Assembly: GCF_000317145.1 (NCBI RefSeq)
Contig: NC_019697.1
Span: forward strand, 5,344,886 to 5,408,885
Direction: 5' to 3'
Length of the DNA stretch: 64,000 nt
Origin: Chamaesiphon minutus PCC 6605
Lineage (GTDB): Bacteria; Cyanobacteriota; Cyanobacteriia; Cyanobacteriales; Chamaesiphonaceae
Shown: positions 1 to 64,000 of the stretch, piece after piece
Layout of the letters: every line of letters starts with the position of its first letter
Position numbering within the stretch: the stretch's first letter is position 1
Notes under the pieces: model-generated
Told to the model about the DNA's origin: nothing
Database searches by the model: none
Seen by the model: the letters and a program-made list of their open reading frames with translations, nothing else
Program-made: the position numbers and the translations under genes

Positions 1-1
1 T

Positions 2-211
2 TCAAAAATAGCAGAAGCGGAGCAAAAACGAAAGGCTACTCTAGCCGATCCTAATGCGACACCTTTAGAGATGATGCTTTCATCATCATCATCAGGAACA
101 ATGCCTTACTATGGTTCTCCTCGTACAATAAATGCTGTTTGTACTTGTGGAGTCAAGTATGTCTATAGCAATAATAGATTTCAAATGCTTGTCGAAAATC
201 AAGATTTGTAG
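2..211 (+). CDS. 3' end of an unknown protein gene (partial)
   Basis: An open frame runs in from the window edge and ends at TAG 209-211, giving 69 C-terminal residues. The segment starts with a charged stretch (AEAEQKRKA), has a run of five serines and then a Cys-x-Cys motif (VCTCGVKYVYSNNRF). I do not recognise the family. The Cys pair could be part of a metal site, but that is a guess. The 5' end is outside the window. Confidence 0.45.
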   Translation, partial: SKIAEAEQKRKATLADPNATPLEMMLSSSSSGTMPYYGSPRTINAVCTCGVKYVYSNNRFQMLVENQDL

Positions 212-237
212 ACGTATGTATAGGTAGAATTAAGTAT

Positions 238-445
238 GTGTAGGGTGGGCACTGCCCACCACATCAATTTCAATAGTAGCTTAACAAACAAGAAAAGTTA
301 TTTGAATTAAGTTGATAATGTCTGTGGGCAGTGCCCACCCTACAAAATTATTGCTTACTGCGATTGTAATTTTAGCTGTCAATAAAAGTTATTTGCATGA
401 AGTCGGTAATGTCTGCGGGCAGTGCCCACTCTCCAAAATTATTTC
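238..445. repeat. Cluster of GGGCAGTGCCCACC dispersed repeats
   Basis: Two direct copies of about 60 bp (293-352 and 384-443, roughly 85 % identical by eye) share the core GGGCAGTGCCCAC. A third copy of the core lies in inverted orientation at 240-260, so 240-260 and 327-345 can fold into a hairpin. A related short copy (AGTGCCCACCCTAC) occurs at about 40615. This looks like a dispersed intergenic repeat family; no gene is seen in the stretch. Confidence 0.6.
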
Positions 446-486
446 TACCCAACCTACGAATTATTAATTATTAACCCAAATTACCC

Positions 487-1830
487 ATGCCATTAAATAT
501 TCAAACTGTTTCTGATTCCGCACGTCAAATTGCTACCAAATTAGGCATCTCCAAATTCGACTTATCTGGTTCGACTACTGATAGCGTCAGCGTCCAAGTG
601 GATAAAGGCGAACCCAAGCAAGTCAAAGCTTCCAATCGATCTGGAATTACCGTGCGAGTATGGAATAACGAAAATACTGTCGGGATTACTAGTACCACCG
701 ATGTCGATGATAACGGTTTGGAACTCGCGTTGAAAACCGCTCATGAAGCGAGTTTTTTTGGCATCAAAGAACACGCACCAGATTTTAGTCCCGAAGCGAC
801 TGCACCGATTGCCGAAATAGAAATAGAGTCGGGAGAACCTGCAACGGTACCACAATTAATTGAGAGTTTAGTTGATGCCGAGCAGAAATTATTAGCTGCT
901 CATGAAGCGATCGAAAGCGTTCCTTATAATGGACTATCTCAGCAATCTATAGACCAATTCTATCTCAACAGTGACGGTGCGGTACGCAGCGATAGTCGGT
1001 CATATACCTCGCTTTACTTATATACCAAAACCGAACAAGAAGGCAAAAAGCCGCGCAGTGCGGGGGCTTTTGAACTCAGTCACAGTTTCGATAAACTAAA
1101 CTTCCAAAAGTGTATCGATGAAGCTGCCGAAAAAACTATCAGTCATCTCAACTATGAGAAAGTAGCTTCTGGTAAATATACGGTAGTCTTCTCGCCCGAA
1201 GCATTCTTGAGTTTGCTCGGTGCTTTTTCTAACTTATTTAATGCCCAAAGTATTTTAGATAAACAAAGTTTGTCAACACCCGAATCTTTGGGCACGCCGA
1301 TTGCATCGCCATTATTATCGGTCGCCGATGATGCATTGCACCCGAGTAATATCGGGATCGAAACTTTTGATGGCGAAGGGACTCCTACCCGTCGGATTAA
1401 CTTGATCGATAAAGGCGTGTTGTCGTCATTCATTCACAGTGCGGGTACTGCCAAACGGATGAATGCTCAACCGACGGGACATGCCAATATGGGATCGAAA
1501 ATTACTGTTTCTCCCCACTTCTATCATGTGTCAGGTGGTGAAACAACTGACGAGAAATATAACCTAGATACGGCAGAAAATGTCATCCTGATCGACGATC
1601 TCCAAGCCCTCCATGCAGGCGTACAATCGCTGCAAGGTTCTTTCTCCTTGCCTTTTGATGGTTGGGTAATTAATAAGGGTGTAAAGACCAGTGTCGAGTC
1701 AGCTACAGTTGCCGGAGACTTCCGCGAAGTATTAAATTCGATCGTGTATATCGAGCCAAAAGAGGAGCTGACAAATAGCGGTGTCTGTCCGCGAATTTGG
1801 GTAGAGGGACTATCTGTTACTGGCGAATAA
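487..1830 (+). CDS. TldD/PmbA (TldE-type) family protein
   Basis: A 447-residue protein of the usual length for the PmbA/TldE branch of the TldD/PmbA family. In bacteria TldD and TldE form a heteromeric metalloprotease that trims unfolded or modified peptides; TldE lacks the zinc ligands. I see no HExxxH zinc motif here, which fits the TldE side. Family-like features are the N-terminal strand-rich half (SGITVRVWNNENTVGITSTTD) and a C-terminal half with GMETFDGEGTPT-like (GIETFDGEGTPTRRINLID) and HANMGS segments. No tldD partner is next to it; the neighbours are unrelated. The start follows a long repeat-filled spacer and is the first ATG of the frame. Confidence 0.85.
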   Translation: MPLNIQTVSDSARQIATKLGISKFDLSGSTTDSVSVQVDKGEPKQVKASNRSGITVRVWNNENTVGITSTTDVDDNGLELALKTAHEASFFGIKEHAPDFSPEATAPIAEIEIESGEPATVPQLIESLVDAEQKLLAAHEAIESVPYNGLSQQSIDQFYLNSDGAVRSDSRSYTSLYLYTKTEQEGKKPRSAGAFELSHSFDKLNFQKCIDEAAEKTISHLNYEKVASGKYTVVFSPEAFLSLLGAFSNLFNAQSILDKQSLSTPESLGTPIASPLLSVADDALHPSNIGIETFDGEGTPTRRINLIDKGVLSSFIHSAGTAKRMNAQPTGHANMGSKITVSPHFYHVSGGETTDEKYNLDTAENVILIDDLQALHAGVQSLQGSFSLPFDGWVINKGVKTSVESATVAGDFREVLNSIVYIEPKEELTNSGVCPRIWVEGLSVTGE

Positions 1831-1949
1831 ATTTGATTCGATGTCAAATGGGGTAGATACTATCTTAAGAGTCCATAGGGACGATCGAGACAGTATCTAC
1901 TCCTTATTTAGAGATGTATATTTAGAGTGTCTTCAGTGAAAATTTGGTG

Positions 1950-3569
1950 TTACTCAGTGGCAGGTTTGAGCGTCAGCAAGACTTCAAAATTGCTGGTGTT
2001 TTTGTCGGGTTGTGCCGAACTCATACCCAGTCCTTGAATGGAAGTGACGATCGCATTAACATCTGGGGGCATAGTTCTCTCCGCAACTGCACCCATTTTG
2101 CTGTTGTATAAATTAAAGACTTTTTCGATATCAATATAGGCATAGCTTTGTTTTTGAGCCGACATCGAGCTTAAAGCCGTGGTGTAATTCGGGCTACGAT
2201 CGAGTGATTCGCCAGATGGCTGGGCAATTTTCTCGACTAACCCGTCGCCGACAGCCAGGAGCATCGATTTCTCGGACACCCAGCCATAGCTGAAAAGTGT
2301 ACCTTGTCCGGCGGGAGCCTTAACATCAGAAATCTGTGCGTTCCCGACTTGGCGTTGCTCGACGCTGAATCCCGAATTCTTAGCTAAATTGACCAATTTG
2401 GTCATTGTATTATCCGTAACGGCGCGATCGTTACTATCGATCGTCAGGGCACCCCCAAAGCCAGCCGCAGCGGTAATCCCGCTACTTACAGGCATCATGC
2501 CTAGCGTGTAATCGCCACCCATCCAGGCAAAGATATCTTTATCCAGATCTAGTTGAGTAGATTGAGTAAAGCTCTGACGCATTTGGTTCAATGCTTGTTG
2601 AGTCGTCGGTTGAGAGGCGGCAATTTTATTCGCCTCAGTCCAGATTTGGCTCAAACCAGTACCGCCTGCCACCATCAAGGTATCCGCCGGAAAACTGGAG
2701 ACGGCTTTAGCAGAGGTAGTGGGTAGATTTAGCGTCGTGCCATCAGTTTTGGCAACTATTTTCATTCTAATCCCCGCATCGTCGATCGCGATGCCGCCGC
2801 CGAAGGACTGGATTTTTTTCAACTGTGTCATAGTAGCCGGATCGAGCGTGACTGGAGTTTTGCCCGACTTAAGTAGCTCTTGCACGGCTGTGAGATAATC
2901 GGGAATGTAAAATGCCGCGATCGGTTGCTTGAGTCCGAGAGTATCGGCTTTGAACCAATCGTTCCCAGCTTTACTGGCTAGGGAAGGCTTCCCTTGAGCC
3001 GTATCGATCGCCGATTCGATCGTTTTTTGTTCGGGTGCGACTACCAATCGATCGTTAACGATCGCGGTAAAGGTTTGGCCGCCGCCCTTACCCGTATCGG
3101 TAATCTCGATCCCTTTGTAGTCAAATTTCTTGACGGGATCTTTGCTTTGCGCCTTGAGTTTGTTGGCAAAGTCCAAAGCTTTGAGTTTATCTTTAATACC
3201 GATAGCGATTAGTACCTGCGGTTTATCCGGTTTACCATCGCTACCAGGCAAGATCGCCATCATCGTATTTCCGACCCAAGGTTGAATATCTTTGCTAAAA
3301 TCCATCTTGGTTTCGGCTAAGAACTTCTGCTGAGCTTCGTTTAATTGAGTCGTAATAATATTTTGCGCTGTAGGCGTACCAAACTTTTTCAACTTCTCCC
3401 AAGCTTCGGGTTCGTTAGAAATATAAGCCGCCATATAGGCATCTGCGGGAATCACACCCGCCAAGTCGCCAGCATTACTTTCGCCACTATAGATATATTT
3501 ATAAGCGGCAAATCCCGCTCCCGCAGCAACTACCAATGTAGCTGCCATGACAATCCCTTGTTTAGACAT
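1950..3569 (-). CDS. DUF3352 domain protein, membrane anchored
   Basis: A 539-residue protein, taking the ATG at 3567-3569 (MSKQGIVMAATL); the frame is open 12 codons further upstream, but that extension is polar and adds nothing known. Residues 6-25 form one hydrophobic segment (a signal anchor), followed by a long exported domain starting with a Gly/Ala-rich IPADAYMAAYISNEPEAW segment, typical of cyanobacterial DUF3352 proteins. Function is unknown; the layout suggests a periplasmic or lumenal domain held at the membrane. It is divergent from the Rieske gene downstream, with about 480 bp between them. Confidence 0.75.
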   Translation of the reverse strand: MSKQGIVMAATLVVAAGAGFAAYKYIYSGESNAGDLAGVIPADAYMAAYISNEPEAWEKLKKFGTPTAQNIITTQLNEAQQKFLAETKMDFSKDIQPWVGNTMMAILPGSDGKPDKPQVLIAIGIKDKLKALDFANKLKAQSKDPVKKFDYKGIEITDTGKGGGQTFTAIVNDRLVVAPEQKTIESAIDTAQGKPSLASKAGNDWFKADTLGLKQPIAAFYIPDYLTAVQELLKSGKTPVTLDPATMTQLKKIQSFGGGIAIDDAGIRMKIVAKTDGTTLNLPTTSAKAVSSFPADTLMVAGGTGLSQIWTEANKIAASQPTTQQALNQMRQSFTQSTQLDLDKDIFAWMGGDYTLGMMPVSSGITAAAGFGGALTIDSNDRAVTDNTMTKLVNLAKNSGFSVEQRQVGNAQISDVKAPAGQGTLFSYGWVSEKSMLLAVGDGLVEKIAQPSGESLDRSPNYTTALSSMSAQKQSYAYIDIEKVFNLYNSKMGAVAERTMPPDVNAIVTSIQGLGMSSAQPDKNTSNFEVLLTLKPATE

Positions 3570-4051
3570 ATATATAAGTTTTTGGATAAGTTGGCGAAAT
3601 CGCAATCTCCGCGCGATCGCGAGTGCGTAACCATTTGATTCAGTCGATCGACAGCTAATTCCAGAAATACGCTCGAAAATTAAGACATATGACCTACATT
3701 TTACAGGTCGATCGAACTTATCGCTGGTGCATAAATTGAGAATAAGGTGAGGGCAATTAGAACATCTGGCGTTGCTGGATTCTGTTGCACAGAGGCTTCG
3801 CCAACGAAGTATGAAAAGCTAGCAAGAATAGCGGGGAGCGGGGAGATCCCCGCAAAATAGTAACCTTATTGACGCCGTAGACTAGTAGCCCGCATTTTTT
3901 TAGCTCGATTAATTTATTGGCAATCGAATAACTTGTCTACTGGTTAGAAAAGCTCGTCTCTACTTTCTATTACCGATCGAGTTAGATTGACCCCAACCTT
4001 GTAGATCTGTTTCAATAAAGATAGGTAAACTTCAGAGCTGAGGCGAATAAG
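3570..4051. other. Intergenic region between divergent genes
   Basis: No gene is supported here. It must carry the promoters for the DUF3352 gene (leftward) and the Rieske gene (rightward). It contains CGATCG palindromes and a GC-rich GCGGGGAGCGGGGAG stretch near 3830-3860 that recurs at about 49483 and, inverted, at about 51640. Confidence 0.5.
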
Positions 4052-5494
4052 ATGACAGCTATTTTTACGATCGCCGATGAGTCTGAAGCGAATAATGCCA
4101 GCAGTGCCGATTTTCAATGGATGCCGCAATGGTATCCCGTCGCTGTCGTCGAATTTTTAGATCCGTCCAAACCCCATGCATTTCAACTATTGGGTAAAAA
4201 TGTCGTGTTGTGGCGAGATGGCGCGCAGCAGTGGCAATGTTTTGAGGATGCGTGTCCCCATCGCCTCGCACCGCTATCGGAAGGGCGCGTCGAAGCCGAC
4301 GGGACGCTGTTATGTGCCTACCACGGTTGGCGATTTGGTGGAGATGGTAACTGTACCAAAATCCCCCAATCCCAATCTCCAGAACTAGAAGCCCAACATC
4401 GTGCCAATCCTAAATCCTGCGCGATCTCGTATCCCACCCAACAAGCACAGGGATTATTGTGGGTGTGGGCGGAATCTGGTGCCAAAGGAGCAGTTGAGAG
4501 TAAGAATCGTTCGCCCCGAATTATTTCCGAACTCGAAGGTAAATCAGATCGCGTTGTCAAACTATTTTGGAATATTCGGGATCTGCCGTATGGGTGGGAC
4601 TATTTCATGGAAAACGTCGCCGATCCCGCTCATGTACCCGTTTCGCATCATGGATTAGTCGGAGATCGCCATCGAGATGCCAAATATTATGATATGCCCC
4701 GATTGCGCGAAATTTCGACTCAGGAGGGCTTTTCCTTCGGCGTGACGCAGGAACAGGGTTCGCCGATTCTTGACGTCTTACATGACTTCCAGCCGCCTTG
4801 TCTGATGAAAATTACGACTACCTTCACCGATGAAGGGCAGCTAATTTTAGTGCTATATGCCACCCCTACTCGCCCCGGCTGGTGTCGTCATATCGGCACG
4901 CAGATTCTAGTCAAAAATCCCCAGGGCAAATTACCACCCGGATTAGGATTTTTCGCGCTCCCGATGCCGACTTGGTTGGGACATATTCTCGCGTCGCTGT
5001 TCTTACATCAAGATATGGTCTTCCTCCATTATCAGGAACGGACGATGGCAGCCAAAGATCGCTGGTTGGATGCAGTATATACGCCCAATCCTCAGGACAA
5101 AATGACCATCACCTTCCGTCAGTGGCTCGAAAAACGGGCTGGCGGTGGCGTCCCGTGGCAAGGTACCGCCGATTTACCGCCCGCAGAACTGGATAAACGC
5201 AAACTCTTGGATGTTTGGCACACTCATACCGCCGAGTGTCAGTATTGCCAAACCGCACTCAAACGGTTGCGGTGGGCGAGAACGGGTAGTTATGGATTGG
5301 CGATCGCGATCTTGGTAGTCGCAGTTTTGCTAGAATCACGATCTATCGCATTAACAGGGCAAACAAGTCTCATTTCACTAGCTTTTGTCGCGAGAATATC
5401 GATCGCATTAGGTTTAACAGCTCTAGGCTATGGCATTCACCAGCTTATCGGCTTGTTCTATGTCTACGAGTTTGAGCACGCCCAAAATGATTAG
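4052..5494 (+). CDS. Rieske 2Fe-2S oxygenase, pheophorbide a oxygenase/Tic55/Ptc52-like
   Basis: A 480-residue Rieske non-haem iron oxygenase. The 2Fe-2S ligands are visible as Cys-Pro-His (DACPHRLAPLSEG) and CAYHGW near residues 70-95. The mononuclear iron site is the ENVADPAHVPVSHHG motif around residue 190. Near the C-terminus there is a conserved Cys-x-x-Cys (ECQYCQ) followed by two hydrophobic segments, the arrangement known in plant PAO, Tic55 and Ptc52 and their cyanobacterial relatives. It therefore probably sits at the thylakoid or inner membrane and oxidises a chlorophyll-type tetrapyrrole, but the substrate cannot be read from sequence. The start is the ATG at 4052, with two more in-frame Met codons much further in. 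Confidence 0.85.
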   Translation: MTAIFTIADESEANNASSADFQWMPQWYPVAVVEFLDPSKPHAFQLLGKNVVLWRDGAQQWQCFEDACPHRLAPLSEGRVEADGTLLCAYHGWRFGGDGNCTKIPQSQSPELEAQHRANPKSCAISYPTQQAQGLLWVWAESGAKGAVESKNRSPRIISELEGKSDRVVKLFWNIRDLPYGWDYFMENVADPAHVPVSHHGLVGDRHRDAKYYDMPRLREISTQEGFSFGVTQEQGSPILDVLHDFQPPCLMKITTTFTDEGQLILVLYATPTRPGWCRHIGTQILVKNPQGKLPPGLGFFALPMPTWLGHILASLFLHQDMVFLHYQERTMAAKDRWLDAVYTPNPQDKMTITFRQWLEKRAGGGVPWQGTADLPPAELDKRKLLDVWHTHTAECQYCQTALKRLRWARTGSYGLAIAILVVAVLLESRSIALTGQTSLISLAFVARISIALGLTALGYGIHQLIGLFYVYEFEHAQND

Positions 5495-5565
5495 ACGCCC
5501 TGCAAAAGTCCGAGGTTGCCTGCGATCGGAAAATAGAGGGTAGTTCTTCTGTCAGTTTTCCGCTC

Positions 5566-6960
5566 TTACTTGCCGATACAAAAGCGACTAAAAATCCGAT
5601 CGAGGACGGATTCGGTAACTTCTTCACCTGTGATTTCGCCTAGTGCTCTAATGGCTTCGCGTAAATCGATCGTCCAGAAGTCCAAGGGGAGTTGGGATTC
5701 GATCGTCGTTAAGACTTGTTGGAGAGCTGTCTGAGCGCGGATCAGGGCGGCGGCTTGGCGTTGATTGATGGCGATTTCAATATTAGCCGCGTGTAGTTTT
5801 CCGCCTGCGACGATGCCTAAGATTGCGGCTTCTAAGCGATCGATTCCGAGTGCGTTGGGTGCGGTGGTACCGGAGGTTACCGCCGCAGCAGTTTCGACTA
5901 CCGCACTAATTCCTGTGGGTAGATCGAGCTTGGGGACGGTGGTGACGAGATCGACTTTATTGATAACCGCGATCGTGGGAATATTGGCAATTTCTCGATA
6001 AATTTCTGTCTCTACTTCAGTCCAGCCGATCTGAGCGTCGATCGTCAGTAAGATCAGATCCGCTGCTAGTGCTGCTGCACGAGAGCGCGCGACGCCGATT
6101 TGTTCGACGACATCGCTAGTATCTCTAATTCCGGCGGTATCTAATACCTGGACGGGAATTCCGCCGACGACGAGGCGGGATTCGACGACATCTCTCGTCG
6201 TGCCAGGGAGGGGAGTGACAATCGCCCGATCGCTGCGACTCCAAGCATTTAACAAGCTGGATTTGCCGACATTTGGCTGTCCGAGGATGGCTACCTTCAA
6301 ACCGCTGCGCAGCAATTCACCACGATCGGCTGTGGCTGCAATCCGCCCGATTTCCGTCGCTAACGCCCTTAAATTTGCCGTGACATCAACTAAGTCTAAG
6401 GGCGGTAAATCCTCCTCAAAATCGATTCTAGCCTCGATCTCGGCAAGTAAATCTAGGGCTTCGGCGCGCAACCGGACGATCGGTTGGCGCAATTTGCCCT
6501 GCAATCCGGCAATTGCTGTCTGTGCGGCGGCAGGAGAGAGCGCGCCGACGAGATCGCTGATACTTTCGGCTTGTGTCAAATCGATCCGCCCATTGAGAAA
6601 AGCCCGCAGCGTAAACTCGCCTGGTTCGGCCACTTTGGCACCGCATTCGACGCACAACTGGAGAATCTGTTGCACGAGGATAATGCCGCCATGACTGTGA
6701 ATTTCGACGACATCCTCCCGCGTATAAGATCGCGGGGCGAGCATCACTAGTAATAAGGCTTCATCGATCGTCAGATTTGTGTGGGGATGTCGCACGTATC
6801 CATACAAAATTCGATGACTTTCCCACTCTTGCCGACCAGGGGTTTTAAAGATTTGTCGCGCGATCGCTACAGCGTCAACTCCAGACAGGCGAACGATCCC
6901 GACGCTTCCTTGTTGGGGGACTACAGCCGTGGCAATTGCTACAATGGTTCCAGTTTGCAT
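5566..6960 (-). CDS. mnmE: tRNA uridine-5-carboxymethylaminomethyl GTPase MnmE
   Basis: A 464-residue protein of full MnmE length. The N-terminal formyl-THF-binding domain ([18 protein letters not shown]) is followed by a helical domain with an inserted G domain: P-loop [12 protein letters not shown] near residue 225, DTAGIRDT near 275, NKVD near 335. The C-terminus is the diagnostic FCIGK, whose Cys is needed for activity. With MnmG it modifies the wobble uridine of several tRNAs. No mnmG lies nearby. It converges on the Rieske gene with a 71-bp gap. Confidence 0.97.
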
Positions 6961-7068
6961 GATTGAGTCAGTTGACAGTTGACAATTTAGTCACAGATCG
7001 CTAGTATCTGTCCACATTATCCTTATAAAATACTAAAGTTGAGATTTAGTGGATCTTAGGGGTAACTA

Positions 7069-8547
7069 ATGACAGATTGGGAGTTTCTAATTCAGCGTGA
7101 GGGAGATCGGGGTTGGAGACCGATAAAAACGGGTAACTTGCAACTTACCGAGGGCAAGTATCGCATTGTCGTCACTAGCAATCAACTCGATACCCAGATT
7201 CAAACTCGCGTTACCTACCAAACTCTAGACGTGCCCACACCACAACGGCGAGCGCGCTCTTGCACCCAAACGACCAATCCCAGAGGATTTCTCGTTATTA
7301 TCCCATTTACTTACTTGCATTCGGGGATCTGGCAATTTGTATGCAGTAGCGATACCCAAACCCCCTCGCATCGCATTCTCAAACTGCGGGTGTTAGCCAA
7401 AACCCAACCCCAGCCTCCGATCGCTGTCAATCGGTCGGATCGAGGAGAGCCAACTGTCAGACTCGATCGCCAACTTCCAGATAACAAGCCAACGCCAGCA
7501 CATACCTTCAAATCTGAGCCTAGAGTTCGCCAGTTTACAGAAATTAACGAGCTACCAACCCCAACAGAGCCGTTAGTGCCGATCTCATTGCCAAACGAGC
7601 GCGAAATTTGGGCGGATGGACTCGATCGACTTTTGGAGCAGTTAGAGATAGATTCGTTACAAGCCCAACCCAAACAAGCCACTCACAACGAGATATTACC
7701 AGGGACGATTCAAATTAACCCAATTGTCGATCCGCCATCCCAATTAGTCAGTCTCGATCGATCGACATTTTCAGGCATTATTCCTGGCGATCGACTCATC
7801 ATCAGTGGCGGCTGCAACTTACAACTGCTCAAAGCCAGTCAGGTAGCCACCGTTAAAGTGGAAAAGATATCGATCTGCCTGCGCCATCCCCAGACTTCAG
7901 AAATTGTTGTATCGATCGAGCAACTCATCCCATCAAATTTGGATATATTTACTTTTAGGGGTCGATTAGTCATGCCGCTCGAACCAAAAGTCACCCTCTT
8001 ACTAGGTGAAGTCAACCTCTATGACAAGCACCATATCCAGCTCGGATCTAGCGGCTTTTCAATGACGCTCAATCTCAATCCTTTGCATGATGCGGAGCTG
8101 TCATTGTTGCGCATGTTCGATCGCGAAAAAGATCCGATTGCTACGCTAGCTGCTTCGGGAGAAAGGCTCCACCAGCAACTAACTCAAGAATTGCAATTAG
8201 AAGCGGCGACGATTAGTCCGCAAGGCTCGATTAGCGATTGGTACTATAATTCAGCCGCAGGCTTGAATTCGAGTGGTGCTAGCACTGATGCGGTCAACTC
8301 GCAGCCATACCCGGCTATACCGCTCGCTTATAGTCGCCAACCGACTCGATCCCAGCTCGACTTGGCACAGGGCGAATCGTCGCAGCCACAAGATCCGCCG
8401 TCTCCCCGCACGATCGCGGCTCGAACCCAAAATTATCAAGCTGAGGAGTTAGATCTCGATCTTGCCGATTGCTTCGCAGTAGCTCAACCGCAGCGTCCGC
8501 ACATCGATCGCCAACATCATAACTTAGAGATCGTTATCGATGATTGA
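7069..8547 (+). CDS. Unknown cyanobacterial protein, 492 residues
   Basis: I do not recognise this protein. The first ~110 residues (starting [19 protein letters not shown]) look like a beta-rich domain. A proline-rich linker (about 120-175) leads to a second beta-rich domain (about 230-345, with [15 protein letters not shown]-like and [12 protein letters not shown] segments). The last ~140 residues are polar, rich in Ser, Gln and Pro, and probably disordered. There is no signal peptide or membrane segment, so it is likely cytoplasmic. It is followed after 116 bp by psaI on the same strand. A role cannot be assigned. Confidence 0.6.
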
Positions 8548-8663
8548 CGATCGCCGCATCAGTATTAAGATTCACAAACTTTTATCAACTATTTGTGAGC
8601 TTTTTTAACCGACTAATTCAGATAAGATTGAAGATGCAATCCATACCCAAAGGACTTCCGATT

Positions 8664-8771
8664 ATGGCAGCTTCATTCTTACCTTCAATCCTAGTACCGA
8701 CTGTCGGCTTAGTATTTCCAGCGATCGCCATGGCATTCTTGTTCATGTACATCGATCGGGATTCTATTTAG
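8664..8771 (+). CDS. psaI: Photosystem I reaction centre subunit VIII (PsaI)
   Basis: A 35-residue protein beginning [15 protein letters not shown], with one central hydrophobic helix ([16 protein letters not shown]) and the C-terminal IDRD tail typical of PsaI. The frame is open upstream to 8544, but the extra residues are unlike PsaI and the ATG at 8664 gives the normal family length. PsaI is a single-helix thylakoid protein that helps hold PsaL in photosystem I. A strong hairpin terminator follows 15 bp after the stop. No psaL is adjacent. Confidence 0.85.
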
Positions 8772-8785
8772 TCCGATTAGACTGG

Positions 8786-8829
8786 TTTAAATTAAAAAGC
8801 CGGACATACGTCCGGCTTTTTAATTTAAA
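8786..8829. terminator. Bidirectional hairpin terminator between psaI and psbEFLJ
   Basis: A perfect inverted repeat with 20-bp arms (8786-8805 and 8810-8829) around the loop ATAC. The GC core AGCCGGAC/GTCCGGCT is flanked by A-runs and T-runs on either side, so it can end transcription from both psaI (rightward) and psbJ (leftward). Confidence 0.85.
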
Positions 8830-8880
8830 TCGGTGGTAGAAGACGGTAACAAATCTCAGATTGAGCTACCGCCATCTGGC

Positions 8881-9000
8881 TTACATCGAAGAGCCGATTC
8901 CAGCGTAGGAACCATAGAAAAATAGGCTCACAACAACAATTACGCCCATCCCGGCGACAGTAGCAACCAGCCACAAAGGAATTCTTCCTGGTTCAGACAT
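8881..9000 (-). CDS. psbJ: Photosystem II protein J (PsbJ)
   Basis: A 39-residue protein starting [17 protein letters not shown] and ending [13 protein letters not shown], a close fit to PsbJ. One transmembrane helix. The frame is open further upstream, but the ATG at 8998-9000 gives the normal length. It is the last gene of the psbE-psbF-psbL-psbJ group, 46 bp after psbL. PsbJ is needed for plastoquinone exchange and for assembly of photosystem II around cytochrome b559. Confidence 0.95.
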
Positions 9001-9046
9001 AGTTTTTTCTCCGTAAATATCCCAACAATAACAAAAATTAAACCAA

Positions 9047-9166
9047 TTAGTTAAAGAAGTAACTGGTAAACAGAATTCCAAGTGTAAATACCATTAACAA
9101 GCCCAGGAACAGAGAAGCTCGGTTGAGTTCTACTGGTTGGTTGTTAGGATTTGGGGTGCGTTCCAT
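9047..9166 (-). CDS. psbL: Photosystem II protein L (PsbL)
   Basis: A 39-residue protein read from the complement, beginning [19 protein letters not shown] and ending TSYFFN: the conserved PsbL sequence. One membrane helix in the C-terminal half. It lies 16 bp after psbF and 46 bp before psbJ. PsbL sits at the monomer interface of photosystem II and supports QA function. Confidence 0.95.
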
Positions 9167-9182
9167 AGTGTTAATTTAAATC

Positions 9183-9317
9183 CTATCTTTGAATGAATTG
9201 CATGGCCGCAATTGCGCCAATGAAAAATACAGTTGGTACGCCCAAAGTGTGGACAGCCAACCATCTGACTGTAAAAATTGGATATGAAATAGGCTGATTT
9301 CCGCCGCCGCTAGTCAT
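9183..9317 (-). CDS. psbF: Cytochrome b559 subunit beta (PsbF)
   Basis: A 44-residue protein read from the complement, beginning [19 protein letters not shown]. The single helix carries the haem-ligand histidine in [16 protein letters not shown], and the end is AMQFIQR, as in PsbF. With PsbE it binds the haem of cytochrome b559. It lies between psbE (198 bp upstream) and psbL (16 bp downstream). Confidence 0.95.
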
Positions 9318-9515
9318 TAGTTTTGCTCCTAAAATTCAGGAAATTTTGGTTGAGGTTATGTTATCGATTTTTAGTTATCGATCGAGTATCAATTCATACT
9401 CGACAATATCGATTCTCGATCGCAATAGGCGAACCTGTCGAGAGATACAGATATTTTCTCTATGACGAGCCGAGCGAGTCAATCCTAAGATTCAAATCGA
9501 TCGGTTCCGAGCCGC

Positions 9516-9770
9516 TTATTTCTTTTGAACGAACTTATCGAGTTGACCTTTAGACTCAAATCGATCGGATACGATCGGTAACTCTTGGCGAGTCTGAGTG
9601 AAATACTCATCGGGACGAGGGGTGCCAAACGCATCGTATGCTAAACCAGTGCTAACGAACAACCAGCCAGCAACAAACAATGCCGGAATAGTGATGCTAT
9701 GAATGATCCAATAACGAATACTGGTCACGATGTCCGAAAATGGACGTTCTCCGGTCGATCCACCTGCCAT
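9516..9770 (-). CDS. psbE: Cytochrome b559 subunit alpha (PsbE)
   Basis: An 84-residue protein with the PsbE signature: [20 protein letters not shown], then the haem-ligand His in [16 protein letters not shown] within the only membrane helix, and a lumenal C-terminal tail ([15 protein letters not shown]). It is the first gene of the psbEFLJ group. The gap to psbF (198 bp) is larger than is usual in this operon. A 212-bp spacer with two tandem arrays separates it from ycf48 upstream. Confidence 0.97.
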
Positions 9771-9872
9771 ACCTAATGTACTCCCAATTTTAAATATCTT
9801 TACTCGATACAGTTTATATCATAACCTTAAAGAAATGCGATCGCTAAATGAGAGAAATTTAATTGGTAAATA

Positions 9873-9904
9873 GATGGGTGGATGGGTGGATGAGTAGATG
9901 GGTA
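9873..9904. repeat. 8-bp tandem array (GATGGGTG)
   Basis: Four head-to-tail copies of an octamer: GATGGGTG, GATGGGTG, GATGAGTA, GATGGGTA. The same unit, in one or the other orientation, makes arrays at 11653-11692, 49640-49671 and 52601-52632. Confidence 0.8.
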
Positions 9905-9920
9905 AAACCTTACTCCAGCA

Positions 9921-9948
9921 CCTAAAGCCTAAAGCCTAAAGCCTAAAG
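9921..9948. repeat. 7-bp tandem array (CCTAAAG)
   Basis: Four exact copies of CCTAAAG lie 16 bp after the octamer array, in the ycf48-psbE spacer. The same heptamer occurs at 60687-60707, and its complement makes up much of the array at 55998-56099. Confidence 0.85.
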
Positions 9949-9982
9949 CCTATTCACTATCTACTATCCACTGCTCCCTCTC

Positions 9983-10981
9983 CTAAGCCGCTTCCCCTTG
10001 ATATTTCAGTATTATGCCCCTTTGACCGATGATAAAACCGCGATCGGGACTAAAGAACAAAATCTTGTAGAGATTGGATGGAACCTGTTCTACATTCGAG
10101 TCTTTGAGCCAAGTTTTACCACTATCGGTACTGACGAGCAAATCGCCACTCCCACCAGAAACCCAGACTTCTCCTGGCGTCCGATAGGCCAGATCTAGCA
10201 AACCGATATTGGTCTTCTGTGCGGGAAACACTTCCTCTTCCCACTTGTCGGTCGCGCCAGGGCTGCTAAATTGCAGTTGTCCGCCTCTGGCGAGCATCCA
10301 TAACCGATCGTCATCGGCAAATCCCATATTCGAGACTCGGCGCGAACTATTGCGGTTGTGCGGCTCCCAAGATTCTTGACCTGGTGCCCAAGTAGAATAA
10401 AAATTACCTTTGGCAGAGACAGCTACGTATTTGCCTTCAGGCGATCTATTAATCGTCCGAAAGACACCCACAGCACCACTAACTAGCGATTTCCAGTTTT
10501 TACCTGCATCTTGAGTCGCATAAATCGCCCCAATATCGGTAGTCATTTCCGCCGAGTTTTCTCCTATTGCCTTAATAGTTGCCGGAATTCCTGGCAATTT
10601 AGAACTGAGGGCAATCCGTTCCCAAGATTTGCCAGCGTCCTTGGTATGGAGCAAAATTGCGGGTTCGCCAACGATCCAACCTTCGTCACCAGCAAAACTA
10701 ATTGAAGTAAAGCGATACTTACTGCTATCTAATTCTAGCTTGCGATTTTCCCAAGTTTTACCACCGTCATTGGTTTCCAAGATCGCTGCATCGCTACCGA
10801 CTACCCAACCGTGTTGGGGATTGCTAGTAAAGGTCAAATCTTGAATATTGGACTCAGTGGGGAGCTGAATTGGTTTCCAAGGACTATCGGTTAATGGCTG
10901 AATGTGGCTGCAACTGACGCACAAGATGCCGATTGCCAGCAGTGTAGCAGCTTGTCTGAGAATTTTTTTAAGCAAGTTCAT
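9983..10981 (-). CDS. ycf48: Photosystem II assembly factor Ycf48 (HCF136 homologue)
   Basis: A 332-residue protein with a lipoprotein-type signal (LLAIGILCVSCSH, lipobox Cys near residue 24) followed by a seven-bladed propeller. Repeated blades show W-V-G and T-x-D-x-G-K-x-W motifs (HGWVVGSD, ETNDGGKTWE, HTKDAGKSWE, STDSGKTWL). In cyanobacteria Ycf48 is a lumenal factor that binds the D1 precursor early in photosystem II assembly. Its position, between the rubredoxin gene (22 bp upstream) and psbEFLJ, is the conserved cyanobacterial order. Confidence 0.95.
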   Translation of the reverse strand: MNLLKKILRQAATLLAIGILCVSCSHIQPLTDSPWKPIQLPTESNIQDLTFTSNPQHGWVVGSDAAILETNDGGKTWENRKLELDSSKYRFTSISFAGDEGWIVGEPAILLHTKDAGKSWERIALSSKLPGIPATIKAIGENSAEMTTDIGAIYATQDAGKNWKSLVSGAVGVFRTINRSPEGKYVAVSAKGNFYSTWAPGQESWEPHNRNSSRRVSNMGFADDDRLWMLARGGQLQFSSPGATDKWEEEVFPAQKTNIGLLDLAYRTPGEVWVSGGSGDLLVSTDSGKTWLKDSNVEQVPSNLYKILFFSPDRGFIIGQRGIILKYQGEAA

Positions 10982-11003
10982 GTTTTGCGGAGGATAATTA
11001 TGT

Positions 11004-11402
11004 TTAATTCAACGTATATAGGCTGATGAAAATGATAACGCCTAATGCGAGTCCCCCATAAATCAGCAAACTTTTTTGTCCTGGACTCATGGTATTAACC
11101 CCAAATCCATACCGCTGGTTCTCTTTAAATCCGTAAGATGCCGTGGTACCGACATTGGTAAATGCACCTTTTTTGGCACCACAGGTAGGGCATTTCCAGG
11201 TCACGGGTAATACTGTAAATGGCGTACCCGCAATAATTTTGTTTTTGGGATCGCCCTTGTTAGGATCGTATGTATAGCCACAGGCGCGACACTCAAATCG
11301 ATCGTCATCGGTGGTTCCCGGTGCGACTTTAGGACTTGCGTCACCAGTCGGAGATGATTGCTCCTCTGGGCTGCTAGAAATATCTCGTTCGCTATCGTTC
11401 AT
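11004..11402 (-). CDS. rubA: Membrane-anchored rubredoxin (RubA type)
   Basis: A 132-residue protein. After an acidic Ser/Pro-rich N-terminal arm, the rubredoxin fold shows both Cys-x-x-Cys pairs that bind one iron (ECRACGYTYDP and WKCPTCGAKK). The C-terminus is a single membrane helix (SLLIYGGLALGVIIFISLY). This domain order matches cyanobacterial RubA, which is needed for photosystem assembly. It is the first gene before ycf48 and psbEFLJ. Confidence 0.93.
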   Translation of the reverse strand: MNDSERDISSSPEEQSSPTGDASPKVAPGTTDDDRFECRACGYTYDPNKGDPKNKIIAGTPFTVLPVTWKCPTCGAKKGAFTNVGTTASYGFKENQRYGFGVNTMSPGQKSLLIYGGLALGVIIFISLYTLN

Positions 11403-11481
11403 AACAACTTAGTTTTTTAATATGAGGTAATTATTAATATACTGTTACAAATTTTGGCATATTATGACGAAGTTTGATAGA

Positions 11482-11516
11482 GATTGCGGATTGGGGATTG
11501 CGGATTGCGGATTGAG
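11482..11516. repeat. 7-bp tandem array (GATTGCG)
   Basis: Five head-to-tail heptamers: GATTGCG, GATTGGG, GATTGCG, GATTGCG, GATTGAG. The unit differs from the CCTAAAG arrays but the period is the same. It lies in the spacer between the divergent rubA and cax genes. Confidence 0.8.
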
Positions 11517-11652
11517 AATACAATGCTCCCAGTCTGACCATCCATCCATACTTCGGCTTCGTATCTCCTCCGAAGACGCGCGAACAGTGCAAGCCCGTCT
11601 ACCCTGAAGCTTTAGCAACGTCGTTGAGCTTCGTGTCTGCCTCGTGCCGAAG

Positions 11653-11692
11653 CATCCACTCATTTACCCATCCACCCATCGACCCATTCACC
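11653..11692. repeat. 8-bp tandem array just upstream of the cax start
   Basis: Five octamers of the form CATCCACC (CATCCACT, CATTTACC, CATCCACC, CATCGACC, CATTCACC) end 3 bp before the ATG of the antiporter gene. This is the complement orientation of the 9873 array. It occupies the place where a ribosome binding site would be, and I see no clear Shine-Dalgarno sequence. Confidence 0.75.
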
Positions 11693-11695
11693 CCT

Positions 11696-12769
11696 ATGTC
11701 CATCAAAAAAATCATCTCCATCGGATTACTCATTTTTGTGCCAATTTCGATCGCGGCAGAATCTCAGCATTGGGGAGATCTAGTCGTATTTATCACCTCA
11801 GCACTGGCAATAGTGCCCCTAGCCATCTGGTTGAGTACGGCGACAGAAGAAGTAGCAATCGTTACTGGCCCCTCCGTAGGCGGGCTGCTAAATGCCGTAT
11901 TTGGTAATGCGACAGAATTGATTATTGGACTAGTCGCGCTGAAGGCGGGACTGATCGATATTGTCAAAGCCAGTATTACGGGCACGATTATTAGTAATCT
12001 GCTCTTAGCAATGGGTTTGTCGATGTTCTTGGGTGGATTGAAGTTTAAGGAACAGGAATTTAAACCGATCGTGGCACAAGTAAGCGGCTCTTCGATGACG
12101 CTAGCTGTAATTGCTATTTTACTGCCGACGATGGCATTTTATTCAGCCAACCAATCTGAGACATTTGCAGTCGAAGAACTCTCGATCGCGGTCGCAATTA
12201 TTTTAATCGCAGTTTATGCAATGACCTTAGTTTTCTCGCTCAAAACTCATAGCTACTTATACGATGTCAGCTTGGTCGATCTAGAAGTGGAAGCTACCGG
12301 ACACAAGCCAGATTTGCGCTTGTGGTTATCGATTTTAGTTATTTCCACCTTAGCAGTTGCTTACGAATCAGAAATGTTTGTCGGCGTTGTCGAATCAGCA
12401 ACTAAAGGCTTGGGCTTGACACCCTTATTTACAGGTGTAATTCTTTTACCTTTAGTTGGCGGTGCCGCAGAATACGTAACAGCGGTAGGAGTAGCTGTTA
12501 AAAATAATATGGATCTATCTGTTTCAGTCGCGATGGGTTCGAGTTTATTAGTATCTTTATTAATGGCACCCTTGTTAGTATTAGTCGGCTACGCGATCGG
12601 CCAACCGATGGAGTTGAATTTCAATCCCTTTGAAGTTGTCGCAGTTGGAGTTGCAGTAGTCGTTGCTAATTTAATTAGTCTTGACGGTCGATCGAATTGG
12701 CTTGAAGGTATATTGTTGCTCGCAACTTATCTAATCTTAGCGGCGGCGTTCTACTTTTTACCGATTTGA
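11696..12769 (+). CDS. Calcium/proton antiporter (CaCA family, Cax type)
   Basis: A 357-residue, strongly hydrophobic protein with about eleven membrane segments and the two inverted alpha repeats of the CaCA family: GNATELIIGLVALKAG in the first half and GGAAEYVTAVGVAVK in the second, each with the conserved Glu that binds the cation. A short acidic linker between halves is present. It should export Ca2+ in exchange for protons. The frame is open upstream to 11624, but that part is encoded by the octamer array, so I take the ATG at 11696 (MSIKKIISIG). Confidence 0.9.
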   Translation: MSIKKIISIGLLIFVPISIAAESQHWGDLVVFITSALAIVPLAIWLSTATEEVAIVTGPSVGGLLNAVFGNATELIIGLVALKAGLIDIVKASITGTIISNLLLAMGLSMFLGGLKFKEQEFKPIVAQVSGSSMTLAVIAILLPTMAFYSANQSETFAVEELSIAVAIILIAVYAMTLVFSLKTHSYLYDVSLVDLEVEATGHKPDLRLWLSILVISTLAVAYESEMFVGVVESATKGLGLTPLFTGVILLPLVGGAAEYVTAVGVAVKNNMDLSVSVAMGSSLLVSLLMAPLLVLVGYAIGQPMELNFNPFEVVAVGVAVVVANLISLDGRSNWLEGILLLATYLILAAAFYFLPI

Positions 12770-13404
12770 AATCGCATCTATAGCAGTCCTATTTGATTTG
12801 GAAGAAGATAGTAGGGTGTGTTATCGCGACAGCGGAACGCACCGAAGAATAAATCTCATGAATCATTTAGGATTGCTATACTAGAGAATTCTAAGCATTA
12901 AAGCGTATGAATACAGTAAATAAGTAAGCTATTATGCTTATTTGAATTTGACAAAGAGATAAATTTTAGGCAAACCGGATATCTTGAAAGTACTTGACGA
13001 TCGATTATGCTGAATCCACCGTACATCAAGGATTTGCAGGCTGAATTTAATTATTTATTAAACCTGAAAATTGAGAGATATCGATCGATGCCATGTAAGA
13101 AAAATGATTTTCTCGATCGTCAACGTGTGTTAATACACATCAACAATAAGCCATTATACTGACTCCAAATTTAATTGAAGTTGGTAAGATTGTCGTGCAT
13201 TAACATAATACATATGTGCCTTGTTTAGCTTAAAAGCGTCATAGTGTAATTAAAATGCTTACCACTCAACAAAGACCATCGCTAGAGATAAAACTCTGCT
13301 AGCTGACTGGTCGTCGAATGCGTAAATCTGTATTTAAGTTAAATTTTTCATCAAGCTATTTTCTGTTTTACGCATTAACTTCTGGCAGTCAAAAATTTAT
13401 CCAA
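12770..13404. other. Intergenic region with one repeat element and a doubtful small ORF
   Basis: Apart from the inverted-repeat element at 12779-12880, I see only a 51-codon frame at 13007-13162 (plus strand, begins MLNPPYIKDL) with no clear ribosome binding site and no recognisable family. The DNA just before 13405 is AT-rich and probably carries the promoter of the PEP-CTERM gene. Confidence 0.4.
12779..12880. repeat. MITE-like inverted-repeat element
   Basis: Ends at 12779-12798 and 12861-12880 are inverted repeats matching at 17 of 20 positions (TATAGCA-TCCTA...). Inside is a second inverted pair, GGTGTGTT (12815-12822) and AACGCACC (12836-12843). The total of about 102 bp can fold as one hairpin and codes for nothing. 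Such elements are common in cyanobacterial genomes. Confidence 0.55.
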
Positions 13405-14463
13405 ATGAAATTCAAAAGAATCTTAAGTTTAGCTTTAGGATCGGGCATAGTGCTAGGATTCGGAGCGATTGAAGCCCCTAATGCGAGTGCTGCACTACTA
13501 ACTTCCTATCAATTTAATGGCAATGGAAATTGGTCGCTTGATGGTGTAGGCAGTAATATCAATCCGGTAGGGAATATTAGTGCTTTTGTGCCAGTGGGTT
13601 CGAGAATTGAAAAAGCTTTTCTTTATAGTAGTACTAACCTTAACAATAACTCATTTGTCCCAAATGTTAACTTTGATGGAACTACTTACAGTGGTGCAGC
13701 CTGGACTAATCTTGGTAGTACCTCAGCTTCTTCGGGAAGCCTAACAGCTTTTCGCACAGACGTTACTAATCAAGTTGCCGCTAAAGTTGGAACTGGAAGT
13801 CCTCTAGAGTTCATCTTTTCCGTCTTGAGTGAGAATCCCAGTGCCAGCATTGACGGTGAAGCCTTGGCAATTGTTTATAGCAACCCAAATGAGCTAGAAC
13901 GGACGATCGCTTTCCTGGATGGTTTCACTAACCCATTAGGTGACACGACCTCTGTCAATTTAGCCGATCCGCTCACGAGTACTCAACTCTCAAATCCGAA
14001 TTTTGAAGCATTGCTGTCTTTAGGTATCGGTTTTAGTGCAGGAGGAGCGAGCGGTCAATTCTCTAGAGTCGATGTTAACGGCTCGCGATTGACTACTGCG
14101 GCTGGCGGTGCTGATGATGGTGGTTTAATTAATGGGGGATTGATAACAATCGGTGGTCTTGGTGATAGCACTGGTAATCCCCTCAATCCCAATAGTAATA
14201 CCGAGCCTGATGATGAACTTTACTCGATTAAATCGTTTCTAGCTGCTGGCAACACCCAAATTCAGATCGATACGCTCAATCCTTCAAACGACGATAATAT
14301 CTTCTTTGCTGGTATCAACATTACCGCCAGAGCAGGAGTTAACGCACCACCACCAAGCGATCCCACCGCAGTTCCCGAACCTTTTACGATCGTGGGAACG
14401 CTCATCGGTGCTGGCACGGCATTCCGGATGAGAAAAAGATTGAAAGCTACTAACAAATTGTAG
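13405..14463 (+). CDS. PEP-CTERM sorting-domain protein (secreted)
   Basis: A 352-residue exported protein. It begins with a signal peptide (MKFKRILSLALGSGIVLGFG, cut near ASAALL) and ends with a cyanobacterial PEP-CTERM sorting tail: AVPEP, a short hydrophobic helix (FTIVGTLIGAGTAF) and a basic cluster (RMRKRLK). An exosortase would be expected to cut this tail; no exosortase gene is nearby. The body is rich in Asn, Ser, Gly and Thr, with no catalytic motif. The frame is open to 13318, but the signal peptide fits the ATG at 13405. It stands alone between a repeat-rich spacer and tRNA-Thr. Confidence 0.8.
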   Translation: MKFKRILSLALGSGIVLGFGAIEAPNASAALLTSYQFNGNGNWSLDGVGSNINPVGNISAFVPVGSRIEKAFLYSSTNLNNNSFVPNVNFDGTTYSGAAWTNLGSTSASSGSLTAFRTDVTNQVAAKVGTGSPLEFIFSVLSENPSASIDGEALAIVYSNPNELERTIAFLDGFTNPLGDTTSVNLADPLTSTQLSNPNFEALLSLGIGFSAGGASGQFSRVDVNGSRLTTAAGGADDGGLINGGLITIGGLGDSTGNPLNPNSNTEPDDELYSIKSFLAAGNTQIQIDTLNPSNDDNIFFAGINITARAGVNAPPPSDPTAVPEPFTIVGTLIGAGTAFRMRKRLKATNKL

Positions 14464-14687
14464 ATTTAGCCGATCGAATTAGAGCACCAGATCGATTTAT
14501 GGATTTCGGGAACGATTTCTAGAATTAATCTGGTGCTTTGTGCTGTGTGCCAATATTGTGAGCTTGATTCTGCATCGCGCGAGGAGGTTGTTCGATCGTT
14601 ATAATATCAGTATGAGATGCTTGGAAAAAATTGACGCTCGACGACACTAGTGTGTCAAAAGCGACATTTAATGTGAGAATTTGCGTA

Positions 14688-14759
14688 AGCCGATGATGGG
14701 ATTTGAACCCACGACCAATTGATTACGAATCAACTACTCTACCACTGAGCCACATCGGC
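14688..14759 (-). tRNA. tRNA-Thr (anticodon CGT)
   Basis: The complement folds as a complete cloverleaf: acceptor stem GCCGATG/CATCGGC, D arm with GGCTCAGTGGTAGAG, anticodon stem-loop with loop TTCGTAA (anticodon CGT, Thr), and T arm GTGGGTTCAAATCCCAT. CCA is not encoded. It lies between the PEP-CTERM gene and the DUF3493 gene, on the opposite strand to both. Confidence 0.95.
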
Positions 14760-14816
14760 AGGATTGGGCGCGATCGATCTCCCCAAACAATTATTATAAA
14801 TTGACTTGAGAACAAA

Positions 14817-15086
14817 ATGACAGAATTAAAGCCAAAACCAAAGCCCGATTCGATCGATCCAGAACTTTGGCGTCGGCTTCAGGCAGAGGCAAAATCGCCA
14901 TTTAGAGGCTTGCGTCAGTTTGTGTATGTCAGTTGCGCGATTTCTGGTGCTGTCGGTGGGTTAGTGTTCTTCTTCAAGCTACTCGCAGGTAGAGAGTTGG
15001 AAACCACAATCCCCAATCTTGCCATCCAGGTTGGTGTCGTTGCCTTGATGGTATTCCTGTTGCGGATCGATAAAGCCAAAGATTAG
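14817..15086 (+). CDS. DUF3493 / LPA3-like small membrane protein
   Basis: An 89-residue protein: a basic, proline-rich start (TELKPKPKPDSIDPELW), then KSPFRGLRQFVYVSCAISG, and two hydrophobic segments (about 38-56 and 68-82). This is the pattern of the cyanobacterial DUF3493 family, related to chloroplast LOW PSII ACCUMULATION 3. A role in photosystem II assembly is known for the plant protein only. It is monocistronic here, on the strand opposite the tRNA. Confidence 0.7.
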   Translation: MTELKPKPKPDSIDPELWRRLQAEAKSPFRGLRQFVYVSCAISGAVGGLVFFFKLLAGRELETTIPNLAIQVGVVALMVFLLRIDKAKD

Positions 15087-15252
15087 TTTTGTCGTTGGCG
15101 TAGCCTCTTTGCAACGGCAAACGCTCCGCCAATGCGGAGCCGTGCCTTTGGCATTACGGAACGAGAATCGAGTCAGCATCTCGTTTTGTAGTCTATCATT
15201 AGCTAATTTAAATCCACTCGATAAGAGCGAGTTTTAAGAAATGAGAATACTG

Positions 15253-15570
15253 TTATAGTAACTTTTCTACAGCTAGACTAAAGTCTTCATAGGACTTAAC
15301 TCCCACGATCGTTTCAATTTTTTCACCAGATTTAAAAAAGATGACAGCGGGAATGTTTCTAATCCCCAAACTTTTGGCTAAGTCTCGATTTGGTTCGACA
15401 TCTAGCTTAAATATTTGAGCGCGATCTCCATACTCTGCTGCCAATCGATCGATTAATGGTGCCACTAATTTACAGGGGCCACACCAAGTAGCGGTACAGT
15501 CTACTACCAATACATTTGCCGATCCTAACAGAGAATTAAATTCTGCTTCATCTTTAATAAATTCAGCCAT
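15253..15570 (-). CDS. trxA: Thioredoxin
   Basis: A 105-residue single-domain thioredoxin with the active site WCGPCK near residues 31-36, the cis-proline in RNIPAVIFFK, and normal family length. It reduces disulfides in the cytoplasm, probably driven by ferredoxin-thioredoxin reductase or NTR. It is divergent from lpdA. In cyanobacteria several thioredoxin types exist; the type cannot be fixed from sequence by eye. Confidence 0.95.
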   Translation of the reverse strand: MAEFIKDEAEFNSLLGSANVLVVDCTATWCGPCKLVAPLIDRLAAEYGDRAQIFKLDVEPNRDLAKSLGIRNIPAVIFFKSGEKIETIVGVKSYEDFSLAVEKLL

Positions 15571-15975
15571 TTTTGTCTAAAACATCTCCAAATTAAGATC
15601 GTCAGCTTCAATAAGCTTACCACGCTCCTGGGATCGAAAACGAGGGAGACGATCGAGAGATAGATCGTAAATCTTATGTAATTAGAGGCTTAGTTAAGTG
15701 CAAGTTTTGCTAAATGAGAATAAGATATTTTTACTATCTTTTATCATTATGATATTTGTTGGGATGGATGCAATGTGTTTTTTAGCAATTAATGCACTAT
15801 ATCTGCTACCATTTTACATCGTTTCTACTGGAGTCTTCTGGTTGCTAGAATCGATCGGGTCGCTCGGATAACCCAAAAATATCGGTTGGATAGCCGCTTG
15901 GCGGAAATCGATCCTTTACAAGGGCGATCGGTCGGAGGGAAAATAGAGAGTCAGCATCAACGAGGATATAGCAAC

Positions 15976-17409
15976 GTGAGCGAACAATTTGACTACGATT
16001 TGGTAATTATCGGCGCGGGTGTAGGCGGACATGGTGCCGCGCTCCACGCTGTCAGTTGCGGTCTGAAGACAGCGATCGTCGAAGCGGGAGATATGGGTGG
16101 TACCTGTGTCAATCGCGGTTGTATCCCCTCCAAGGCACTCCTCGCCGCTTCGGGTAGAGTCCGCGAAATGCGGAATGCGCACCATCTTAAGGCGATGGGG
16201 ATTCAGGTAGATAATGTCAATTTCGATCGCGAAGGCATTGCCGCTCATGCGAGCAATCTTGTCTCGAAGCTGCGCGGCGACTTGACAAATAGTTTGACAC
16301 GTTTGAATGTCGAAGTGATTCGCGGCTGGGGTAAAGTGGTTGCCAGTCAAAAAATCAGCGTGACGACACCTGAAGGTGAGAAATTTATTACTGCCAAAGA
16401 TGTGATGATTTCTTCCGGTTCGATTCCCTTTGTCCCTCCTGGAATTGAAGTCGATGGTAAAACGGTATTTACTAGTGACGATGCGATTAAATTAGAAACC
16501 TTGCCCCAATGGATCGCGATTATCGGTAGCGGCTACATCGGGTTGGAATTTTCTGATGTCTATACCGCATTGGGTTCGGAAGTGACGATGATTGAATTCT
16601 TCGACCAATTGATGCCGGGATTCGATACCGATATTGCCAAACTAGCCAAACGGATTTTAATCGATCCGCGCGATATCGACGCTCGCCCCAGCCTGCTCGC
16701 CAAACGGGTCATCCCTGGTTCGCCAGTCGTCATCGAACTCGCCGACGCGAAAACTAAAGAAGTCGTCGAAATCTTAGAGGTCGATGCCTGCCTCGTCGCG
16801 ACGGGTCGGATTCCCGATACCAAAAACCTTAATTTAGAAGCTGTTGGGGTCGCCCTCGACCGCCGAGGCTTCATTCCGGTGAACGATCGGCTAGAGGTCT
16901 TAATCGACGACAAACCCGTTCCCCACCTATGGGCGATCGGCGATGCGACGGGTAAAATGATGTTGGCTCACGCCGCCTCCGCTCAAGGGATTATCGCTGT
17001 CGAAAATATCTGCGGTCGATCGAAAGAAGTCGATTATCAAAGTATCCCCGCTGCTGCATTTACCCATCCCGAAATTAGCTTTGTGGGGATGACGGAAGCC
17101 CAAGCCAAGGAAGCGGCTACTGCTGGCGGATTTGAGATCGCAGCGGTAAGAAGTTATTTTAAAGGTAACTCTAAAGCGATCGCTGAAGGTGAAGCCGACG
17201 GCATGGCGAAGGTGATTTATCGTAAGGATACTGGCGAAGTATTGGGTACCCACATTATCGGGTTGCACGCGGCGGATCTGATTCATGAAGCGTCTAATGC
17301 GATCGCGCAACGCAATTCGATCCATAATCTAGCCACCTACGTTCACGCTCATCCTACTCTGTCTGAGGTATTGGATGAAGCTTACAAACGTGCTGCTGGG
17401 GTTCACTAA
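15976..17409 (+). CDS. lpdA: Dihydrolipoamide dehydrogenase (E3)
   Basis: A 477-residue FAD-disulfide oxidoreductase. From the N-terminus: FAD-binding [13 protein letters not shown], redox-active pair in [16 protein letters not shown]-binding GSGYIGLEF, second FAD motif [10 protein letters not shown], and the C-terminal active-site His-Glu in [13 protein letters not shown]. It regenerates oxidised lipoyl groups for the pyruvate dehydrogenase and glycine cleavage complexes. I choose the GTG at 15976 ([13 protein letters not shown]), which has GAGG about 10 bp upstream; the in-frame ATG at 15886 would add 30 residues unlike the family. Confidence 0.95.
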
Positions 17410-17696
17410 TTGCTGGCTGGCTACGTTCGGCAACCGCCCTCGAATAAATTCGGGGCTAAGAGCATAAGTCCACTTCAGTGGACTGTTAGATTTATTTAGT
17501 TCATTTCAATGGACTTTTGCACGTTAGCCCGTTGGCGTAGCCTATCCGAAGGATACAATTCCATTTCAGGGCGGTTTATGAACGAAGCAAGTCGATTTAC
17601 ATTGAATAATCTCTTATTTATCACGTCGGGGGTGTCTTTTGCAGGCACCCTGAATTTTTGGGTATTTTAAGATGATGGAATATGGGAGGATCGATC

Positions 17697-18641
17697 GTGA
17701 CCGAAGAGGAATTAGAGAAAATAATCGAGCAGGTGAGGGTAGATTGAGTCTCTGAACTAGATTTGAGCTATAAACAACTCACTCGACTACCCGATAGCAT
17801 TGGAAATATTTATACTCTTACAAGCTTAAACATAACTGGGAATAAACTCACTCAATTACCGGATAGTATCGGCAAACTGACTAAATTAGATACACTAAAT
17901 GTCACGGATAATTGGCTTAGTAGTATACCAGAAAATATCGGTAATCTCACCCGCTTGATTAGACTATCTTTTGAAGATAATCATCTCATGTATTTACCGG
18001 AGAGTATTGACAGTCTTACTAACCTAGCTTATCTATATTTAGGGACTAACTCTCTTACATATCTACCAGAGAGTATTGGCAATCTTAAAAATTTAATATG
18101 GTTACACTTAGGCTGTAACTCTCTCAATCGCATACCAGATAGTTTTGGTAATTTTTACAACCTTGTTGACTTAGGTCTATAGGAAAACAATCTTAGTAGT
18201 TTACCAAAGAGTGTTGTCAATCTTTCCAATCTAGGCTCAATCAGCTTAGATTTGAATCTAATTTTTAATGTGGTAGTTGTACAAGCACTACCAAAACTTA
18301 AAGAAGTCAGCTTTTTATATCTAGATCTCCCCAATAGATATTGGACTAATTCGAGTGAACGGTATCCCAAATGGTTGTTAGATGAAGAAAATGCTGAAAT
18401 CAGACGAGTATTAATTCAACAAATTGGTTACGATCGAATCTGTCAGGAACTAGACGCGATCGATCTTGACACTTGGCGAGAATATAACTTGCTCAAAATC
18501 GATGCCTATATTGAGGATGAGCCGATGGTATTGCTCAAGATGACTTGTCCCTCGACGGGACATATTCATATCCTGCGCGTACCGCCAGAAATGACTAATG
18601 CCGAAGCCGCAATTACTTGGGTAAATCATGGCATCCATTAG
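17697..18641 (+). pseudogene. Leucine-rich-repeat protein gene with two in-frame stops
   Basis: One frame runs from GTG 17697 (VTEEELEKIIEQ, with GGAGG upstream) to 18641 but is cut by TGA at 17745-17747 and TAG at 18180-18182. Reading through both gives a continuous protein: about eight 23-residue leucine-rich repeats of LPDSIGNLTNL type, then a C-terminal region (IRRVLIQQIGYDRICQEL...) like that of cyanobacterial LRR proteins. The natural end has been replaced: the last residues WVNHGIH run into a stop, and a matching piece that completes the tail lies 650 bp downstream, after the toxin-antitoxin genes. Most likely a decayed gene; the conserved frame suggests the stops are recent. Confidence 0.7.
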
Positions 18642-18871
18642 AAGAGTGGTACCAAACTATCAAGCAAGCAGAATGGCGTAGCTTAGATAATGTGCGACAA
18701 ATCTACCGTAGTGCCGATGCAGTGGGGAATTTTACAGTATTTAATATCAAAGGTAATAATTATCGTCTAATTGTAGGAATCGATTATGAAGACATGACAA
18801 TTTACTATAAATACTTGTTGACTCATACCGAATATGATCAGGAGAAGTGGAAAAATGACCCTTACTTTTGA
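18617..18871 (+). CDS. HigB-like toxin, N-terminally truncated
   Basis: An 84-residue product, read from TTG 18617, that matches the HigB mRNA interferase family over its body: LEEWYQTIKQAEWRSLDNVR, YRSADAV, then FNIKGNNYRLIVGIDYE and the THTEYDQ segment near the end. The usual first 12-20 residues (a start like MRVIxxxxLxxFW) are missing, because the DNA upstream is the end of the LRR gene. It is unclear whether it is translated or active. It overlaps the antitoxin gene by 17 bp, the usual HigBA order. Confidence 0.65.
   Translation: MGKSWHPLEEWYQTIKQAEWRSLDNVRQIYRSADAVGNFTVFNIKGNNYRLIVGIDYEDMTIYYKYLLTHTEYDQEKWKNDPYF
18619..18639. repeat. Left copy of a ~20-bp repeat flanking the toxin-antitoxin pair
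   Basis: GGGTAAATCATGGCATCCAT at 18619-18638 recurs at 19292-19311 with one mismatch. In the left copy it codes for WVNHGIH of the LRR protein. Confidence 0.85.
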
Positions 18872-19253
18872 CGATAGAACTTACAACAATCTGCTGGCAG
18901 AGATTAGCCCTAAAGTTATCGAAACAGAAGCAGAATACGATCGAGCGTTGGCAATTGCCGAACGGCTGACATTTACCAAGAATAAAACACCAGAAGAGAG
19001 AGCTGTTTATCGCTTATTAGTAGTACTAATCGAAGCGTATGAAAGCGAACATTATGCCTTGCCTGTAGCGAAGCCTCATGAAATACTTCAGCATATTATG
19101 GAAGCTAGCGGTACTTGCCAATCGGATTTAGTGAAGATTGTGGGTTCGAGTAGTGTCGTATCGGAGATCGTTAATGGCAAGCTAGCTATTAGCAAAGCCC
19201 AAGCGAAAATTTTAGGAGATTTATTTAAGGTATCTCCTAGTTTATTTATTTAA
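18855..19253 (+). CDS. HigA-like antitoxin with XRE helix-turn-helix
   Basis: A 132-residue protein. The N-terminal half is charged and helical (SPKVIETEAEYDRALAIAERL), and the C-terminal half is an XRE-type helix-turn-helix (residues about 75-130: HEILQHIMEAS, QSDLVKIVGSSSVVSEIVNG, KAQAKILGDLFKVSPSLFI). This is the layout of HigA antitoxins that follow HigB toxins. I choose the ATG at 18855, 17 bp inside the toxin gene, over the upstream alternative at 18834. It should neutralise the toxin and repress the pair. Confidence 0.8.
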   Translation: MTLTFDDRTYNNLLAEISPKVIETEAEYDRALAIAERLTFTKNKTPEERAVYRLLVVLIEAYESEHYALPVAKPHEILQHIMEASGTCQSDLVKIVGSSSVVSEIVNGKLAISKAQAKILGDLFKVSPSLFI

Positions 19254-19285
19254 CATCTTTCGATATTAGAGAGTTAGCTCGAAGC

Positions 19286-19338
19286 TCGCATGGGTAAATC
19301 ATGGCATTCATGCCGACAAATTTAGCGTGCAGACTTGA
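19286..19338 (+). pseudogene. Detached 3' end of the LRR gene
   Basis: The 20-bp repeat at 19292-19311 is followed by codons reading WVNHGIHADKFSVQT and TGA (19336-19338). This completes the C-terminus that the LRR gene at 17697-18641 lacks. The preceding bases (GAAGCTCGCA) also resemble those before the left copy (GAAGCCGCAATTACTT). Confidence 0.65.
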
Positions 19339-19394
19339 TGCTATCTTGGCTCGTTCCAGTATCGCCCACAATTGAAATCAGGGCTAGTGTTACG

Positions 19395-19445
19395 AAGTCC
19401 GCCTGCGCAGACTAATCAATTTATTTAGTCCGCGCAGGCGGACTT
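19395..19445. repeat. Long hairpin with 21-bp arms
   Basis: Arms 19395-19415 and 19425-19445 (AAGTCCGCCTGCGC...) pair at 20 of 21 positions around a 9-nt AT-rich loop. A weaker relative (AGTCCACTTCAGTGGACT) is at about 17467. It is an intergenic repeat of a type frequent in cyanobacteria and could also act as a terminator. The rest of 19339-19575 shows no gene. Confidence 0.7.
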
Positions 19446-19575
19446 TGCATCACCAGCCGAGACTTCAGTCTCCAGGCAACCGCGCCTCTAGTCCTATTAA
19501 AATTGTTAAATCGATCGCCTTCCAGAGGTAATGCCGCTAGAATAGAAGAGGTAACCTTATCGCCAAAAATCGAAC

Positions 19576-20157
19576 GTGCGCGCAAAGATTCTCGCCTGGT
19601 TGAATGAAAACGTCCCTCCTAAACGAATCCAGCATATACTAGGAGTGGAACGGATGGCGATCGAGCTTGCCACACATTACCAGCTAGATGCAGACATCGC
19701 CGCCCAAGCCGGATTGATGCACGATTTGGCCAAATATTTCAAACCCCAACGTTTATTAGAACTCGCACGAGCCGAAGGACTACCGATCGATGAAGTGGAT
19801 ATAGCCGCCCCACACTTATTACATGCCGATGTCAGCGCGATTGTCGCGCGGGACGAGTTTGGCATCACCAATCCCGAAATTCTCCAAGCGATCGCCGATC
19901 ATACCTTGGGCAGGCCAGGAATGGGTGCGATGAGTTGTATCGTGTTTTTAGCCGATACGCTCGAAGCCGGACGCGGCGATACGCCAGAATTAGAAGCTCT
20001 ACGTCAACTCAGTTATCAAGATTTACATCGAGCTGTCTGGCATACCTGTGACTATTCACTCAAATATTTGCTATCTACCCGTTGTCTCATCCATCCCCGC
20101 ACCATTCGTACCCGCAATTGGGCGATGACGATGAGTCATGCAGCAGTTGTGACTTGA
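19576..20157 (+). CDS. yqeK: HD-domain hydrolase YqeK (symmetrical Ap4A hydrolase type)
   Basis: A 193-residue HD-domain protein with the metal-binding His-Asp in AGLMHDLAKYF (near residues 50-60), an upstream His in RIQHILGVERMA, and downstream DHTLGRPGMGAMSCIVFLADTLE. YqeK proteins hydrolyse Ap4A to ADP. It starts at GTG 19576. It is followed 95 bp later by rsfS; yqeK and rsfS are neighbours in many bacteria. Confidence 0.88.
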   Translation: MRAKILAWLNENVPPKRIQHILGVERMAIELATHYQLDADIAAQAGLMHDLAKYFKPQRLLELARAEGLPIDEVDIAAPHLLHADVSAIVARDEFGITNPEILQAIADHTLGRPGMGAMSCIVFLADTLEAGRGDTPELEALRQLSYQDLHRAVWHTCDYSLKYLLSTRCLIHPRTIRTRNWAMTMSHAAVVT

Positions 20158-20252
20158 TGAATCGATCGACTAGAGAAGTTATTAAAGTAGAAACTCGAGT
20201 TTTTCTTTAATATCACTATCCACTGTTCGCTATCCAACTATCTACTTTTTTA

Positions 20253-20651
20253 ATGACTGAAACCGCAACTTTGACAGACACAAATCAGACTACCGAACAC
20301 ACGATCGAACAACTCGCATTCCTCGCGGCTGAAGCCGCAGACGATCGCAAAGCTGGAGACATGTTACTAATCGATATTTCGCAAGTATCGACACTTGCCG
20401 ATTACTTATTGATCGTATCGGGTTTTTCTAAGGTACAATTGCGGGCGATTTCTGGTTCGATTATCGATAAAATCGAGGAACAGTTACAGCGGCTGCCATT
20501 ACGCACCGAAGGTCAAGATCGCGGTGGTTGGATCTTGCTAGATTATGGCGATCTCATTGTCCATATCATGATGCCAGAACAACGAGAATTTTATAACCTC
20601 GAAGCTTTCTGGGGTCACGGTCAGGTCGTACCATTACCACAAGCCTCTTAG
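20253..20651 (+). CDS. rsfS: Ribosome silencing factor RsfS (Iojap/YbeB)
   Basis: A 132-residue protein with the RsfS core: LIDISQVSTLADYLLIVSGFSKVQLRAIS, then EGQDRGGWILLDYGDLIVHIM and REFYNLEAFWG. It binds ribosomal protein L14 and blocks subunit joining when nutrients are low. The N-terminal arm (residues 1-20) is Thr-rich and variable. It lies between yqeK and the ycf36-like gene, 4 bp before the latter. Confidence 0.93.
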   Translation: MTETATLTDTNQTTEHTIEQLAFLAAEAADDRKAGDMLLIDISQVSTLADYLLIVSGFSKVQLRAISGSIIDKIEEQLQRLPLRTEGQDRGGWILLDYGDLIVHIMMPEQREFYNLEAFWGHGQVVPLPQAS

Positions 20652-20655
20652 ACGA

Positions 20656-21165
20656 ATGCGATCGATGAGTAATTCTTCTTCTTTTTGTCCGGTTCCTAAA
20701 GAGCAACAACCAATTAACGAGTATCAAGAATTACAGAGTTCTTGGTTTTTTGGTTGGGTAAAATTAGATCCAGGTAAGTATATTACGAAATTACTTTGGG
20801 TGGGAATTTGGAGCTTAATCGTTACAGCTCCTTTGGCTGCTGCCAGTTTCCCGATCGCCAAATACCCAATCCAATTTGGGATTTGCACGATCGTCGGTAG
20901 CTCGATCTTTGTGATGCTAGCTACCGTCAGATTGTATCTGGGCTGGATTTATGTAAAAAATCGCTTGTATGGAGAATCGATTTTTTATGAAGAATCAGGT
21001 TGGTATGATGGCCAAACATGGCTGAAAACGCCAGAAATTCTCACCCGCGATCGCCTATTAGTCAGTTATGAAATCCAACCAATCCTCGCGAGAATTAAAA
21101 ATACTTTTTTTACACTGATCGGCGCAACCATCGCTGTTATTATTTCTTGGCTCTTAATTTATTAA
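20656..21165 (+). CDS. ycf36: Ycf36/CGLD27-like membrane protein
   Basis: A 169-residue protein beginning MSNSSSFCPVPKEQQPINEY after the second ATG (20665); the first ATG at 20656 adds only three residues. It has two hydrophobic segments in the first half (about 45-95), a YFEESGWYDGQTWLKTPEILTRDRLL-type region and a C-terminal helix. This matches the DUF1230 family, which includes chloroplast Ycf36 and green-lineage CGLD27. Its function is not well established. Start spacing of 4 bp suggests translation coupled to rsfS. Confidence 0.75.
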   Translation: MRSMSNSSSFCPVPKEQQPINEYQELQSSWFFGWVKLDPGKYITKLLWVGIWSLIVTAPLAAASFPIAKYPIQFGICTIVGSSIFVMLATVRLYLGWIYVKNRLYGESIFYEESGWYDGQTWLKTPEILTRDRLLVSYEIQPILARIKNTFFTLIGATIAVIISWLLIY

Positions 21166-21242
21166 TTAACAACTACCATAAGGCCATCAAAACTCGGCGC
21201 GATCGAGATTAAATTAGTCTCTAAGATTGATAATTACAGGTT

Positions 21243-21270
21243 ATCAATTATCAATTATCAATTATCAATT
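21243..21270. repeat. 7-bp tandem array (ATCAATT)
   Basis: Four exact copies of ATCAATT end 9 bp before the asparaginase start codon. This is a third heptamer unit in this window. Confidence 0.85.
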
Positions 21271-21279
21271 AATTTAATA

Positions 21280-22227
21280 ATGGCTCAACGTACTAAATCT
21301 CCAGCACTAACTGTCAGCTTATTACGAGAAGGAATTATCGAATCCGTTCACCAAGTTCAAGCCGTCGTTTGCGATAGTCGCGGGCGCGTTTTATCGGTTG
21401 CGGGAGATGCCGAACATCCGACATTCATTCGCTCGGCTCTCAAACCTTTTCAAGCGATCGCCGTCACGAGCAATGGGATCTTAGAACGTTATCAGCTAAC
21501 CGATCGAGACTTGGCCGTAATGTGCAGCTCTCATGCCGCCGAAATTATTCACACTCGTCAAGTTTTTAATATTCTCTGGCGAGCTGATATCGACACCAAC
21601 GCCCTTAAATGTCCGATCCCGTCTGATAAAACTAGCCCCCTAGAGCACAATTGTTCTGGCAAACATGCAGGGATGTTGGCAGTTTGTCGCGCGCACAATT
21701 GGCCGCTAGCTAACTATTTAGAGCGCAACCATCCCCTCCAAAAACTGATTTTGAGCAAATTTGCCGAAATCCTCAAAATGCCCCCAGATGAGTTTATTGG
21801 CGTCCATGACGACTGTGGCGCGCCTGTCTATCTAATGCCGATCTCGCAGATGGCGACGCTCTATGCTTATCTGGCTTCTGGCGAAAGTTTGGATCTAGAG
21901 CGAATCGTACGCGCGATGACTCATCATCCCGAACTGATCGCTGGGACGGGGCGATTTGACACCCAACTGATGCAACTCACTCAAGGCGAGTTAGTAAGCA
22001 AAGCAGGCGCAGAAGGGATTCAATGTATCGGCAGAGTCGGCGAAGGTATGGGCTTAACCATCAAGTCTAATGATGGCTCCAAACGCGCTAAATATGCCGC
22101 CGCGATTCAGCTCCTCCATCAGATGGGCTGGATTACTCCCGCAGTCTCCGAAATTCTCACCGAACAATTCTTGTCGATCGGTTCTTATACTCGCTTGGAT
22201 GTAGCGGGTGAATTAGCAATGGTTTGA
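21280..22227 (+). CDS. Asparaginase II family protein
   Basis: A 315-residue protein of the thermolabile/Rhizobium-type asparaginase family. Family motifs are FIRSALKPFQAIA near residue 48, CSSHAAE near 83, NCSGKHAGMLAVCR near 122 and TGRFDTQLM near 226. It should hydrolyse L-asparagine to aspartate and ammonia in the cytoplasm. It is separate from both type I/II classical asparaginases and plant-type enzymes. It lies 69 bp before serS on the same strand. Confidence 0.85.
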   Translation: MAQRTKSPALTVSLLREGIIESVHQVQAVVCDSRGRVLSVAGDAEHPTFIRSALKPFQAIAVTSNGILERYQLTDRDLAVMCSSHAAEIIHTRQVFNILWRADIDTNALKCPIPSDKTSPLEHNCSGKHAGMLAVCRAHNWPLANYLERNHPLQKLILSKFAEILKMPPDEFIGVHDDCGAPVYLMPISQMATLYAYLASGESLDLERIVRAMTHHPELIAGTGRFDTQLMQLTQGELVSKAGAEGIQCIGRVGEGMGLTIKSNDGSKRAKYAAAIQLLHQMGWITPAVSEILTEQFLSIGSYTRLDVAGELAMV

Positions 22228-22242
22228 TCCGATCTTCAGTGA

Positions 22243-23580
<1,338 letters not shown>

Positions 23581-23677
23581 AAAAATATCAACGTTATCCC
23601 ACTTCTAAGCAGGTATCTGGAGTGTTATTGAAAAAAGGAGGTAATATAAAGAAAAGATTAAGATTTTGAGAGAAGAC

Positions 23678-23905
23678 ATGAATCAAAGTACTACAGTCAG
23701 TCCTTCTGTGTTGCGCTTAATCTGGAAATCAGTATTAGAATTTAACTATCAGATACTGCTTTCACTGCCCGATCGAGATTTGTCTGAAGCGATCGCCCAA
23801 AAAGTCAAAGAGCGCATCGTACTCGCTCCCGACGAAGCCCAAAGACTCGACGACTACGTAGCCTCTAAACTCTTGCTGATTAGAGATCTCGCGATCGTTA
23901 ATTAA
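23678..23905 (+). CDS. Small conserved-looking protein, 75 residues
   Basis: A 75-residue hydrophilic protein beginning MNQSTTVSPSVLRLIWKSVLEF, with two predicted helices (LSLPDRDLSEAIAQKVKERI and EAQRLDDYVASKLLLIRDL). I do not recognise a named family; the shape resembles short cyanobacterial proteins of unknown function. A purine-rich AAGGAGGTAATA sequence sits about 40 bp upstream of the ATG. The same frame stays open after the stop for another 49 codons (to 24055), overlapping the end of gmk; that part is doubtful. Confidence 0.5.
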   Translation: MNQSTTVSPSVLRLIWKSVLEFNYQILLSLPDRDLSEAIAQKVKERIVLAPDEAQRLDDYVASKLLLIRDLAIVN

Positions 23906-24044
23906 TCCGAATTTGGGATAAGCACATTGCGATTGTATGTCGATGCATCGACATGGAGGTTTCCGCCAGGTTACGTGCGTCAAGACAATCCCCAGAATTG
24001 GGTTTCGATCGCACCAGTAAATCCACCACAATCATCCTTCCCGA

Positions 24045-24596
24045 TTAAGCACTAGTAACCAAACTATCTAGTTCTTCTAAAGCAGTTTGGAAGTCGTCGT
24101 TGACGATCTGATGGTCAAATTCATCTCGTGCTGCAATTTCTACTTTCGCCTGCTCCAGACGACGGAGAATCGCCTCTGGAGAATCAGTACCGCGATCGCG
24201 AATCCGCATTTCCAACGTCTGGAGATCTGGCGGTAAGATAAAAATTCGTAAAGCAGTCGGAAAGATCTGCGCGACTTGTCTGGCTCCAGCTAATTCGATT
24301 TCCAAAATAACAGAGCGGCCTAAATCGAGTTGCGCTTGCACTGGCGCGATCGGCGTACCATAATAGTTACCTGCAAACTCCGCCCATTCTAAAAGTGCTC
24401 CAGCCGCAATCTCTGCTTCAAATCGATCGCGACTATAGAAATAGTAATGTACGCCGTCTATCTCCCCTTCACGAGGCGATCTGGTTGTAGCAGAAACCGA
24501 TAGATATAGTTCGGGACGCCTTGCCAATAAAGCTTTGAGTAACGTCCCTTTGCCGACACCACTAGGCCCAGTTAAAACGATCGATCTACCCGTCAT
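24045..24596 (-). CDS. gmk: Guanylate kinase
   Basis: A 183-residue guanylate kinase. P-loop [10 protein letters not shown] near residue 10; GMP-binding [21 protein letters not shown]; lid region [15 protein letters not shown]. It converts GMP to GDP with ATP. It lies downstream of the PAP-like operon on the same strand with a 131-bp gap. Confidence 0.96.
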
Positions 24597-24727
24597 TTAG
24601 ATTTTGGATATTGGATGGATATTAGATAGTCCTGACGATCGCTACTCAGGAAATACTCAAGAGGCGATCGTCGTGGCACTAATCCGCATTGTACTCTCGA
24701 TCGAGGACTTCGCAAGCGGTCGAGGAA

Positions 24728-24964
24728 CTAACTTGGCATTGCATAGCGATGGACGATCGATAATTCATCACTGGGTACGGTGGCAATACAAGCCCGAATG
24801 GGATTATCATGCCCTTCAATTGCCACTCTACAGACAAAACAAGCACCTTTCAAGCACCCAGTAGGAATCGCTATGCCAGCGCGCTCGGCAGCATTAAGTA
24901 GAGGCTCCCCTGGTTGAGCGAGGGTAGTGACTCGCTCTGGCATAAATAAGACGGTTACGGACAT
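24728..24964 (-). CDS. Small 2Fe-2S ferredoxin-like protein
   Basis: A 78-residue protein with a 2Fe-2S ferredoxin cluster motif: Cys-x4-Cys-x2-Cys in PTGCLKGACFVCRV and the fourth Cys in IRACIATV. It is shorter than plant-type ferredoxins. It is the last gene of the seven-gene minus-strand operon, 41 bp after the second V4R gene. By gene order it corresponds to the ferredoxin-like member after the second V4R protein in the slr0144-slr0152 (PAP) operon of Synechocystis. Electron partners are unknown. Confidence 0.75.
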   Translation of the reverse strand: MSVTVLFMPERVTTLAQPGEPLLNAAERAGIAIPTGCLKGACFVCRVAIEGHDNPIRACIATVPSDELSIVHRYAMPS

Positions 24965-25005
24965 AAATTTATGGGAATGGGGGGAGGGGAGACTGACAGA
25001 GAAGT

Positions 25006-25650
25006 TTACAGGGAGTTGAGGGTGTCGGGATCTAACATGCCGAGATCGAGATGGGAACGTTCGATCGATTCGATATGTGATGTGCTACCGACTAAAAACT
25101 GAAGCGATGCTGGGGATTCACTCCAATTACTGGCACATGCCTTGAGCTTTTGGTTGGTTAGTGCCGAAAACCAACCTGCCAGAAAACCAGCTTCGAGGCT
25201 AAATGAACGATACGTTGCACTAGCATCGATCTCGATCCCGCCACCGATGCCACAATTGGCGATCGAGACTACTAATAGTCCCCGTTCGGCCAAACTAAAA
25301 TCGATCGAGGGTCTACCCAACCCATGAACGGCCCATGCTTCACCAACGTTGACAAAAAACTCGGCGGCAATCGTGTCGGCGATCGGCTGGCTGTAGTATT
25401 TGACCATATCCTGCATCACCCGATTGCAAAAAGTTTTGCCCCAGTTGTCGCCAAAGGTATATAGAGCTAAATAAGAAGCTTCGCCAGCTTCTGCACGCAA
25501 GGTTTTGGGAATGCTCCGTAATAATAGTTCCGGTACGGCAATCAAGCGATCTCCATGCCGTGTAGATAGCAATCCCGAAGCTGGGTGAGATTTAACATAG
25601 CCTTTAGGATTAAAGCAATTTGCTGGAATGCGAATTGTAGAGGCGTTCAT
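25006..25650 (-). CDS. V4R-domain protein (Slr0147-like)
   Basis: A 214-residue protein whose C-terminal half is a V4R (4-vinyl reductase) domain: EAGEASYLALYTFGDNWGKT, VNVGEAWAVHGLG, then SFSLEAGFLAGWFSAL and the small-molecule-pocket Cys residues (NCGIGGG and KACASNWS). V4R domains bind small ligands such as tetrapyrroles or aromatic compounds. Two V4R proteins in one operon with ferredoxins is the hallmark of the PAP operon, which is linked to photosystem II assembly. Function of the individual protein is not established. Confidence 0.75.
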   Translation of the reverse strand: MNASTIRIPANCFNPKGYVKSHPASGLLSTRHGDRLIAVPELLLRSIPKTLRAEAGEASYLALYTFGDNWGKTFCNRVMQDMVKYYSQPIADTIAAEFFVNVGEAWAVHGLGRPSIDFSLAERGLLVVSIANCGIGGGIEIDASATYRSFSLEAGFLAGWFSALTNQKLKACASNWSESPASLQFLVGSTSHIESIERSHLDLGMLDPDTLNSL

Positions 25651-25707
25651 AATTTAGGAATTAGAGAATCGGGGTGAGCGGATAGAATCGATCGTCTGCC
25701 GATCGAA

Positions 25708-26241
25708 TTAAATAGCAGAGATCGCATCTTGGGCGATTTTGATGTATGGCTTTAATAAATCTGCATGTGCCTGGGGTAATTCGACATAAATTGCTTCTAA
25801 CAAGAACTTATATCCTTGATAATGTCTAAATCCCATCGCTTGCAAGATATTTTTCTGCCAGTGAATAAAACGCTCTTTTAACATCTCTTCATCTTGCAAG
25901 AGCATCGCCAAAGAATACGCTCTCAATCCTAAAGTCATATCGCGACGGCAGCGATCGACACCTAGAGCGTTCATTGCTTGTTCTTGAAAAATTTTGCTAT
26001 CTTCCATGGCTTTTATGGCTCGATCGAGAATCTCTTTTTCTTTAGCTTCGATCGCTAAATAAGCCTCTTTGCGTTCTGCCCAAGAAGAAATAACATGCTC
26101 TAACTTGCGGAGATCTTGCTTACTGGCATAAGAGCCATCGGCACCATCAACTAATGCTTCTAACAATGTAATCATGTTCTCATAACTCCGTATAGATCGA
26201 ATGTAATTTTGAAAGATATGCTCGATGAATATCTTTACCAA
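25708..26241 (-). CDS. Unknown helical protein of the PAP-like operon (Slr0146-like position)
   Basis: A 177-residue, mostly helical soluble protein (EALVDGADGSYASKQDLRKLEHVIS, AIEAKEKEILDRAIKAM, LLQDEEMLKERFIHWQKNILQAMGF). It has no membrane segment and only one Cys (DRCRRDM). I do not recognise a named domain. Gene order puts it where slr0146 lies in Synechocystis. It is 57 bp before the second V4R gene and 23 bp after the small basic protein gene, so it is clearly in the operon. Confidence 0.65.
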   Translation of the reverse strand: MVKIFIEHIFQNYIRSIRSYENMITLLEALVDGADGSYASKQDLRKLEHVISSWAERKEAYLAIEAKEKEILDRAIKAMEDSKIFQEQAMNALGVDRCRRDMTLGLRAYSLAMLLQDEEMLKERFIHWQKNILQAMGFRHYQGYKFLLEAIYVELPQAHADLLKPYIKIAQDAISAI

Positions 26242-26264
26242 TCTAGAAATCTTAACTGTGAGAT

Positions 26265-26597
26265 TTAATTTCTAGAAACGTCATGGGGCCGAGTGACGGC
26301 ACGACGATCGGAAACTTGCTCTTGCACGATTGTTAGCTCGGGAACCTGCCATTTGACTCGGTCTAAGAGCGCGCCAACCGTAATCGATCGCTCGCGCTCG
26401 CGGTGTTCTAATTCGAGTTGCTGCGCTAACTCTTGTTGCTGCACTAATTCGGTAGCAAGTCGCTGCTGTCGCTCGTTGTGAATGGCCTGCTGATTTCTCC
26501 GTTTGGGTCTGAATACAACCCTCATCAAACGCAAGATGCCGCGAATAAAACGGACTAAAGGATGTCTTTTTAACTTACTATGCTTGCGACTTTTCAT
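26265..26597 (-). CDS. Small basic protein of the PAP-like operon (Slr0145-like position)
   Basis: A 110-residue protein with a very basic start (MKSRKHSKLKRHPLVRFIRG, then RVVFRPKRRN) and a Gln/Glu/Arg-rich helical middle (RLATELVQQQELAQQLELEH). The end (VGALLDRVKWQVPELTIVQ) looks folded. It has no known domain. Its start codon overlaps the stop of the first V4R gene by 4 bp (ATGA), showing coupled translation. Position matches slr0145 in the PAP operon. Confidence 0.6.
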   Translation of the reverse strand: MKSRKHSKLKRHPLVRFIRGILRLMRVVFRPKRRNQQAIHNERQQRLATELVQQQELAQQLELEHRERERSITVGALLDRVKWQVPELTIVQEQVSDRRAVTRPHDVSRN

Positions 26598-27322
26598 ACG
26601 ACACCTGCTGCGACCGATGATTGTGGTTCGAGTTCCATTTCTCCAGCTTCAAAACGCTCGGCAATTTCATTTGCATTGGCTCCAGAAGCAATCCAAAATT
26701 CGGCAACTTGGATTCGTTCTTCCGAACCCAATAAAAACCGACAAAATTCATTGCCCATTGCATAGCATTGAATTTCTGTACTGCAAAGATTTTGCTCGAA
26801 GGCGATACTAAAAAAGCCAGCGAGAATACCTGCATATAAATGGCAAACTGGTTTGCCCATATATCCTAAAGACTTAGCAACTGCCGAATCATACAAATCG
26901 ACATAGAAAAAGCCGCTGTCTCTATTACTTAGATTGGGAGACCAAGCACCCCAACCCTGCGCCGTATATGGCCACCACCAGGTTTCCATCGCAAATCCCA
27001 GATTGGATGTTTCTAGAGTTAAGCCATAGAATTCCTGAAACCAGGATTGAAATAGTACGGCATCCTCTTTGCCCCACTCATAGCCAATCTGATAGCACAA
27101 CCAGCCAGCAGCTTCGCCCACTTCATGCTCTAGTCCTTTGAGCAGCGAGACGATGAAGTCTTCGCCAACTAATAAATTGCGTTGACGATGATAGTCGGTA
27201 ATCTTGCCCCGTTCCATATCAAAATCGTAAAAGTCGGCGCGACTGTAGTGACAGACGTCCCGTGTAGAGTGAATCGGAATGGGTGGATTCTGAAAAACTT
27301 TTCTTTGAATATTAGATGTCAT
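26594..27322 (-). CDS. V4R-domain protein (Slr0144-like)
   Basis: A 242-residue protein with a V4R domain in its C-terminal two thirds: LKGLEHEVGEAAGWLCYQIGYEWG, the very aromatic METWWWPYTAQGWGAW, then CHLYAGILAGFFSIAFEQ and the Cys-rich end CSTEIQCYAMGNEFCRFLLG, where the spaced Cys residues may bind metal or ligand. It is the first of two V4R proteins in the operon, matching slr0144. It follows the 156-residue ferredoxin gene by 117 bp, the largest gap in the operon, so a second promoter there is possible. Confidence 0.75.
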   Translation of the reverse strand: MTSNIQRKVFQNPPIPIHSTRDVCHYSRADFYDFDMERGKITDYHRQRNLLVGEDFIVSLLKGLEHEVGEAAGWLCYQIGYEWGKEDAVLFQSWFQEFYGLTLETSNLGFAMETWWWPYTAQGWGAWSPNLSNRDSGFFYVDLYDSAVAKSLGYMGKPVCHLYAGILAGFFSIAFEQNLCSTEIQCYAMGNEFCRFLLGSEERIQVAEFWIASGANANEIAERFEAGEMELEPQSSVAAGVV

Positions 27323-27439
27323 AGGTAGCTCTTGTTTAAATTATCGGTCTCGATCTCCACGGTAGTTTGCACAATTAGCAGTATCGGCCCAGGATATATT
27401 CTGCTTTACTTATTTATCCCAATTTTTATGGGATTATTG

Positions 27440-27910
27440 CTATCTTTTCGATAAATAGTCGGCAAACTTACTACTAGATTCTTTCATTTTCTCTAAAGCC
27501 GATCTCAGCACCAATTTTCCGGCTTCGACTAGCACCTCACCTGTCATGGGATGAATCAGTGTTTTGTCTGCTTTTCTACCGATCTTAGTCTCTAGATCCC
27601 GCTCTGATTCGACAAAAGTGCCGATCGGTAGCTCGATGACAATCCCATCGCCGATGGCACGAGATTGGCAGGCCAATCTCGCCCCAGGACGGTCGATTTT
27701 GGTAAACTGCAATGTCATCTGTTCTTGTGTCGTTGGTTGGGTCAATGAGTCCACACCATCCACAACAAAAAAATGGCAAGAAGCACACATCCCCTGTCCG
27801 CCACAGATTTGGTTGACGAGAATATCATGGTCTTTAAAAACGGATAACAGCGTAGAATTATGCTCGGCTTCTACTTGCTTGCCTTCGATAGTGATGGTGA
27901 CTGTTGCCAT
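27440..27910 (-). CDS. 2Fe-2S ferredoxin with C-terminal extension
   Basis: A 156-residue protein. Residues 1-95 are a 2Fe-2S ferredoxin with cluster ligands Cys36, Cys42, Cys45 (QICGGQGMCASCHFF) and Cys81 (ARLACQS). The last 60 residues (GRKADKTLIHPMTGEVLVEAGKL...) form a charged extension absent from photosynthetic PetF. It lies 21 bp after the receiver-like gene. In the Synechocystis PAP operon the ferredoxins lie after the V4R genes, so this position, upstream of them, is a local rearrangement or an additional member. Confidence 0.8.
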   Translation of the reverse strand: MATVTITIEGKQVEAEHNSTLLSVFKDHDILVNQICGGQGMCASCHFFVVDGVDSLTQPTTQEQMTLQFTKIDRPGARLACQSRAIGDGIVIELPIGTFVESERDLETKIGRKADKTLIHPMTGEVLVEAGKLVLRSALEKMKESSSKFADYLSKR

Positions 27911-27931
27911 AAGATACTTAGTTGATTGTAA

Positions 27932-28801
27932 TTAGGTTTTAGTTAAAAGATATGTTGCTATTGGCGAGAGCGCAGAATTATTTAATATCGATCTAAAGTC
28001 AACGATAATCCGCTCGCACTCCTCAATAAAAAACTGGACCCATAAGCGCAGGCTACGGATATTTTCGGCTGTTAATTCCTGCTCTAATATTTTCTCATGG
28101 CAACTGAGTTTGCTAAAGTGATCTGCCGACCAGTTCTGGATAAATAGAGATTCTTCAACACACCGTGCGTGTGCTTTGCGCCAGTAATTACCCTGTGCTA
28201 GAGGGCCAAAGTAATTATTGCTAAGGGTGACAATCTCTTCCAAGGCAGCAAGCACCATCTGACCAGATATCTTCGGCTTTGGTAGTGCTTCCGCAGCTTG
28301 ATTCGTCAGTTTGCCAGTTCTTCTCGGCTCGCTAGGTAGATGTTCTGGATCGGTATATGTCGGCGTTCCTAGTAGCTTGTTACTCGATCGCTGATGAATA
28401 GCATTTAGTTCGCTTATTAGTTGATTTAAAGTACCAGAGTCTCTACTAATCACATCCGCCAAGCCACAAGTTTTTACTAATTGGCGAAAAGAATCGATGA
28501 TTTTACCTTGTGAAGAGAGTAAGACAATTGGTAAACTCTTTCTAGCTTGATGGCATTTATTGGAGATCTCAGAGTAATTGGAGTTGTCTATTTTTCCTAA
28601 AATTACTAATTGATATTCTTCTCTGACGACACTTTCTACAAGTTGATAATAAGTTTTGACGATCTGAATTCCACCTTGAAATTCTGGATCGATAGTCGAT
28701 TTAATGCGAGCGACTTCTGCGGTATCTGATTCGGCTAATAAAATTTTCATTATCGGCAGAGTGGCATCTGTCATATTTTCAACTTGAATACTAGTATGCA
28801 T
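27932..28801 (-). CDS. Degenerate receiver-domain protein heading the PAP-like operon
   Basis: A 289-residue protein. Residues about 18-135 resemble a CheY-type receiver (MKILLAESDTAEVARIKS, LVILGKIDNSNYSE, LPIVLLSSQGKIID), but the usual phospho-acceptor Asp after the third strand is not clear; the segment reads LVILGKIDN. The C-terminal ~110 residues are helical (LAALEEIVTLSNNYFG, WVQFFIEECERIIVDF) with no domain I recognise. It is the first gene of the operon. Translation could start at the first Met or at MTDATLPIM or MKILLAES within 17 codons. Confidence 0.6.
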   Translation of the reverse strand: MHTSIQVENMTDATLPIMKILLAESDTAEVARIKSTIDPEFQGGIQIVKTYYQLVESVVREEYQLVILGKIDNSNYSEISNKCHQARKSLPIVLLSSQGKIIDSFRQLVKTCGLADVISRDSGTLNQLISELNAIHQRSSNKLLGTPTYTDPEHLPSEPRRTGKLTNQAAEALPKPKISGQMVLAALEEIVTLSNNYFGPLAQGNYWRKAHARCVEESLFIQNWSADHFSKLSCHEKILEQELTAENIRSLRLWVQFFIEECERIIVDFRSILNNSALSPIATYLLTKT

Positions 28802-29364
28802 CTCTTTCTATGTAACAGTTAGTATAGAAATTATCAGGGTAGCACAAATATTTATCGTCTTAAAAATATTCGATCCTTAGAGGATAGTAATCGTCTACCC
28901 CATGACGCAGGTTACATCTCAATTATTATGCCCACATCCGTTTGTTAAATCGCACTTGCGTACAGATTTAGCTGACAACATCTGTTCTCGCTCGACTACC
29001 TGCTGGCTAGCGAATGATGCGATCTCGATCTTGAGGGTAACTTGAAGGGCGATAAGTATGTATATCTCAAATTTCTAACGCACTAGCTCCATGTGCCACT
29101 AGCACAACTGTCCATTACAAATCTACATATAACTACCCTAAATATACACGGAGAAGTTTACAAACGGCAACATAGTCGATCCCTGAAAACCGAAACTTAC
29201 TCTGGGATTGAGCTTCAAGAATTTGATTTCCTATCGCTCGATCGACAGTAGCGATCGAGCTAATGTAAAAAAAGTGACACACGTCATACGTATTTATTCT
29301 TTTTAGCGCGTACAGTCTATATGTAAGCAACTATCAGCTCGCATCGTCAGGGAAGAAATATACA
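28802..29364. other. Divergent intergenic region, PAP-like operon / HetZ-related gene
   Basis: This region should hold the promoters of both flanking transcription units. A 47-codon plus-strand frame at 28902-29045 (begins MTQVTSQLL) has no recognisable family or clear ribosome binding site, and I do not call it. No hairpin or repeat stands out. Confidence 0.4.
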
Positions 29365-30549
29365 ATGAACGCGCATCCTCAGTGTCTACCAGCTACTAGC
29401 TCTCGGCAACAACAGCAGTCGAATGTAGTATTATTATCTAGCAAGCAGCCACTCCCTGAGATGTTAGTTGAAGCTTTGCAAACTCAGGTGACAGGATCTG
29501 TAGAGCGGATTCGCGATGTCGCAGAGCGGATTGCGGTAGAAGTAGATCGCATCTGTGCTAAAAGCGAGCGCATCCAAAATTCTGGCATTGGCGAATCTTG
29601 GCGGGTGGGGTTAGCGCGTCACCGTGTCTCTAAATGTCTTTACTATTATCAATTAGGATCTCGCCAAGGTCGGATCGAACTGCACAGTCATCTCAGTTCG
29701 ATTATCTACCGCTACATCACGATTCCTCAATCTCAATTAGGATTTCAAGCTCGGTACTTGCTGATTGAAGACTTTCTTCAGGAATTTTATACTGAGTCGA
29801 TCAAAGCTTTTCGGCGCGAAAATGAGTTGGGTGAAACTTATACCCCCCGCAGTTTGTTGCAATTAGCAGAGTATATGGTGTTTACCGAATGCTATGCCAA
29901 GCGGCGGATTCACCTACGGTTTGGGAGCAGCCAACAATTGATCGTTCTACGCGCGCAAACTTTTGCCAAACGTCAGCCGACCGAAACATCTGTCGATATC
30001 GAGCAAGCATTTGAAACCGCACGCGAAGAAGATGGAGATAATGGCTCGAAATTGATGCAACAGATTCGGGCCAAAATGGTATCGGATAATGTCGATGCCA
30101 CCGATGAAGTTTTACGCGATCGAGTAATTGAAGAATTGATTGCCTATCTCAAAGCTCAAGATCGAGCCGATTGTGTCGATTATTTACTCCTAAAAATGGA
30201 GGATATGTCCGCACCAGAAATCGAGAAAACTTTAGGATTGAGTAGCCGCGAGCGCGATTATCTCCAACAGAAATTTAAATATCATCTGGAAAAATTCGCT
30301 CATGTTGCCAACTGGGAATTAGTTCATCAATGGTTGGGTGCAGAAATCGATCGCAAGCTCGGTTTGACAGATCGACAATGGGAAGTATTTTCTTCGCAAT
30401 TATCGATCGAGCAGCAAACATTCATTCAACTCAAACAATCCAATCGCAGTAATGAGTCGATTATGAAGGCATTGCGATTGACAGAGAAAAAATTTCAGCT
30501 CCGGTGGTCGGAACTGTTACAACTAGCCGCACAAATTAGAAATCAATAA
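29365..30549 (+). CDS. HetZ-related protein
   Basis: A 394-residue protein with the core of the HetZ-related family: DVAERIAVEVDRICAKSERI, then SWRVGLARHRVSKCLYYYQL, GRIELHSHLSSIIYRYI and LIEDFLQEFYTESIKAFRRE. The C-terminal part has helix-turn-helix-like segments (SAPEIEKTLGLSSRERDYL). HetZ controls early heterocyst differentiation in filamentous species, but related proteins also occur in species without heterocysts, so this gene alone does not show heterocyst formation. The assignment rests on my memory of the family. No PatU-like gene is seen beside it. Confidence 0.55.
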   Translation: MNAHPQCLPATSSRQQQQSNVVLLSSKQPLPEMLVEALQTQVTGSVERIRDVAERIAVEVDRICAKSERIQNSGIGESWRVGLARHRVSKCLYYYQLGSRQGRIELHSHLSSIIYRYITIPQSQLGFQARYLLIEDFLQEFYTESIKAFRRENELGETYTPRSLLQLAEYMVFTECYAKRRIHLRFGSSQQLIVLRAQTFAKRQPTETSVDIEQAFETAREEDGDNGSKLMQQIRAKMVSDNVDATDEVLRDRVIEELIAYLKAQDRADCVDYLLLKMEDMSAPEIEKTLGLSSRERDYLQQKFKYHLEKFAHVANWELVHQWLGAEIDRKLGLTDRQWEVFSSQLSIEQQTFIQLKQSNRSNESIMKALRLTEKKFQLRWSELLQLAAQIRNQ

Positions 30550-30661
30550 GTTCTATATCGATCGACATCGACCGATATTCGGGGCAATTTATTGAGGATA
30601 AATATAAAACTTAAGTTACAATTGTAAAGACAATCGATAACTAAAACAGTTTAATCTGAAT

Positions 30662-31216
30662 GTGAATTATCTGCCTGTCTGTACTTACAATATTGCTAAT
30701 TGGTGCGATCCTCCCGATCGAATGGTACACCAGCAAGTCATCCCGCTCGTGGGAGCGGCACCTAATACTTGTCCGGTAGAATTGACCGCGCTCGGCAATC
30801 TATTGGTACGGGATTTACCCAGCTATGCCAATCGACTGATTCAACAACGTCGCAAACGCACCGATAAATTGTATAGTTCGATTGTCACCGCCAGCAAGCC
30901 GGAATTAAAACCGATCGAGATCGTCAGTCGCGAATATTCACCGCAATTTCCGCAGGCGGCTCCGACACAAGTATTTATCACTACCCTCGAAAATCAATAT
31001 ACAGGCAACCGAGTCGCTCAAATCCAGCAGTTTCACTGGCTCTTTATCGCGCAGACACGTTTGGGTTGGCGACTAGTAAATATTTATACACGAACCGGGG
31101 GATTTCCGATTGCAACTACGCTGATTTCACCCCCGATCGAAAGTAGCAAAACGATCGTGGGTGAAGCAATTGCGACCTGGCTCAATGACTGTTATCTAGG
31201 TAAGATTAGACGTTAG
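30662..31216 (+). CDS. Unknown protein, 184 residues
   Basis: An 184-residue protein read from GTG 30662 (VNYLPVCTYNIANWCDPPD). Residues 60-175 look beta-rich (TQVFITTLENQYTGNRVAQIQQFHWLFIAQTRLGWRLVNIYTR). No signal peptide is obvious at this start, but the short spacer upstream holds no better start. I do not recognise the family. It lies 112 bp after the HetZ-related gene and could be cotranscribed. Confidence 0.5.
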   Translation: MNYLPVCTYNIANWCDPPDRMVHQQVIPLVGAAPNTCPVELTALGNLLVRDLPSYANRLIQQRRKRTDKLYSSIVTASKPELKPIEIVSREYSPQFPQAAPTQVFITTLENQYTGNRVAQIQQFHWLFIAQTRLGWRLVNIYTRTGGFPIATTLISPPIESSKTIVGEAIATWLNDCYLGKIRR

Positions 31217-31340
31217 ATTTTGGGCGTTAGGCTTTAGGCTATAGGGTTTGGAGCTGCGTTCTTTATTTTTTCGCTCCCATTTGCCTAAGTTCACGACACC
31301 CTATTTCCTCCTCTCTACCCTCTATCCTCTACTCTCTAAT

Positions 31341-31514
31341 TCAAGATACAGCTTTGGCAACGAAGATCGAGCCAACTACTAAAATTAAACCAAGTACGCT
31401 AATAACTAGATAGTTGCGGTTGGTGTCGCCATTATTGGCTTCAGCTACATACATTTTTGGCTCAGTCGGGAAATTATTGAGCCTATTGTCGCCGTCATTA
31501 TTGATGTAAGGCAT
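31341..31514 (-). CDS. psb34: Photosystem II assembly protein Psb34 (Ssl1498 family)
   Basis: A 57-residue protein read from the complement. It begins MPYINNDGDNRLNNFPTEPK, with the conserved RLNNFxxEPKxY motif, and ends with one membrane helix (NYLVISVLGLILVVGSIFVA). This matches cyanobacterial Psb34, which binds CP47 in photosystem II assembly intermediates and competes with high-light-inducible proteins. It is monocistronic, on the strand opposite its neighbours. Confidence 0.75.
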   Translation of the reverse strand: MPYINNDGDNRLNNFPTEPKMYVAEANNGDTNRNYLVISVLGLILVVGSIFVAKAVS

Positions 31515-32014
31515 TGATGCTAACCTCAGTCCGTCAAGAAAGTTAATTAAATTTCGTCTATCTTACGATCGAGATCGTCGAACGATCGGTATAAATACTC
31601 ATAACGTAATAAAAAGTTGCGATCGCTCGCGATCGATTTCCCTCAGCAGAACAGTTCGACTCACCTCATTTAGAGATCGAGCGACCTAAGTTAAGGTACT
31701 GTTTCACACGCTCGATTGCTGAAGCACCCGAAATAGTACCTTTATTTGGGTCGCTCGATCGAATTTGGAGCTAACTTAACCGAACCCGAGTTGTATGTGA
31801 CCAGAAAGACCGCATTTGGCGGTTGACGGTGGAACTTGTCACTACCTCCAATCTTTGACTTGGGGAATAGATGTCAATATTAAAAATAGCATATAGGATG
31901 GAACTAACACTTAAAATCGCCTGTCTGTAACATGTAGTGAAAAACCATCGATATTGAGCCGCTAAATGTTACTTTCGATCGTTAATATCCTCGTTTAAAC
32001 CAGGTTGTAAATTT
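31515..32014. other. Intergenic region with a long hairpin
   Basis: No protein gene is supported. It contains the promoter side of psb34, the 31-bp-stem hairpin at 31675-31760 and a short hairpin ACCGC-loop-GCGGT near 31829-31843, then the leader of the COP23 gene. The density of structure suggests a possible RNA gene or leader. Confidence 0.45.
31675..31760. other. Long near-perfect hairpin, possible structured RNA
   Basis: Bases 31675-31705 pair with 31730-31760 over 31 positions with one mismatch and three G-U pairs, around a 24-nt loop. Outer arms are GATCGAGCGACC and GGTCGCTCGATC; inner arms are AAGGTACT and AGTACCTT. There is no T-run on either side as in a simple terminator. It could be a small RNA, an RNA processing site or a fossil of a mobile inverted repeat. 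Confidence 0.7.
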
Positions 32015-32596
32015 ATGAACAGATTAAAATTAAATGCCAGATTCATAGGGTTGACTGTTACTTTGGGAAGCATGTTGCTGCCTACTTTTTTACACCCAGT
32101 ACCAATTCATGCTTTGCCCAAAACCACATTTGCTTGTATTAAAAAAGGAAACGATCCCGTAACTGTGGCACGCAGAGGCGATCGCGTCACTTCACCGATG
32201 ATTACGTGGCGGGATAAATCCTGGGGTTCGTATACGCCCGAAAAACGCTGCCAAATCGTCAGTCAACGCCTTACCAAAGCAGTAGCTAGTAGTGGCAAAC
32301 TCAGCAGCCTAGATATGACCCATGGGGTCGTAAATTCGATTCCAGTAGTTTGTTATATCACTCAAAAAGGTGAAAAATGTAACTCAGAAAATATCTTATT
32401 TAGCTTAAAAGCATCCGAGCGCGGGCAAGAACAAAAGACGATCGATGAGTTATTAAATTTTAGCAAATTGGGTTCTGGTTCTGGGTCGGTTCGCGGTGGT
32501 GGTACGGGACCGAGTACGACGCCACTAACATATGGAGATGCGATCGAGAATGCCTTCAATCGTGCAGCTCCCGATGACATTGATGATATTAAGTAA
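32015..32596 (+). CDS. COP23-domain protein, secreted
   Basis: A 193-residue exported protein. A signal peptide (MNRLKLNARFIGLTVTLGSM, cut near HALPK) precedes a COP23 (circadian oscillating polypeptide) domain with the typical FACIKKGNDPVTVAR, PMITWRDKSWGSYTPEKRCQ and PVVCYITQKGEKCNSENILF segments and four Cys residues likely to form disulfides. The C-terminal tail is Gly/Ser-rich and acidic. COP23 proteins are often beside secreted serine proteases, as here (56 bp downstream); function is not known beyond rhythmic expression in one unicellular species. Confidence 0.8.
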   Translation: MNRLKLNARFIGLTVTLGSMLLPTFLHPVPIHALPKTTFACIKKGNDPVTVARRGDRVTSPMITWRDKSWGSYTPEKRCQIVSQRLTKAVASSGKLSSLDMTHGVVNSIPVVCYITQKGEKCNSENILFSLKASERGQEQKTIDELLNFSKLGSGSGSVRGGGTGPSTTPLTYGDAIENAFNRAAPDDIDDIK

Positions 32597-32652
32597 GATC
32601 GAACTTATCTGAGGAGTTAGGATCTAAAAAGCCTAGCTTCTCAACATTTTTT

Positions 32653-33549
32653 ATGTATTTATATAAGTTAATGTTAGATAAAAATCAGTTAATTGTCCCG
32701 AGCGCGATTGCGGCCATGGCGATAGCTGGAATTGTCGGGTGGGAGATTAAGAAGCGCACTTCCGTAAATATGGCTATTACCAGCCAGCAAAGTCCGGCGG
32801 TTACTAAACAGTCACACTCAACTAGCGAGATCGCGGCAACGACAAACTCAACCATCGTAGAAAAGATGGCTAGAGAAGTCACAGTCAGAGTTTTAACTGA
32901 ATCTGTACCTGGCTCTGGCGTAATAATTCTCCAGCAAAGCAGTTCTACCGACGGTCGTCAAGGCAAAACTTATAGCGTACTTACCTGTCAACATGTAATT
33001 TCAGAAAGTAAAAAAGGCGGATATCGAGTGTTATCACCCGACGGTAAAGTTTATCCAGCGCGAGTCAAATCCACGCCCAAGCTAAAAGGTTTGGACTTAG
33101 CTGTAGTTGAATTTGATAGTAATACTATTTATCGAGTAGCCGAACTCGGTAAATCTGAGGATTTGGGCAGCGATATCTCAGTTTATGCGGCGGGATTTCC
33201 CAATCATCATGTTGTTAATGCCGATCGAATCGAAGATACTATCGATTGGGGTCTGCGCGCATTTCGGTTCACAGTAGGCAAAGTCGGCTCGATTTCGCCC
33301 CAGCAGCTACCGGATGGCTATAGTTTGGGTTATACAAATGAAGTCGCATCGGGAATGAGTGGCGGCCCAGTATTTAATAACCAAGGAGAACTTATCGGCA
33401 TAAATGGTAGATTAAAGTATCCCGTTGCAGGGATTGATGCATTTATATATGCTGATGGTACCAAGCCTTCGATCGAGATTTTTGAGCAAATGGAAGCATT
33501 GAGTTGGGCAATTCCGATCGTCACTTATCAACAAGTTGTTAAGAAATAA
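32653..33549 (+). CDS. Trypsin-like serine protease, membrane anchored
   Basis: A 298-residue protein. Residues 11-30 form a signal anchor (SAIAAMAIAGIVGWEI). The protease domain shows the catalytic triad in order: His in VLTCQHVISESK, Asp in KGLDLAVVEFDS and Ser in ASGMSGGPVFNNQGELIG. There is no PDZ domain, so it is not a Deg/HtrA protease of full length. Together with the COP23 gene it forms a two-gene unit that probably acts outside the cytoplasmic membrane. Confidence 0.85.
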   Translation: MYLYKLMLDKNQLIVPSAIAAMAIAGIVGWEIKKRTSVNMAITSQQSPAVTKQSHSTSEIAATTNSTIVEKMAREVTVRVLTESVPGSGVIILQQSSSTDGRQGKTYSVLTCQHVISESKKGGYRVLSPDGKVYPARVKSTPKLKGLDLAVVEFDSNTIYRVAELGKSEDLGSDISVYAAGFPNHHVVNADRIEDTIDWGLRAFRFTVGKVGSISPQQLPDGYSLGYTNEVASGMSGGPVFNNQGELIGINGRLKYPVAGIDAFIYADGTKPSIEIFEQMEALSWAIPIVTYQQVVKK

Positions 33550-33637
33550 CAATGGATAGTAGTGCGATCGATGTAGAGAATTTAATAGGCATTTAGTCTA
33601 ATCAGATCGACCTACTTCAAGCTTATCTAGATCGAGA

Positions 33638-34123
33638 TTGCGAACTGCTCGATCTAAAGTTAATCACAACTTTAAAGTATTTCGATATTCTCACGAAGTA
33701 AGATATCTACAAATCGATGGTAATACTTTTGATTCTGTCGCGATCGCTGGCAATGAATTTGTGGTAATTTACGATCTCGATATTGGCATGTCTTTAGATG
33801 AATATGTGGATATAATGGCAGTAGGCAACATTTGTTTGGATTCTGCTCATTTTGGCAATTTTAATGTCACGATCTATAGCCTATTTCTCAAAAAAATAAC
33901 TGTTATTTTTGAAGTTCAACGTTGGTATAGTCATGCGGGAGCAAAGTTAAGGCAACAGATGGGATTGGGAGAACTCGTAGTGACAACCCAACTGGCATAC
34001 ACACAAATAGCTACTAAGTTAGTCAATGATGATGAATTTGAGATGGAGATCCCATCCCGGATCGATCGGATCGATTTAGAGCAACTTATTTTCAATTCAG
34101 ATTGTGACACATGTTTTCAATAA
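33638..34123 (+). CDS. Unknown protein, start unclear
   Basis: A frame open from 33602 to TGA/TAA at 34123, with only a TTG (33638) as a possible start, giving 161 residues. The middle is beta-rich and hydrophobic (SVAIAGNEFVVIYDLDIG, DEYVDIMAVGNICLDSAH). A short frame beginning ATG 33552 (MDSSAIDVENLIGI) ends in a stop nearby in another register, so the real N-terminus may have been lost by frameshift. I do not recognise the family. It could be a decaying gene. Confidence 0.4.
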   Translation: MRTARSKVNHNFKVFRYSHEVRYLQIDGNTFDSVAIAGNEFVVIYDLDIGMSLDEYVDIMAVGNICLDSAHFGNFNVTIYSLFLKKITVIFEVQRWYSHAGAKLRQQMGLGELVVTTQLAYTQIATKLVNDDEFEMEIPSRIDRIDLEQLIFNSDCDTCFQ

Positions 34124-34214
34124 ACGATCTCGATCGTTTAAAAAATAAAAATTCTAGTCATCCCATTCAGATTCCGACTTCTTAATAATTATATTAAATA
34201 TCTAAAGCTTACTA

Positions 34215-35621
34215 ATGAATTCTCGTCAACTAGTTTTATTTGCGCTCAAAGATCTGGAGACAGGTAGTTATACAGATATAGTTGTCGATCGCTTATTGAC
34301 TAAATTTGAATTATCAGCAGTCGATCGCAATTTATTTACCGAATTAGTCAATGGCATCATTCGGCGCAAGCGCACTTTAGATGCCATTATCGATCGTTTA
34401 GCCAAACAACCCGCGCACCGTCAACCCCCAGACTTGCGGCAACTATTACGGCTGGGTTTATATCAGTTACGTTATCTCGATCGAATTCCCGCTTCGGCTG
34501 CTGTCAATACTACCGTGGACTTAGCTAAAGCTAATGGTTTAACTGGTTTAGCTGGTGTCGTAAATGGCATTTTACGCCAGTATATTCGCCTGCAAACCGA
34601 GCGATCGGAAGTGCTAGACTTATCAACAGACCCGATCGAGAGATTAGGAACTTTGCACAGCTTTCCCGATTGGCTAGTAGCCCAATGGTTTGCCGAATTA
34701 GGCGAACTGGAAACCGATCGATTGTGCCAAGCTTTCAATCGACCCCCAAGTATCGATCTGCGAATTAATAGCCTCACTATCGATCCTAACTTATTAGCTA
34801 GTGCTTCTAAATTCGATCGCATTCAAGCCCAACGTACTAAATTAATCGAGCTATTTCAAGCTGCCGACATTAAAGCAGTACCGATTCCCCATGTTCCCCA
34901 AGGGTTGAGATTTGTCGGTAATGTCGGCGCGATCGATCGATTACCAGGCTATCGCGAGGGCTGGTGGACGATTCAAGATAGTAGCGCGCAGCTCGTCACG
35001 CATTTACTGGCTCCACAGCCTAATGAAATTGTCATCGATGCTTGTGCGGCACCAGGCGGTAAAACCACACATATTGCCGAATTGATGGGCAATACCGGAC
35101 AAGTTTTGGCACTAGATAAAACCGCTTCTCGGCTCAAGAAATTACAGCAAAATTTAGATAGGTTGCAATTGAGTAATATTAAAGTTATTACTGGCGACAG
35201 TTGTGGATTTAGCGAACTCACCAATACTGCCGATCGCGTATTATTAGATGCACCATGTTCGGGATTGGGGACTCTCCACCGTCGCGCGGATGCCAGATGG
35301 CAAAAAACACCTGCCCAAATCCATGAATTAGCTCAGTTGCAGGCGCAGTTACTCGCCAATACCGCGACGTGGGTAAAACCGGGTGGAGTGCTAGTCTATG
35401 CTACCTGTACGGTATGTCCGATCGAAAATGAGGATGTAATTTTACCGTTTTTAAAAACTCATCCCGATTGGCAGATCGAGCTACCCCCAAGCGATTCGCC
35501 CCTGTCTGGTTTAGTCAGCGAGCCGGGTTGGATTAAAGTCTGGCTGCACCGCCAACAGATGGATGGCTTTTTCATGGTCAAACTTCGTCGTCATCTTTCA
35601 TCTAATAGTAATAATTCCTAA
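34215..35621 (+). CDS. rsmB: 16S rRNA m5C967 methyltransferase RsmB
   Basis: A 468-residue protein. Residues 1-140 are an N-terminal NusB-like RNA-binding domain (SRQLVLFALKDLETGSYTDI, RKRTLDAIIDRL). The SAM methyltransferase domain follows, with IDACAAPGGKTTHIAELMG, VLLDAPCSGLGTLHRRADARW and the catalytic VYATCTVCPIENEDV. It methylates C967 of 16S rRNA. It stands alone on the plus strand. Confidence 0.93.
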   Translation: MNSRQLVLFALKDLETGSYTDIVVDRLLTKFELSAVDRNLFTELVNGIIRRKRTLDAIIDRLAKQPAHRQPPDLRQLLRLGLYQLRYLDRIPASAAVNTTVDLAKANGLTGLAGVVNGILRQYIRLQTERSEVLDLSTDPIERLGTLHSFPDWLVAQWFAELGELETDRLCQAFNRPPSIDLRINSLTIDPNLLASASKFDRIQAQRTKLIELFQAADIKAVPIPHVPQGLRFVGNVGAIDRLPGYREGWWTIQDSSAQLVTHLLAPQPNEIVIDACAAPGGKTTHIAELMGNTGQVLALDKTASRLKKLQQNLDRLQLSNIKVITGDSCGFSELTNTADRVLLDAPCSGLGTLHRRADARWQKTPAQIHELAQLQAQLLANTATWVKPGGVLVYATCTVCPIENEDVILPFLKTHPDWQIELPPSDSPLSGLVSEPGWIKVWLHRQQMDGFFMVKLRRHLSSNSNNS

Positions 35622-36090
35622 TAAATTGGAGCGTTGGCAAATTGTCAAAAAAAATCGGAAGATGAAACTAGTCCATCGCTCCGATCCACCGATCCTTAAT
35701 TTTAGAGAGGAGAACACCAAATTAATGACTAGAAGCTGCAAAGAATTCCAAATGCGATCGATCGTTGACAATCGCCTGCGATCGCTAAGATGTAACTGGC
35801 TGCCTGTTAGCGGTTAACTTAGGTGATGTAATCCACTATATAGATATTGAGAATAGATGTCAATATTTATTGAAAGATTTTATCAACAACTTTAGAGATA
35901 GGACAGCGGGTATCTCTCCACCACGATCGGCGAATTTCTAAACGCGATCGCCCAGATCGCTCCTTTACTACTAGCCGAACTCACCAAAAAATAGATTTAC
36001 AATTAGATCTGGCGATCTAACAATTGAAACATATATGCTCCGCCATCTTGGCCTATAAATAGCTGGTCGATCGGTAAGATTTATAAATAA
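35622..36090. other. Intergenic region, no supported gene
   Basis: The plus strand has only short frames; one ends in a plausible tail (FLNAIAQIAPLLLAELTKK, stop at about 35993), which may be the remnant of a small gene. A 17-base match (GAATAGATGTCAATATT) to a site at about 31866 is present near 35851. Otherwise CGATCG palindromes only. Confidence 0.35.
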
Positions 36091-36786
36091 TTAACTTCTA
36101 AATAAACGGCTGTAGAGGGTTTCGTGCTGCATACTAGCTAATGAAAGTCCCCAACTACAAGCATAAAGATCGCGATCGGCTAAAGTCGGAATTGTTCGCG
36201 CTAACGCATCGATATTGGGCTGTAACTGCCACAAGATCTGTTGTCCGGCTGTTTGCCCTAACGGAATCAATTTAATGCCTACACTGAGCTGATTTGCCAC
36301 CCAGGTATGCACGTATGCCAGAATTGCCGCCTCCCTCTCGATTTGCCAAGCTTGAGCGACATGTCCAAACGCGATCGCATAATTACAAGGATTACCAATA
36401 GCCGAGATCGAATCGGCGATCTCTGGTGTTAGTTCGAGTGCCAGTTTTACTAACGAACCACCCATTTGCCAACTTTGGAGGCGCAACTCTTCAGTTTCGC
36501 GAGCGGCACAGAGCCATTGGTTCCAGTATCGCAGGCGAGCGATCTCGCCAGTCATTCCCGCCAGATAAGCCCGATCTACCATCGCCGTCTCGATCCGAAT
36601 GGCTCCAGTCTGTAATTCGCACTCGATCCAAGCTTGCAGCGTCCCGCGATCGGAAATGATGCCGCGATCGATTGTCTGCTCCAATCCTTCCGAATAACTA
36701 TATCCCCCTACAGGTAATAGCGGACTCGATAACTGAAGCAGTCTCAATAGCTGTTGGCGATCTGGGGTAGCGTTCTCGCGATCCAT
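36091..36786 (-). CDS. ureF: Urease accessory protein UreF
   Basis: A 231-residue protein of UreF type: LLRLLQLSSPLLPVGGYSYSEGLEQ at the N-terminus, then ETEELRLQSWQMGGSLVKLA and the AYVHTWVANQLSVGIKLIPLGQTAGQQIL segment. UreF works with UreD and UreG to load nickel into urease. No other urease gene is in the window; scattered ure genes are usual in cyanobacteria. Confidence 0.93.
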   Translation of the reverse strand: MDRENATPDRQQLLRLLQLSSPLLPVGGYSYSEGLEQTIDRGIISDRGTLQAWIECELQTGAIRIETAMVDRAYLAGMTGEIARLRYWNQWLCAARETEELRLQSWQMGGSLVKLALELTPEIADSISAIGNPCNYAIAFGHVAQAWQIEREAAILAYVHTWVANQLSVGIKLIPLGQTAGQQILWQLQPNIDALARTIPTLADRDLYACSWGLSLASMQHETLYSRLFRS

Positions 36787-36832
36787 TAATCTAAGTTACT
36801 AACATATTAAATAGAAAACTAGCGATTTTCTT

Positions 36833-36991
36833 TCAGAAACACTTCGTGAACGCCATCTCAACAACTGCTTCGATCGAATATTCAATTTTAGCAGCCCGAT
36901 CGATTAAAGCAATACGAGTCCTTTCGGGTAATCGCAATAGAATGACTTCAGCATCGGAGAGCGATAGTTGCTCGTGAAGTTAAGTTTGCAT
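36833..36991 (-). pseudogene. Fragment of a small antitoxin-like protein gene
   Basis: The complement reads MQT, a TAA stop at 36980-36982, then a continuous frame LHEQLSLSDAEVILLRLPERT, IALIDRAAKIEYSIEAVVEMA. The sequence resembles short cyanobacterial DNA-binding/antitoxin-like proteins, but the early stop and shortened end suggest it is dead. The family name is from memory and uncertain. Confidence 0.4.
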
Positions 36992-36995
36992 GGCT

Positions 36996-37163
36996 TTACA
37001 TCTCTGCTGGAATTTGAACGTTGTATGGCGGCTCGGTCGATCGAAGGATGATGGCTGCTAGTTCTAATAGTAGCGTGGGATTTCCCCAGTGGGCAATGAG
37101 TGCTACTGCCATCCGCACGTCTCGATCGTTATATTTAAGGATTGAGTTTGCGGGTAAAAGATA
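36996..37163 (-). pseudogene. C-terminal fragment of an unknown gene
   Basis: A minus-strand frame of about 55 codons reads NSILKYNDRDVRMAVALIAH, WGNPTLLLELAAIILR, STEPPYNVQIPAEM, stop at 36996-36998. It has no proper start; a TGA lies just upstream in frame. It sits 4 bp from the antitoxin-like fragment and in the same direction, so the two may come from one former operon. Confidence 0.35.
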
Positions 37164-37208
37164 TCAATTTTGGGCACAAACAGATCGTAGTCAGAGCCGC
37201 AAATCAGA

Positions 37209-37301
37209 CAAGCTCAAGCACGAGTAGCACGAGAACGAGATCGATCGAATCGATTGACTGCTAAATTACGCGCTTTGGGTATCGCTCCAGATGCAGGTTA
37301 G
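37209..37301 (+). pseudogene. C-terminal remnant like Uma2-family endonuclease tails
   Basis: Thirty codons on the plus strand read QAQARVARERDRSNRLTAKL, RALGIAPDAG, stop. This is the charged tail plus LAAKLRELGIDPD-type end found on many cyanobacterial Uma2 (DUF820) proteins. The catalytic domain upstream is not present in any frame I can see. Confidence 0.4.
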
Positions 37302-37460
37302 AACAGTCGATCCGATCGCTCCTCACATCGGTAACTAATGTGAATATGTACCAAGCCGAACAAAACTGAAAGCGAGTTTCGGTTTTGTTTGACGCTTTAA
37401 TTCAAAAATGCAGTATGGTCGAGTAAGGAAGCTTTTAAACATCGGTTGCATCACTCAGCT

Positions 37461-40400
37461 ATGGTTAACTCAACGCAGCAAGTACATTCCCAGTTCGACA
37501 CCAATCTAGATATCGCTAAGTACGAATCGAAGACTCAGGAAATTGCCCGCCAGCTTTTAGGTGAAACTACCAAAAGCTCGATTTGGTCGAAGTTATCCCA
37601 AATTAAAGATGAGTTGCGCTTTGATGACAAGCTGATGGCTTGGACGATGGAAAATGAAGGTTTGCGGGTGCAATTATTTCGACTGATCGATTGTTTGCCA
37701 GCATTGCAGAGCAAAGCCGAAATTGCCCGCCACATGCAGGAATATCTAGCTAATGATGCGGTTGAAGTGCCTGCGATGCGATCGCTATTGAACTTTAGTA
37801 CCGACAATCCCAATTCGTTAACGGCAACCGCCGCCGCGACAACGCTGTCAACAGCGATCGCGACTCTGGCGAAGCGGTATATCTGTGGCGAAAATTTGCC
37901 AGCAGCTACCAAAACGATCGAGCGATTGCGGCGCGAGCGATTGGCATTTACGATGGATCTATTAGGTGAAGCGGTAATTAGCGAAGTCGAAGCCGAGGGT
38001 TATCTCGATCGCTATCTTACCATGATGGAAAATTTAGCCGCTCGCGCACGCAATTGGCCGACCATCGCAGAAATCGATCGTTCGGAGCTAGGTAGTCTCG
38101 ATCGCGTGCAAGTGTCGGTGAAACTTAGTGCCTTTTACTCTCAATTCGATCCGCTCGATCCGGTAATGACAACGGAAAAAGTCAGCGAACCAGTCCGCAG
38201 ATTGCTCCGCAAAGCTCAGGCTATCGGCTGTGGGATTCACTTTGATATGGAGCAGTACGAGTTTAAATCGCTGACATTGCAGATTCTCAAACAGGTATTG
38301 ATGGAGCCAGAATTTGTCGATCGCACCAATGTCGGATTGACGATTCAAGGTTATTTGCGCGATAGCGAAGCAGATTTATATGACTTAATTGCTTGGGCAA
38401 AAGAACGCGCTCATCCGGTGACGGTGCGGCTAGTTAAAGGTGCCTATTGGGATCGGGAAACGATCCGCGCTTATCAACAAGGTTGGGCAATTCCAGTATT
38501 TTCAGACAAGGTATCGACCGATGCTAATTACGAACGCCTGACCCAAATTTTACTCGAAAACCATCAATATCTCCATGCCGCGATCGGCTCGCACAATGCC
38601 CGCTCCCTAGCCAAAGCGATCGCGATCGTCCAGACGCTAAACATCCCCAGCAGCTCGTTTGAAGTGCAATGTTTGTATGGGATGGGCGATGAATTTGCCA
38701 AGAAGATCGTCGATCTGGGTTATCGCGTGCGGATCTATTGTCCGTTTGGCGAATTAATTCCAGGGATGTCGTATTTGATCCGCCGTCTGTTAGAAAATAC
38801 CGCCAATAGTTCGTTCTTGCGGATGAGTAGTAGTGAATCGAGAGCGATCTCCGAACTAGTCGCCGCGCCAGTAATGACGGATCGCGACAGGCTGGATAAG
38901 GGTACGCTTGCTACTACCAGTTTTGAGGGATTTACCAATGCTAGCGATCGCGACTATGCGATCGAGCGTCAGCGCACAGCCGCTCAAACCGCGCTCCAAA
39001 CCGTCCGAGATCGACTGGGTAAAACCTATCTTCCCATCATCGACGATCGACCCGTTCAAACCGAAGAATATATCGAATCAGTCAACCCCGCCAACTCAGC
39101 TCAAGTCGTCGGTAAAATCGGTCTAGCCAGCATCGAGCAAGCCGACGCAGCCGTCAAATCTGCCAAAAATGCCTGGACTACCTGGAAGCAACTCAGCGCG
39201 CGTCACAGAGGCGATATCCTCCGCAAAGCCGCCGACTTGATGGAAGCCCAACGGGACGAATTAACTGCCTGGATAACCTGGGAAGTGGCCAAACCCATCC
39301 GCGAAGGCGACGCCGAAGTCTCCGAAGCGATCGATTTTTGTCGCTACTACGCACGGGAAATGGAACGCCTCGAAAGTGGTGTCCAGCGCAATCTCCCTGG
39401 GGAAGATAACACCTATATCTATCAACCGCGCGGCGTCGTTGTCGTCATCTCGCCGTGGAATTTCCCCCTCGCAATCGCCCTGGGAATGAGCGTCGCCGCG
39501 ATCGCCGCAGGCAATACTGTTATCCTCAAACCCGCCGAACAATCCTCCGTTATCGGTGCCAAAATCGCCGAAATTCTCCACGCCGCTGGACTCCCCCCAG
39601 GCGTCTTCACTTACCTCCCCGCCAAGGGTTCGACCGTTGGCGCGCACCTAGTCAAACATCCCGACGTTCACCTGATTGCCTTCACCGGATCGCAGCAAGT
39701 CGGCTGTCAAATCGTCGCTGAAGCCGCAATCCTCCGCCCCAAACAGAAACACATGAAGCGAGTCATCGCCGAAATGGGCGGCAAAAATGGCATCATCATC
39801 GATGAGAGTGCCGATCTCGACCAAGCCGTCGTCGGCGTGATGAATTCTACGTTTGGCTTTGCAGGTCAAAAATGCTCCGCCTGCTCTCGCGCCATCGTCC
39901 TCGCACCCGTCTACGACAACTTCCTCGATCGGTTAGTCGCCGCCACGCGCTCCCTCAAAGTCGGCGCAGCACACCACGCCGACACCAAACTTAGCGCAGT
40001 CATCGATGCCGCCGCCCAAGCCAATATCCAACGGTACATCGAGATCGGCAAAGAAAGTGCCAAACTCGCGTTATCGATGCCCGTCCCCGAAGGGGGCTAT
40101 TACGTCAGTCCCACCATTTTTAGCGAAGTCGATCCCGACAGTACGATCGCCCAAGAAGAAATCTTTGGCCCCGTTCTAGCCGTAATTAAAGCCGAAAACT
40201 TCGACGAAGCCCTGGAGATCGCCAACGGCACCAACTTTGCTCTGACTGGTGGTTTATACTCGCGCACGCCCTCTCATATCGATCGCGCCTACCGCGAATT
40301 TGAAGTCGGCAACCTCTACATCAATCGCGGCATTACGGGCGCATTAGTCGATCGACATCCCTTCGGTGGGTTCAAACTCAGCGGCGTCGGTTCTAAAGCT

Positions 40401-40499
40401 GGCGGACGCGATTATTTATTACAATTCCTCGAACCGCGATCGATTACCGAAAACACCCAACGCCAAGGATTTGCACCAGGAGATATTTCAATGAATTGA
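37461..40499 (+). CDS. putA: Fused proline dehydrogenase / P5C dehydrogenase (PutA-like)
   Basis: A 1012-residue bifunctional enzyme. Residues about 110-460 are the FAD-dependent proline dehydrogenase barrel (VSVKLSAFYSQFDPLDP, VRLVKGAYWD, FEVQCLYGMGD). Residues about 520-1000 are the aldehyde dehydrogenase domain (VVVISPWNFPLAIALG), with general base Glu771 in VIAEMGGKNGI and nucleophile Cys805 in FAGQKCSACSRA. It oxidises proline to glutamate in two steps. There is no ribbon-helix-helix domain at the N-terminus, so unlike E. coli PutA it is not a repressor. I choose ATG 37461 over an upstream TTG. Confidence 0.93.
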   Translation: MVNSTQQVHSQFDTNLDIAKYESKTQEIARQLLGETTKSSIWSKLSQIKDELRFDDKLMAWTMENEGLRVQLFRLIDCLPALQSKAEIARHMQEYLANDAVEVPAMRSLLNFSTDNPNSLTATAAATTLSTAIATLAKRYICGENLPAATKTIERLRRERLAFTMDLLGEAVISEVEAEGYLDRYLTMMENLAARARNWPTIAEIDRSELGSLDRVQVSVKLSAFYSQFDPLDPVMTTEKVSEPVRRLLRKAQAIGCGIHFDMEQYEFKSLTLQILKQVLMEPEFVDRTNVGLTIQGYLRDSEADLYDLIAWAKERAHPVTVRLVKGAYWDRETIRAYQQGWAIPVFSDKVSTDANYERLTQILLENHQYLHAAIGSHNARSLAKAIAIVQTLNIPSSSFEVQCLYGMGDEFAKKIVDLGYRVRIYCPFGELIPGMSYLIRRLLENTANSSFLRMSSSESRAISELVAAPVMTDRDRLDKGTLATTSFEGFTNASDRDYAIERQRTAAQTALQTVRDRLGKTYLPIIDDRPVQTEEYIESVNPANSAQVVGKIGLASIEQADAAVKSAKNAWTTWKQLSARHRGDILRKAADLMEAQRDELTAWITWEVAKPIREGDAEVSEAIDFCRYYAREMERLESGVQRNLPGEDNTYIYQPRGVVVVISPWNFPLAIALGMSVAAIAAGNTVILKPAEQSSVIGAKIAEILHAAGLPPGVFTYLPAKGSTVGAHLVKHPDVHLIAFTGSQQVGCQIVAEAAILRPKQKHMKRVIAEMGGKNGIIIDESADLDQAVVGVMNSTFGFAGQKCSACSRAIVLAPVYDNFLDRLVAATRSLKVGAAHHADTKLSAVIDAAAQANIQRYIEIGKESAKLALSMPVPEGGYYVSPTIFSEVDPDSTIAQEEIFGPVLAVIKAENFDEALEIANGTNFALTGGLYSRTPSHIDRAYREFEVGNLYINRGITGALVDRHPFGGFKLSGVGSKAGGRDYLLQFLEPRSITENTQRQGFAPGDISMN

Positions 40500-40728
40500 A
40501 TCAATTGTTTGTGGTAAGGTAAACTCAGAATTTGGGTATACCTTACCCGATCGAATAAATAGCTCGGTACAAATATTTATTAGCTAGAAATCGCCTGGAA
40601 CTTATGTAGTGGATAGTGCCCACCCTACTCAACTGCATCAAGACAAGATAGCCTCCCCAGCTCCGGGTTCTACTAGCCCCAATAACTCCAGAACCGCAAT
40701 CATCCCCAATCAGAATTGACCTAATTGC

Positions 40729-41424
40729 ATGTCTGAAAATAATGAATTACCAATCGATCTAGAACAGATCGATCGAGACTTACGCGGTCGCGCGATCGAC
40801 AAACAAAAATCAGCACTAGACAGACTAGCAAAAGTCTCTGCCGATATTGCCGTACCGATCCTCGCCGATATATTAACATCCAGTGACTTCATGCAAAGGC
40901 GGATCGCGGTCATGGGCTTAGGCAACCATCGAGTAGAAGCATCATTTCAACTCCTAGCTAACGTTATTACCAACGATCGCGATCCCAACGTCATGGGCGA
41001 AGCCGCCAACGCGATCGCCGATTTTGGCGATCGGGCAATTCCATTACTCGTAACTTTATTTCAGAACACCGATAGTTGGTTAGTCCGCCAAAGCATCATC
41101 CCCCTCCTCATGGACAGCAATAGTCATGCCGAACTCTTAACTATATCCGAAATCGCGATCGCCGATGAGACACAATCAGTTAAAGAAGTCGGCATATTAG
41201 CACTAGGACATCTCTTAACTTCGCCAGTAAGCGATCGAGCATTATCGTTACTTTTAGAACTATGTAAAGATCCCACTTGGCGCAATCGCTGGCGAGCGAC
41301 GATCGCCCTCCAAAGCCTTCAAAATCCCGCTACAAAAGCCGCGATCGCCCAACTCCAACAGGATGAGAATTTTCGGGTAGTAGCAGCAGCTCTAGAGATT
41401 GCCAATCACTGGGCAAGTCAGTAA
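40729..41424 (+). CDS. HEAT-repeat protein (PBS lyase HEAT-like)
   Basis: A 231-residue all-helical protein of about five HEAT repeats (ALDRLAKVSADIAVPILADIL, RRIAVMGLGNHRVEASFQLL, GEAANAIADFGDRAIPLLV, VKEVGILALGHLL, RWRATIALQSLQNPATKAAI). Relatives include phycobilin lyases such as CpcE/CpcF and NblB, but this short form could be a general scaffold. No phycobilisome gene lies nearby. It overlaps the 3' end of the SDR gene by 7 bp, tail to tail. Confidence 0.75.
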   Translation: MSENNELPIDLEQIDRDLRGRAIDKQKSALDRLAKVSADIAVPILADILTSSDFMQRRIAVMGLGNHRVEASFQLLANVITNDRDPNVMGEAANAIADFGDRAIPLLVTLFQNTDSWLVRQSIIPLLMDSNSHAELLTISEIAIADETQSVKEVGILALGHLLTSPVSDRALSLLLELCKDPTWRNRWRATIALQSLQNPATKAAIAQLQQDENFRVVAAALEIANHWASQ

Positions 41425-42173
41425 GTAATTTTTTCAGACTTGGTAAATATGCGAAAATACCAGGACTGAAAGAACTCTTTAATCGGAAATAACAGATAAG
41501 TAAGTGGATTAATCGTAACGATAATATTCCGAAAATCTCGTTGTGCCAAGAAAATAATCGCCTCTGCCACCCAACTTGCAGACATCACCCCATAAGGGTT
41601 GAGCTGACTCTTGAAGGGGCCTAAAATTAATTTACGAATGATACAGGGTGCATCCAATCGCCGCAGTGTTATCAAGTCACCTAGCGTGCGTTTGGACAAT
41701 TCATATAATGGACTCAAAGCCGGGTTTATTTCGGCTTCAGAAGTATTAATCCATAGTTCCTTGTGCGTGCGATCGGACGCATCTGTCACCATTCCGAGAA
41801 ATAATTCGGCCATTCGGAGTGTCGAAAAAGTATTAACTTCATAGGACTCGAATACCTTGGCAGGAGATCGATCGCCGTAGACATTAATGCCATGATTGAG
41901 GATGAGAACATCTACTGCTTGCAGCTCGGATAATAATTCAGATTCAGATCCTAATTGCCAAGCTAAGACCTTTACACCTTCAGGAAAAATGGCGGCTGGA
42001 TTTGTGGTAATTGCTACGACTTTGGCACCTTGAATAGACAATTGTGCCACCAGTTCTCGTCCTAAAGCACCGGAAGCACCAGTTACTGCAACTACTTTTC
42101 CATTTAGAGATAAACTGGTACCGATAATCCGATCGATCCAGAGAATGGCGACTAGTCCGATGATAAATTGCAT
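41418..42173 (-). CDS. Short-chain dehydrogenase/reductase with membrane anchor
   Basis: A 251-residue SDR. A short hydrophobic N-terminus (MQFIIGLVAILWIDRIIG) precedes the Rossmann fold with GASGALGRELVAQL, the cofactor region AITTNPAAIFP, the NHGINVYGD motif and the active-site pair YELSKR (Tyr-x-x-x-Lys). The C-terminal part (TINPLTYLLFPIKEFFQSWYF) suggests membrane contact. It resembles the SDR half of cyanobacterial sterol desaturase/SDR fusions. The substrate is unknown. Confidence 0.8.
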   Translation of the reverse strand: MQFIIGLVAILWIDRIIGTSLSLNGKVVAVTGASGALGRELVAQLSIQGAKVVAITTNPAAIFPEGVKVLAWQLGSESELLSELQAVDVLILNHGINVYGDRSPAKVFESYEVNTFSTLRMAELFLGMVTDASDRTHKELWINTSEAEINPALSPLYELSKRTLGDLITLRRLDAPCIIRKLILGPFKSQLNPYGVMSASWVAEAIIFLAQRDFRNIIVTINPLTYLLFPIKEFFQSWYFRIFTKSEKITY

Positions 42174-42243
42174 GGTTAATGAATTAAGTAGCCGTTATCG
42201 TTGCTGGCCACGATCGATCTAAATTCATTATAGGAGAGTTCAA

Positions 42244-42756
42244 ATGCTAAAAATCCGAATCGGTGCGTTATCGCTGTTAATTTGCTCGACGGCAATGATA
42301 TCATGGGTGGCCAACGCCAGGATCGAATCTACCCAGGTAGTGGCACCAAAAAAAGTTGCGCTCGACAATAGCTCCAAGCGCGCGTTGGTAAAAGAATTGA
42401 TGACAAAAATCGGTATCGATCGTAAATACGATCTCTATGTTGGTGGTAATGCCGATTTGTCTTTACCAGTTGGAGCCAAACCCAAATTTAGACAATGGAT
42501 GCAAAAATTAATTGCTAGTGAAGCTGGCTGGAAAAAAATCGAAGATCGATATCTTGCCAGATTTGAGGCTAACTTCTCGGAAAATGAGTTGCGAGAGTTA
42601 TTACAACTAGCTAAACAACCTGCCATGCAAAAGCTAGTACGGACAGAAATTCAAGCTTATATCGATACTGCCGAAACCAGACAGAAATTCTTATCGCAGT
42701 TATGGGATGAATATAATTCCGGCAAGTTTACTCCCCCCGCAGAGATTACTCGCTAA
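42244..42756 (+). CDS. Secreted DUF2059-like protein
   Basis: A 170-residue exported protein. Signal peptide: MLKIRIGALSLLICSTAMIS, cut near VANA. The mature part is helical, with KRALVKELMTKIGIDRKYD and the DUF2059-like FEANFSENELRELLQLAKQPAMQKL segment. The function is not known. It converges on the interrupted zinc-ribbon gene. Confidence 0.65.
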   Translation: MLKIRIGALSLLICSTAMISWVANARIESTQVVAPKKVALDNSSKRALVKELMTKIGIDRKYDLYVGGNADLSLPVGAKPKFRQWMQKLIASEAGWKKIEDRYLARFEANFSENELRELLQLAKQPAMQKLVRTEIQAYIDTAETRQKFLSQLWDEYNSGKFTPPAEITR

Positions 42757-43055
42757 TCGACTAATTTCTAAAAAATGAGCCGATTAATGCAAAAAAGAAC
42801 GGAATGATAATCAGTCCTAATAAAAATGACCATCCCCACCGCCGGATAAAAGGGATCGGGTGTTTGGGTAATGTTTTTTCGACATCTTCGGCGTTGAGCT
42901 TCCAGCCGCGACTACAGACATCGCACAGTAGGGAATACTGTTTTTCGGTAATCCATGAAAAAATCCAATATAGGTGAGCGTAGCGATACTGTAAGATAAC
43001 TCGAAACGGACGCTCCCGCTCGCAAGTTTCGCAATGTCGGTGCTCGACAGCACCT

Positions 43056-43064
43056 AAGTCTACT
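43056..43064. repeat. Target-site duplication, left copy (AAGTCTACT)
   Basis: AAGTCTACT lies directly before the left end of the IS and is repeated at 44549-44557 directly after the right end. Nine bp fits IS4-family insertions. Confidence 0.9.
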
Positions 43065-44548
43065 CATTCGTGACAAGTTAAGAAAATCAGAGATTTGTCA
43101 AAAGGGTAATAAAAAGATGCCAAACTGTTTCTAGTCAAGAGTTTGAGGGAATAGAGGCCTGATGACCAGCCGCCGAAGAAGTAACCGCGACCACGCCAAA
43201 AAGAACCACCAACCAGGTGTGGAAGATGAGATCATCGCCGCTCAAGTAGAGGCTTTATTGACACCAGCAATTTTCAATCAAAGTCATTACTACCGACAAT
43301 TAGGGCTGAGAAATCGGCTGTTAAATTTACCCTTGATGATGGCAGCAGTGCTGACGCTACTGTGGCGGAATGTGCCAGGAGTCAGAGAACTAAGCCGAAT
43401 GTTAGGGCGAGAAGGATTTTTGTGGTGTGAGCCAACACAAGTAAGTCAACAGGCGATTGCACAAAGATTTCTGACCTTTCCATCTGAGTTATTTGAGAGA
43501 GTGTTTAAGGAATTACTGCCAGAATTTAGAGTGAAGTGGCACCAGAGAAAACAGCGATTGTTGCCACAAAGCATTGAATTTGCTCAAGCAAAATTTGAGC
43601 GGATTTGGGCATGTGATGGCTCCACATTGGAAGCGATATTCAAGAAATTAGATAGCTTATCTGATGTGCCAATCGGACAACTAGCGGGAAAAATGGGAGT
43701 AGTCATAGATTTGGTGACGAGATTGCCGATTGAAATCTGGTTTAGAGAAAATCCCAAAGCTTCAGATGTTAATTTTGAGAAAGATATCCTGAATTTAGTA
43801 ACATCGGGCACTTTATTGCTCTTGGATCGAGGCTTCTATCATTTCCAATTTTGGCAAGAATTAATTAACAGAGATATTCATTTTATTACTCGATTAAAAA
43901 AAGGTGCATCGCTACAGATAGAGCGAGTATTTAGCAATAGTTATAGTATCCGTGACCGAATAGTGCGGATGGGGTCTGGCACCAAAAAGACTCCATATAT
44001 AACTGTAAGATTAGTCGAAATTAAAGTGGGTAAAGTCTGGTATTCTTATCTAACTAGTGTACTCGACCCATTGAATCTTCCTCCCTATGTAGTCGCCGAT
44101 TTGTACGGAAGACGGTGGCGAATTGAAGAGGCTTTTAATACTGTTAAACGATTGCTCGGGTTGAGTTATTTATGGACTGGTTCAGTTAATGGAATTAAAT
44201 TACAGATGTGGGGGACTTGGCTGTTTTATGCAGTTCTAGTCGATTTAGGTGATGCTGTAGCTGATGAATTATCTCTCCCATTCGACCGCATTTCTTTAGA
44301 GATGATTTATCGAGGTCTTTATCACTTTCATGTAGCTCATCATAAAGGTTTAGCTGCCAATCCAGTCACCTATTTTGCTGCCCCAGAGAATCAAGATTTA
44401 GGTATTGTTAAAACTGTTCGTAAACCTAATGTTAAGTTAATTATTGCACCTTTTCCTGATTCTATGAGTCGAACAGACAATTTTTTCTTCGACTCATCGC
44501 CTCAAGCCCGCTTGACAAGTGCGATCGCTTCTTAACTTGTCACTAATG
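43065..44548 (+). mobile_element. IS4-family insertion sequence, 1484 bp, complete
   Basis: The element has 20-bp terminal inverted repeats (43065-43084 and 44529-44548, beginning CATT-GTGACAAG, one mismatch), a single intact transposase gene and 9-bp direct repeats of the target on both sides. Everything needed for transposition looks intact, and the flanking gene can be restored precisely, so the insertion is young. Confidence 0.92.
43162..44535 (+). CDS. IS4-family DDE transposase
   Basis: A 457-residue transposase, apparently full length. Catalytic Asp in IWACDGSTLEAIF, second Asp in LLLLDRGFYHFQFW, and Glu in the IS4 signature YGRRWRIEEAFNTVKRLL (Y-x2-R-x3-E-x6-K). The N-terminal region is basic (TSRRRSNRDHAKKNH). 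It ends 13 bp before the right end of the element, inside the repeat region. Confidence 0.93.
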   Translation: MTSRRRSNRDHAKKNHQPGVEDEIIAAQVEALLTPAIFNQSHYYRQLGLRNRLLNLPLMMAAVLTLLWRNVPGVRELSRMLGREGFLWCEPTQVSQQAIAQRFLTFPSELFERVFKELLPEFRVKWHQRKQRLLPQSIEFAQAKFERIWACDGSTLEAIFKKLDSLSDVPIGQLAGKMGVVIDLVTRLPIEIWFRENPKASDVNFEKDILNLVTSGTLLLLDRGFYHFQFWQELINRDIHFITRLKKGASLQIERVFSNSYSIRDRIVRMGSGTKKTPYITVRLVEIKVGKVWYSYLTSVLDPLNLPPYVVADLYGRRWRIEEAFNTVKRLLGLSYLWTGSVNGIKLQMWGTWLFYAVLVDLGDAVADELSLPFDRISLEMIYRGLYHFHVAHHKGLAANPVTYFAAPENQDLGIVKTVRKPNVKLIIAPFPDSMSRTDNFFFDSSPQARLTSAIAS

Positions 44549-44557
44549 AAGTCTACT
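44549..44557. repeat. Target-site duplication, right copy (AAGTCTACT)
   Basis: Identical to 43056-43064, directly after the right terminal repeat of the IS. Confidence 0.9.
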
Positions 44558-44738
44558 GAGTTACCACCAGAACCCCAAATAATCCAGCCAATCATTGGTT
44601 TTCAGCTCCCAACTAAATTTACCTACCATAACTACAAGAGTTACTATTTCAATTCCGTTAGACTCGCCAAAATATTTATGTAGCACGATCTTTCTAAAGA
44701 AAGGGGTATATTAGATGTAACGTCTATGAGGATCGAAT

Positions 44739-45350
44739 ATGTTTAAACGAATTGCATCAGAAGCTCTTGGTATCAGCGATATCGGCATTATTGTCTCGCC
44801 AGCCGACTATGATAAGGTAGCTGCGGATGATTATGTATTTCATGAAGATGGAGAGAAGATATTTTTCTTAATTAAATCTAAGAAAGATGAATACTGCTTC
44901 ACAAATTTAGCCCTAATTCATGTCGATGGCGATTCGGCAATCTCTAGCAAAAGAGCTGTCAAACGTTATGACTATTCTAGCCACAAAGTATCGCAAGTCT
45001 CGATCGAGACTGCTGGCACGATCGATTTAGATGTCGAACTCAAGTTTGTCTTAGAAGGCGTAATGCCGTTTAGTATCGATCTCGAAAAAAAATGTATTGA
45101 AGCACTCAAAGATATTTATAAAGCACTGATTAGTATTAGCAAGATTCAAAGCAAAGAAGAGATCGCTCGCGACAATGCGGTATTGTGCTTGCAAGCTGTA
45201 TCTTCGATGTATAAGCTCAACAATGTTGAGAGTGAAGACACGATCGTCAAGCATTATAATTCAATGCTGACAAATCTGAATGCAACAATGCTAGAGCGTT
45301 ATACCAAGCGAGACTTTAGTAATATTTTCGAGAAGTACATTAAGAACTAA
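44739..45350 (+). CDS. Bacterial PH-domain protein (YvbH-like)
   Basis: A 203-residue protein. The N-terminal ~120 residues resemble a bacterial PH domain (GIIVSPADYDKVAADDYVF, DEYCFTNLALIHVDGDSAIS, KRAVKRYDYSSHKVSQV). The C-terminal half is helical (IEALKDIYKALISISKIQ, LCLQAVSSMYKL), like the YvbH oligomerisation region. Its role is unknown. It lies 19 bp before the ADP-ribosylglycohydrolase gene, so the two may be cotranscribed. Confidence 0.7.
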   Translation: MFKRIASEALGISDIGIIVSPADYDKVAADDYVFHEDGEKIFFLIKSKKDEYCFTNLALIHVDGDSAISSKRAVKRYDYSSHKVSQVSIETAGTIDLDVELKFVLEGVMPFSIDLEKKCIEALKDIYKALISISKIQSKEEIARDNAVLCLQAVSSMYKLNNVESEDTIVKHYNSMLTNLNATMLERYTKRDFSNIFEKYIKN

Positions 45351-45369
45351 GAGCTAAAGATTAAAAATT

Positions 45370-46284
45370 GTGGAACCACTAGCCAGGGCAGAATTAGCAT
45401 TAGCGGGTTTGTCGATCGGCGATGCTTTCGGACAAATGTTTTTTGGGAATACCGAAACAATGTCCATGGCGATCGATCTGCGAGCATTACCCGCCCCGCC
45501 TTGGTATCTAACTGATGATTCGATTATGGCAATTGGCATTGTCGAAACATTACGAGCTTGCGGTGAAATCGATCGCGATTATTTAGCCAGTAGATTTGCG
45601 GCTAACTATAGTAGAAATCGCCGTCGCGGCTATGGCGGGATGGCGCATCACATCCTCCAAAAATTGTGCAAGGGTGAAGACTGGCGAAAAGTTGCACCAG
45701 CGGTTTTCGATGGGATGGGTTCTTATGGCAATGGTGCGGCGATGCGGGTAGCTCCGCTGGGTGCTTTCTACGCTGACGATTTGGAACGCTTGCAAATCCA
45801 AGCGATCGCGTCAGCGGAAGTCACCCACAGTCATCTCGAAGGTAAAGTCGGTGCCTTAGCGATCTCCCTGGCGGCAGCGTGGGCATGGCACCATCGGGAG
45901 GATAATAAGTATCATCCTCCCGATTTATTTTCTTTTATTCTCGATCGATTGCCAGAGAGCGACACCAAAAACGGCATCTACAGAGCCAGTGAATTACCAC
46001 TCGAATACAGCATTGCTACCGCAGTATCGGCACTCGGCAATGGAACGATGGTATCGGCTCAAGATACGGTGCCGTTTACCCTCTGGTGCGCCGCCAGACA
46101 TCTGGATGATTTTGAAGCAGCAATGTGGGCGACAGTTAGCGGATTAGGAGATCGAGATACTACTTGTGCGCTCGTTGGTGGGATCGTGGCTTTATATGTA
46201 GGCGAGGCGGGAATTCCTAAAGATTGGCAAGCGGCGCGAGAATCTCTAACTGACTGGGAATCCGCCGAAGTGGATTGGGAATAA
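45370..46284 (+). CDS. ADP-ribosylglycohydrolase family protein
   Basis: A 304-residue protein of the ARH/DraG family. Family motifs: GLSIGDAFGQMFF at the N-terminus, LTDDSIMAIGI (metal-binding Asp-Asp), GSYGNGAAMRVAPLGAFY, and GLGDRDTTCALVGGIVALY near the C-terminus, where the usual GDTDT reads GDRDT; the change may alter metal binding. It starts at GTG 45370. It would remove ADP-ribose from proteins or nucleic acids. Neither a DraT nor any toxin is adjacent. Confidence 0.85.
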   Translation: MEPLARAELALAGLSIGDAFGQMFFGNTETMSMAIDLRALPAPPWYLTDDSIMAIGIVETLRACGEIDRDYLASRFAANYSRNRRRGYGGMAHHILQKLCKGEDWRKVAPAVFDGMGSYGNGAAMRVAPLGAFYADDLERLQIQAIASAEVTHSHLEGKVGALAISLAAAWAWHHREDNKYHPPDLFSFILDRLPESDTKNGIYRASELPLEYSIATAVSALGNGTMVSAQDTVPFTLWCAARHLDDFEAAMWATVSGLGDRDTTCALVGGIVALYVGEAGIPKDWQAARESLTDWESAEVDWE

Positions 46285-46777
46285 ATCGATGGCGACATGC
46301 TTGAGATTTAATTAAGAATTACAGCAGATCTCAACGACTATTTGCCGAAACTACAGCCTGTTACCGACACTTTGGCGGAGGATCTGCCCGATCCCACCGA
46401 TCTAGATCTGCTGATGTACGGTAGCTCGATGAGATCGATCGACAGTTTTAAAGCCTCAAGTTACCTTCCAGAGCCGATTTGCGGGGCTTGAAGTTTAGTT
46501 TTTCAGATAAGTTAGATTTGGGTGCGATCGCAACTAGACGAACGAAGCAAAACGTAATAAGATTCACGCAGTGGAACGAAGCATCGCTTGTACGAAGCGA
46601 AGTCTAGTCCACGGAGTGAGGCTGTAGTAAAAAAGACTGTAGTTTAAAAAAATTAACACCGCGCGATGCCCATAACCGATCGCGAATGGGGAATAGTAAA
46701 TAACACCTACCTTCTTTTCGATCTTAGCTAACTACACATTAAATCGATCGTTATTTATTATTGGGGGCATAGAAGGC
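46285..46777. other. Intergenic region upstream of mreB
   Basis: A plus-strand frame at about 46317-46490 (ITADLNDYLPKLQPVTDTLA, then a polar end) is open but has an in-frame stop near its only ATG, so it looks like a remnant. The region 46530-46630 contains dispersed repeat-like sequence (ACGAAGCGAAG). The promoter of the mre operon must lie at the right end. Confidence 0.35.
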
Positions 46778-47821
46778 GTGGGTTTTTTCAATCGCTTTTC
46801 CTTATCCAGGGATATGGGTATGGACCTGGGAACTGCTAATACATTGGTCTATGTATCTGGCAAAGGTATCGTTCTGGCAGAACCTTCAGTAGTGGCGATG
46901 GACCAAAAGACTAAAATGCCACTAGCTGTAGGTATCGAAGCCAAAAAAATGTTGGGGAGAACCCCCGGCGATGTAATTGCGCTCCGTCCGCTTCGCGATG
47001 GCGTAATTGCTGACTTCGATATTGCAGAAGTGATGTTAAAAGAGTTTATTCGTCGTGCGAATGAAGGAAGTAACGTCATCAGACCGCGTTTAGTTATTGG
47101 CATTCCCAGTGGTGTTACGGCTGTAGAACGGCGCGCGGTAATGGATGCAGCACTCCAAGCAGGTGCTAGTGAAGTATTCCTGATCGACGAACCGATCGCA
47201 GCGGCAATTGGTGCGGGGTTACCAGTCGGCGAACCGACTGGTAGCATGATCGTCGATATCGGTGGCGGCACGACAGAAGTCGCCGTGTTGAGTCTGCAAG
47301 GCTCGGTGATCAGCGAATCCGTGCGGATTGCTGGCGACGAGTTGAGCGATTCGATCGTCAGTTATATGAAGAAAGTTCATAACTTGACGATTGGGGAACG
47401 GACGGCAGAAGAAATCAAAATTCAGGTTGGTTCGGCCTATCCTACTCCAGAGGATAACGACATTACCATGGAAGTTCGCGGATTGCATCTGTTGTCTGGA
47501 TTACCCCGGACGGTGACGATTAAAGGCCCCGAAATTCGCGAAAGTATGTCAGAACCCCTCTCGACGATCGTCGAAGCTGTAAAGCGGACACTGGAGCGGA
47601 CTCCCCCAGAGTTGGCTTCGGATATTATCGATCGCGGGATCATGTTGGCTGGTGGCGGTGCCCATTTACGGGGGATCGATACGCTGATCTCGCATGAAAC
47701 GGGGATCGTGACTCACATCGCTGACGATCCGCTCACCTGCGTGGTCTTGGGTACTGGCAAAGTCCTCGAAGATTTCAAAAATATGGATCGCGTCTTTAGC
47801 GGTCGCTCGCGAAGTCTGTAG
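46778..47821 (+). CDS. mreB: Rod shape-determining actin homologue MreB
   Basis: A 347-residue MreB: GMDLGTANTLVYVSGKGIVL (phosphate 1), IVDIGGGTTEVAVLSL (phosphate 2), and MLAGGGAHLRGID (adenosine motif). Length and motifs are typical. It starts at GTG 46778 (VGFFNRFSLSRDMG). It polymerises along the membrane and guides cell-wall synthesis. It is the first gene of mreBCD, 106 bp before mreC. Confidence 0.97.
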   Translation: MGFFNRFSLSRDMGMDLGTANTLVYVSGKGIVLAEPSVVAMDQKTKMPLAVGIEAKKMLGRTPGDVIALRPLRDGVIADFDIAEVMLKEFIRRANEGSNVIRPRLVIGIPSGVTAVERRAVMDAALQAGASEVFLIDEPIAAAIGAGLPVGEPTGSMIVDIGGGTTEVAVLSLQGSVISESVRIAGDELSDSIVSYMKKVHNLTIGERTAEEIKIQVGSAYPTPEDNDITMEVRGLHLLSGLPRTVTIKGPEIRESMSEPLSTIVEAVKRTLERTPPELASDIIDRGIMLAGGGAHLRGIDTLISHETGIVTHIADDPLTCVVLGTGKVLEDFKNMDRVFSGRSRSL

Positions 47822-47927
47822 ATCCGAATGGGTGTAAGGTTTCCGGCATTCCTTACACCTTAACTTTTCATTTATAAAACAATCGCTAACAAGTCACAAA
47901 CTACAACTCCCAAACTACAAACAAACT

Positions 47928-48842
47928 ATGTTTACTCTGCGCCGCTGGTGGGATAAAAATGCCTTAAAACTAGCAGGATTCGGGACTCTCATCGTTGGTA
48001 CTTACCTGGTGTTGCAAACTCAACATGCATTGGTATTTGAAGCATATAACGCTCTATCTCAACCATTTCAACCCAAAGTCAGACAGCTCGATTATCTCAA
48101 AACCGCTCAAGTACAACAACTCCAAAATGAATTGCAAGAGTTGAAGTATCAAAATCAACAACTCAAAAAATTAGCAGGTTATAGTGCGACGATTCCTACT
48201 AAAGGGGTCTTGGCACCGATCGTCATGCGGAGTGCCGATAATTGGTGGCAACAGCTTGTAATTGGCAAAGGCAGTGCCGACGGGATTGCTGTAGACCATG
48301 TGGTTGTCGGCACTGGCGGGGCGATCGGTCGCATCGTCAGCGTATCGCCGCATACCAGTCGCGTCCTGCTCATCAGCGACCCCAGCAATCGCATGGGTGT
48401 CACGGTGGGTGCGAGCCGCAATCTGGGAATTTTGCAAGGAACTCGTACCGAACGCGCCGTATTACAATTTTTCGATAAACGTCCGCAGGTCAAAAAAGGT
48501 GATGTCGTCTCCACTTCGACAGTAAGTCAACTCTTTCCGGCAGGATTGGCAGTAGGGAGAGTGGTTGAGACCAATCTCAATAAGTCTCCAGCTCCAGAAG
48601 CGATCGTGGAATTTACCGCTCCGCTAAATGCCCTCGAATGGGTGATGGTTCACCCTCACAATCCGCACGCGATCCAGACTGCACCAGTCGTACCAACCCC
48701 AACAGCCGCACCCGTATCCAAATCGGCTACAGCTACACCCGCACCCAAACCAGCAACATCGCTACCCAGTCCCAAACCAGCAACATCGGCACCCGCACCC
48801 AAACCAGCAACAGCCGCACCTGCTCCGAAACCACCAGCATAA
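47928..48842 (+). CDS. mreC: Cell-shape protein MreC with Pro/Ala-rich tail
   Basis: A 304-residue protein: N-terminal membrane helix (KLAGFGTLIVGTYLVLQTQ), coiled coil (VQQLQNELQELKYQNQQLK) and the MreC beta domain (VGTGGAIGRIVSVSPHTSRV, VKKGDVVSTSTVSQLFPAGL). The last ~50 residues are a low-complexity tail of repeated APxPKPAT units, encoded by a degenerate tandem DNA repeat. The tail is not part of the conserved fold. It is 27 bp before mreD. Confidence 0.93.
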   Translation: MFTLRRWWDKNALKLAGFGTLIVGTYLVLQTQHALVFEAYNALSQPFQPKVRQLDYLKTAQVQQLQNELQELKYQNQQLKKLAGYSATIPTKGVLAPIVMRSADNWWQQLVIGKGSADGIAVDHVVVGTGGAIGRIVSVSPHTSRVLLISDPSNRMGVTVGASRNLGILQGTRTERAVLQFFDKRPQVKKGDVVSTSTVSQLFPAGLAVGRVVETNLNKSPAPEAIVEFTAPLNALEWVMVHPHNPHAIQTAPVVPTPTAAPVSKSATATPAPKPATSLPSPKPATSAPAPKPATAAPAPKPPA

Positions 48843-48869
48843 ATACGCTAGCAACTCATATCGATCGGC

Positions 48870-49463
48870 ATGAATATTCATAATTTACCTCCGCTAGCTC
48901 GGACTGGACTGCACATCGCGATCGTTATTGGTTCGGTCGGCTTGTGCCTATTATTATTACCAACCCGCTTTCCAGGGATGGAAATTTTAGGCGTCGGCCC
49001 AAGCTGGCTAGTAATGTGGACGGTCGCCTGGAGCGTGCGCAGATCGCTGTGGCACGCAGCAACAGCAGGGATCGTCCTCGGACTGATTCAGGATGCCATG
49101 ACTTTCCCCGCCACCACCGCACTCGGCACCGTCCCGACTCACGTCCTGAGTCTGACAGTTGTTGGCGTAATAGCTTTTTGGCTGCAAAAACGACGCTATT
49201 TAAGCGATACGATTGTATCGGTCAGTCTGGCTACTGTCTTATTGACGATCGTCTCGGAAGTAGTTACTGGAGCGCAATATCTCCTCCAAGCAGCGATCGA
49301 ACAATCTTTGGCTGCTAGTCTCGCTAGTCTCGATTATATGTGGACAGATCGCGCGATCGTTATCTCGATCTCGGCTATCTTGAGCGGTTTGTGGATGCCG
49401 ATCTTCTACTATCCGCTCCAACTCTGGTGGCAAAAAATCTTCGCTGCTACGAAATTAACTTAG
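48870..49463 (+). CDS. mreD: Cell-shape membrane protein MreD
   Basis: A 197-residue protein with about six hydrophobic segments (LHIAIVIGSVGLCLLLLP, VMWTVAWSVRRSLWHAATAG, HVLSLTVVGVIAFWLQ and others). Sequence conservation in MreD is low, so the call rests on length, topology and its place directly after mreC. It completes the mreBCD operon. Confidence 0.9.
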   Translation: MNIHNLPPLARTGLHIAIVIGSVGLCLLLLPTRFPGMEILGVGPSWLVMWTVAWSVRRSLWHAATAGIVLGLIQDAMTFPATTALGTVPTHVLSLTVVGVIAFWLQKRRYLSDTIVSVSLATVLLTIVSEVVTGAQYLLQAAIEQSLAASLASLDYMWTDRAIVISISAILSGLWMPIFYYPLQLWWQKIFAATKLT

Positions 49464-49639
49464 ACGAGATCTTAAGTTAGGAGCGGGGAGCGGGGAGTTG
49501 CGGCTGACGTTTCTCCTGACAGACTCGATCGCCGCTAAACTAGTAAATACCAGGATTTAAGAATTGATAGGATTGCGAAAAGTGCGGTCTTGGGGTTTCC
49601 CCAAGTGAAGCACCTTTTCAAGACAAGGTTGTCGGTACT

Positions 49640-49671
49640 ATCCACTCATTCACTCATCCACTCATTTGCTC
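49640..49671. repeat. 8-bp tandem array (ATCCACTC)
   Basis: Four octamers, ATCCACTC, ATTCACTC, ATCCACTC, ATTTGCTC, lie 34 bp before the kinase start codon. The unit is a variant of the CATCCACC arrays. Confidence 0.75.
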
Positions 49672-49705
49672 TCTAACTTGAGACTCGAAGGACGATCCGA
49701 AGTTC

Positions 49706-51589
49706 ATGAGTTACTGCCTCAATCCTAGTTGCGTGCGTCCAGAAAATCCGCCTCAGAGTAATTTCTGCCGTAGTTGTGGCGGGAGATTAAGACTGCGCGA
49801 TCGCTATTTGGCGGTAGAACCGATCGGGCAAGGTGGATTCGGACGCACGTTTAAAGCGATCGATGAGGACAAACCATCGAAGCCTTTTTGTGTCATCAAG
49901 CAATTTTTCCCGCAAGTAGAAGGCACTAATGCTGCACAGAAAGCAGCGGAATTATTTACTCAAGAAGCGAGTGCGCTGGAACAATTAGATTATCCCAATA
50001 TTCCCGAATTACTAGCCTATTTTATTACACCAGATGGTCGTCAATATTTAGTACAAGAATTTATTGACGGTCAAAATCTTAAAACTGAGTTAGAACTTCA
50101 GGGTAAGTTTTCAGTCGCTCGAACTAGGGAATTATTATTGACAATCTTACCAACTTTAGCCTATATCCATCACTTGGGATTTATCCATCGCGATATCAAG
50201 CCCGAAAATATCATTCGGCGCACTAATGATGGTAGTTTGTATTTAGTTGATTTTGGGGCGGCTAAAATCGCTTCAGCCGAGCCGCCAGCAAAAGGAACGA
50301 CCATCGGCACGCCAGAGTTTATGGCACCAGAACAAGGCTGGGGTAAGGCTTTTGTCTCTAGCGATCTCTACAGTTTGGGGATGACTTGTCTCAATTTATT
50401 GACTGGAGTTTCCCCCCTAGCCCTATTTGATGATAGTCAAAATCGCTGGATTTGGCGAGATAGTCTAACCACCGAGATCGACCCAAAATTAGGCGCAGTT
50501 TTGGATAAACTAATCGAGCCGCGCCCGATCGATCGCTATCAAACAGCCAAAGAAGCGATCGAGGCTTTGCAAGCCGATCTTATCTCTAATCTGCCAGTCG
50601 CGGTTACTCCTGATTCGCCCCCAGCGATCCCAACAACTAATTCCGCTCCAGTTACTTATCTGCCCACAATTAATACCAGCAATAATTGGAGTTGCAACTA
50701 TACATTTGAATGGCATCGCAAACCGATTAATACCCTCGATTTATCTACCGATGGTCGATATTTAATTAGCGGCGATGATGGCGGCACTGTCGCAATTTGG
50801 AACTTAAGCATTCCCCAACAACCGATCGCGACATATAGTACTAATAATGCGATCTATGCCGTTGCCATTAGCCCCAATCTCAGTCAAGTTGCTAGCGGTG
50901 ACAAAAAGCGGCGCGTTCAACTCCGACGCAAGGAATCAGTTATCAATTCGGTTCAGGAACTACGTGCAGATCTGAGTAATTTAGATAGTCACAATGGGTT
51001 TGTTTATAGCGTGCGCTTTAGTCCCGACGGCAAGATTTTAGCGAGCGGGGGAGCCGATCGGCGGATTCGATTGTGGAATGCCGAGACGAGTAAAATTATC
51101 TATACGCTCGATGGACATCAAGAGTCGGTAATGGCGATGCAGTTTATGCTCAATGGCAAGATTTTAATCAGTGCGGGTGCCGATCGCACGATTAGATTTT
51201 GGGATTTGGAGCACAAGCAATTACTCAAGACGATCGAGGCTCATACCCAGACAATTCACGCTTTGGCAATTAGTAGAGATAACAAAGTTATTATCAGCGG
51301 TAGTACCGATCGCACCGTCCAAGTTCGTCAATTAGGCACCTCTACTCATCATACTCTCCAAGGCCATCAGGATGGAGTTCTGAGCGTTGCAATTAGTCCC
51401 GATGGCAAAACCATCGCTTCTGGCTCGATGGATGGCGTGGTGAACCTTTGGGACGCCGATACCAAATCATCGATCGCTAGTTTCCAAGCTCATCAAAGCG
51501 CGGTTAAATCGATCGTCTTTCACCCGCAAGGACAAACCCTAATTACCGCTAGCTGGGATCGCACGATTAAAATTTGGCAAGCAAGTTAA
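49706..51589 (+). CDS. Serine/threonine kinase with zinc ribbon and WD40 repeats
   Basis: A 627-residue protein. Residues 4-28 hold a zinc-ribbon-like pair (CLNPSCVRPENPPQSNFCRS, Cys-x-x-Cys later). The kinase domain (about 34-290) has the Gly loop GQGGFGRTFKA, catalytic loop FIHRDIKPENII and DFGAAK, then MAPEQ. After a linker come about seven WD40 repeats (about 325-627; VAIWNLS, IRLWNAET, IRFWDLEH, VNLWDADT, IKIWQAS). It is a cyanobacterial Hanks-type kinase, soluble, with an input it probably senses through the propeller. No membrane segment is seen. Confidence 0.9.
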   Translation: MSYCLNPSCVRPENPPQSNFCRSCGGRLRLRDRYLAVEPIGQGGFGRTFKAIDEDKPSKPFCVIKQFFPQVEGTNAAQKAAELFTQEASALEQLDYPNIPELLAYFITPDGRQYLVQEFIDGQNLKTELELQGKFSVARTRELLLTILPTLAYIHHLGFIHRDIKPENIIRRTNDGSLYLVDFGAAKIASAEPPAKGTTIGTPEFMAPEQGWGKAFVSSDLYSLGMTCLNLLTGVSPLALFDDSQNRWIWRDSLTTEIDPKLGAVLDKLIEPRPIDRYQTAKEAIEALQADLISNLPVAVTPDSPPAIPTTNSAPVTYLPTINTSNNWSCNYTFEWHRKPINTLDLSTDGRYLISGDDGGTVAIWNLSIPQQPIATYSTNNAIYAVAISPNLSQVASGDKKRRVQLRRKESVINSVQELRADLSNLDSHNGFVYSVRFSPDGKILASGGADRRIRLWNAETSKIIYTLDGHQESVMAMQFMLNGKILISAGADRTIRFWDLEHKQLLKTIEAHTQTIHALAISRDNKVIISGSTDRTVQVRQLGTSTHHTLQGHQDGVLSVAISPDGKTIASGSMDGVVNLWDADTKSSIASFQAHQSAVKSIVFHPQGQTLITASWDRTIKIWQAS

Positions 51590-51654
51590 GGGTGGATGGG
51601 TAATGGTTAAAAGGACGCAAGCGTTCCCAACTTCCCAACTCCCCGCTCCCCGCC

Positions 51655-52581
51655 CTAATTCAACTGCTCGTCCAAATTATTCCCATAGGCTCCCGCACGA
51701 CGATAGTGGGTTTCGATGCTAATCAGATCGTCGATATTTTGGTCGATCGTATTGCAAATCATATCGAGAGGTAAATCGTTAGGATCGGTGCCAAATGGGT
51801 TTTCAATTTCTACGCCGATCGCTTCAATACCAAATAAAATAAAACTAACGAGAACGACGGCTGGTGCTGTCCACCATCTGAGTTCTTCGACAACTTGAAA
51901 TGGTAATAATAAGCAATAAATTAGCAGTAATTGTTTGAGGTGAATTGCATATGCCATTGGCATTGGCGTCCGCAAAATTCGTTCGCACGCGCCGAGATTA
52001 TCGACTAAACTGTTGAGCAGACCTTGCAGTTCGTTCATTTGATACAAGCTAATCTGCCCCTGCTCCTGCTTTGCTTGGAGAAAGTCACTAATCCAAAAGG
52101 CAATTTCTAAAGGTGGATTTTTGACAGTCATGAGCTTAGAAAATTGAAGTGGAGAGACAAGTTTGGACACCCGTTCATCGATCGATTGCGAGCGCAAGTG
52201 CAATTTCGTTGCAAAAGCAAAGGCTACTAAAAGTTTGAGGGATTGCTCTTTTTCATGTCGATGAATCGGATTCAGTTCGGCAATAGCAACCCAAATCAAT
52301 CGAGATAAATTACGAATATGATTGACGATACTGCCCCAAGCTTTTCTCCCTTCCCAAAATCTTTCATAGGCGGTATTCGTCCGAAATACTAGTAATAGTC
52401 CTAATACAATGCTAGGAATGATACCACCTAAAGCTTTGGCAGCAACGGGAATTTTATAAAAAGATAAAACTGAAACAAATAAGCCAAAAGCTCCACACCA
52501 CAGAACTCGACTGCGAATGGTTGGTATCACCGAACCTTTGATTTTCAAGGCGGAGCTAAACCAGTTTCGATCTAAATTCAT
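51655..52581 (-). CDS. Bestrophin-family (UPF0187) ion channel
   Basis: A 308-residue membrane protein. Bestrophin features: NLDRNWFSSALKIKGSVIP at the N-terminus, VLGLLLVFRTNTAYERFWEGRKAWG and the C-terminal EIENPFGTDPNDLPLD motif. In cyanobacteria and chloroplasts such proteins act as anion channels of the thylakoid membrane. The frame is open 22 codons further upstream, but those are encoded by the octamer array, so I take ATG 52579-52581. Confidence 0.88.
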   Translation of the reverse strand: MNLDRNWFSSALKIKGSVIPTIRSRVLWCGAFGLFVSVLSFYKIPVAAKALGGIIPSIVLGLLLVFRTNTAYERFWEGRKAWGSIVNHIRNLSRLIWVAIAELNPIHRHEKEQSLKLLVAFAFATKLHLRSQSIDERVSKLVSPLQFSKLMTVKNPPLEIAFWISDFLQAKQEQGQISLYQMNELQGLLNSLVDNLGACERILRTPMPMAYAIHLKQLLLIYCLLLPFQVVEELRWWTAPAVVLVSFILFGIEAIGVEIENPFGTDPNDLPLDMICNTIDQNIDDLISIETHYRRAGAYGNNLDEQLN

Positions 52582-52600
52582 GGGATAGGTGGTAAAGAAT

Positions 52601-52632
52601 GGATGGGTGGATGGGTGGATGGGTGGATGAAT
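52601..52632. repeat. 8-bp tandem array (GGATGGGT)
   Basis: Three exact GGATGGGT copies and one GGATGAAT lie 20 bp upstream of the bestrophin start codon. The period and unit match the 9873 array. Confidence 0.8.
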
Positions 52633-52701
52633 AGATAGTACAGACACGCTAATCCTGTCGATCCTTAAATCCCGATCGGTGGATTTGTTTGTGGGTTAAT
52701 C

Positions 52702-53189
52702 TTATAATTCTTCAGTTTGGACTGCAACGATCGACTCATCTTTCAATTGTCTGTGTTTGCCATCGACTAACGCACTGACTGTGATATCACCCATGACGTT
52801 GATTGCCGTGCGACAGCGATCGAGAAACCAGTCTACCGTAATCAGAATTGGAATATGCTCAGTCGGTAAACTTACCGAGCTAAATACCAAAGTCATCGTG
52901 ACTAAACCTGCTTCTGGAATTCCGGCTGCACCTACAGATGCGACGATCGAAGTTAAGACTACCACTACCTGTTGTACCAAGTCGAGATTTCGTCCCCATA
53001 CTTGCAAGATAAATAATGCTGACATCGCTTCAGAAAGCGCAGTGCCATCATTATTAAAGTTACTCTAATTGCTCTGAGGACAATGCCAAATGATAGCGCG
53101 ACAAAGATTAATGAAATTACATTGTAGATGCTAGCTGCGGGCACATGAGTTAATGTTGCCACCAGTAACAAAAAAATCGCTGAGTTCAT
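52702..53189 (-). pseudogene. Remnant of a dicarboxylate/Na+ symporter (GltP family)
   Basis: The complement contains the C-terminal signature of the DAACS family: NNDGTALSEAMSALFILQ, then GAAGIPEAGLVTMTLVFSS and HIPILITVDWFLDRCRTAIN. Normal members have about 420 residues; here only about 130 remain, with a stop (TAG) and a frame change just upstream and a short piece of an earlier helix (VISLIFVALSFGIVLRAI) in another frame. The N-terminal two thirds are missing. Confidence 0.8.
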
Positions 53190-53434
53190 CTATTATCTAA
53201 CCTTCGCAGTCAATTTCACCACTTTCGGAGATATTCAGTTAAGTTATTGTTGATGTAGATCGTTTAGCGATCGACATCACGATCTTAACCGGGTAGCCTA
53301 CACTCCCGTCGGAAAATCCTCAAGTGTAGCAATCTTCCAAATTCAGGTTAGTGGTGGAAAATTAGATCGGGTGGCTATATTCGATCGGGGTGGATTGAGA
53401 CCCTATGTATTACTTGGGAATAAACTGCTAAATT

Positions 53435-54211
53435 ATGACCTACTGTTTAGGAATTATCTCCGCTCACGGACTGGTAATGGTAGCCGATTCCCGTACCAAT
53501 GCAGGTGTCGATTATATTTCTACCTATCGGAAAATGTTTGATTTCTCGGTATCTGGAGATCGAACGATCTTGCTATGTACTTCTGGAAATCTCTCGATTA
53601 CCCAATCTGTACTGCTGAGTATCGAACAGGATTTGAGAGCTACGGATGTCGAGAATTTGCATTCTTGTCATAGCCTGTACGAGATGGCTTGTTATATCGG
53701 GCAGAAATTGCGCCAGGTACAAGCGCGGGAGCGCGAATGGCTGGAAAAAGATCGGATCGATGCCAGTTGTAATCTCTTGCTAGGCGGACAAGTACGCGGA
53801 CAACCGATCGAATTATACATGCTCTACACTCAGGGCAATTTTATTAAAGCGATGCCAGAAACACCTTTTTTGCAAATTGGTGAAATCAAGTATGGAAAGC
53901 CGATTTTAGATCGGACGTTAACATTCAATACGAGTACTGAAGATGCCGTCAAAGCGGCGATCCTCTCCTTCGATTCGACGATGAAATCAAATGTCTCCGT
54001 CGGTCCGCCGATCGATCTGATCGTGTATCGTGCTGATAGTTTTGAGATCCGCCATAAGCGCACTCTCCACCGAGGAGATCCCTATCTGTTGCGGGTGCGA
54101 CGAGAGTGGGAATGCCACCTCAAAAGTGCTTGCGATCGAATGCCCGCGATCGACTGGGATACGATCGAGGAGCCATCACTGGGCGAATTCTCAGGTTTTT
54201 TGAATAGTTAA
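53435..54211 (+). CDS. Anbu proteasome-homologue peptidase
   Basis: A 258-residue Ntn hydrolase of the Anbu (ancestral beta subunit) type. After removal of Met1 the N-terminal Thr2 (MTYCLGIISAHGLVMVADSR) would be the nucleophile; Asp18 in VADSRTNAGVDY and Lys33 in YRKMF complete the proteasome-type active site. Its cluster partners on the other strand (transglutaminase, alpha-E, ATP-grasp) are the known Anbu set. Substrates are unknown. Its 3' end overlaps that of the transglutaminase gene by 21 bp, tail to tail. Confidence 0.9.
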   Translation: MTYCLGIISAHGLVMVADSRTNAGVDYISTYRKMFDFSVSGDRTILLCTSGNLSITQSVLLSIEQDLRATDVENLHSCHSLYEMACYIGQKLRQVQAREREWLEKDRIDASCNLLLGGQVRGQPIELYMLYTQGNFIKAMPETPFLQIGEIKYGKPILDRTLTFNTSTEDAVKAAILSFDSTMKSNVSVGPPIDLIVYRADSFEIRHKRTLHRGDPYLLRVRREWECHLKSACDRMPAIDWDTIEEPSLGEFSGFLNS

Positions 54212-55048
54212 TTGATAGCTCATCGTAGTAGAAATTGCACCAAGCGTCCGTAATTTACCCGCTACGGGGGTTGTTTGGGCGGGGAAGGGGGCAGCAGTAA
54301 TCGCGATATGGTGTTGGGCAACTACCAAGCCATGAGTGGGATCGTAGCCCCGCCAGCCCGCTCCAGGCAGATATATTTCTGCCCAAGCATGAAGGTGTCG
54401 TTCGTCGGTATCGGCTCCAACCTCGTAGCCACTGACAAATCGCCCCGCCAAGCCCACAGCTCGGCAGACTTCAATAAATAGTACGGCAAAATCCCGACAG
54501 GAGCCAGCGCGATTTTGCCAGACAATTCCAGGCGGGAGTGCGGCTCCGGTATCGCGGAGGGTATAGTTACAATTATGGTAAATCTGCTGATTGAGTTTAG
54601 TCAGAAAATCGAGCAGATTGCCATTGACGGTATGCCAAATTTCTCCAGCTAATGCTGCGGCGATCGGATCGAGCGAACGGGCGAGATAGCCTGCTAGATA
54701 GGGTTGTAGTTGCTCAGAGAGCGAAACGGGATAATCGATCGGGAGCTGAGTCGCCCACGGCTCTAAGAAATAGTCGAAAGGATCGGTAAGATGGCTAGCT
54801 ACAGTGCTGTGAGCGCGAATTTGGAGGTGGGTTGCTGGATTATCGTCAAACCAAGCGACGAGCGCATTATTGCCATCGAGATCGACAGTTGCGACGAGTT
54901 TTTGAGGAGTGGGTGAGAGCGACAGCTCGCAACTGAGCACTGATTGATGGATATTCGAGCGCGGGTACAACCGTAACTGATGCGGTGCAAAAGTTACTGG
55001 TCGATCGTAGGCATAATTGATGACATGTTCGATCTGGTAGACACTCAT
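54191..55048 (-). CDS. Transglutaminase-like protein of the Anbu cluster
   Basis: A 285-residue protein. The N-terminal domain (YDRPVTFAPHQLRLYPRS) is the bacterial transglutaminase-associated domain. The catalytic triad is visible as Cys in RAGSCRDFAVLFIEVCRAVG, His in ERHLHAWAEIYLPGAGW and Asp in YDPTHG. It probably cuts or joins amide bonds in peptides. Its start overlaps the alpha-E stop by 4 bp, showing coupled translation. Confidence 0.92.
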   Translation of the reverse strand: MSVYQIEHVINYAYDRPVTFAPHQLRLYPRSNIHQSVLSCELSLSPTPQKLVATVDLDGNNALVAWFDDNPATHLQIRAHSTVASHLTDPFDYFLEPWATQLPIDYPVSLSEQLQPYLAGYLARSLDPIAAALAGEIWHTVNGNLLDFLTKLNQQIYHNCNYTLRDTGAALPPGIVWQNRAGSCRDFAVLFIEVCRAVGLAGRFVSGYEVGADTDERHLHAWAEIYLPGAGWRGYDPTHGLVVAQHHIAITAAPFPAQTTPVAGKLRTLGAISTTMSYQLTIQKT

Positions 55049-55995
55049 AATGTCACCCGCTCATCGATCGTCAAAAAAGTCTTACTAATCTCGTTAGAAA
55101 GGAGATTGAGCCGACTTTGCGTTTCGTCCAGAAATTCATGCAATCCCCGTTGAATGACTTCTTCGAGCGACAGAAAGTCTAACTCCGAGCGCAGTCTTCC
55201 CAACTGGCGTTCGGCTAAATTGCAGCCAGTATCGAGATGATTGCCGCTAATTAGGTACAAGCATTTTTCAGTAGCATTGAGACAGTACAGAATCGATCTG
55301 GGAAACTGTCGATCGAAGATCAAAAATCGAGCGATATCTGTCGGGTTAATTCGGCGGTAAATTTTGCGATACATTTCATAAGCACTAGCCGACTTGAGTA
55401 AGGCAATCCATTGCAATTCATCTAGGGATGAGCCGACACCATTGGGCAAAATAATAAAGTACTTGACATCCAAAATTCGGGCTGTTTTATCAGCGCGTTC
55501 GATCGATCTGCCGATCTGCCCGAAGTGCCATCCCTCATTGTGCGACATCGTGGCATCCATCACGCCAGCAAATTGGTGACTGGCCATTTTTACCGCTGCC
55601 AAAAACTCTGGCAACTCTGGTTTGACAGTAGCAGCGGCGGCATCTCTTACCATAAAGTAGAAACTATTGACCTGCTCCCACATCTCTGACGAGATAATTT
55701 CTTGAATCGATCGAGCATTCTCGCGAGCAAATTGCAGACAAGACAAAATTGAGTTGGGATATTTTTCATCATAGGTGAGAAACTGCACGACGTTTTCGGC
55801 TGTGGCGGCACCATATCGGCTGTAAAAAATGTCTAAATCGCCTGTAGTCATGACGATCGGTTCCCACTGACGATCGTCTATGATGATACTATCGAGTAAT
55901 AAATTCAGGTTAACATCGACGAATCGAGCGATATTTTCGGCCCGTTCGATATAACGGTTGAGCCAGTAAATGGAGTTAGCAACGCGGCTGAGCAT
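55045..55995 (-). CDS. Alpha-E domain protein of the Anbu cluster
   Basis: A 316-residue all-helical protein beginning MLSRVANSIYWLNRYIERAE, the conserved start of alpha-E (DUF403) proteins, with RSIERADKTARILDVKYFI in the middle. The biochemical role is not known; it always occurs with the ATP-grasp and transglutaminase genes. It is coupled to the transglutaminase gene and separated from the ATP-grasp gene by 311 bp. Confidence 0.92.
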   Translation of the reverse strand: MLSRVANSIYWLNRYIERAENIARFVDVNLNLLLDSIIIDDRQWEPIVMTTGDLDIFYSRYGAATAENVVQFLTYDEKYPNSILSCLQFARENARSIQEIISSEMWEQVNSFYFMVRDAAAATVKPELPEFLAAVKMASHQFAGVMDATMSHNEGWHFGQIGRSIERADKTARILDVKYFIILPNGVGSSLDELQWIALLKSASAYEMYRKIYRRINPTDIARFLIFDRQFPRSILYCLNATEKCLYLISGNHLDTGCNLAERQLGRLRSELDFLSLEEVIQRGLHEFLDETQSRLNLLSNEISKTFLTIDERVTL

Positions 55996-56306
55996 AAGAT
56001 TTAGGATTTAGGATTTAGGATTTAGGTTTTAGGCTTTAGGTTTTAGGTTTTAGGCTTTAGGTTTTAGGCTTTAGGTTTTAGGCTTTAGGCTTTAGGCTTA
56101 CAGATCGATGATATTCAGTACTAATGCGAAGCGCGCTACGCTACCCACCAATAAACCCTTTGGAGGGGGTTTGGGGGACGCAACCGTCCCCCAACGGGGG
56201 GTCTGGGGGTCTCCCCCCAGATCCGGGTTCTACGGAGCCACAAACCTAAGAAGTACTAGTCCGAAATCTGTGTATTTAATAAATATTTGCACCTATCTAC
56301 TTAAAT
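55996..56306. other. Repeat-filled gap inside the Anbu operon
   Basis: The first 100 bp are a heptamer array (separate entry). Bases 56150-56245 are a GC-rich repeat (TTTGGAGGGGGTTTGGGGGA and CCCCCAACGGGGGGTCTGGG) of the type dispersed in cyanobacterial genomes, able to fold. No gene is supported. Confidence 0.5.
55998..56099. repeat. 7-bp tandem array, about 14 copies (GATTTAG/GTTTTAG/GCTTTAG)
   Basis: About 14.5 head-to-tail heptamers of the form G-N-TTTAG. The first three are GATTTAG; the rest alternate GTTTTAG and GCTTTAG. GCTTTAG is the complement, rotated, of the CCTAAAG unit at 9921 and 60687. It lies immediately upstream of the alpha-E start. Confidence 0.9.
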
Positions 56307-57749
56307 TTATTGATGTTCGCCCCTGACTACCCAAGTATCTTTAGTACCGCCACCTTGAGAAGAATTGACGACTAGAGAATCTTTTTTTAATGCTACTCGT
56401 GTGAGTCCACCAGGATTGATATAGATTTCTTTGCCATTGAGAATGTACGGGCGTAAATCGACATGTCTCCCATCAATGCCATCTGGGAATAGCGTCGGCA
56501 CCCGCGAGAGACATAGAGTTGGTTGTGCGATATAGTTGCGGGGATTGGCGGTAATTTTGGCGGCAAATTCGCTCCGATCTTCAGGTGTAGAGTGAGTACC
56601 GATGAGCATCCCGTAACCGCCCGACTCGCTAGCGGCTTTGACGACTAGTTTATCTAAATTTTCGAGTACGTATTGGCGTTGCGTCTTTTCCCAACATTCA
56701 TAGGTAGGCACGTTAGGGATAATTAGATCTTCATCCAAATAGTATTTGACGATCGCTGGCACATAGGCATAAATTACTTTATCATCGGCCACGCCCGTAC
56801 CTGGCGCATTGGCGATCGCGACTTTACCCGCACGGTAGACATCCATCAATCCCGGCACTCCCAACAGCGAATCGGCACGAAAAGCCAGCGGATCGATAAA
56901 CTCATCATCGATCCGCCGATACACCACATCTACCTGCTGCAAACCTTTAGTAGTTCTCATCTGGAGCCGACCATTTTCGATCGTCAGATCCCTAGCTTCG
57001 ACTAATTGCACCCCCATTTGTCGTGCCAAAAAAGAATGCTCGAAATAGGCAGAGTTATAAATTCCTGGGGTCAAGACAACAACAGTCGGATCGATGACAG
57101 ATTCGGGAGCTACATGTAACAAAGTTTCTAATAGCCGACTGGGATAGTCTTCGACTGGGAGAATCTGCATTTTCTCAAATAAACGCCCGAAAGTGGACTT
57201 CATTACCTGTCGATTTTCGAGGACATAGGATACTCCAGATGGACAGCGCAGATTATCTTCGAGCACATACCAACTGCCATCGCGATCGCGTACCAAGTCC
57301 GTACCCGTAATATGACACCAGATGCCCTGTGGTGGTTTCAATCCCATACATGGCTTGAGAAAGCCACTGGCTGAATAGATCGCGGCTTGCGGAATGATGC
57401 CATCGACCACGATCTGTTGTCGTCCGTAAATATCGTCAAGAAATATATTGAGAGCGTGGATGCGCTGTTTTAAACCTCGTTCTAGCCATTGCCATTCGCC
57501 CTCAGCAACAGTACGCGGAATGATATCGAAAGGGATGATTTTTTCGGTACCGAGATCGTTGCTGTAGACATTAAAAGTTACGCCCATCCTCAAGAGGGTG
57601 CTTTGGGCTAACTGTTGCTGCTGGTGCAGCTCTGTTAAAGATAGGCTGCCAATTTTTTCGATCAGAGTTGCGGCGATCGATCGCGGATTGCCGTCAGGCA
57701 AAAACAATTCATCATAAAATTCACCAGGTTGGTAACTGTCTATTTTCAT
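56307..57749 (-). CDS. Circularly permuted ATP-grasp protein of the Anbu cluster
   Basis: A 480-residue protein with the type-2 circularly permuted ATP-grasp layout (DUF404/DUF407): PFDIIPRTVAEGEWQWLERG, DLVRDRDGSWYVLEDNLRCP, VVYRRIDDEFIDPLAFR, then KAASESGGYGMLIG and VDLRPYILNGKEIYIN. It is predicted to form peptide-like bonds using ATP. It is the first gene of this operon, with the promoter in the 356-bp region before trpD. Confidence 0.93.
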   Translation of the reverse strand: MKIDSYQPGEFYDELFLPDGNPRSIAATLIEKIGSLSLTELHQQQQLAQSTLLRMGVTFNVYSNDLGTEKIIPFDIIPRTVAEGEWQWLERGLKQRIHALNIFLDDIYGRQQIVVDGIIPQAAIYSASGFLKPCMGLKPPQGIWCHITGTDLVRDRDGSWYVLEDNLRCPSGVSYVLENRQVMKSTFGRLFEKMQILPVEDYPSRLLETLLHVAPESVIDPTVVVLTPGIYNSAYFEHSFLARQMGVQLVEARDLTIENGRLQMRTTKGLQQVDVVYRRIDDEFIDPLAFRADSLLGVPGLMDVYRAGKVAIANAPGTGVADDKVIYAYVPAIVKYYLDEDLIIPNVPTYECWEKTQRQYVLENLDKLVVKAASESGGYGMLIGTHSTPEDRSEFAAKITANPRNYIAQPTLCLSRVPTLFPDGIDGRHVDLRPYILNGKEIYINPGGLTRVALKKDSLVVNSSQGGGTKDTWVVRGEHQ

Positions 57750-58105
57750 GACTCTAGCTCGGATTAGAATACCAGTTGTTACCTTTTATCACTTAACTTT
57801 TCTCGTCGGGATTAACTGTATATAGTTATACCGAGTGTTCTGGTGCAGGCGACTCGATTGTTCGCGATCGCTGTCGGTAGACGCTGCCTACAATCGATGC
57901 TGCATCGTTAAAATAGTCGCGTGAATCCAGCGCGAAACATCGAAAATTACCTGTCAATTCCAGCACGCGATCGAGATTTACCGCATCGAAGGATTGGCAG
58001 GATTAGTCTTTCGCCAACCCCTACATTCTCAACTGCCAACTTCCCAAATTCTCTGCCGATCGAGATGCTAAGATTCAATATTTAGCTATCAATCTCGTTC
58101 TGCCC
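57750..58105. other. Divergent promoter region, ATP-grasp / trpD
   Basis: No gene is supported. It must carry promoters for the Anbu-associated operon (leftward) and trpD (rightward). Short frames on the plus strand lack starts and recognisable families. Confidence 0.4.
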
Positions 58106-59149
58106 ATGAACACCTCCACCATCCCCACTGAACCGATCGCCTGGACACTACTACTCCAACAACTGCTAGACAAACAATCCCTGAGCCAGCAGCAAGCCAC
58201 CACACTCATGCAGGGCTGGTTGCAAGGTGACATCCCGCCTGTTTTGTCTGGGGCGATTTTAGCCGCACTCGAAGCCAAAAAAGTGACCGCCCCCGAACTA
58301 GCTGGGATGGCGCAAGTACTACAATCTCCGCCGATCGACTATCCCTTCCCAGTCATTGATACTTGTGGGACTGGGGGCGATGGCGCATCGACCTTTAATA
58401 TCTCTACCGCAGTAGCGTTTGTAGCCGCAGCAGCAGGGGTAAAAGTGGCAAAACATGGAAGTAGGTCTGCATCGAGTCGCGTCGGTTCTGCGGACGTTTT
58501 AGAGGCTCTGGGAGTCAGATTGTCAGCTCCGGCAGAGCGGGTAAAAGCAGCTTTGGATAGTGCGGGGATTACCTTTTTATTCGCCCCTGGCTGGCATCCG
58601 GCGATGAAAGCTGTTGCTCCTTTACGCCAAGAATTGAAGATTCGGACAGTATTCAATTCGATCGGCCCACTTGTCAATCCACTGCGTCCGACGGGACAAA
58701 TTATTGGCATCGGGACGCCGCACCTGCTCGAAACAATGGCTGCCGCTGCCGGAATTTTGGGGACGCGCCAAGCGATCGTGCTGCACGGACGCGAACGCTT
58801 AGATGAGGCGGGTTTGGGCGATCTAACAGATTTGGCAATTTTAACCGACGGACGGGTAGAACTGACTAGTATCGATCCGGTGGAATTGGGACTGACACCC
58901 GCACCGATTACTGCCCTCAAAGGCGGCGATGTCACTGAAAATGCCGCAATTCTCACGGCGGTTCTTCAAGGCAAAGGGACTGCGATCCAGCATAATGTCA
59001 TCGCGCTCAATGCCAGCTTGGCTCTCCAAATTGGTGGAATCATACCGCTAGGCGCACATCAACAGGGCATCGCGATCGCTCAAACCATCTTGAGTAGCGG
59101 CACAGCTTGGGATAAATTGACAGAATTAGTCGATTTTTTGGCGGCGTAG
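58106..59149 (+). CDS. trpD: Anthranilate phosphoribosyltransferase
   Basis: A 347-residue TrpD. The PRPP-binding loop is [19 protein letters not shown] near residue 90, followed by [21 protein letters not shown], the anthranilate-site [18 protein letters not shown] and [10 protein letters not shown]. It transfers phosphoribose to anthranilate in tryptophan synthesis. No other trp gene is adjacent, as usual in cyanobacteria. Confidence 0.97.
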
Positions 59150-59230
59150 ATCTCATCCCATCTGTATGTGGAGTCTGCAAACCTATCTGTCATCCTGATT
59201 GTTTAAATTGGAATCGTTTGTGAATAAACT

Positions 59231-59270
59231 AAAAAAGTAGGGGTAATTTATAAATTACCCCTACTTTTTT
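59231..59270. terminator. Bidirectional hairpin terminator after trpD
   Basis: A perfect 40-bp palindrome with 20-bp arms (59231-59250 and 59251-59270), with A-run on the left, T-run on the right and a GGGG/CCCC core. It sits between the convergent trpD and VWA genes and can serve both. Confidence 0.85.
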
Positions 59271-59322
59271 GGTCGATTTAGGTCGATTTGCTTTGCAACG
59301 CTTCGCGATCGAGATCTCGCGA

Positions 59323-60576
59323 TTATTGCAAAATCGTTTTCGATACCATCCGCGTTTTTTTCTTCTCAGCTTCCGAGAGATCGTCGCCACCTTGTAAGAT
59401 CGTTGCGTTAGATTGCAACACGGTAGCGGCATTGGTATCGCCCATTTGCAGAGCGGTTTTGGCTGCGGTTTGAAGCAGGGTGGCTGCGCCTGCACGATCG
59501 CCTTGTTGGAGTTTTTGTTCGGCGAGTTGAGTTTGGCGATATTTAGCTAATGCAAGCGTTTGTTGTTGGACGTTTTCATCAACAGCGGGTTGATGATTGC
59601 GCGTGACAGTTACATTCACATCTACGGGTGGCGTCAGTAGATTGGTGGCACCTGTAGCCGGATCGTCATAGCGAATCCGCAGCGTCGCGATCGATTGTTC
59701 GCCTTCGGCTAGTTGTCCGATATAAGTATTTACCAAGATTACCCGCGAGAGATCTTTCATCAAATCTCCGAGCCGAACTACCTGGAGATTGCCATCATCT
59801 TCGACAGCTAACTCGATCGTATCGGGGGCCACTTGTGCGACGGGTTTGAGTTCGGCAAGCCGCACTTTGGGTTTTAATTCTAGTTGCAGATACGCATTTG
59901 TCAAGCCGACTGATTGCATCCGGTTGAAGATCCGTCCGAATTCACTGACAGCTTGAGCGGCTTCTTCAATATAGGCGAGGGTACCTGCGGCGGTATCGGC
60001 AATTTTTTCGAGCATGTTTTGGTTCCAATTTTCACCAAAACCCAGTGTATTGAGCGTAAAATTACTCTCGGTAGCAAATCCAGCTAATTTCAGACACCGC
60101 TCGTCATCCCCGTGTTCGTTTTCACCATCGGTAAGAATAAAAGCGTGAGATACCCGATCTTGTTTGCCTTCGATTAATTGAGTAATTCCTAGTTTAATGC
60201 CCGCATCGATCGCGGTACCGCCAGCGGCTTGCAATTTATCGATCTTGGCAAAAATATCTTCAAAATCGGTGACTTGCTGACAAGGGACGATTACTTCCGC
60301 CTGATGATCGAATGCCACTATCGACAACCGATCTTCGGGTTTTAGACCTTTAATTAATTCCCTTGCCGCCTGCTTGACGGTAGTTAAAGGCGTACCTTTC
60401 ATCGAGCCGCTGTGGTCTAAAATCAAACACAAATTCAGCGGTAATTTACGATCTTCTGGTTCGGCTAAAGCTGATACCTCGATCGATAACTGCCGCTGAT
60501 TGTTACCTTGACTGATATCTACTTGCGGATCGCTGATTACGGTTTCGAGCGCAACTTGCATCGGATTCAACTCCAC
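59323..60576 (-). CDS. VWA-domain protein
   Basis: A 417-residue protein. The von Willebrand factor A domain occupies about residues 40-230, with the metal-binding MIDAS motif DHSGSMKGTPL, then AAGGTAIDAGIKLG and FILTDGENEHGDD. The C-terminal part is a beta-rich domain and a helical end (QQTLALAKYRQTQLAEQKLQ). There is no signal peptide. Such proteins mediate protein contacts, often with AAA+ ATPases, but none is nearby. Confidence 0.88.
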   Translation of the reverse strand: MELNPMQVALETVISDPQVDISQGNNQRQLSIEVSALAEPEDRKLPLNLCLILDHSGSMKGTPLTTVKQAARELIKGLKPEDRLSIVAFDHQAEVIVPCQQVTDFEDIFAKIDKLQAAGGTAIDAGIKLGITQLIEGKQDRVSHAFILTDGENEHGDDERCLKLAGFATESNFTLNTLGFGENWNQNMLEKIADTAAGTLAYIEEAAQAVSEFGRIFNRMQSVGLTNAYLQLELKPKVRLAELKPVAQVAPDTIELAVEDDGNLQVVRLGDLMKDLSRVILVNTYIGQLAEGEQSIATLRIRYDDPATGATNLLTPPVDVNVTVTRNHQPAVDENVQQQTLALAKYRQTQLAEQKLQQGDRAGAATLLQTAAKTALQMGDTNAATVLQSNATILQGGDDLSEAEKKKTRMVSKTILQ

Positions 60577-60686
60577 ATTTTTCGTAACTCTATCCTATCA
60601 GATCGAAGGGAGGAGTGATGGGGGAAGGGGGAGATGGGGAGAGGGGTAGAGGGGGTGACAGGGAGCCAAAGAAATTAGTGCCAAAG

Positions 60687-60707
60687 CCTAAAGCCTAAAG
60701 CCTAAAG
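60687..60707. repeat. 7-bp tandem array (CCTAAAG)
   Basis: Three exact CCTAAAG copies, with partial copies at both sides, lie 11 bp after the ycf4 stop, in the spacer between ycf4 and the VWA gene. Same unit and same orientation as 9921-9948. Confidence 0.8.
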
Positions 60708-60718
60708 CCTATCAACTA

Positions 60719-61285
60719 TTACAGTCCTTCCAAAGGTACTCCCAAAAACTGAGCGAGATTCGCGCCTTGGGTTTCTAGCTCGGTGATGGAAATTGGTTCG
60801 CCAACGCGAGTGAGGGGAATTTCGCGACGACCTTTGATGCGGACGTAGAGCGTGCGGCGGGGGCTGAGTCCGTCTTTGATATCCACTCTGACGGCTTGCG
60901 CGTCAGCCATGTTACTTTTGAGTTCGATCCGGCGATTTTTGCCAGGGAAACCGTTGCGGAAAATGGTGATTTCGCCAGCTTCGCGATCGAATTTATTATA
61001 ACCGCCACCGATATCGAGGAGAATTGCCACCCATAAGTAAGTAGCTAACAGGGTACCTGCGACACCATAGAACGTCATCGCAATACCTTGAGGATAGAAT
61101 GTCAATTCTAGTGGATTGCCGACGGGTAGCAAGTTAGTGTGAAAGTAACTAGACAGTCCAGCCAATAAGAAGCCGACACCACCAATGGAAACGACTACTG
61201 CCCAAAAGTAGTTACTAAAGCGGCGCGAACCCAATACTGGTTGGGACAAAACCGTGGAATTTACGGTGGATGTTGTAGTAGACAT
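60719..61285 (-). CDS. ycf4: Photosystem I assembly protein Ycf4
   Basis: A 188-residue protein of normal Ycf4 length, taking the ATG at 61283-61285 (MSTTTSTVNST). Two membrane helices (FWAVVVSIGGVGFLLAGLSS and GIAMTFYGVAGTLLATYLWV) are followed by a stromal/cytoplasmic domain with GGGYNKFDREAGEITIFRNG and RRTLYVRIKGRREIPLTR. It assists photosystem I assembly at the thylakoid membrane. An open frame upstream (20 codons) is not family-like. Confidence 0.95.
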   Translation of the reverse strand: MSTTTSTVNSTVLSQPVLGSRRFSNYFWAVVVSIGGVGFLLAGLSSYFHTNLLPVGNPLELTFYPQGIAMTFYGVAGTLLATYLWVAILLDIGGGYNKFDREAGEITIFRNGFPGKNRRIELKSNMADAQAVRVDIKDGLSPRRTLYVRIKGRREIPLTRVGEPISITELETQGANLAQFLGVPLEGL

Positions 61286-61532
61286 GTTCGATAAACTGGT
61301 TTCGTTATATGTAAATATTCTTACGTTCGCGGATCGATAGCACAATTTTGAGTATCTCTACCTACTATCACTCATCTACTGGATACTCGATCGAATTCGA
61401 CCGCAATTTTTACGCTTCTTCACCTAGAGTCTTTTATTATCTGTTGGGGGAGGGGTTGGATAGAGCAAGCAAAGGCATCTTTCCTTTCCCCTTCTCCCAA
61501 TGCTTAACTATCGATCTAATTAGTAACTTACG

Positions 61533-61961
61533 TTATATGGGGCGTTCCCAGCGAAACTTGCGATCGGATTCCGAGATCGGCAGATCGTTAATACTAGCAA
61601 ACCGTCGCATCATCAGTCCATTGGGGGCAAATTCCCAGTTTTCGTTGCCATAGGCGCGATACCATTCGCCAGCATCATTGTGGTACTCATACTCAAACCG
61701 CACCGCAATTTTATTGTCCATAAAGCACCAGAGTTCTTTTTTAAGGCGGTAATCGAGTTCTTTTGCCCACTTGCGCGTCAGAAACTCTCTAATTTTGGCG
61801 CGTCCGCTAAAGAATTCCGCTCGATTGCGCCACTCCGAATCTTCGGTGTAGGCTAATGCCACCCGTTCTGGATTGCGTGTATTCCAGGCATCTTCAGCCG
61901 CTTGGATTTTGGCTGTCGCAGTTTCTAGCGTAAATGGTGGGAGTGGTGGTTTGGTTTCCAT
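61533..61961 (-). CDS. DUF1348 / NTF2-like protein
   Basis: A 142-residue NTF2-like fold protein: [56 protein letters not shown] and [20 protein letters not shown]. Matches the DUF1348 family in length and pattern. A substrate is unknown. It lies 12 bp downstream of the pyridoxamine-oxidase-like gene on the same strand, so the two are probably cotranscribed. Confidence 0.85.
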
Positions 61962-61973
61962 AATTTAGTTAAT

Positions 61974-62564
61974 TTAAGATTTCTGTGCGGCTAGTTGCTG
62001 TTCTAGCTCCTGAATTCTAGCTTGCATTGTTGCTACTTCACTTACTGAGTAGCGAATAGGAATATGCTGCGGACAGTTCCAATCCCAGCCTTCAATTTTA
62101 AAGACGATCGCGCGTTCTACAGTTGCCTTGTAATCTAGATCTCGAACTCGATCCAGTAGCTCTAAGTCATCTTCGATAATGTGGGCGCGACCGATAATTT
62201 TGAGGCGACGACGATGGCGATAATCCATTAAAAATAAAAAAGCCCGATCGTTGTCTGATAAATTGCCCACCGAGATATACTGGACATTGCCCCGAAAATC
62301 TGCAAATCCTAAAGTGCGATCGTCCAGTACTTTCAAAAAGCCAGGTTTGCCGCCTCGAAACTGGATGTAAGGATAACCATTAGCGGTGACAGTACCTAGA
62401 TAAAATCCATCCATACTGGCAATAAATTCTGCCAGATCGGGATCGATCGTATTATTATCTGCACCTGTTTGTACAAAGCGTTCGTAGTTCTCGCGCGAAC
62501 CCATTTTTGTTTGCATGGCTTTTACTGCGGGCGTAAAAGCGATCGTCCCAAATTGACGAGGCAT
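61974..62564 (-). CDS. Pyridoxamine 5'-phosphate oxidase-like flavoprotein
   Basis: A 196-residue FMN-binding split-barrel protein: IDPDLAEFIASMDGFYLGTV, ANGYPYIQFRGGKPGFLKVL and DNDRAFLFLMDYRHRRRLKI. This is the PNPOx-like branch common in small redox operons, not necessarily true PdxH. The C-terminus has a coiled-coil stretch (MQARIQELEQQLAAQK). Its upstream partner is a broken GST gene, so the original operon promoter may be gone. Confidence 0.85.
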   Translation of the reverse strand: MPRQFGTIAFTPAVKAMQTKMGSRENYERFVQTGADNNTIDPDLAEFIASMDGFYLGTVTANGYPYIQFRGGKPGFLKVLDDRTLGFADFRGNVQYISVGNLSDNDRAFLFLMDYRHRRRLKIIGRAHIIEDDLELLDRVRDLDYKATVERAIVFKIEGWDWNCPQHIPIRYSVSEVATMQARIQELEQQLAAQKS

Positions 62565-62687
62565 AATATCTCATTCCTCCTGTAGGTGTAATGAGATCGA
62601 TATCTTCGATCTCATTTATTTGAACTATCTTCGATCGTCAAACAATTAATAGACCGATATTTTTAGCTAGTTTTTGACGATCGAAAT

Positions 62688-62838
62688 TTAGATTCCTACC
62701 ATTGAAATATAGCCAGGAAGCTGCTTGAGACGATCGATCCAAGCTAAAACATGGGGATAAGCATCGAGATCGATTTTGCCATCTCTAGCCAAGGCAATAT
62801 CAGGAAAAAAGTTAATGTGTGCGGAAGTCGATCGATTT
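62688..62838 (-). pseudogene. C-terminal fragment of a glutathione S-transferase gene
   Basis: The complement reads SAHINFFPDIALARDGKIDL, then DAYPHVLAWIDRLKQLPGYI, SMVGI and stop at 62688-62690: the end of a GST C-terminal domain. The N-terminal thioredoxin-like domain and the first helices are missing; the frame continues only about 10 codons further. It runs in the same direction as the PNPOx-like and DUF1348 genes. Confidence 0.65.
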
Positions 62839-62844
62839 TTCGAT

Positions 62845-63123
62845 ACGGGCAAAAATTCTTGCTTGTGGGCAATATTAATCTTAGAGCGATCGAGTGACGA
62901 GCTATTTGGCGCGCAAATTCAAGGGGCATTCTCGCAGTGGATTGCAGCGATTTCCAGCGTGCTGAGTGCCGCAGGCTTGGATGAAACCCAAGCCAAACAA
63001 CGCTGCGAAGATGCCGTCATTGCCATCCAAGGGGCATTAATTCTGTCTTATGGGTTAAAAGATGTCGCACCGTTTCAGCGAGTGCTCAAACAGCTACCAG
63101 CCCAACTCTGTCGCGATCTTTAG
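62845..63123 (+). pseudogene. C-terminal fragment of a TetR-family regulator gene
   Basis: The plus strand reads WAILILERSSDELFGAQIQG, AFSQWIAAISSVLSAAGLDE, then RCEDAVIAIQGALILSYGL and FQRVLKQLPAQLC. This is the ligand-binding C-terminus of TetR-family regulators; the helix-turn-helix is absent. It abuts the GST fragment head to head, so the shared promoter region has been deleted. Confidence 0.65.
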
Positions 63124-63138
63124 CAAGAGCCAAACTAA

Positions 63139-63178
63139 CAAAAAAGAGGGATAAGTACGATCGACTTTCCCTCTTTTT
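63139..63178. terminator. Hairpin terminator downstream of rplA
   Basis: AAAAAGAGGGA and TCCCTCTTTTT form a stem around an 18-nt spacer that contains CGATCG. It lies 30 bp after the rplA stop and 16 bp after the TetR remnant, and can serve both directions. Confidence 0.7.
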
Positions 63179-63208
63179 GGATACCAATAAAATAATAGTG
63201 CGAACTAT

Positions 63209-63919
63209 TTATGCTTCTACTTTCATGTCGCGCAGACTATTGATATCGACTTCGATCGAAGGTCCCATCGTTGCCGAGACATACATACTGCGCCAGTAGC
63301 GACCCTTAGCTCCCGCAGGACGGTTGCGATCGATACTCTCTTGGAATGCCTTGAGATTGGTTACCAGGTCTTCAGGATCGAATGCTGCCTTACCGAAGAG
63401 AATATGCACGATTCCAGACTTATCGGCGCGATACTCTAGTTTACCAGCTTTGAATTCGGCGATCGCCGCACCGAGGTCGGTAGCGACCGTACCCGCCTTG
63501 GGCGAAGGCATCAAACCGCGCGGACCGAGGACGCGACCTAAGCGAGCGATTTGAGGCATCATATCGGGTGTCGCGATCAACAGATCGAAATCCATCATTC
63601 CGCCTTGAATTTCGGCGATTAATTCTTCAGATCCGGCTAGATCTGCACCAGCCGCTGTAGCTTCAGCTACCTTTTCCCCACGGGCGATGACGGCAACACG
63701 GATCGTTTGTCCGGTACCTTTGGGTAATGCCACAGTCGTCCGTAATTGTTGGTCGGTATACTTAGGATCGATACCCAGACGAACGTGAACTTCGGCAGAT
63801 TCAGCAAACTTGGCAGTTGCTGTCTCTCTGAGTAGTGTCATTGCTTCGAGTGGCTCGTAAGCACGAGTCTCGATCTTCTTAGCTAATTCTTGATAACGAC
63901 GCGAATACTTTTTGGTCAT
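63209..63919 (-). CDS. rplA: 50S ribosomal protein L1
   Basis: A 236-residue L1 of normal length: [20 protein letters not shown] at the N-terminus, [39 protein letters not shown] and the C-terminal [18 protein letters not shown]. It binds 23S rRNA in the L1 stalk and can repress its own mRNA. It follows rplK on the same strand by about 60 bp, the standard order. Confidence 0.98.
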
Positions 63920-63979
63920 GATTGCTCCTGGGGTGAATGACGAGGATCTACCTCTCCCCCAAATATGGTGGATAAAAAA

Positions 63980-64000
63980 CTAGTCAACGATCGCGACGCC
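63980..64000 (-). CDS. rplK: 3' end of rplK (ribosomal protein L11, partial)
   Basis: The last six codons read GVAIVD followed by TAG (63980-63982). L11 proteins end in RSMGxxIVD, and rplK normally precedes rplA. Only this tip is in the window. Confidence 0.7.
   Translation of the reverse strand, partial: GVAIVD

Follow-up and report, generated by a model that had tools for sequence, protein, structure and literature searches.

Probable capture of a HigBA-type toxin-antitoxin pair in the 3' end of an LRR/DUF6745 gene of Chamaesiphon minutus, with duplication of the target

Toxin-antitoxin (TA) pairs have a patchy distribution and are clearly mobile, and the entry of single pairs into genomes outside plasmids, phages and integrons is poorly understood. 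The locus described here raises the question of how such a pair came to lie inside the 3' end of an LRR gene of the cyanobacterium Chamaesiphon minutus PCC 6605. The whole stretch of 64,000 nucleotides that was analysed (NC_019697.1, positions 5,344,886 to 5,408,885) is called the window. Scars of this type, read against empty sites in relatives, make TA entry measurable, as the target, the duplication length and the joins are all readable. Genomes are designated below by G numbers, with G000 for the window's own genome, and loci by L numbers. The relevant features, in window coordinates, are the following.

15886-17409, plus strand: lpdA, dihydrolipoyl dehydrogenase (TIGR01350, E 2.3e-129), left neighbour
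17697-19338, plus strand: LRR/DUF6745 gene, whole, including its displaced tail, split by the insert
17697-18638, plus strand: left part of the LRR/DUF6745 gene (LRR_14, E 4e-22; DUF6745, E 3e-11)
18617-18871, plus strand: higB-like toxin open reading frame, 5'-truncated (HigB_toxin PF09907, E 1.2e-31; solved HigB chains; PADLOC PD-Lambda-2_A)
18618-18638, plus strand: left copy of the 21-bp direct repeat, TGGGTAAATCATGGCATCCAT, the LRR-tail codons WVNHGIH
18639-19290, plus strand: 652-bp insert, missing from orthologues and paralogues sharing the same 3' end
18855-19253, plus strand: higA-like antitoxin, full length (HigA 5ifg_B, E 3.2e-06, residues 22-132; PD-Lambda-2_B, E 7.1e-18)
19291-19311, plus strand: right copy of the 21-bp direct repeat, TGGGTAAATCATGGCATTCAT, running on into ADKFSVQT
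19312-19338, plus strand: displaced LRR tail, ADKFSVQT and stop TGA, in frame after the right copy
19576-20157, plus strand: yqeK (TIGR00488, E 9.5e-54), right neighbour and anchor of the locus in relatives

The two copies of the LRR 3' end differ by one mismatch, as a preliminary description of this DNA had stated, and are 21 bp long rather than the 20 bp given there. Its account of the host frame was accurate: the LRR read-through ends in ...AAITWVNHGIH and meets a TAG at 18639, and the codons that complete the gene follow the right copy. Two further in-frame stops, at 17745 and 18180 in the frame read from GTG 17697, had been overlooked; because of them the LRR host gene is a pseudogene even with the insertion left out of account. 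The repeat is the sole exact 16-mer pair spaced 100-1000 bp within the 64-kb window, the remaining exact 16-mer pairs less than 1 kb apart being short repeats, closely spaced. The left copy may consist of 17 identical bases followed by the start of higB (CCA TTA, Pro-Leu). Its sole mismatch sits where a CCA codon would give proline, and the homologues at L022 and L028 have a proline just ahead of the conserved aromatic WY stretch.

The toxin frame, which the preliminary description had begun inside the left copy, opens at TTG 18617, one base ahead of it, and takes its first seven codons from LRR DNA in a different reading frame. Similarity to HigB starts at the junction. The toxin N-terminus, already noted as missing, lacks about 21 residues in an alignment with seven full-length homologues, and the two PADLOC profiles with the best scores are matched from position 20 of 97 and from position 21 of 94 onwards. 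We infer that this part was lost either at insertion or through a later deletion. The start of higA overlaps the 3' end of the toxin gene, and no Pfam family was found in the antitoxin. In toxin family, toxin-then-antitoxin order, gene overlap and HigA-like antitoxin the cassette resembles HigBA/PF09907-type pairs (5ifg, 5ycl; PADLOC PD-Lambda-2 A and B), from which it differs by its shortened toxin opening in foreign sequence. Judged from its truncation the toxin is probably inactive, so that the TA cassette in the window would be a relic. With a toxin that is probably dead and a host gene that is a pseudogene, the interest of the locus is in the general pattern and not in the window copy.

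No transposase or integrase was found in the 652-bp insert, where higB and higA are the sole recognised genes, no inverted repeat was found at its ends, and the scanned neighbours lpdA and yqeK held no integrase either. The insert is thus unlike an insertion sequence or composite transposon, which would bring a transposase and terminal inverted repeats. Nothing near-identical to the insert was present in the own genome or, by DNA search, in ten relatives; the best HigB loci retrieved share about 70% DNA identity with it across most of its length, and short pieces reach at most 78%.

DUF6745 forms the C-terminal part of the LRR gene between lpdA and yqeK. The last 100-120 bp of this gene match paralogues in the own genome at 74-88%, and these paralogues run through the 21 bp into the LRR tail with no break. 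Orthologous positions give the same picture: G007 has beside lpdA an intact LRR gene of 404 aa with one 21-bp copy, G005 encodes there a protein of 339 aa that shares the DUF6745 C-terminus, again with one copy, and in G006 yqeK follows lpdA directly, with no LRR gene between. The 21 bp thus occur once in L052/L142, L097 and the paralogues, and twice in the window. As the sites in G005 and G007 are uninterrupted and single-copy, the TA pair was inserted into a pre-existing gene, the direction of change being inferred from these sites; this is the cassette insertion that the preliminary description had offered as one of two readings. In the nearest relative at the DNA level (G003, Chamaesiphon polymorphus CCALA 037, 93% beside yqeK) the contig stops some 100 bp to the right of the LRR tail (window position about 19436). 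At the orthologous locus of G005 (L142:6363-7382, minus strand) the DUF6745 C-terminus is kept and the N-terminal part is without an LRR match, as though domains had been shuffled around a common 3' end.

We consider it probable that a HigBA-type pair was captured in the LRR/DUF6745 3' end with duplication of the target, and that this is one case of a recurrent event involving several TA families. The observations behind this reading are an insert free of mobility genes and inverted ends, the duplicated 21 bp around it, empty sites with a single copy, and the enrichment of flanking repeats at TA loci presented below. In such an event a small linear DNA carrying the pair would enter the LRR/DUF6745 3' end, and a short stretch of the target would be copied on both sides of the cargo. 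The joining step would most likely have been illegitimate joining or template switching where the DNA was broken or a fork had stalled, the recipient end being copied a second time from a point upstream of the break. A possible route of insertion is recombination at a short homology, as proposed in the preliminary description. TA pairs elsewhere may persist because their loss is punished. It counts against capture with target duplication that the 21 bp are fewer than the order of 100 bp known for restriction-modification (RM) systems, and that a simple cassette insertion leaves the truncation of the toxin unexplained.

A second case came from the own genome. A sequence model of the LRR tail (cut-off E <= 1e-4) located 11 tail loci there, three of which (the window, L130 and L131) have two copies less than 1 kb apart. 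The preliminary description had proposed a search for other TA pairs between copies of the LRR 3' end, and L130 is one: a Phd_YefM antitoxin (E 1.4e-9) and a ParE toxin (E 8e-12) lie between two LRR 3' ends, with the 50-bp tail copies at 4104-4153 and 4855-4904. Its empty-site evidence consists of paralogues only. Six toxin and antitoxin queries found matches in 3 of 30 LRR-tail loci (L130, L142 and L182), and since TA genes are present at so few of them, a position exactly between two tails is not background. L131 was rejected as a TA case, as the 176 bp between its tails are without an open reading frame and hold, by eye, an LRR-like unit; these two LRR 3' ends (L131:3601-3870, minus strand) are placed between menD and a phosphoketolase-like gene.

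The right copies of L130 and of the window begin at the identical base, and the left copy of L130 is a complete LRR tail. This fits a history in two steps, where an intact HigBA pair would have been inserted with a duplication of about 50 bp from the same TGGGTAAAT, and a later deletion would have fused the LRR end to about codon 22 of higB, leaving 21 bp of the left copy. Such a history would account for the missing toxin start. It needs, however, an extra event that must end inside the duplicated segment, and no intermediate was found; we therefore hold it as a tentative possibility, deserving serious attention without being our preferred account.

Insertion with target duplication is not confined to LRR genes. 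A third case is that of G005, where the complete lpdA is followed by a Gp49 toxin with its HTH antitoxin and then by an orphan copy of the final 112 bp of lpdA. The lpdA 3' end is single-copy in G000, G004 and G006, and the G005 sequence past the orphan copy is collinear with the downstream region of the window's own lpdA in G000. The two G005 copies are identical over their first 69 bp, and four coding differences follow, all in the last part; at all four sites the left copy agrees with G006. In G007 the 112-bp lpdA end occurs once at full length, and a further fragment of about 60 bp is found after an LRR gene and a Uma2 gene (L097:5120-5883), as if these two genes were the cargo of an earlier insertion at lpdA.

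The G005 arrangement of complete gene end, cargo and orphan gene end would also be the product of homology-facilitated illegitimate recombination, in which DNA of a relative, with a TA pair beside the homologous gene end, recombines on one side and is joined illegitimately on the other. The run of 69 identical bp followed by four differences, with the left copy in agreement with G006, is compatible with this. Excerpts of PMC3240628 describe the process in competent bacteria and in E. coli conjugation, and to the extent of these excerpts it resembles our cases in moving cargo without a mobile element and in being able to duplicate a gene end. For this process the incoming DNA must be anchored by homology. 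No such anchor is visible in the window, whose two joins fall within the duplicated stretch, neither of them forming a seamless end of a gene. Moreover, four differences are few sites and no donor sequence was found. We regard this recombination as rather unlikely overall, though for lpdA it is an alternative to be reckoned with.

A fourth case of insertion with target duplication is seen in G006, where a Phd-ParE pair lies upstream of the phosphoketolase-like gene (XFP), between copies of 36 bp. This target is single-copy in G000, G002, G003 and G004. G007 has at least part of the G006 insertion in common, the alignments of G001, G008, G009 and G010 stop short of the site, and no match was obtained in G005. 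About 90 bp past the second copy of the 36-bp target lies a third, partial one (L196:1801-1957), which suggests that insertion at this spot was repeated. The duplications in the three next-best cases are thus 36, 50 and 112-113 bp long.

Three of the cargo insertions (window, L130 and G005 lpdA) are at gene 3' ends, and the start base shared by the right-hand LRR copies could be taken as a sign of a site-specific element, whose trans-acting integrase would put TA cassettes at gene-end attachment sites, the repeats being att cores. This is improbable and was set low because the LRR end, the lpdA end and the phosphoketolase-like upstream site have by eye no common sequence; repeat lengths that vary from 21 to 113 bp, and a window insert with neither integrase nor inverted core, also speak against it. 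Slightly less probable still is the other reading of the preliminary description, a collapse of tandem LRR genes, in which the TA pair would once have stood between two such genes, later reduced by deletions to one body and one tail. The numerous LRR-type paralogues, represented by the 11 tail loci, and the two decayed tails in tandem at L131 would lend themselves to it. At the locus itself it is unsupported, as relatives have there a single such gene (G005, G007) or none (G006); it would need two independent deletions ending in the same 21 bp, and it leaves the lpdA and phosphoketolase-like cases unaccounted for. Finally, a chance match of the repeat, or an LRR gene and TA pair that are unlinked, can be dismissed for practical purposes, since single-copy intact homologues span the junction and the window has no comparable spaced repeat.

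In order to see how often TA loci are flanked in this way, each locus was scored by the best direct repeat between its 1.5-kb flanks, with the index case left out. Loci of at least 34 bits were counted as positive, a threshold that is post hoc, having been chosen with the scores of the index case (34.6) and of the window control maximum (31.0) at hand. Flanking direct repeats were found at 21 of 96 toxin loci (HigB 12/62, ParE 7/22, Gp49 2/12) and at one of 61 gene controls (Uma2 1/25, GNAT 0/26, yqeK 0/10), the sole positive Uma2 control being two adjacent Uma2 genes. Random positions in the own genome were positive in 14 of 480 cases, several of them coding repeats by eye, and the window control, with the LRR region excluded, gave 0/111. 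The Fisher p value for the toxin loci is 1.3e-4 against gene controls and 2e-9 against random positions. An earlier pass of the screen had given 15 positives among 62 toxin loci.

The samples differ in origin. HigB loci were drawn from 60 genomes of the order, and ParE, Gp49, Uma2 and GNAT loci from six of the genus. The HigB set is partial, comprising 29 non-index loci and 40 picked lower in a longer match ranking; the ParE set represents 30 of 35 listed matches, and the Uma2 and GNAT sets the best 30 each of much longer lists. Loci with incomplete flanks were skipped (7 HigB, 8 ParE, 6 Gp49, 5 Uma2, 4 GNAT and 5 yqeK).

Six of the positives are doubtful. L030, L204 and L335 are flanked by dispersed repeats recurring in other loci, L342 has a repetitive flank with 29 matches within its own locus, L326 is a gene-length duplication of 795 bp, and L352 was judged doubtful by eye only. 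When these are dropped the comparison becomes 15/96 against 1/61 (p 0.003), and when the eleven positives with a cargo below 1 kb are taken it is 11/96 against 1/61 (p 0.02). Two positives, L213 and L219, lie next to each other on the same contig and are not independent. Clean empty sites confirm two of the 21 positives, those at lpdA and at the phosphoketolase-like gene. A coincidental repeat, the possibility considered in the preliminary description, is refuted by the empty sites.

The pattern has a precedent in RM systems. The original papers on RM insertion with long and variable target duplication are reportedly those of Nobusato 2000 and Furuta 2010. According to the excerpts of later papers, the insertion of RM systems produces target duplications that are long, of the order of 100 bp, and variable (PMC3874152, with the same pattern restated in PMC3031569), the long-target-duplication pattern is often associated with RM genes in Helicobacter pylori (PMC1643837), and one RM case has a target duplication of 4 bp (PMC10273834). 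The remark in the preliminary description that no mechanism moving TA cassettes in this way had been described therefore does not extend to RM systems; it stands for TA pairs, in that the excerpts retrieved on target duplication together with toxin-antitoxin contained no report of such an insertion. As far as the excerpts on RM insertions go, the likeness lies in a selfish addictive gene pair facing an empty site, in flanking direct copies of the target that vary in length, and in a tie to no known mobile element. The differences are the cargo, a TA pair (HigBA in the window), the cyanobacterial host, and duplications of 21 to 113 bp as compared with the order of 100 bp in the excerpted accounts. 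TA cassettes of super-integrons, as depicted in the excerpt of PMC2654758, are likewise small and gained one by one, but, going by that excerpt, they differ from our insert, which is without an end inverted repeat or integrase and whose repeats are host-gene copies.

By this analogy the window event probably works like an RM insertion with long target duplication, and the insertion of a TA pair with target duplication is best read as a new form of a pattern already known for RM systems. The same signature in both would suggest a common route for addictive gene pairs, and the scars in related cyanobacteria hint at movement of TA pairs without a known transposon. A wider proposition would be that cyanobacterial TA pairs are small mobile units which share with RM systems an element-free insertion route that leaves long target duplications of variable length, and which dock repeatedly at conserved gene 3' ends, with the multicopy LRR/DUF6745 tail among them, where the cut would fall at a preferred base (TGGGTAAAT); we put this forward as speculation, unlikely to hold in full.

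Some further observations concern repeats in the vicinity of these loci. Among the positives of the screen, L218 and L209 were set aside as clean cases, both being complex on comparison. In L218 (1263-2223, G007) a ParE-type TA pair lies upstream of rpsL between two copies of one sequence, which elsewhere is found at the 5' end of Uma2 genes and which occurs near rpsL in G001 and G006 too. In G002 an orphan LRR tail (L179:3223-3300) is broken by about 22 bp that by eye resemble a dispersed TTGGCGTAGC sequence. Directly after the LRR tail of the window there is a palindromic repeat (19343-19480, with arms at 19373-19415 and 19425-19467), which belongs to a dispersed family matched many times in Chamaesiphon genomes.
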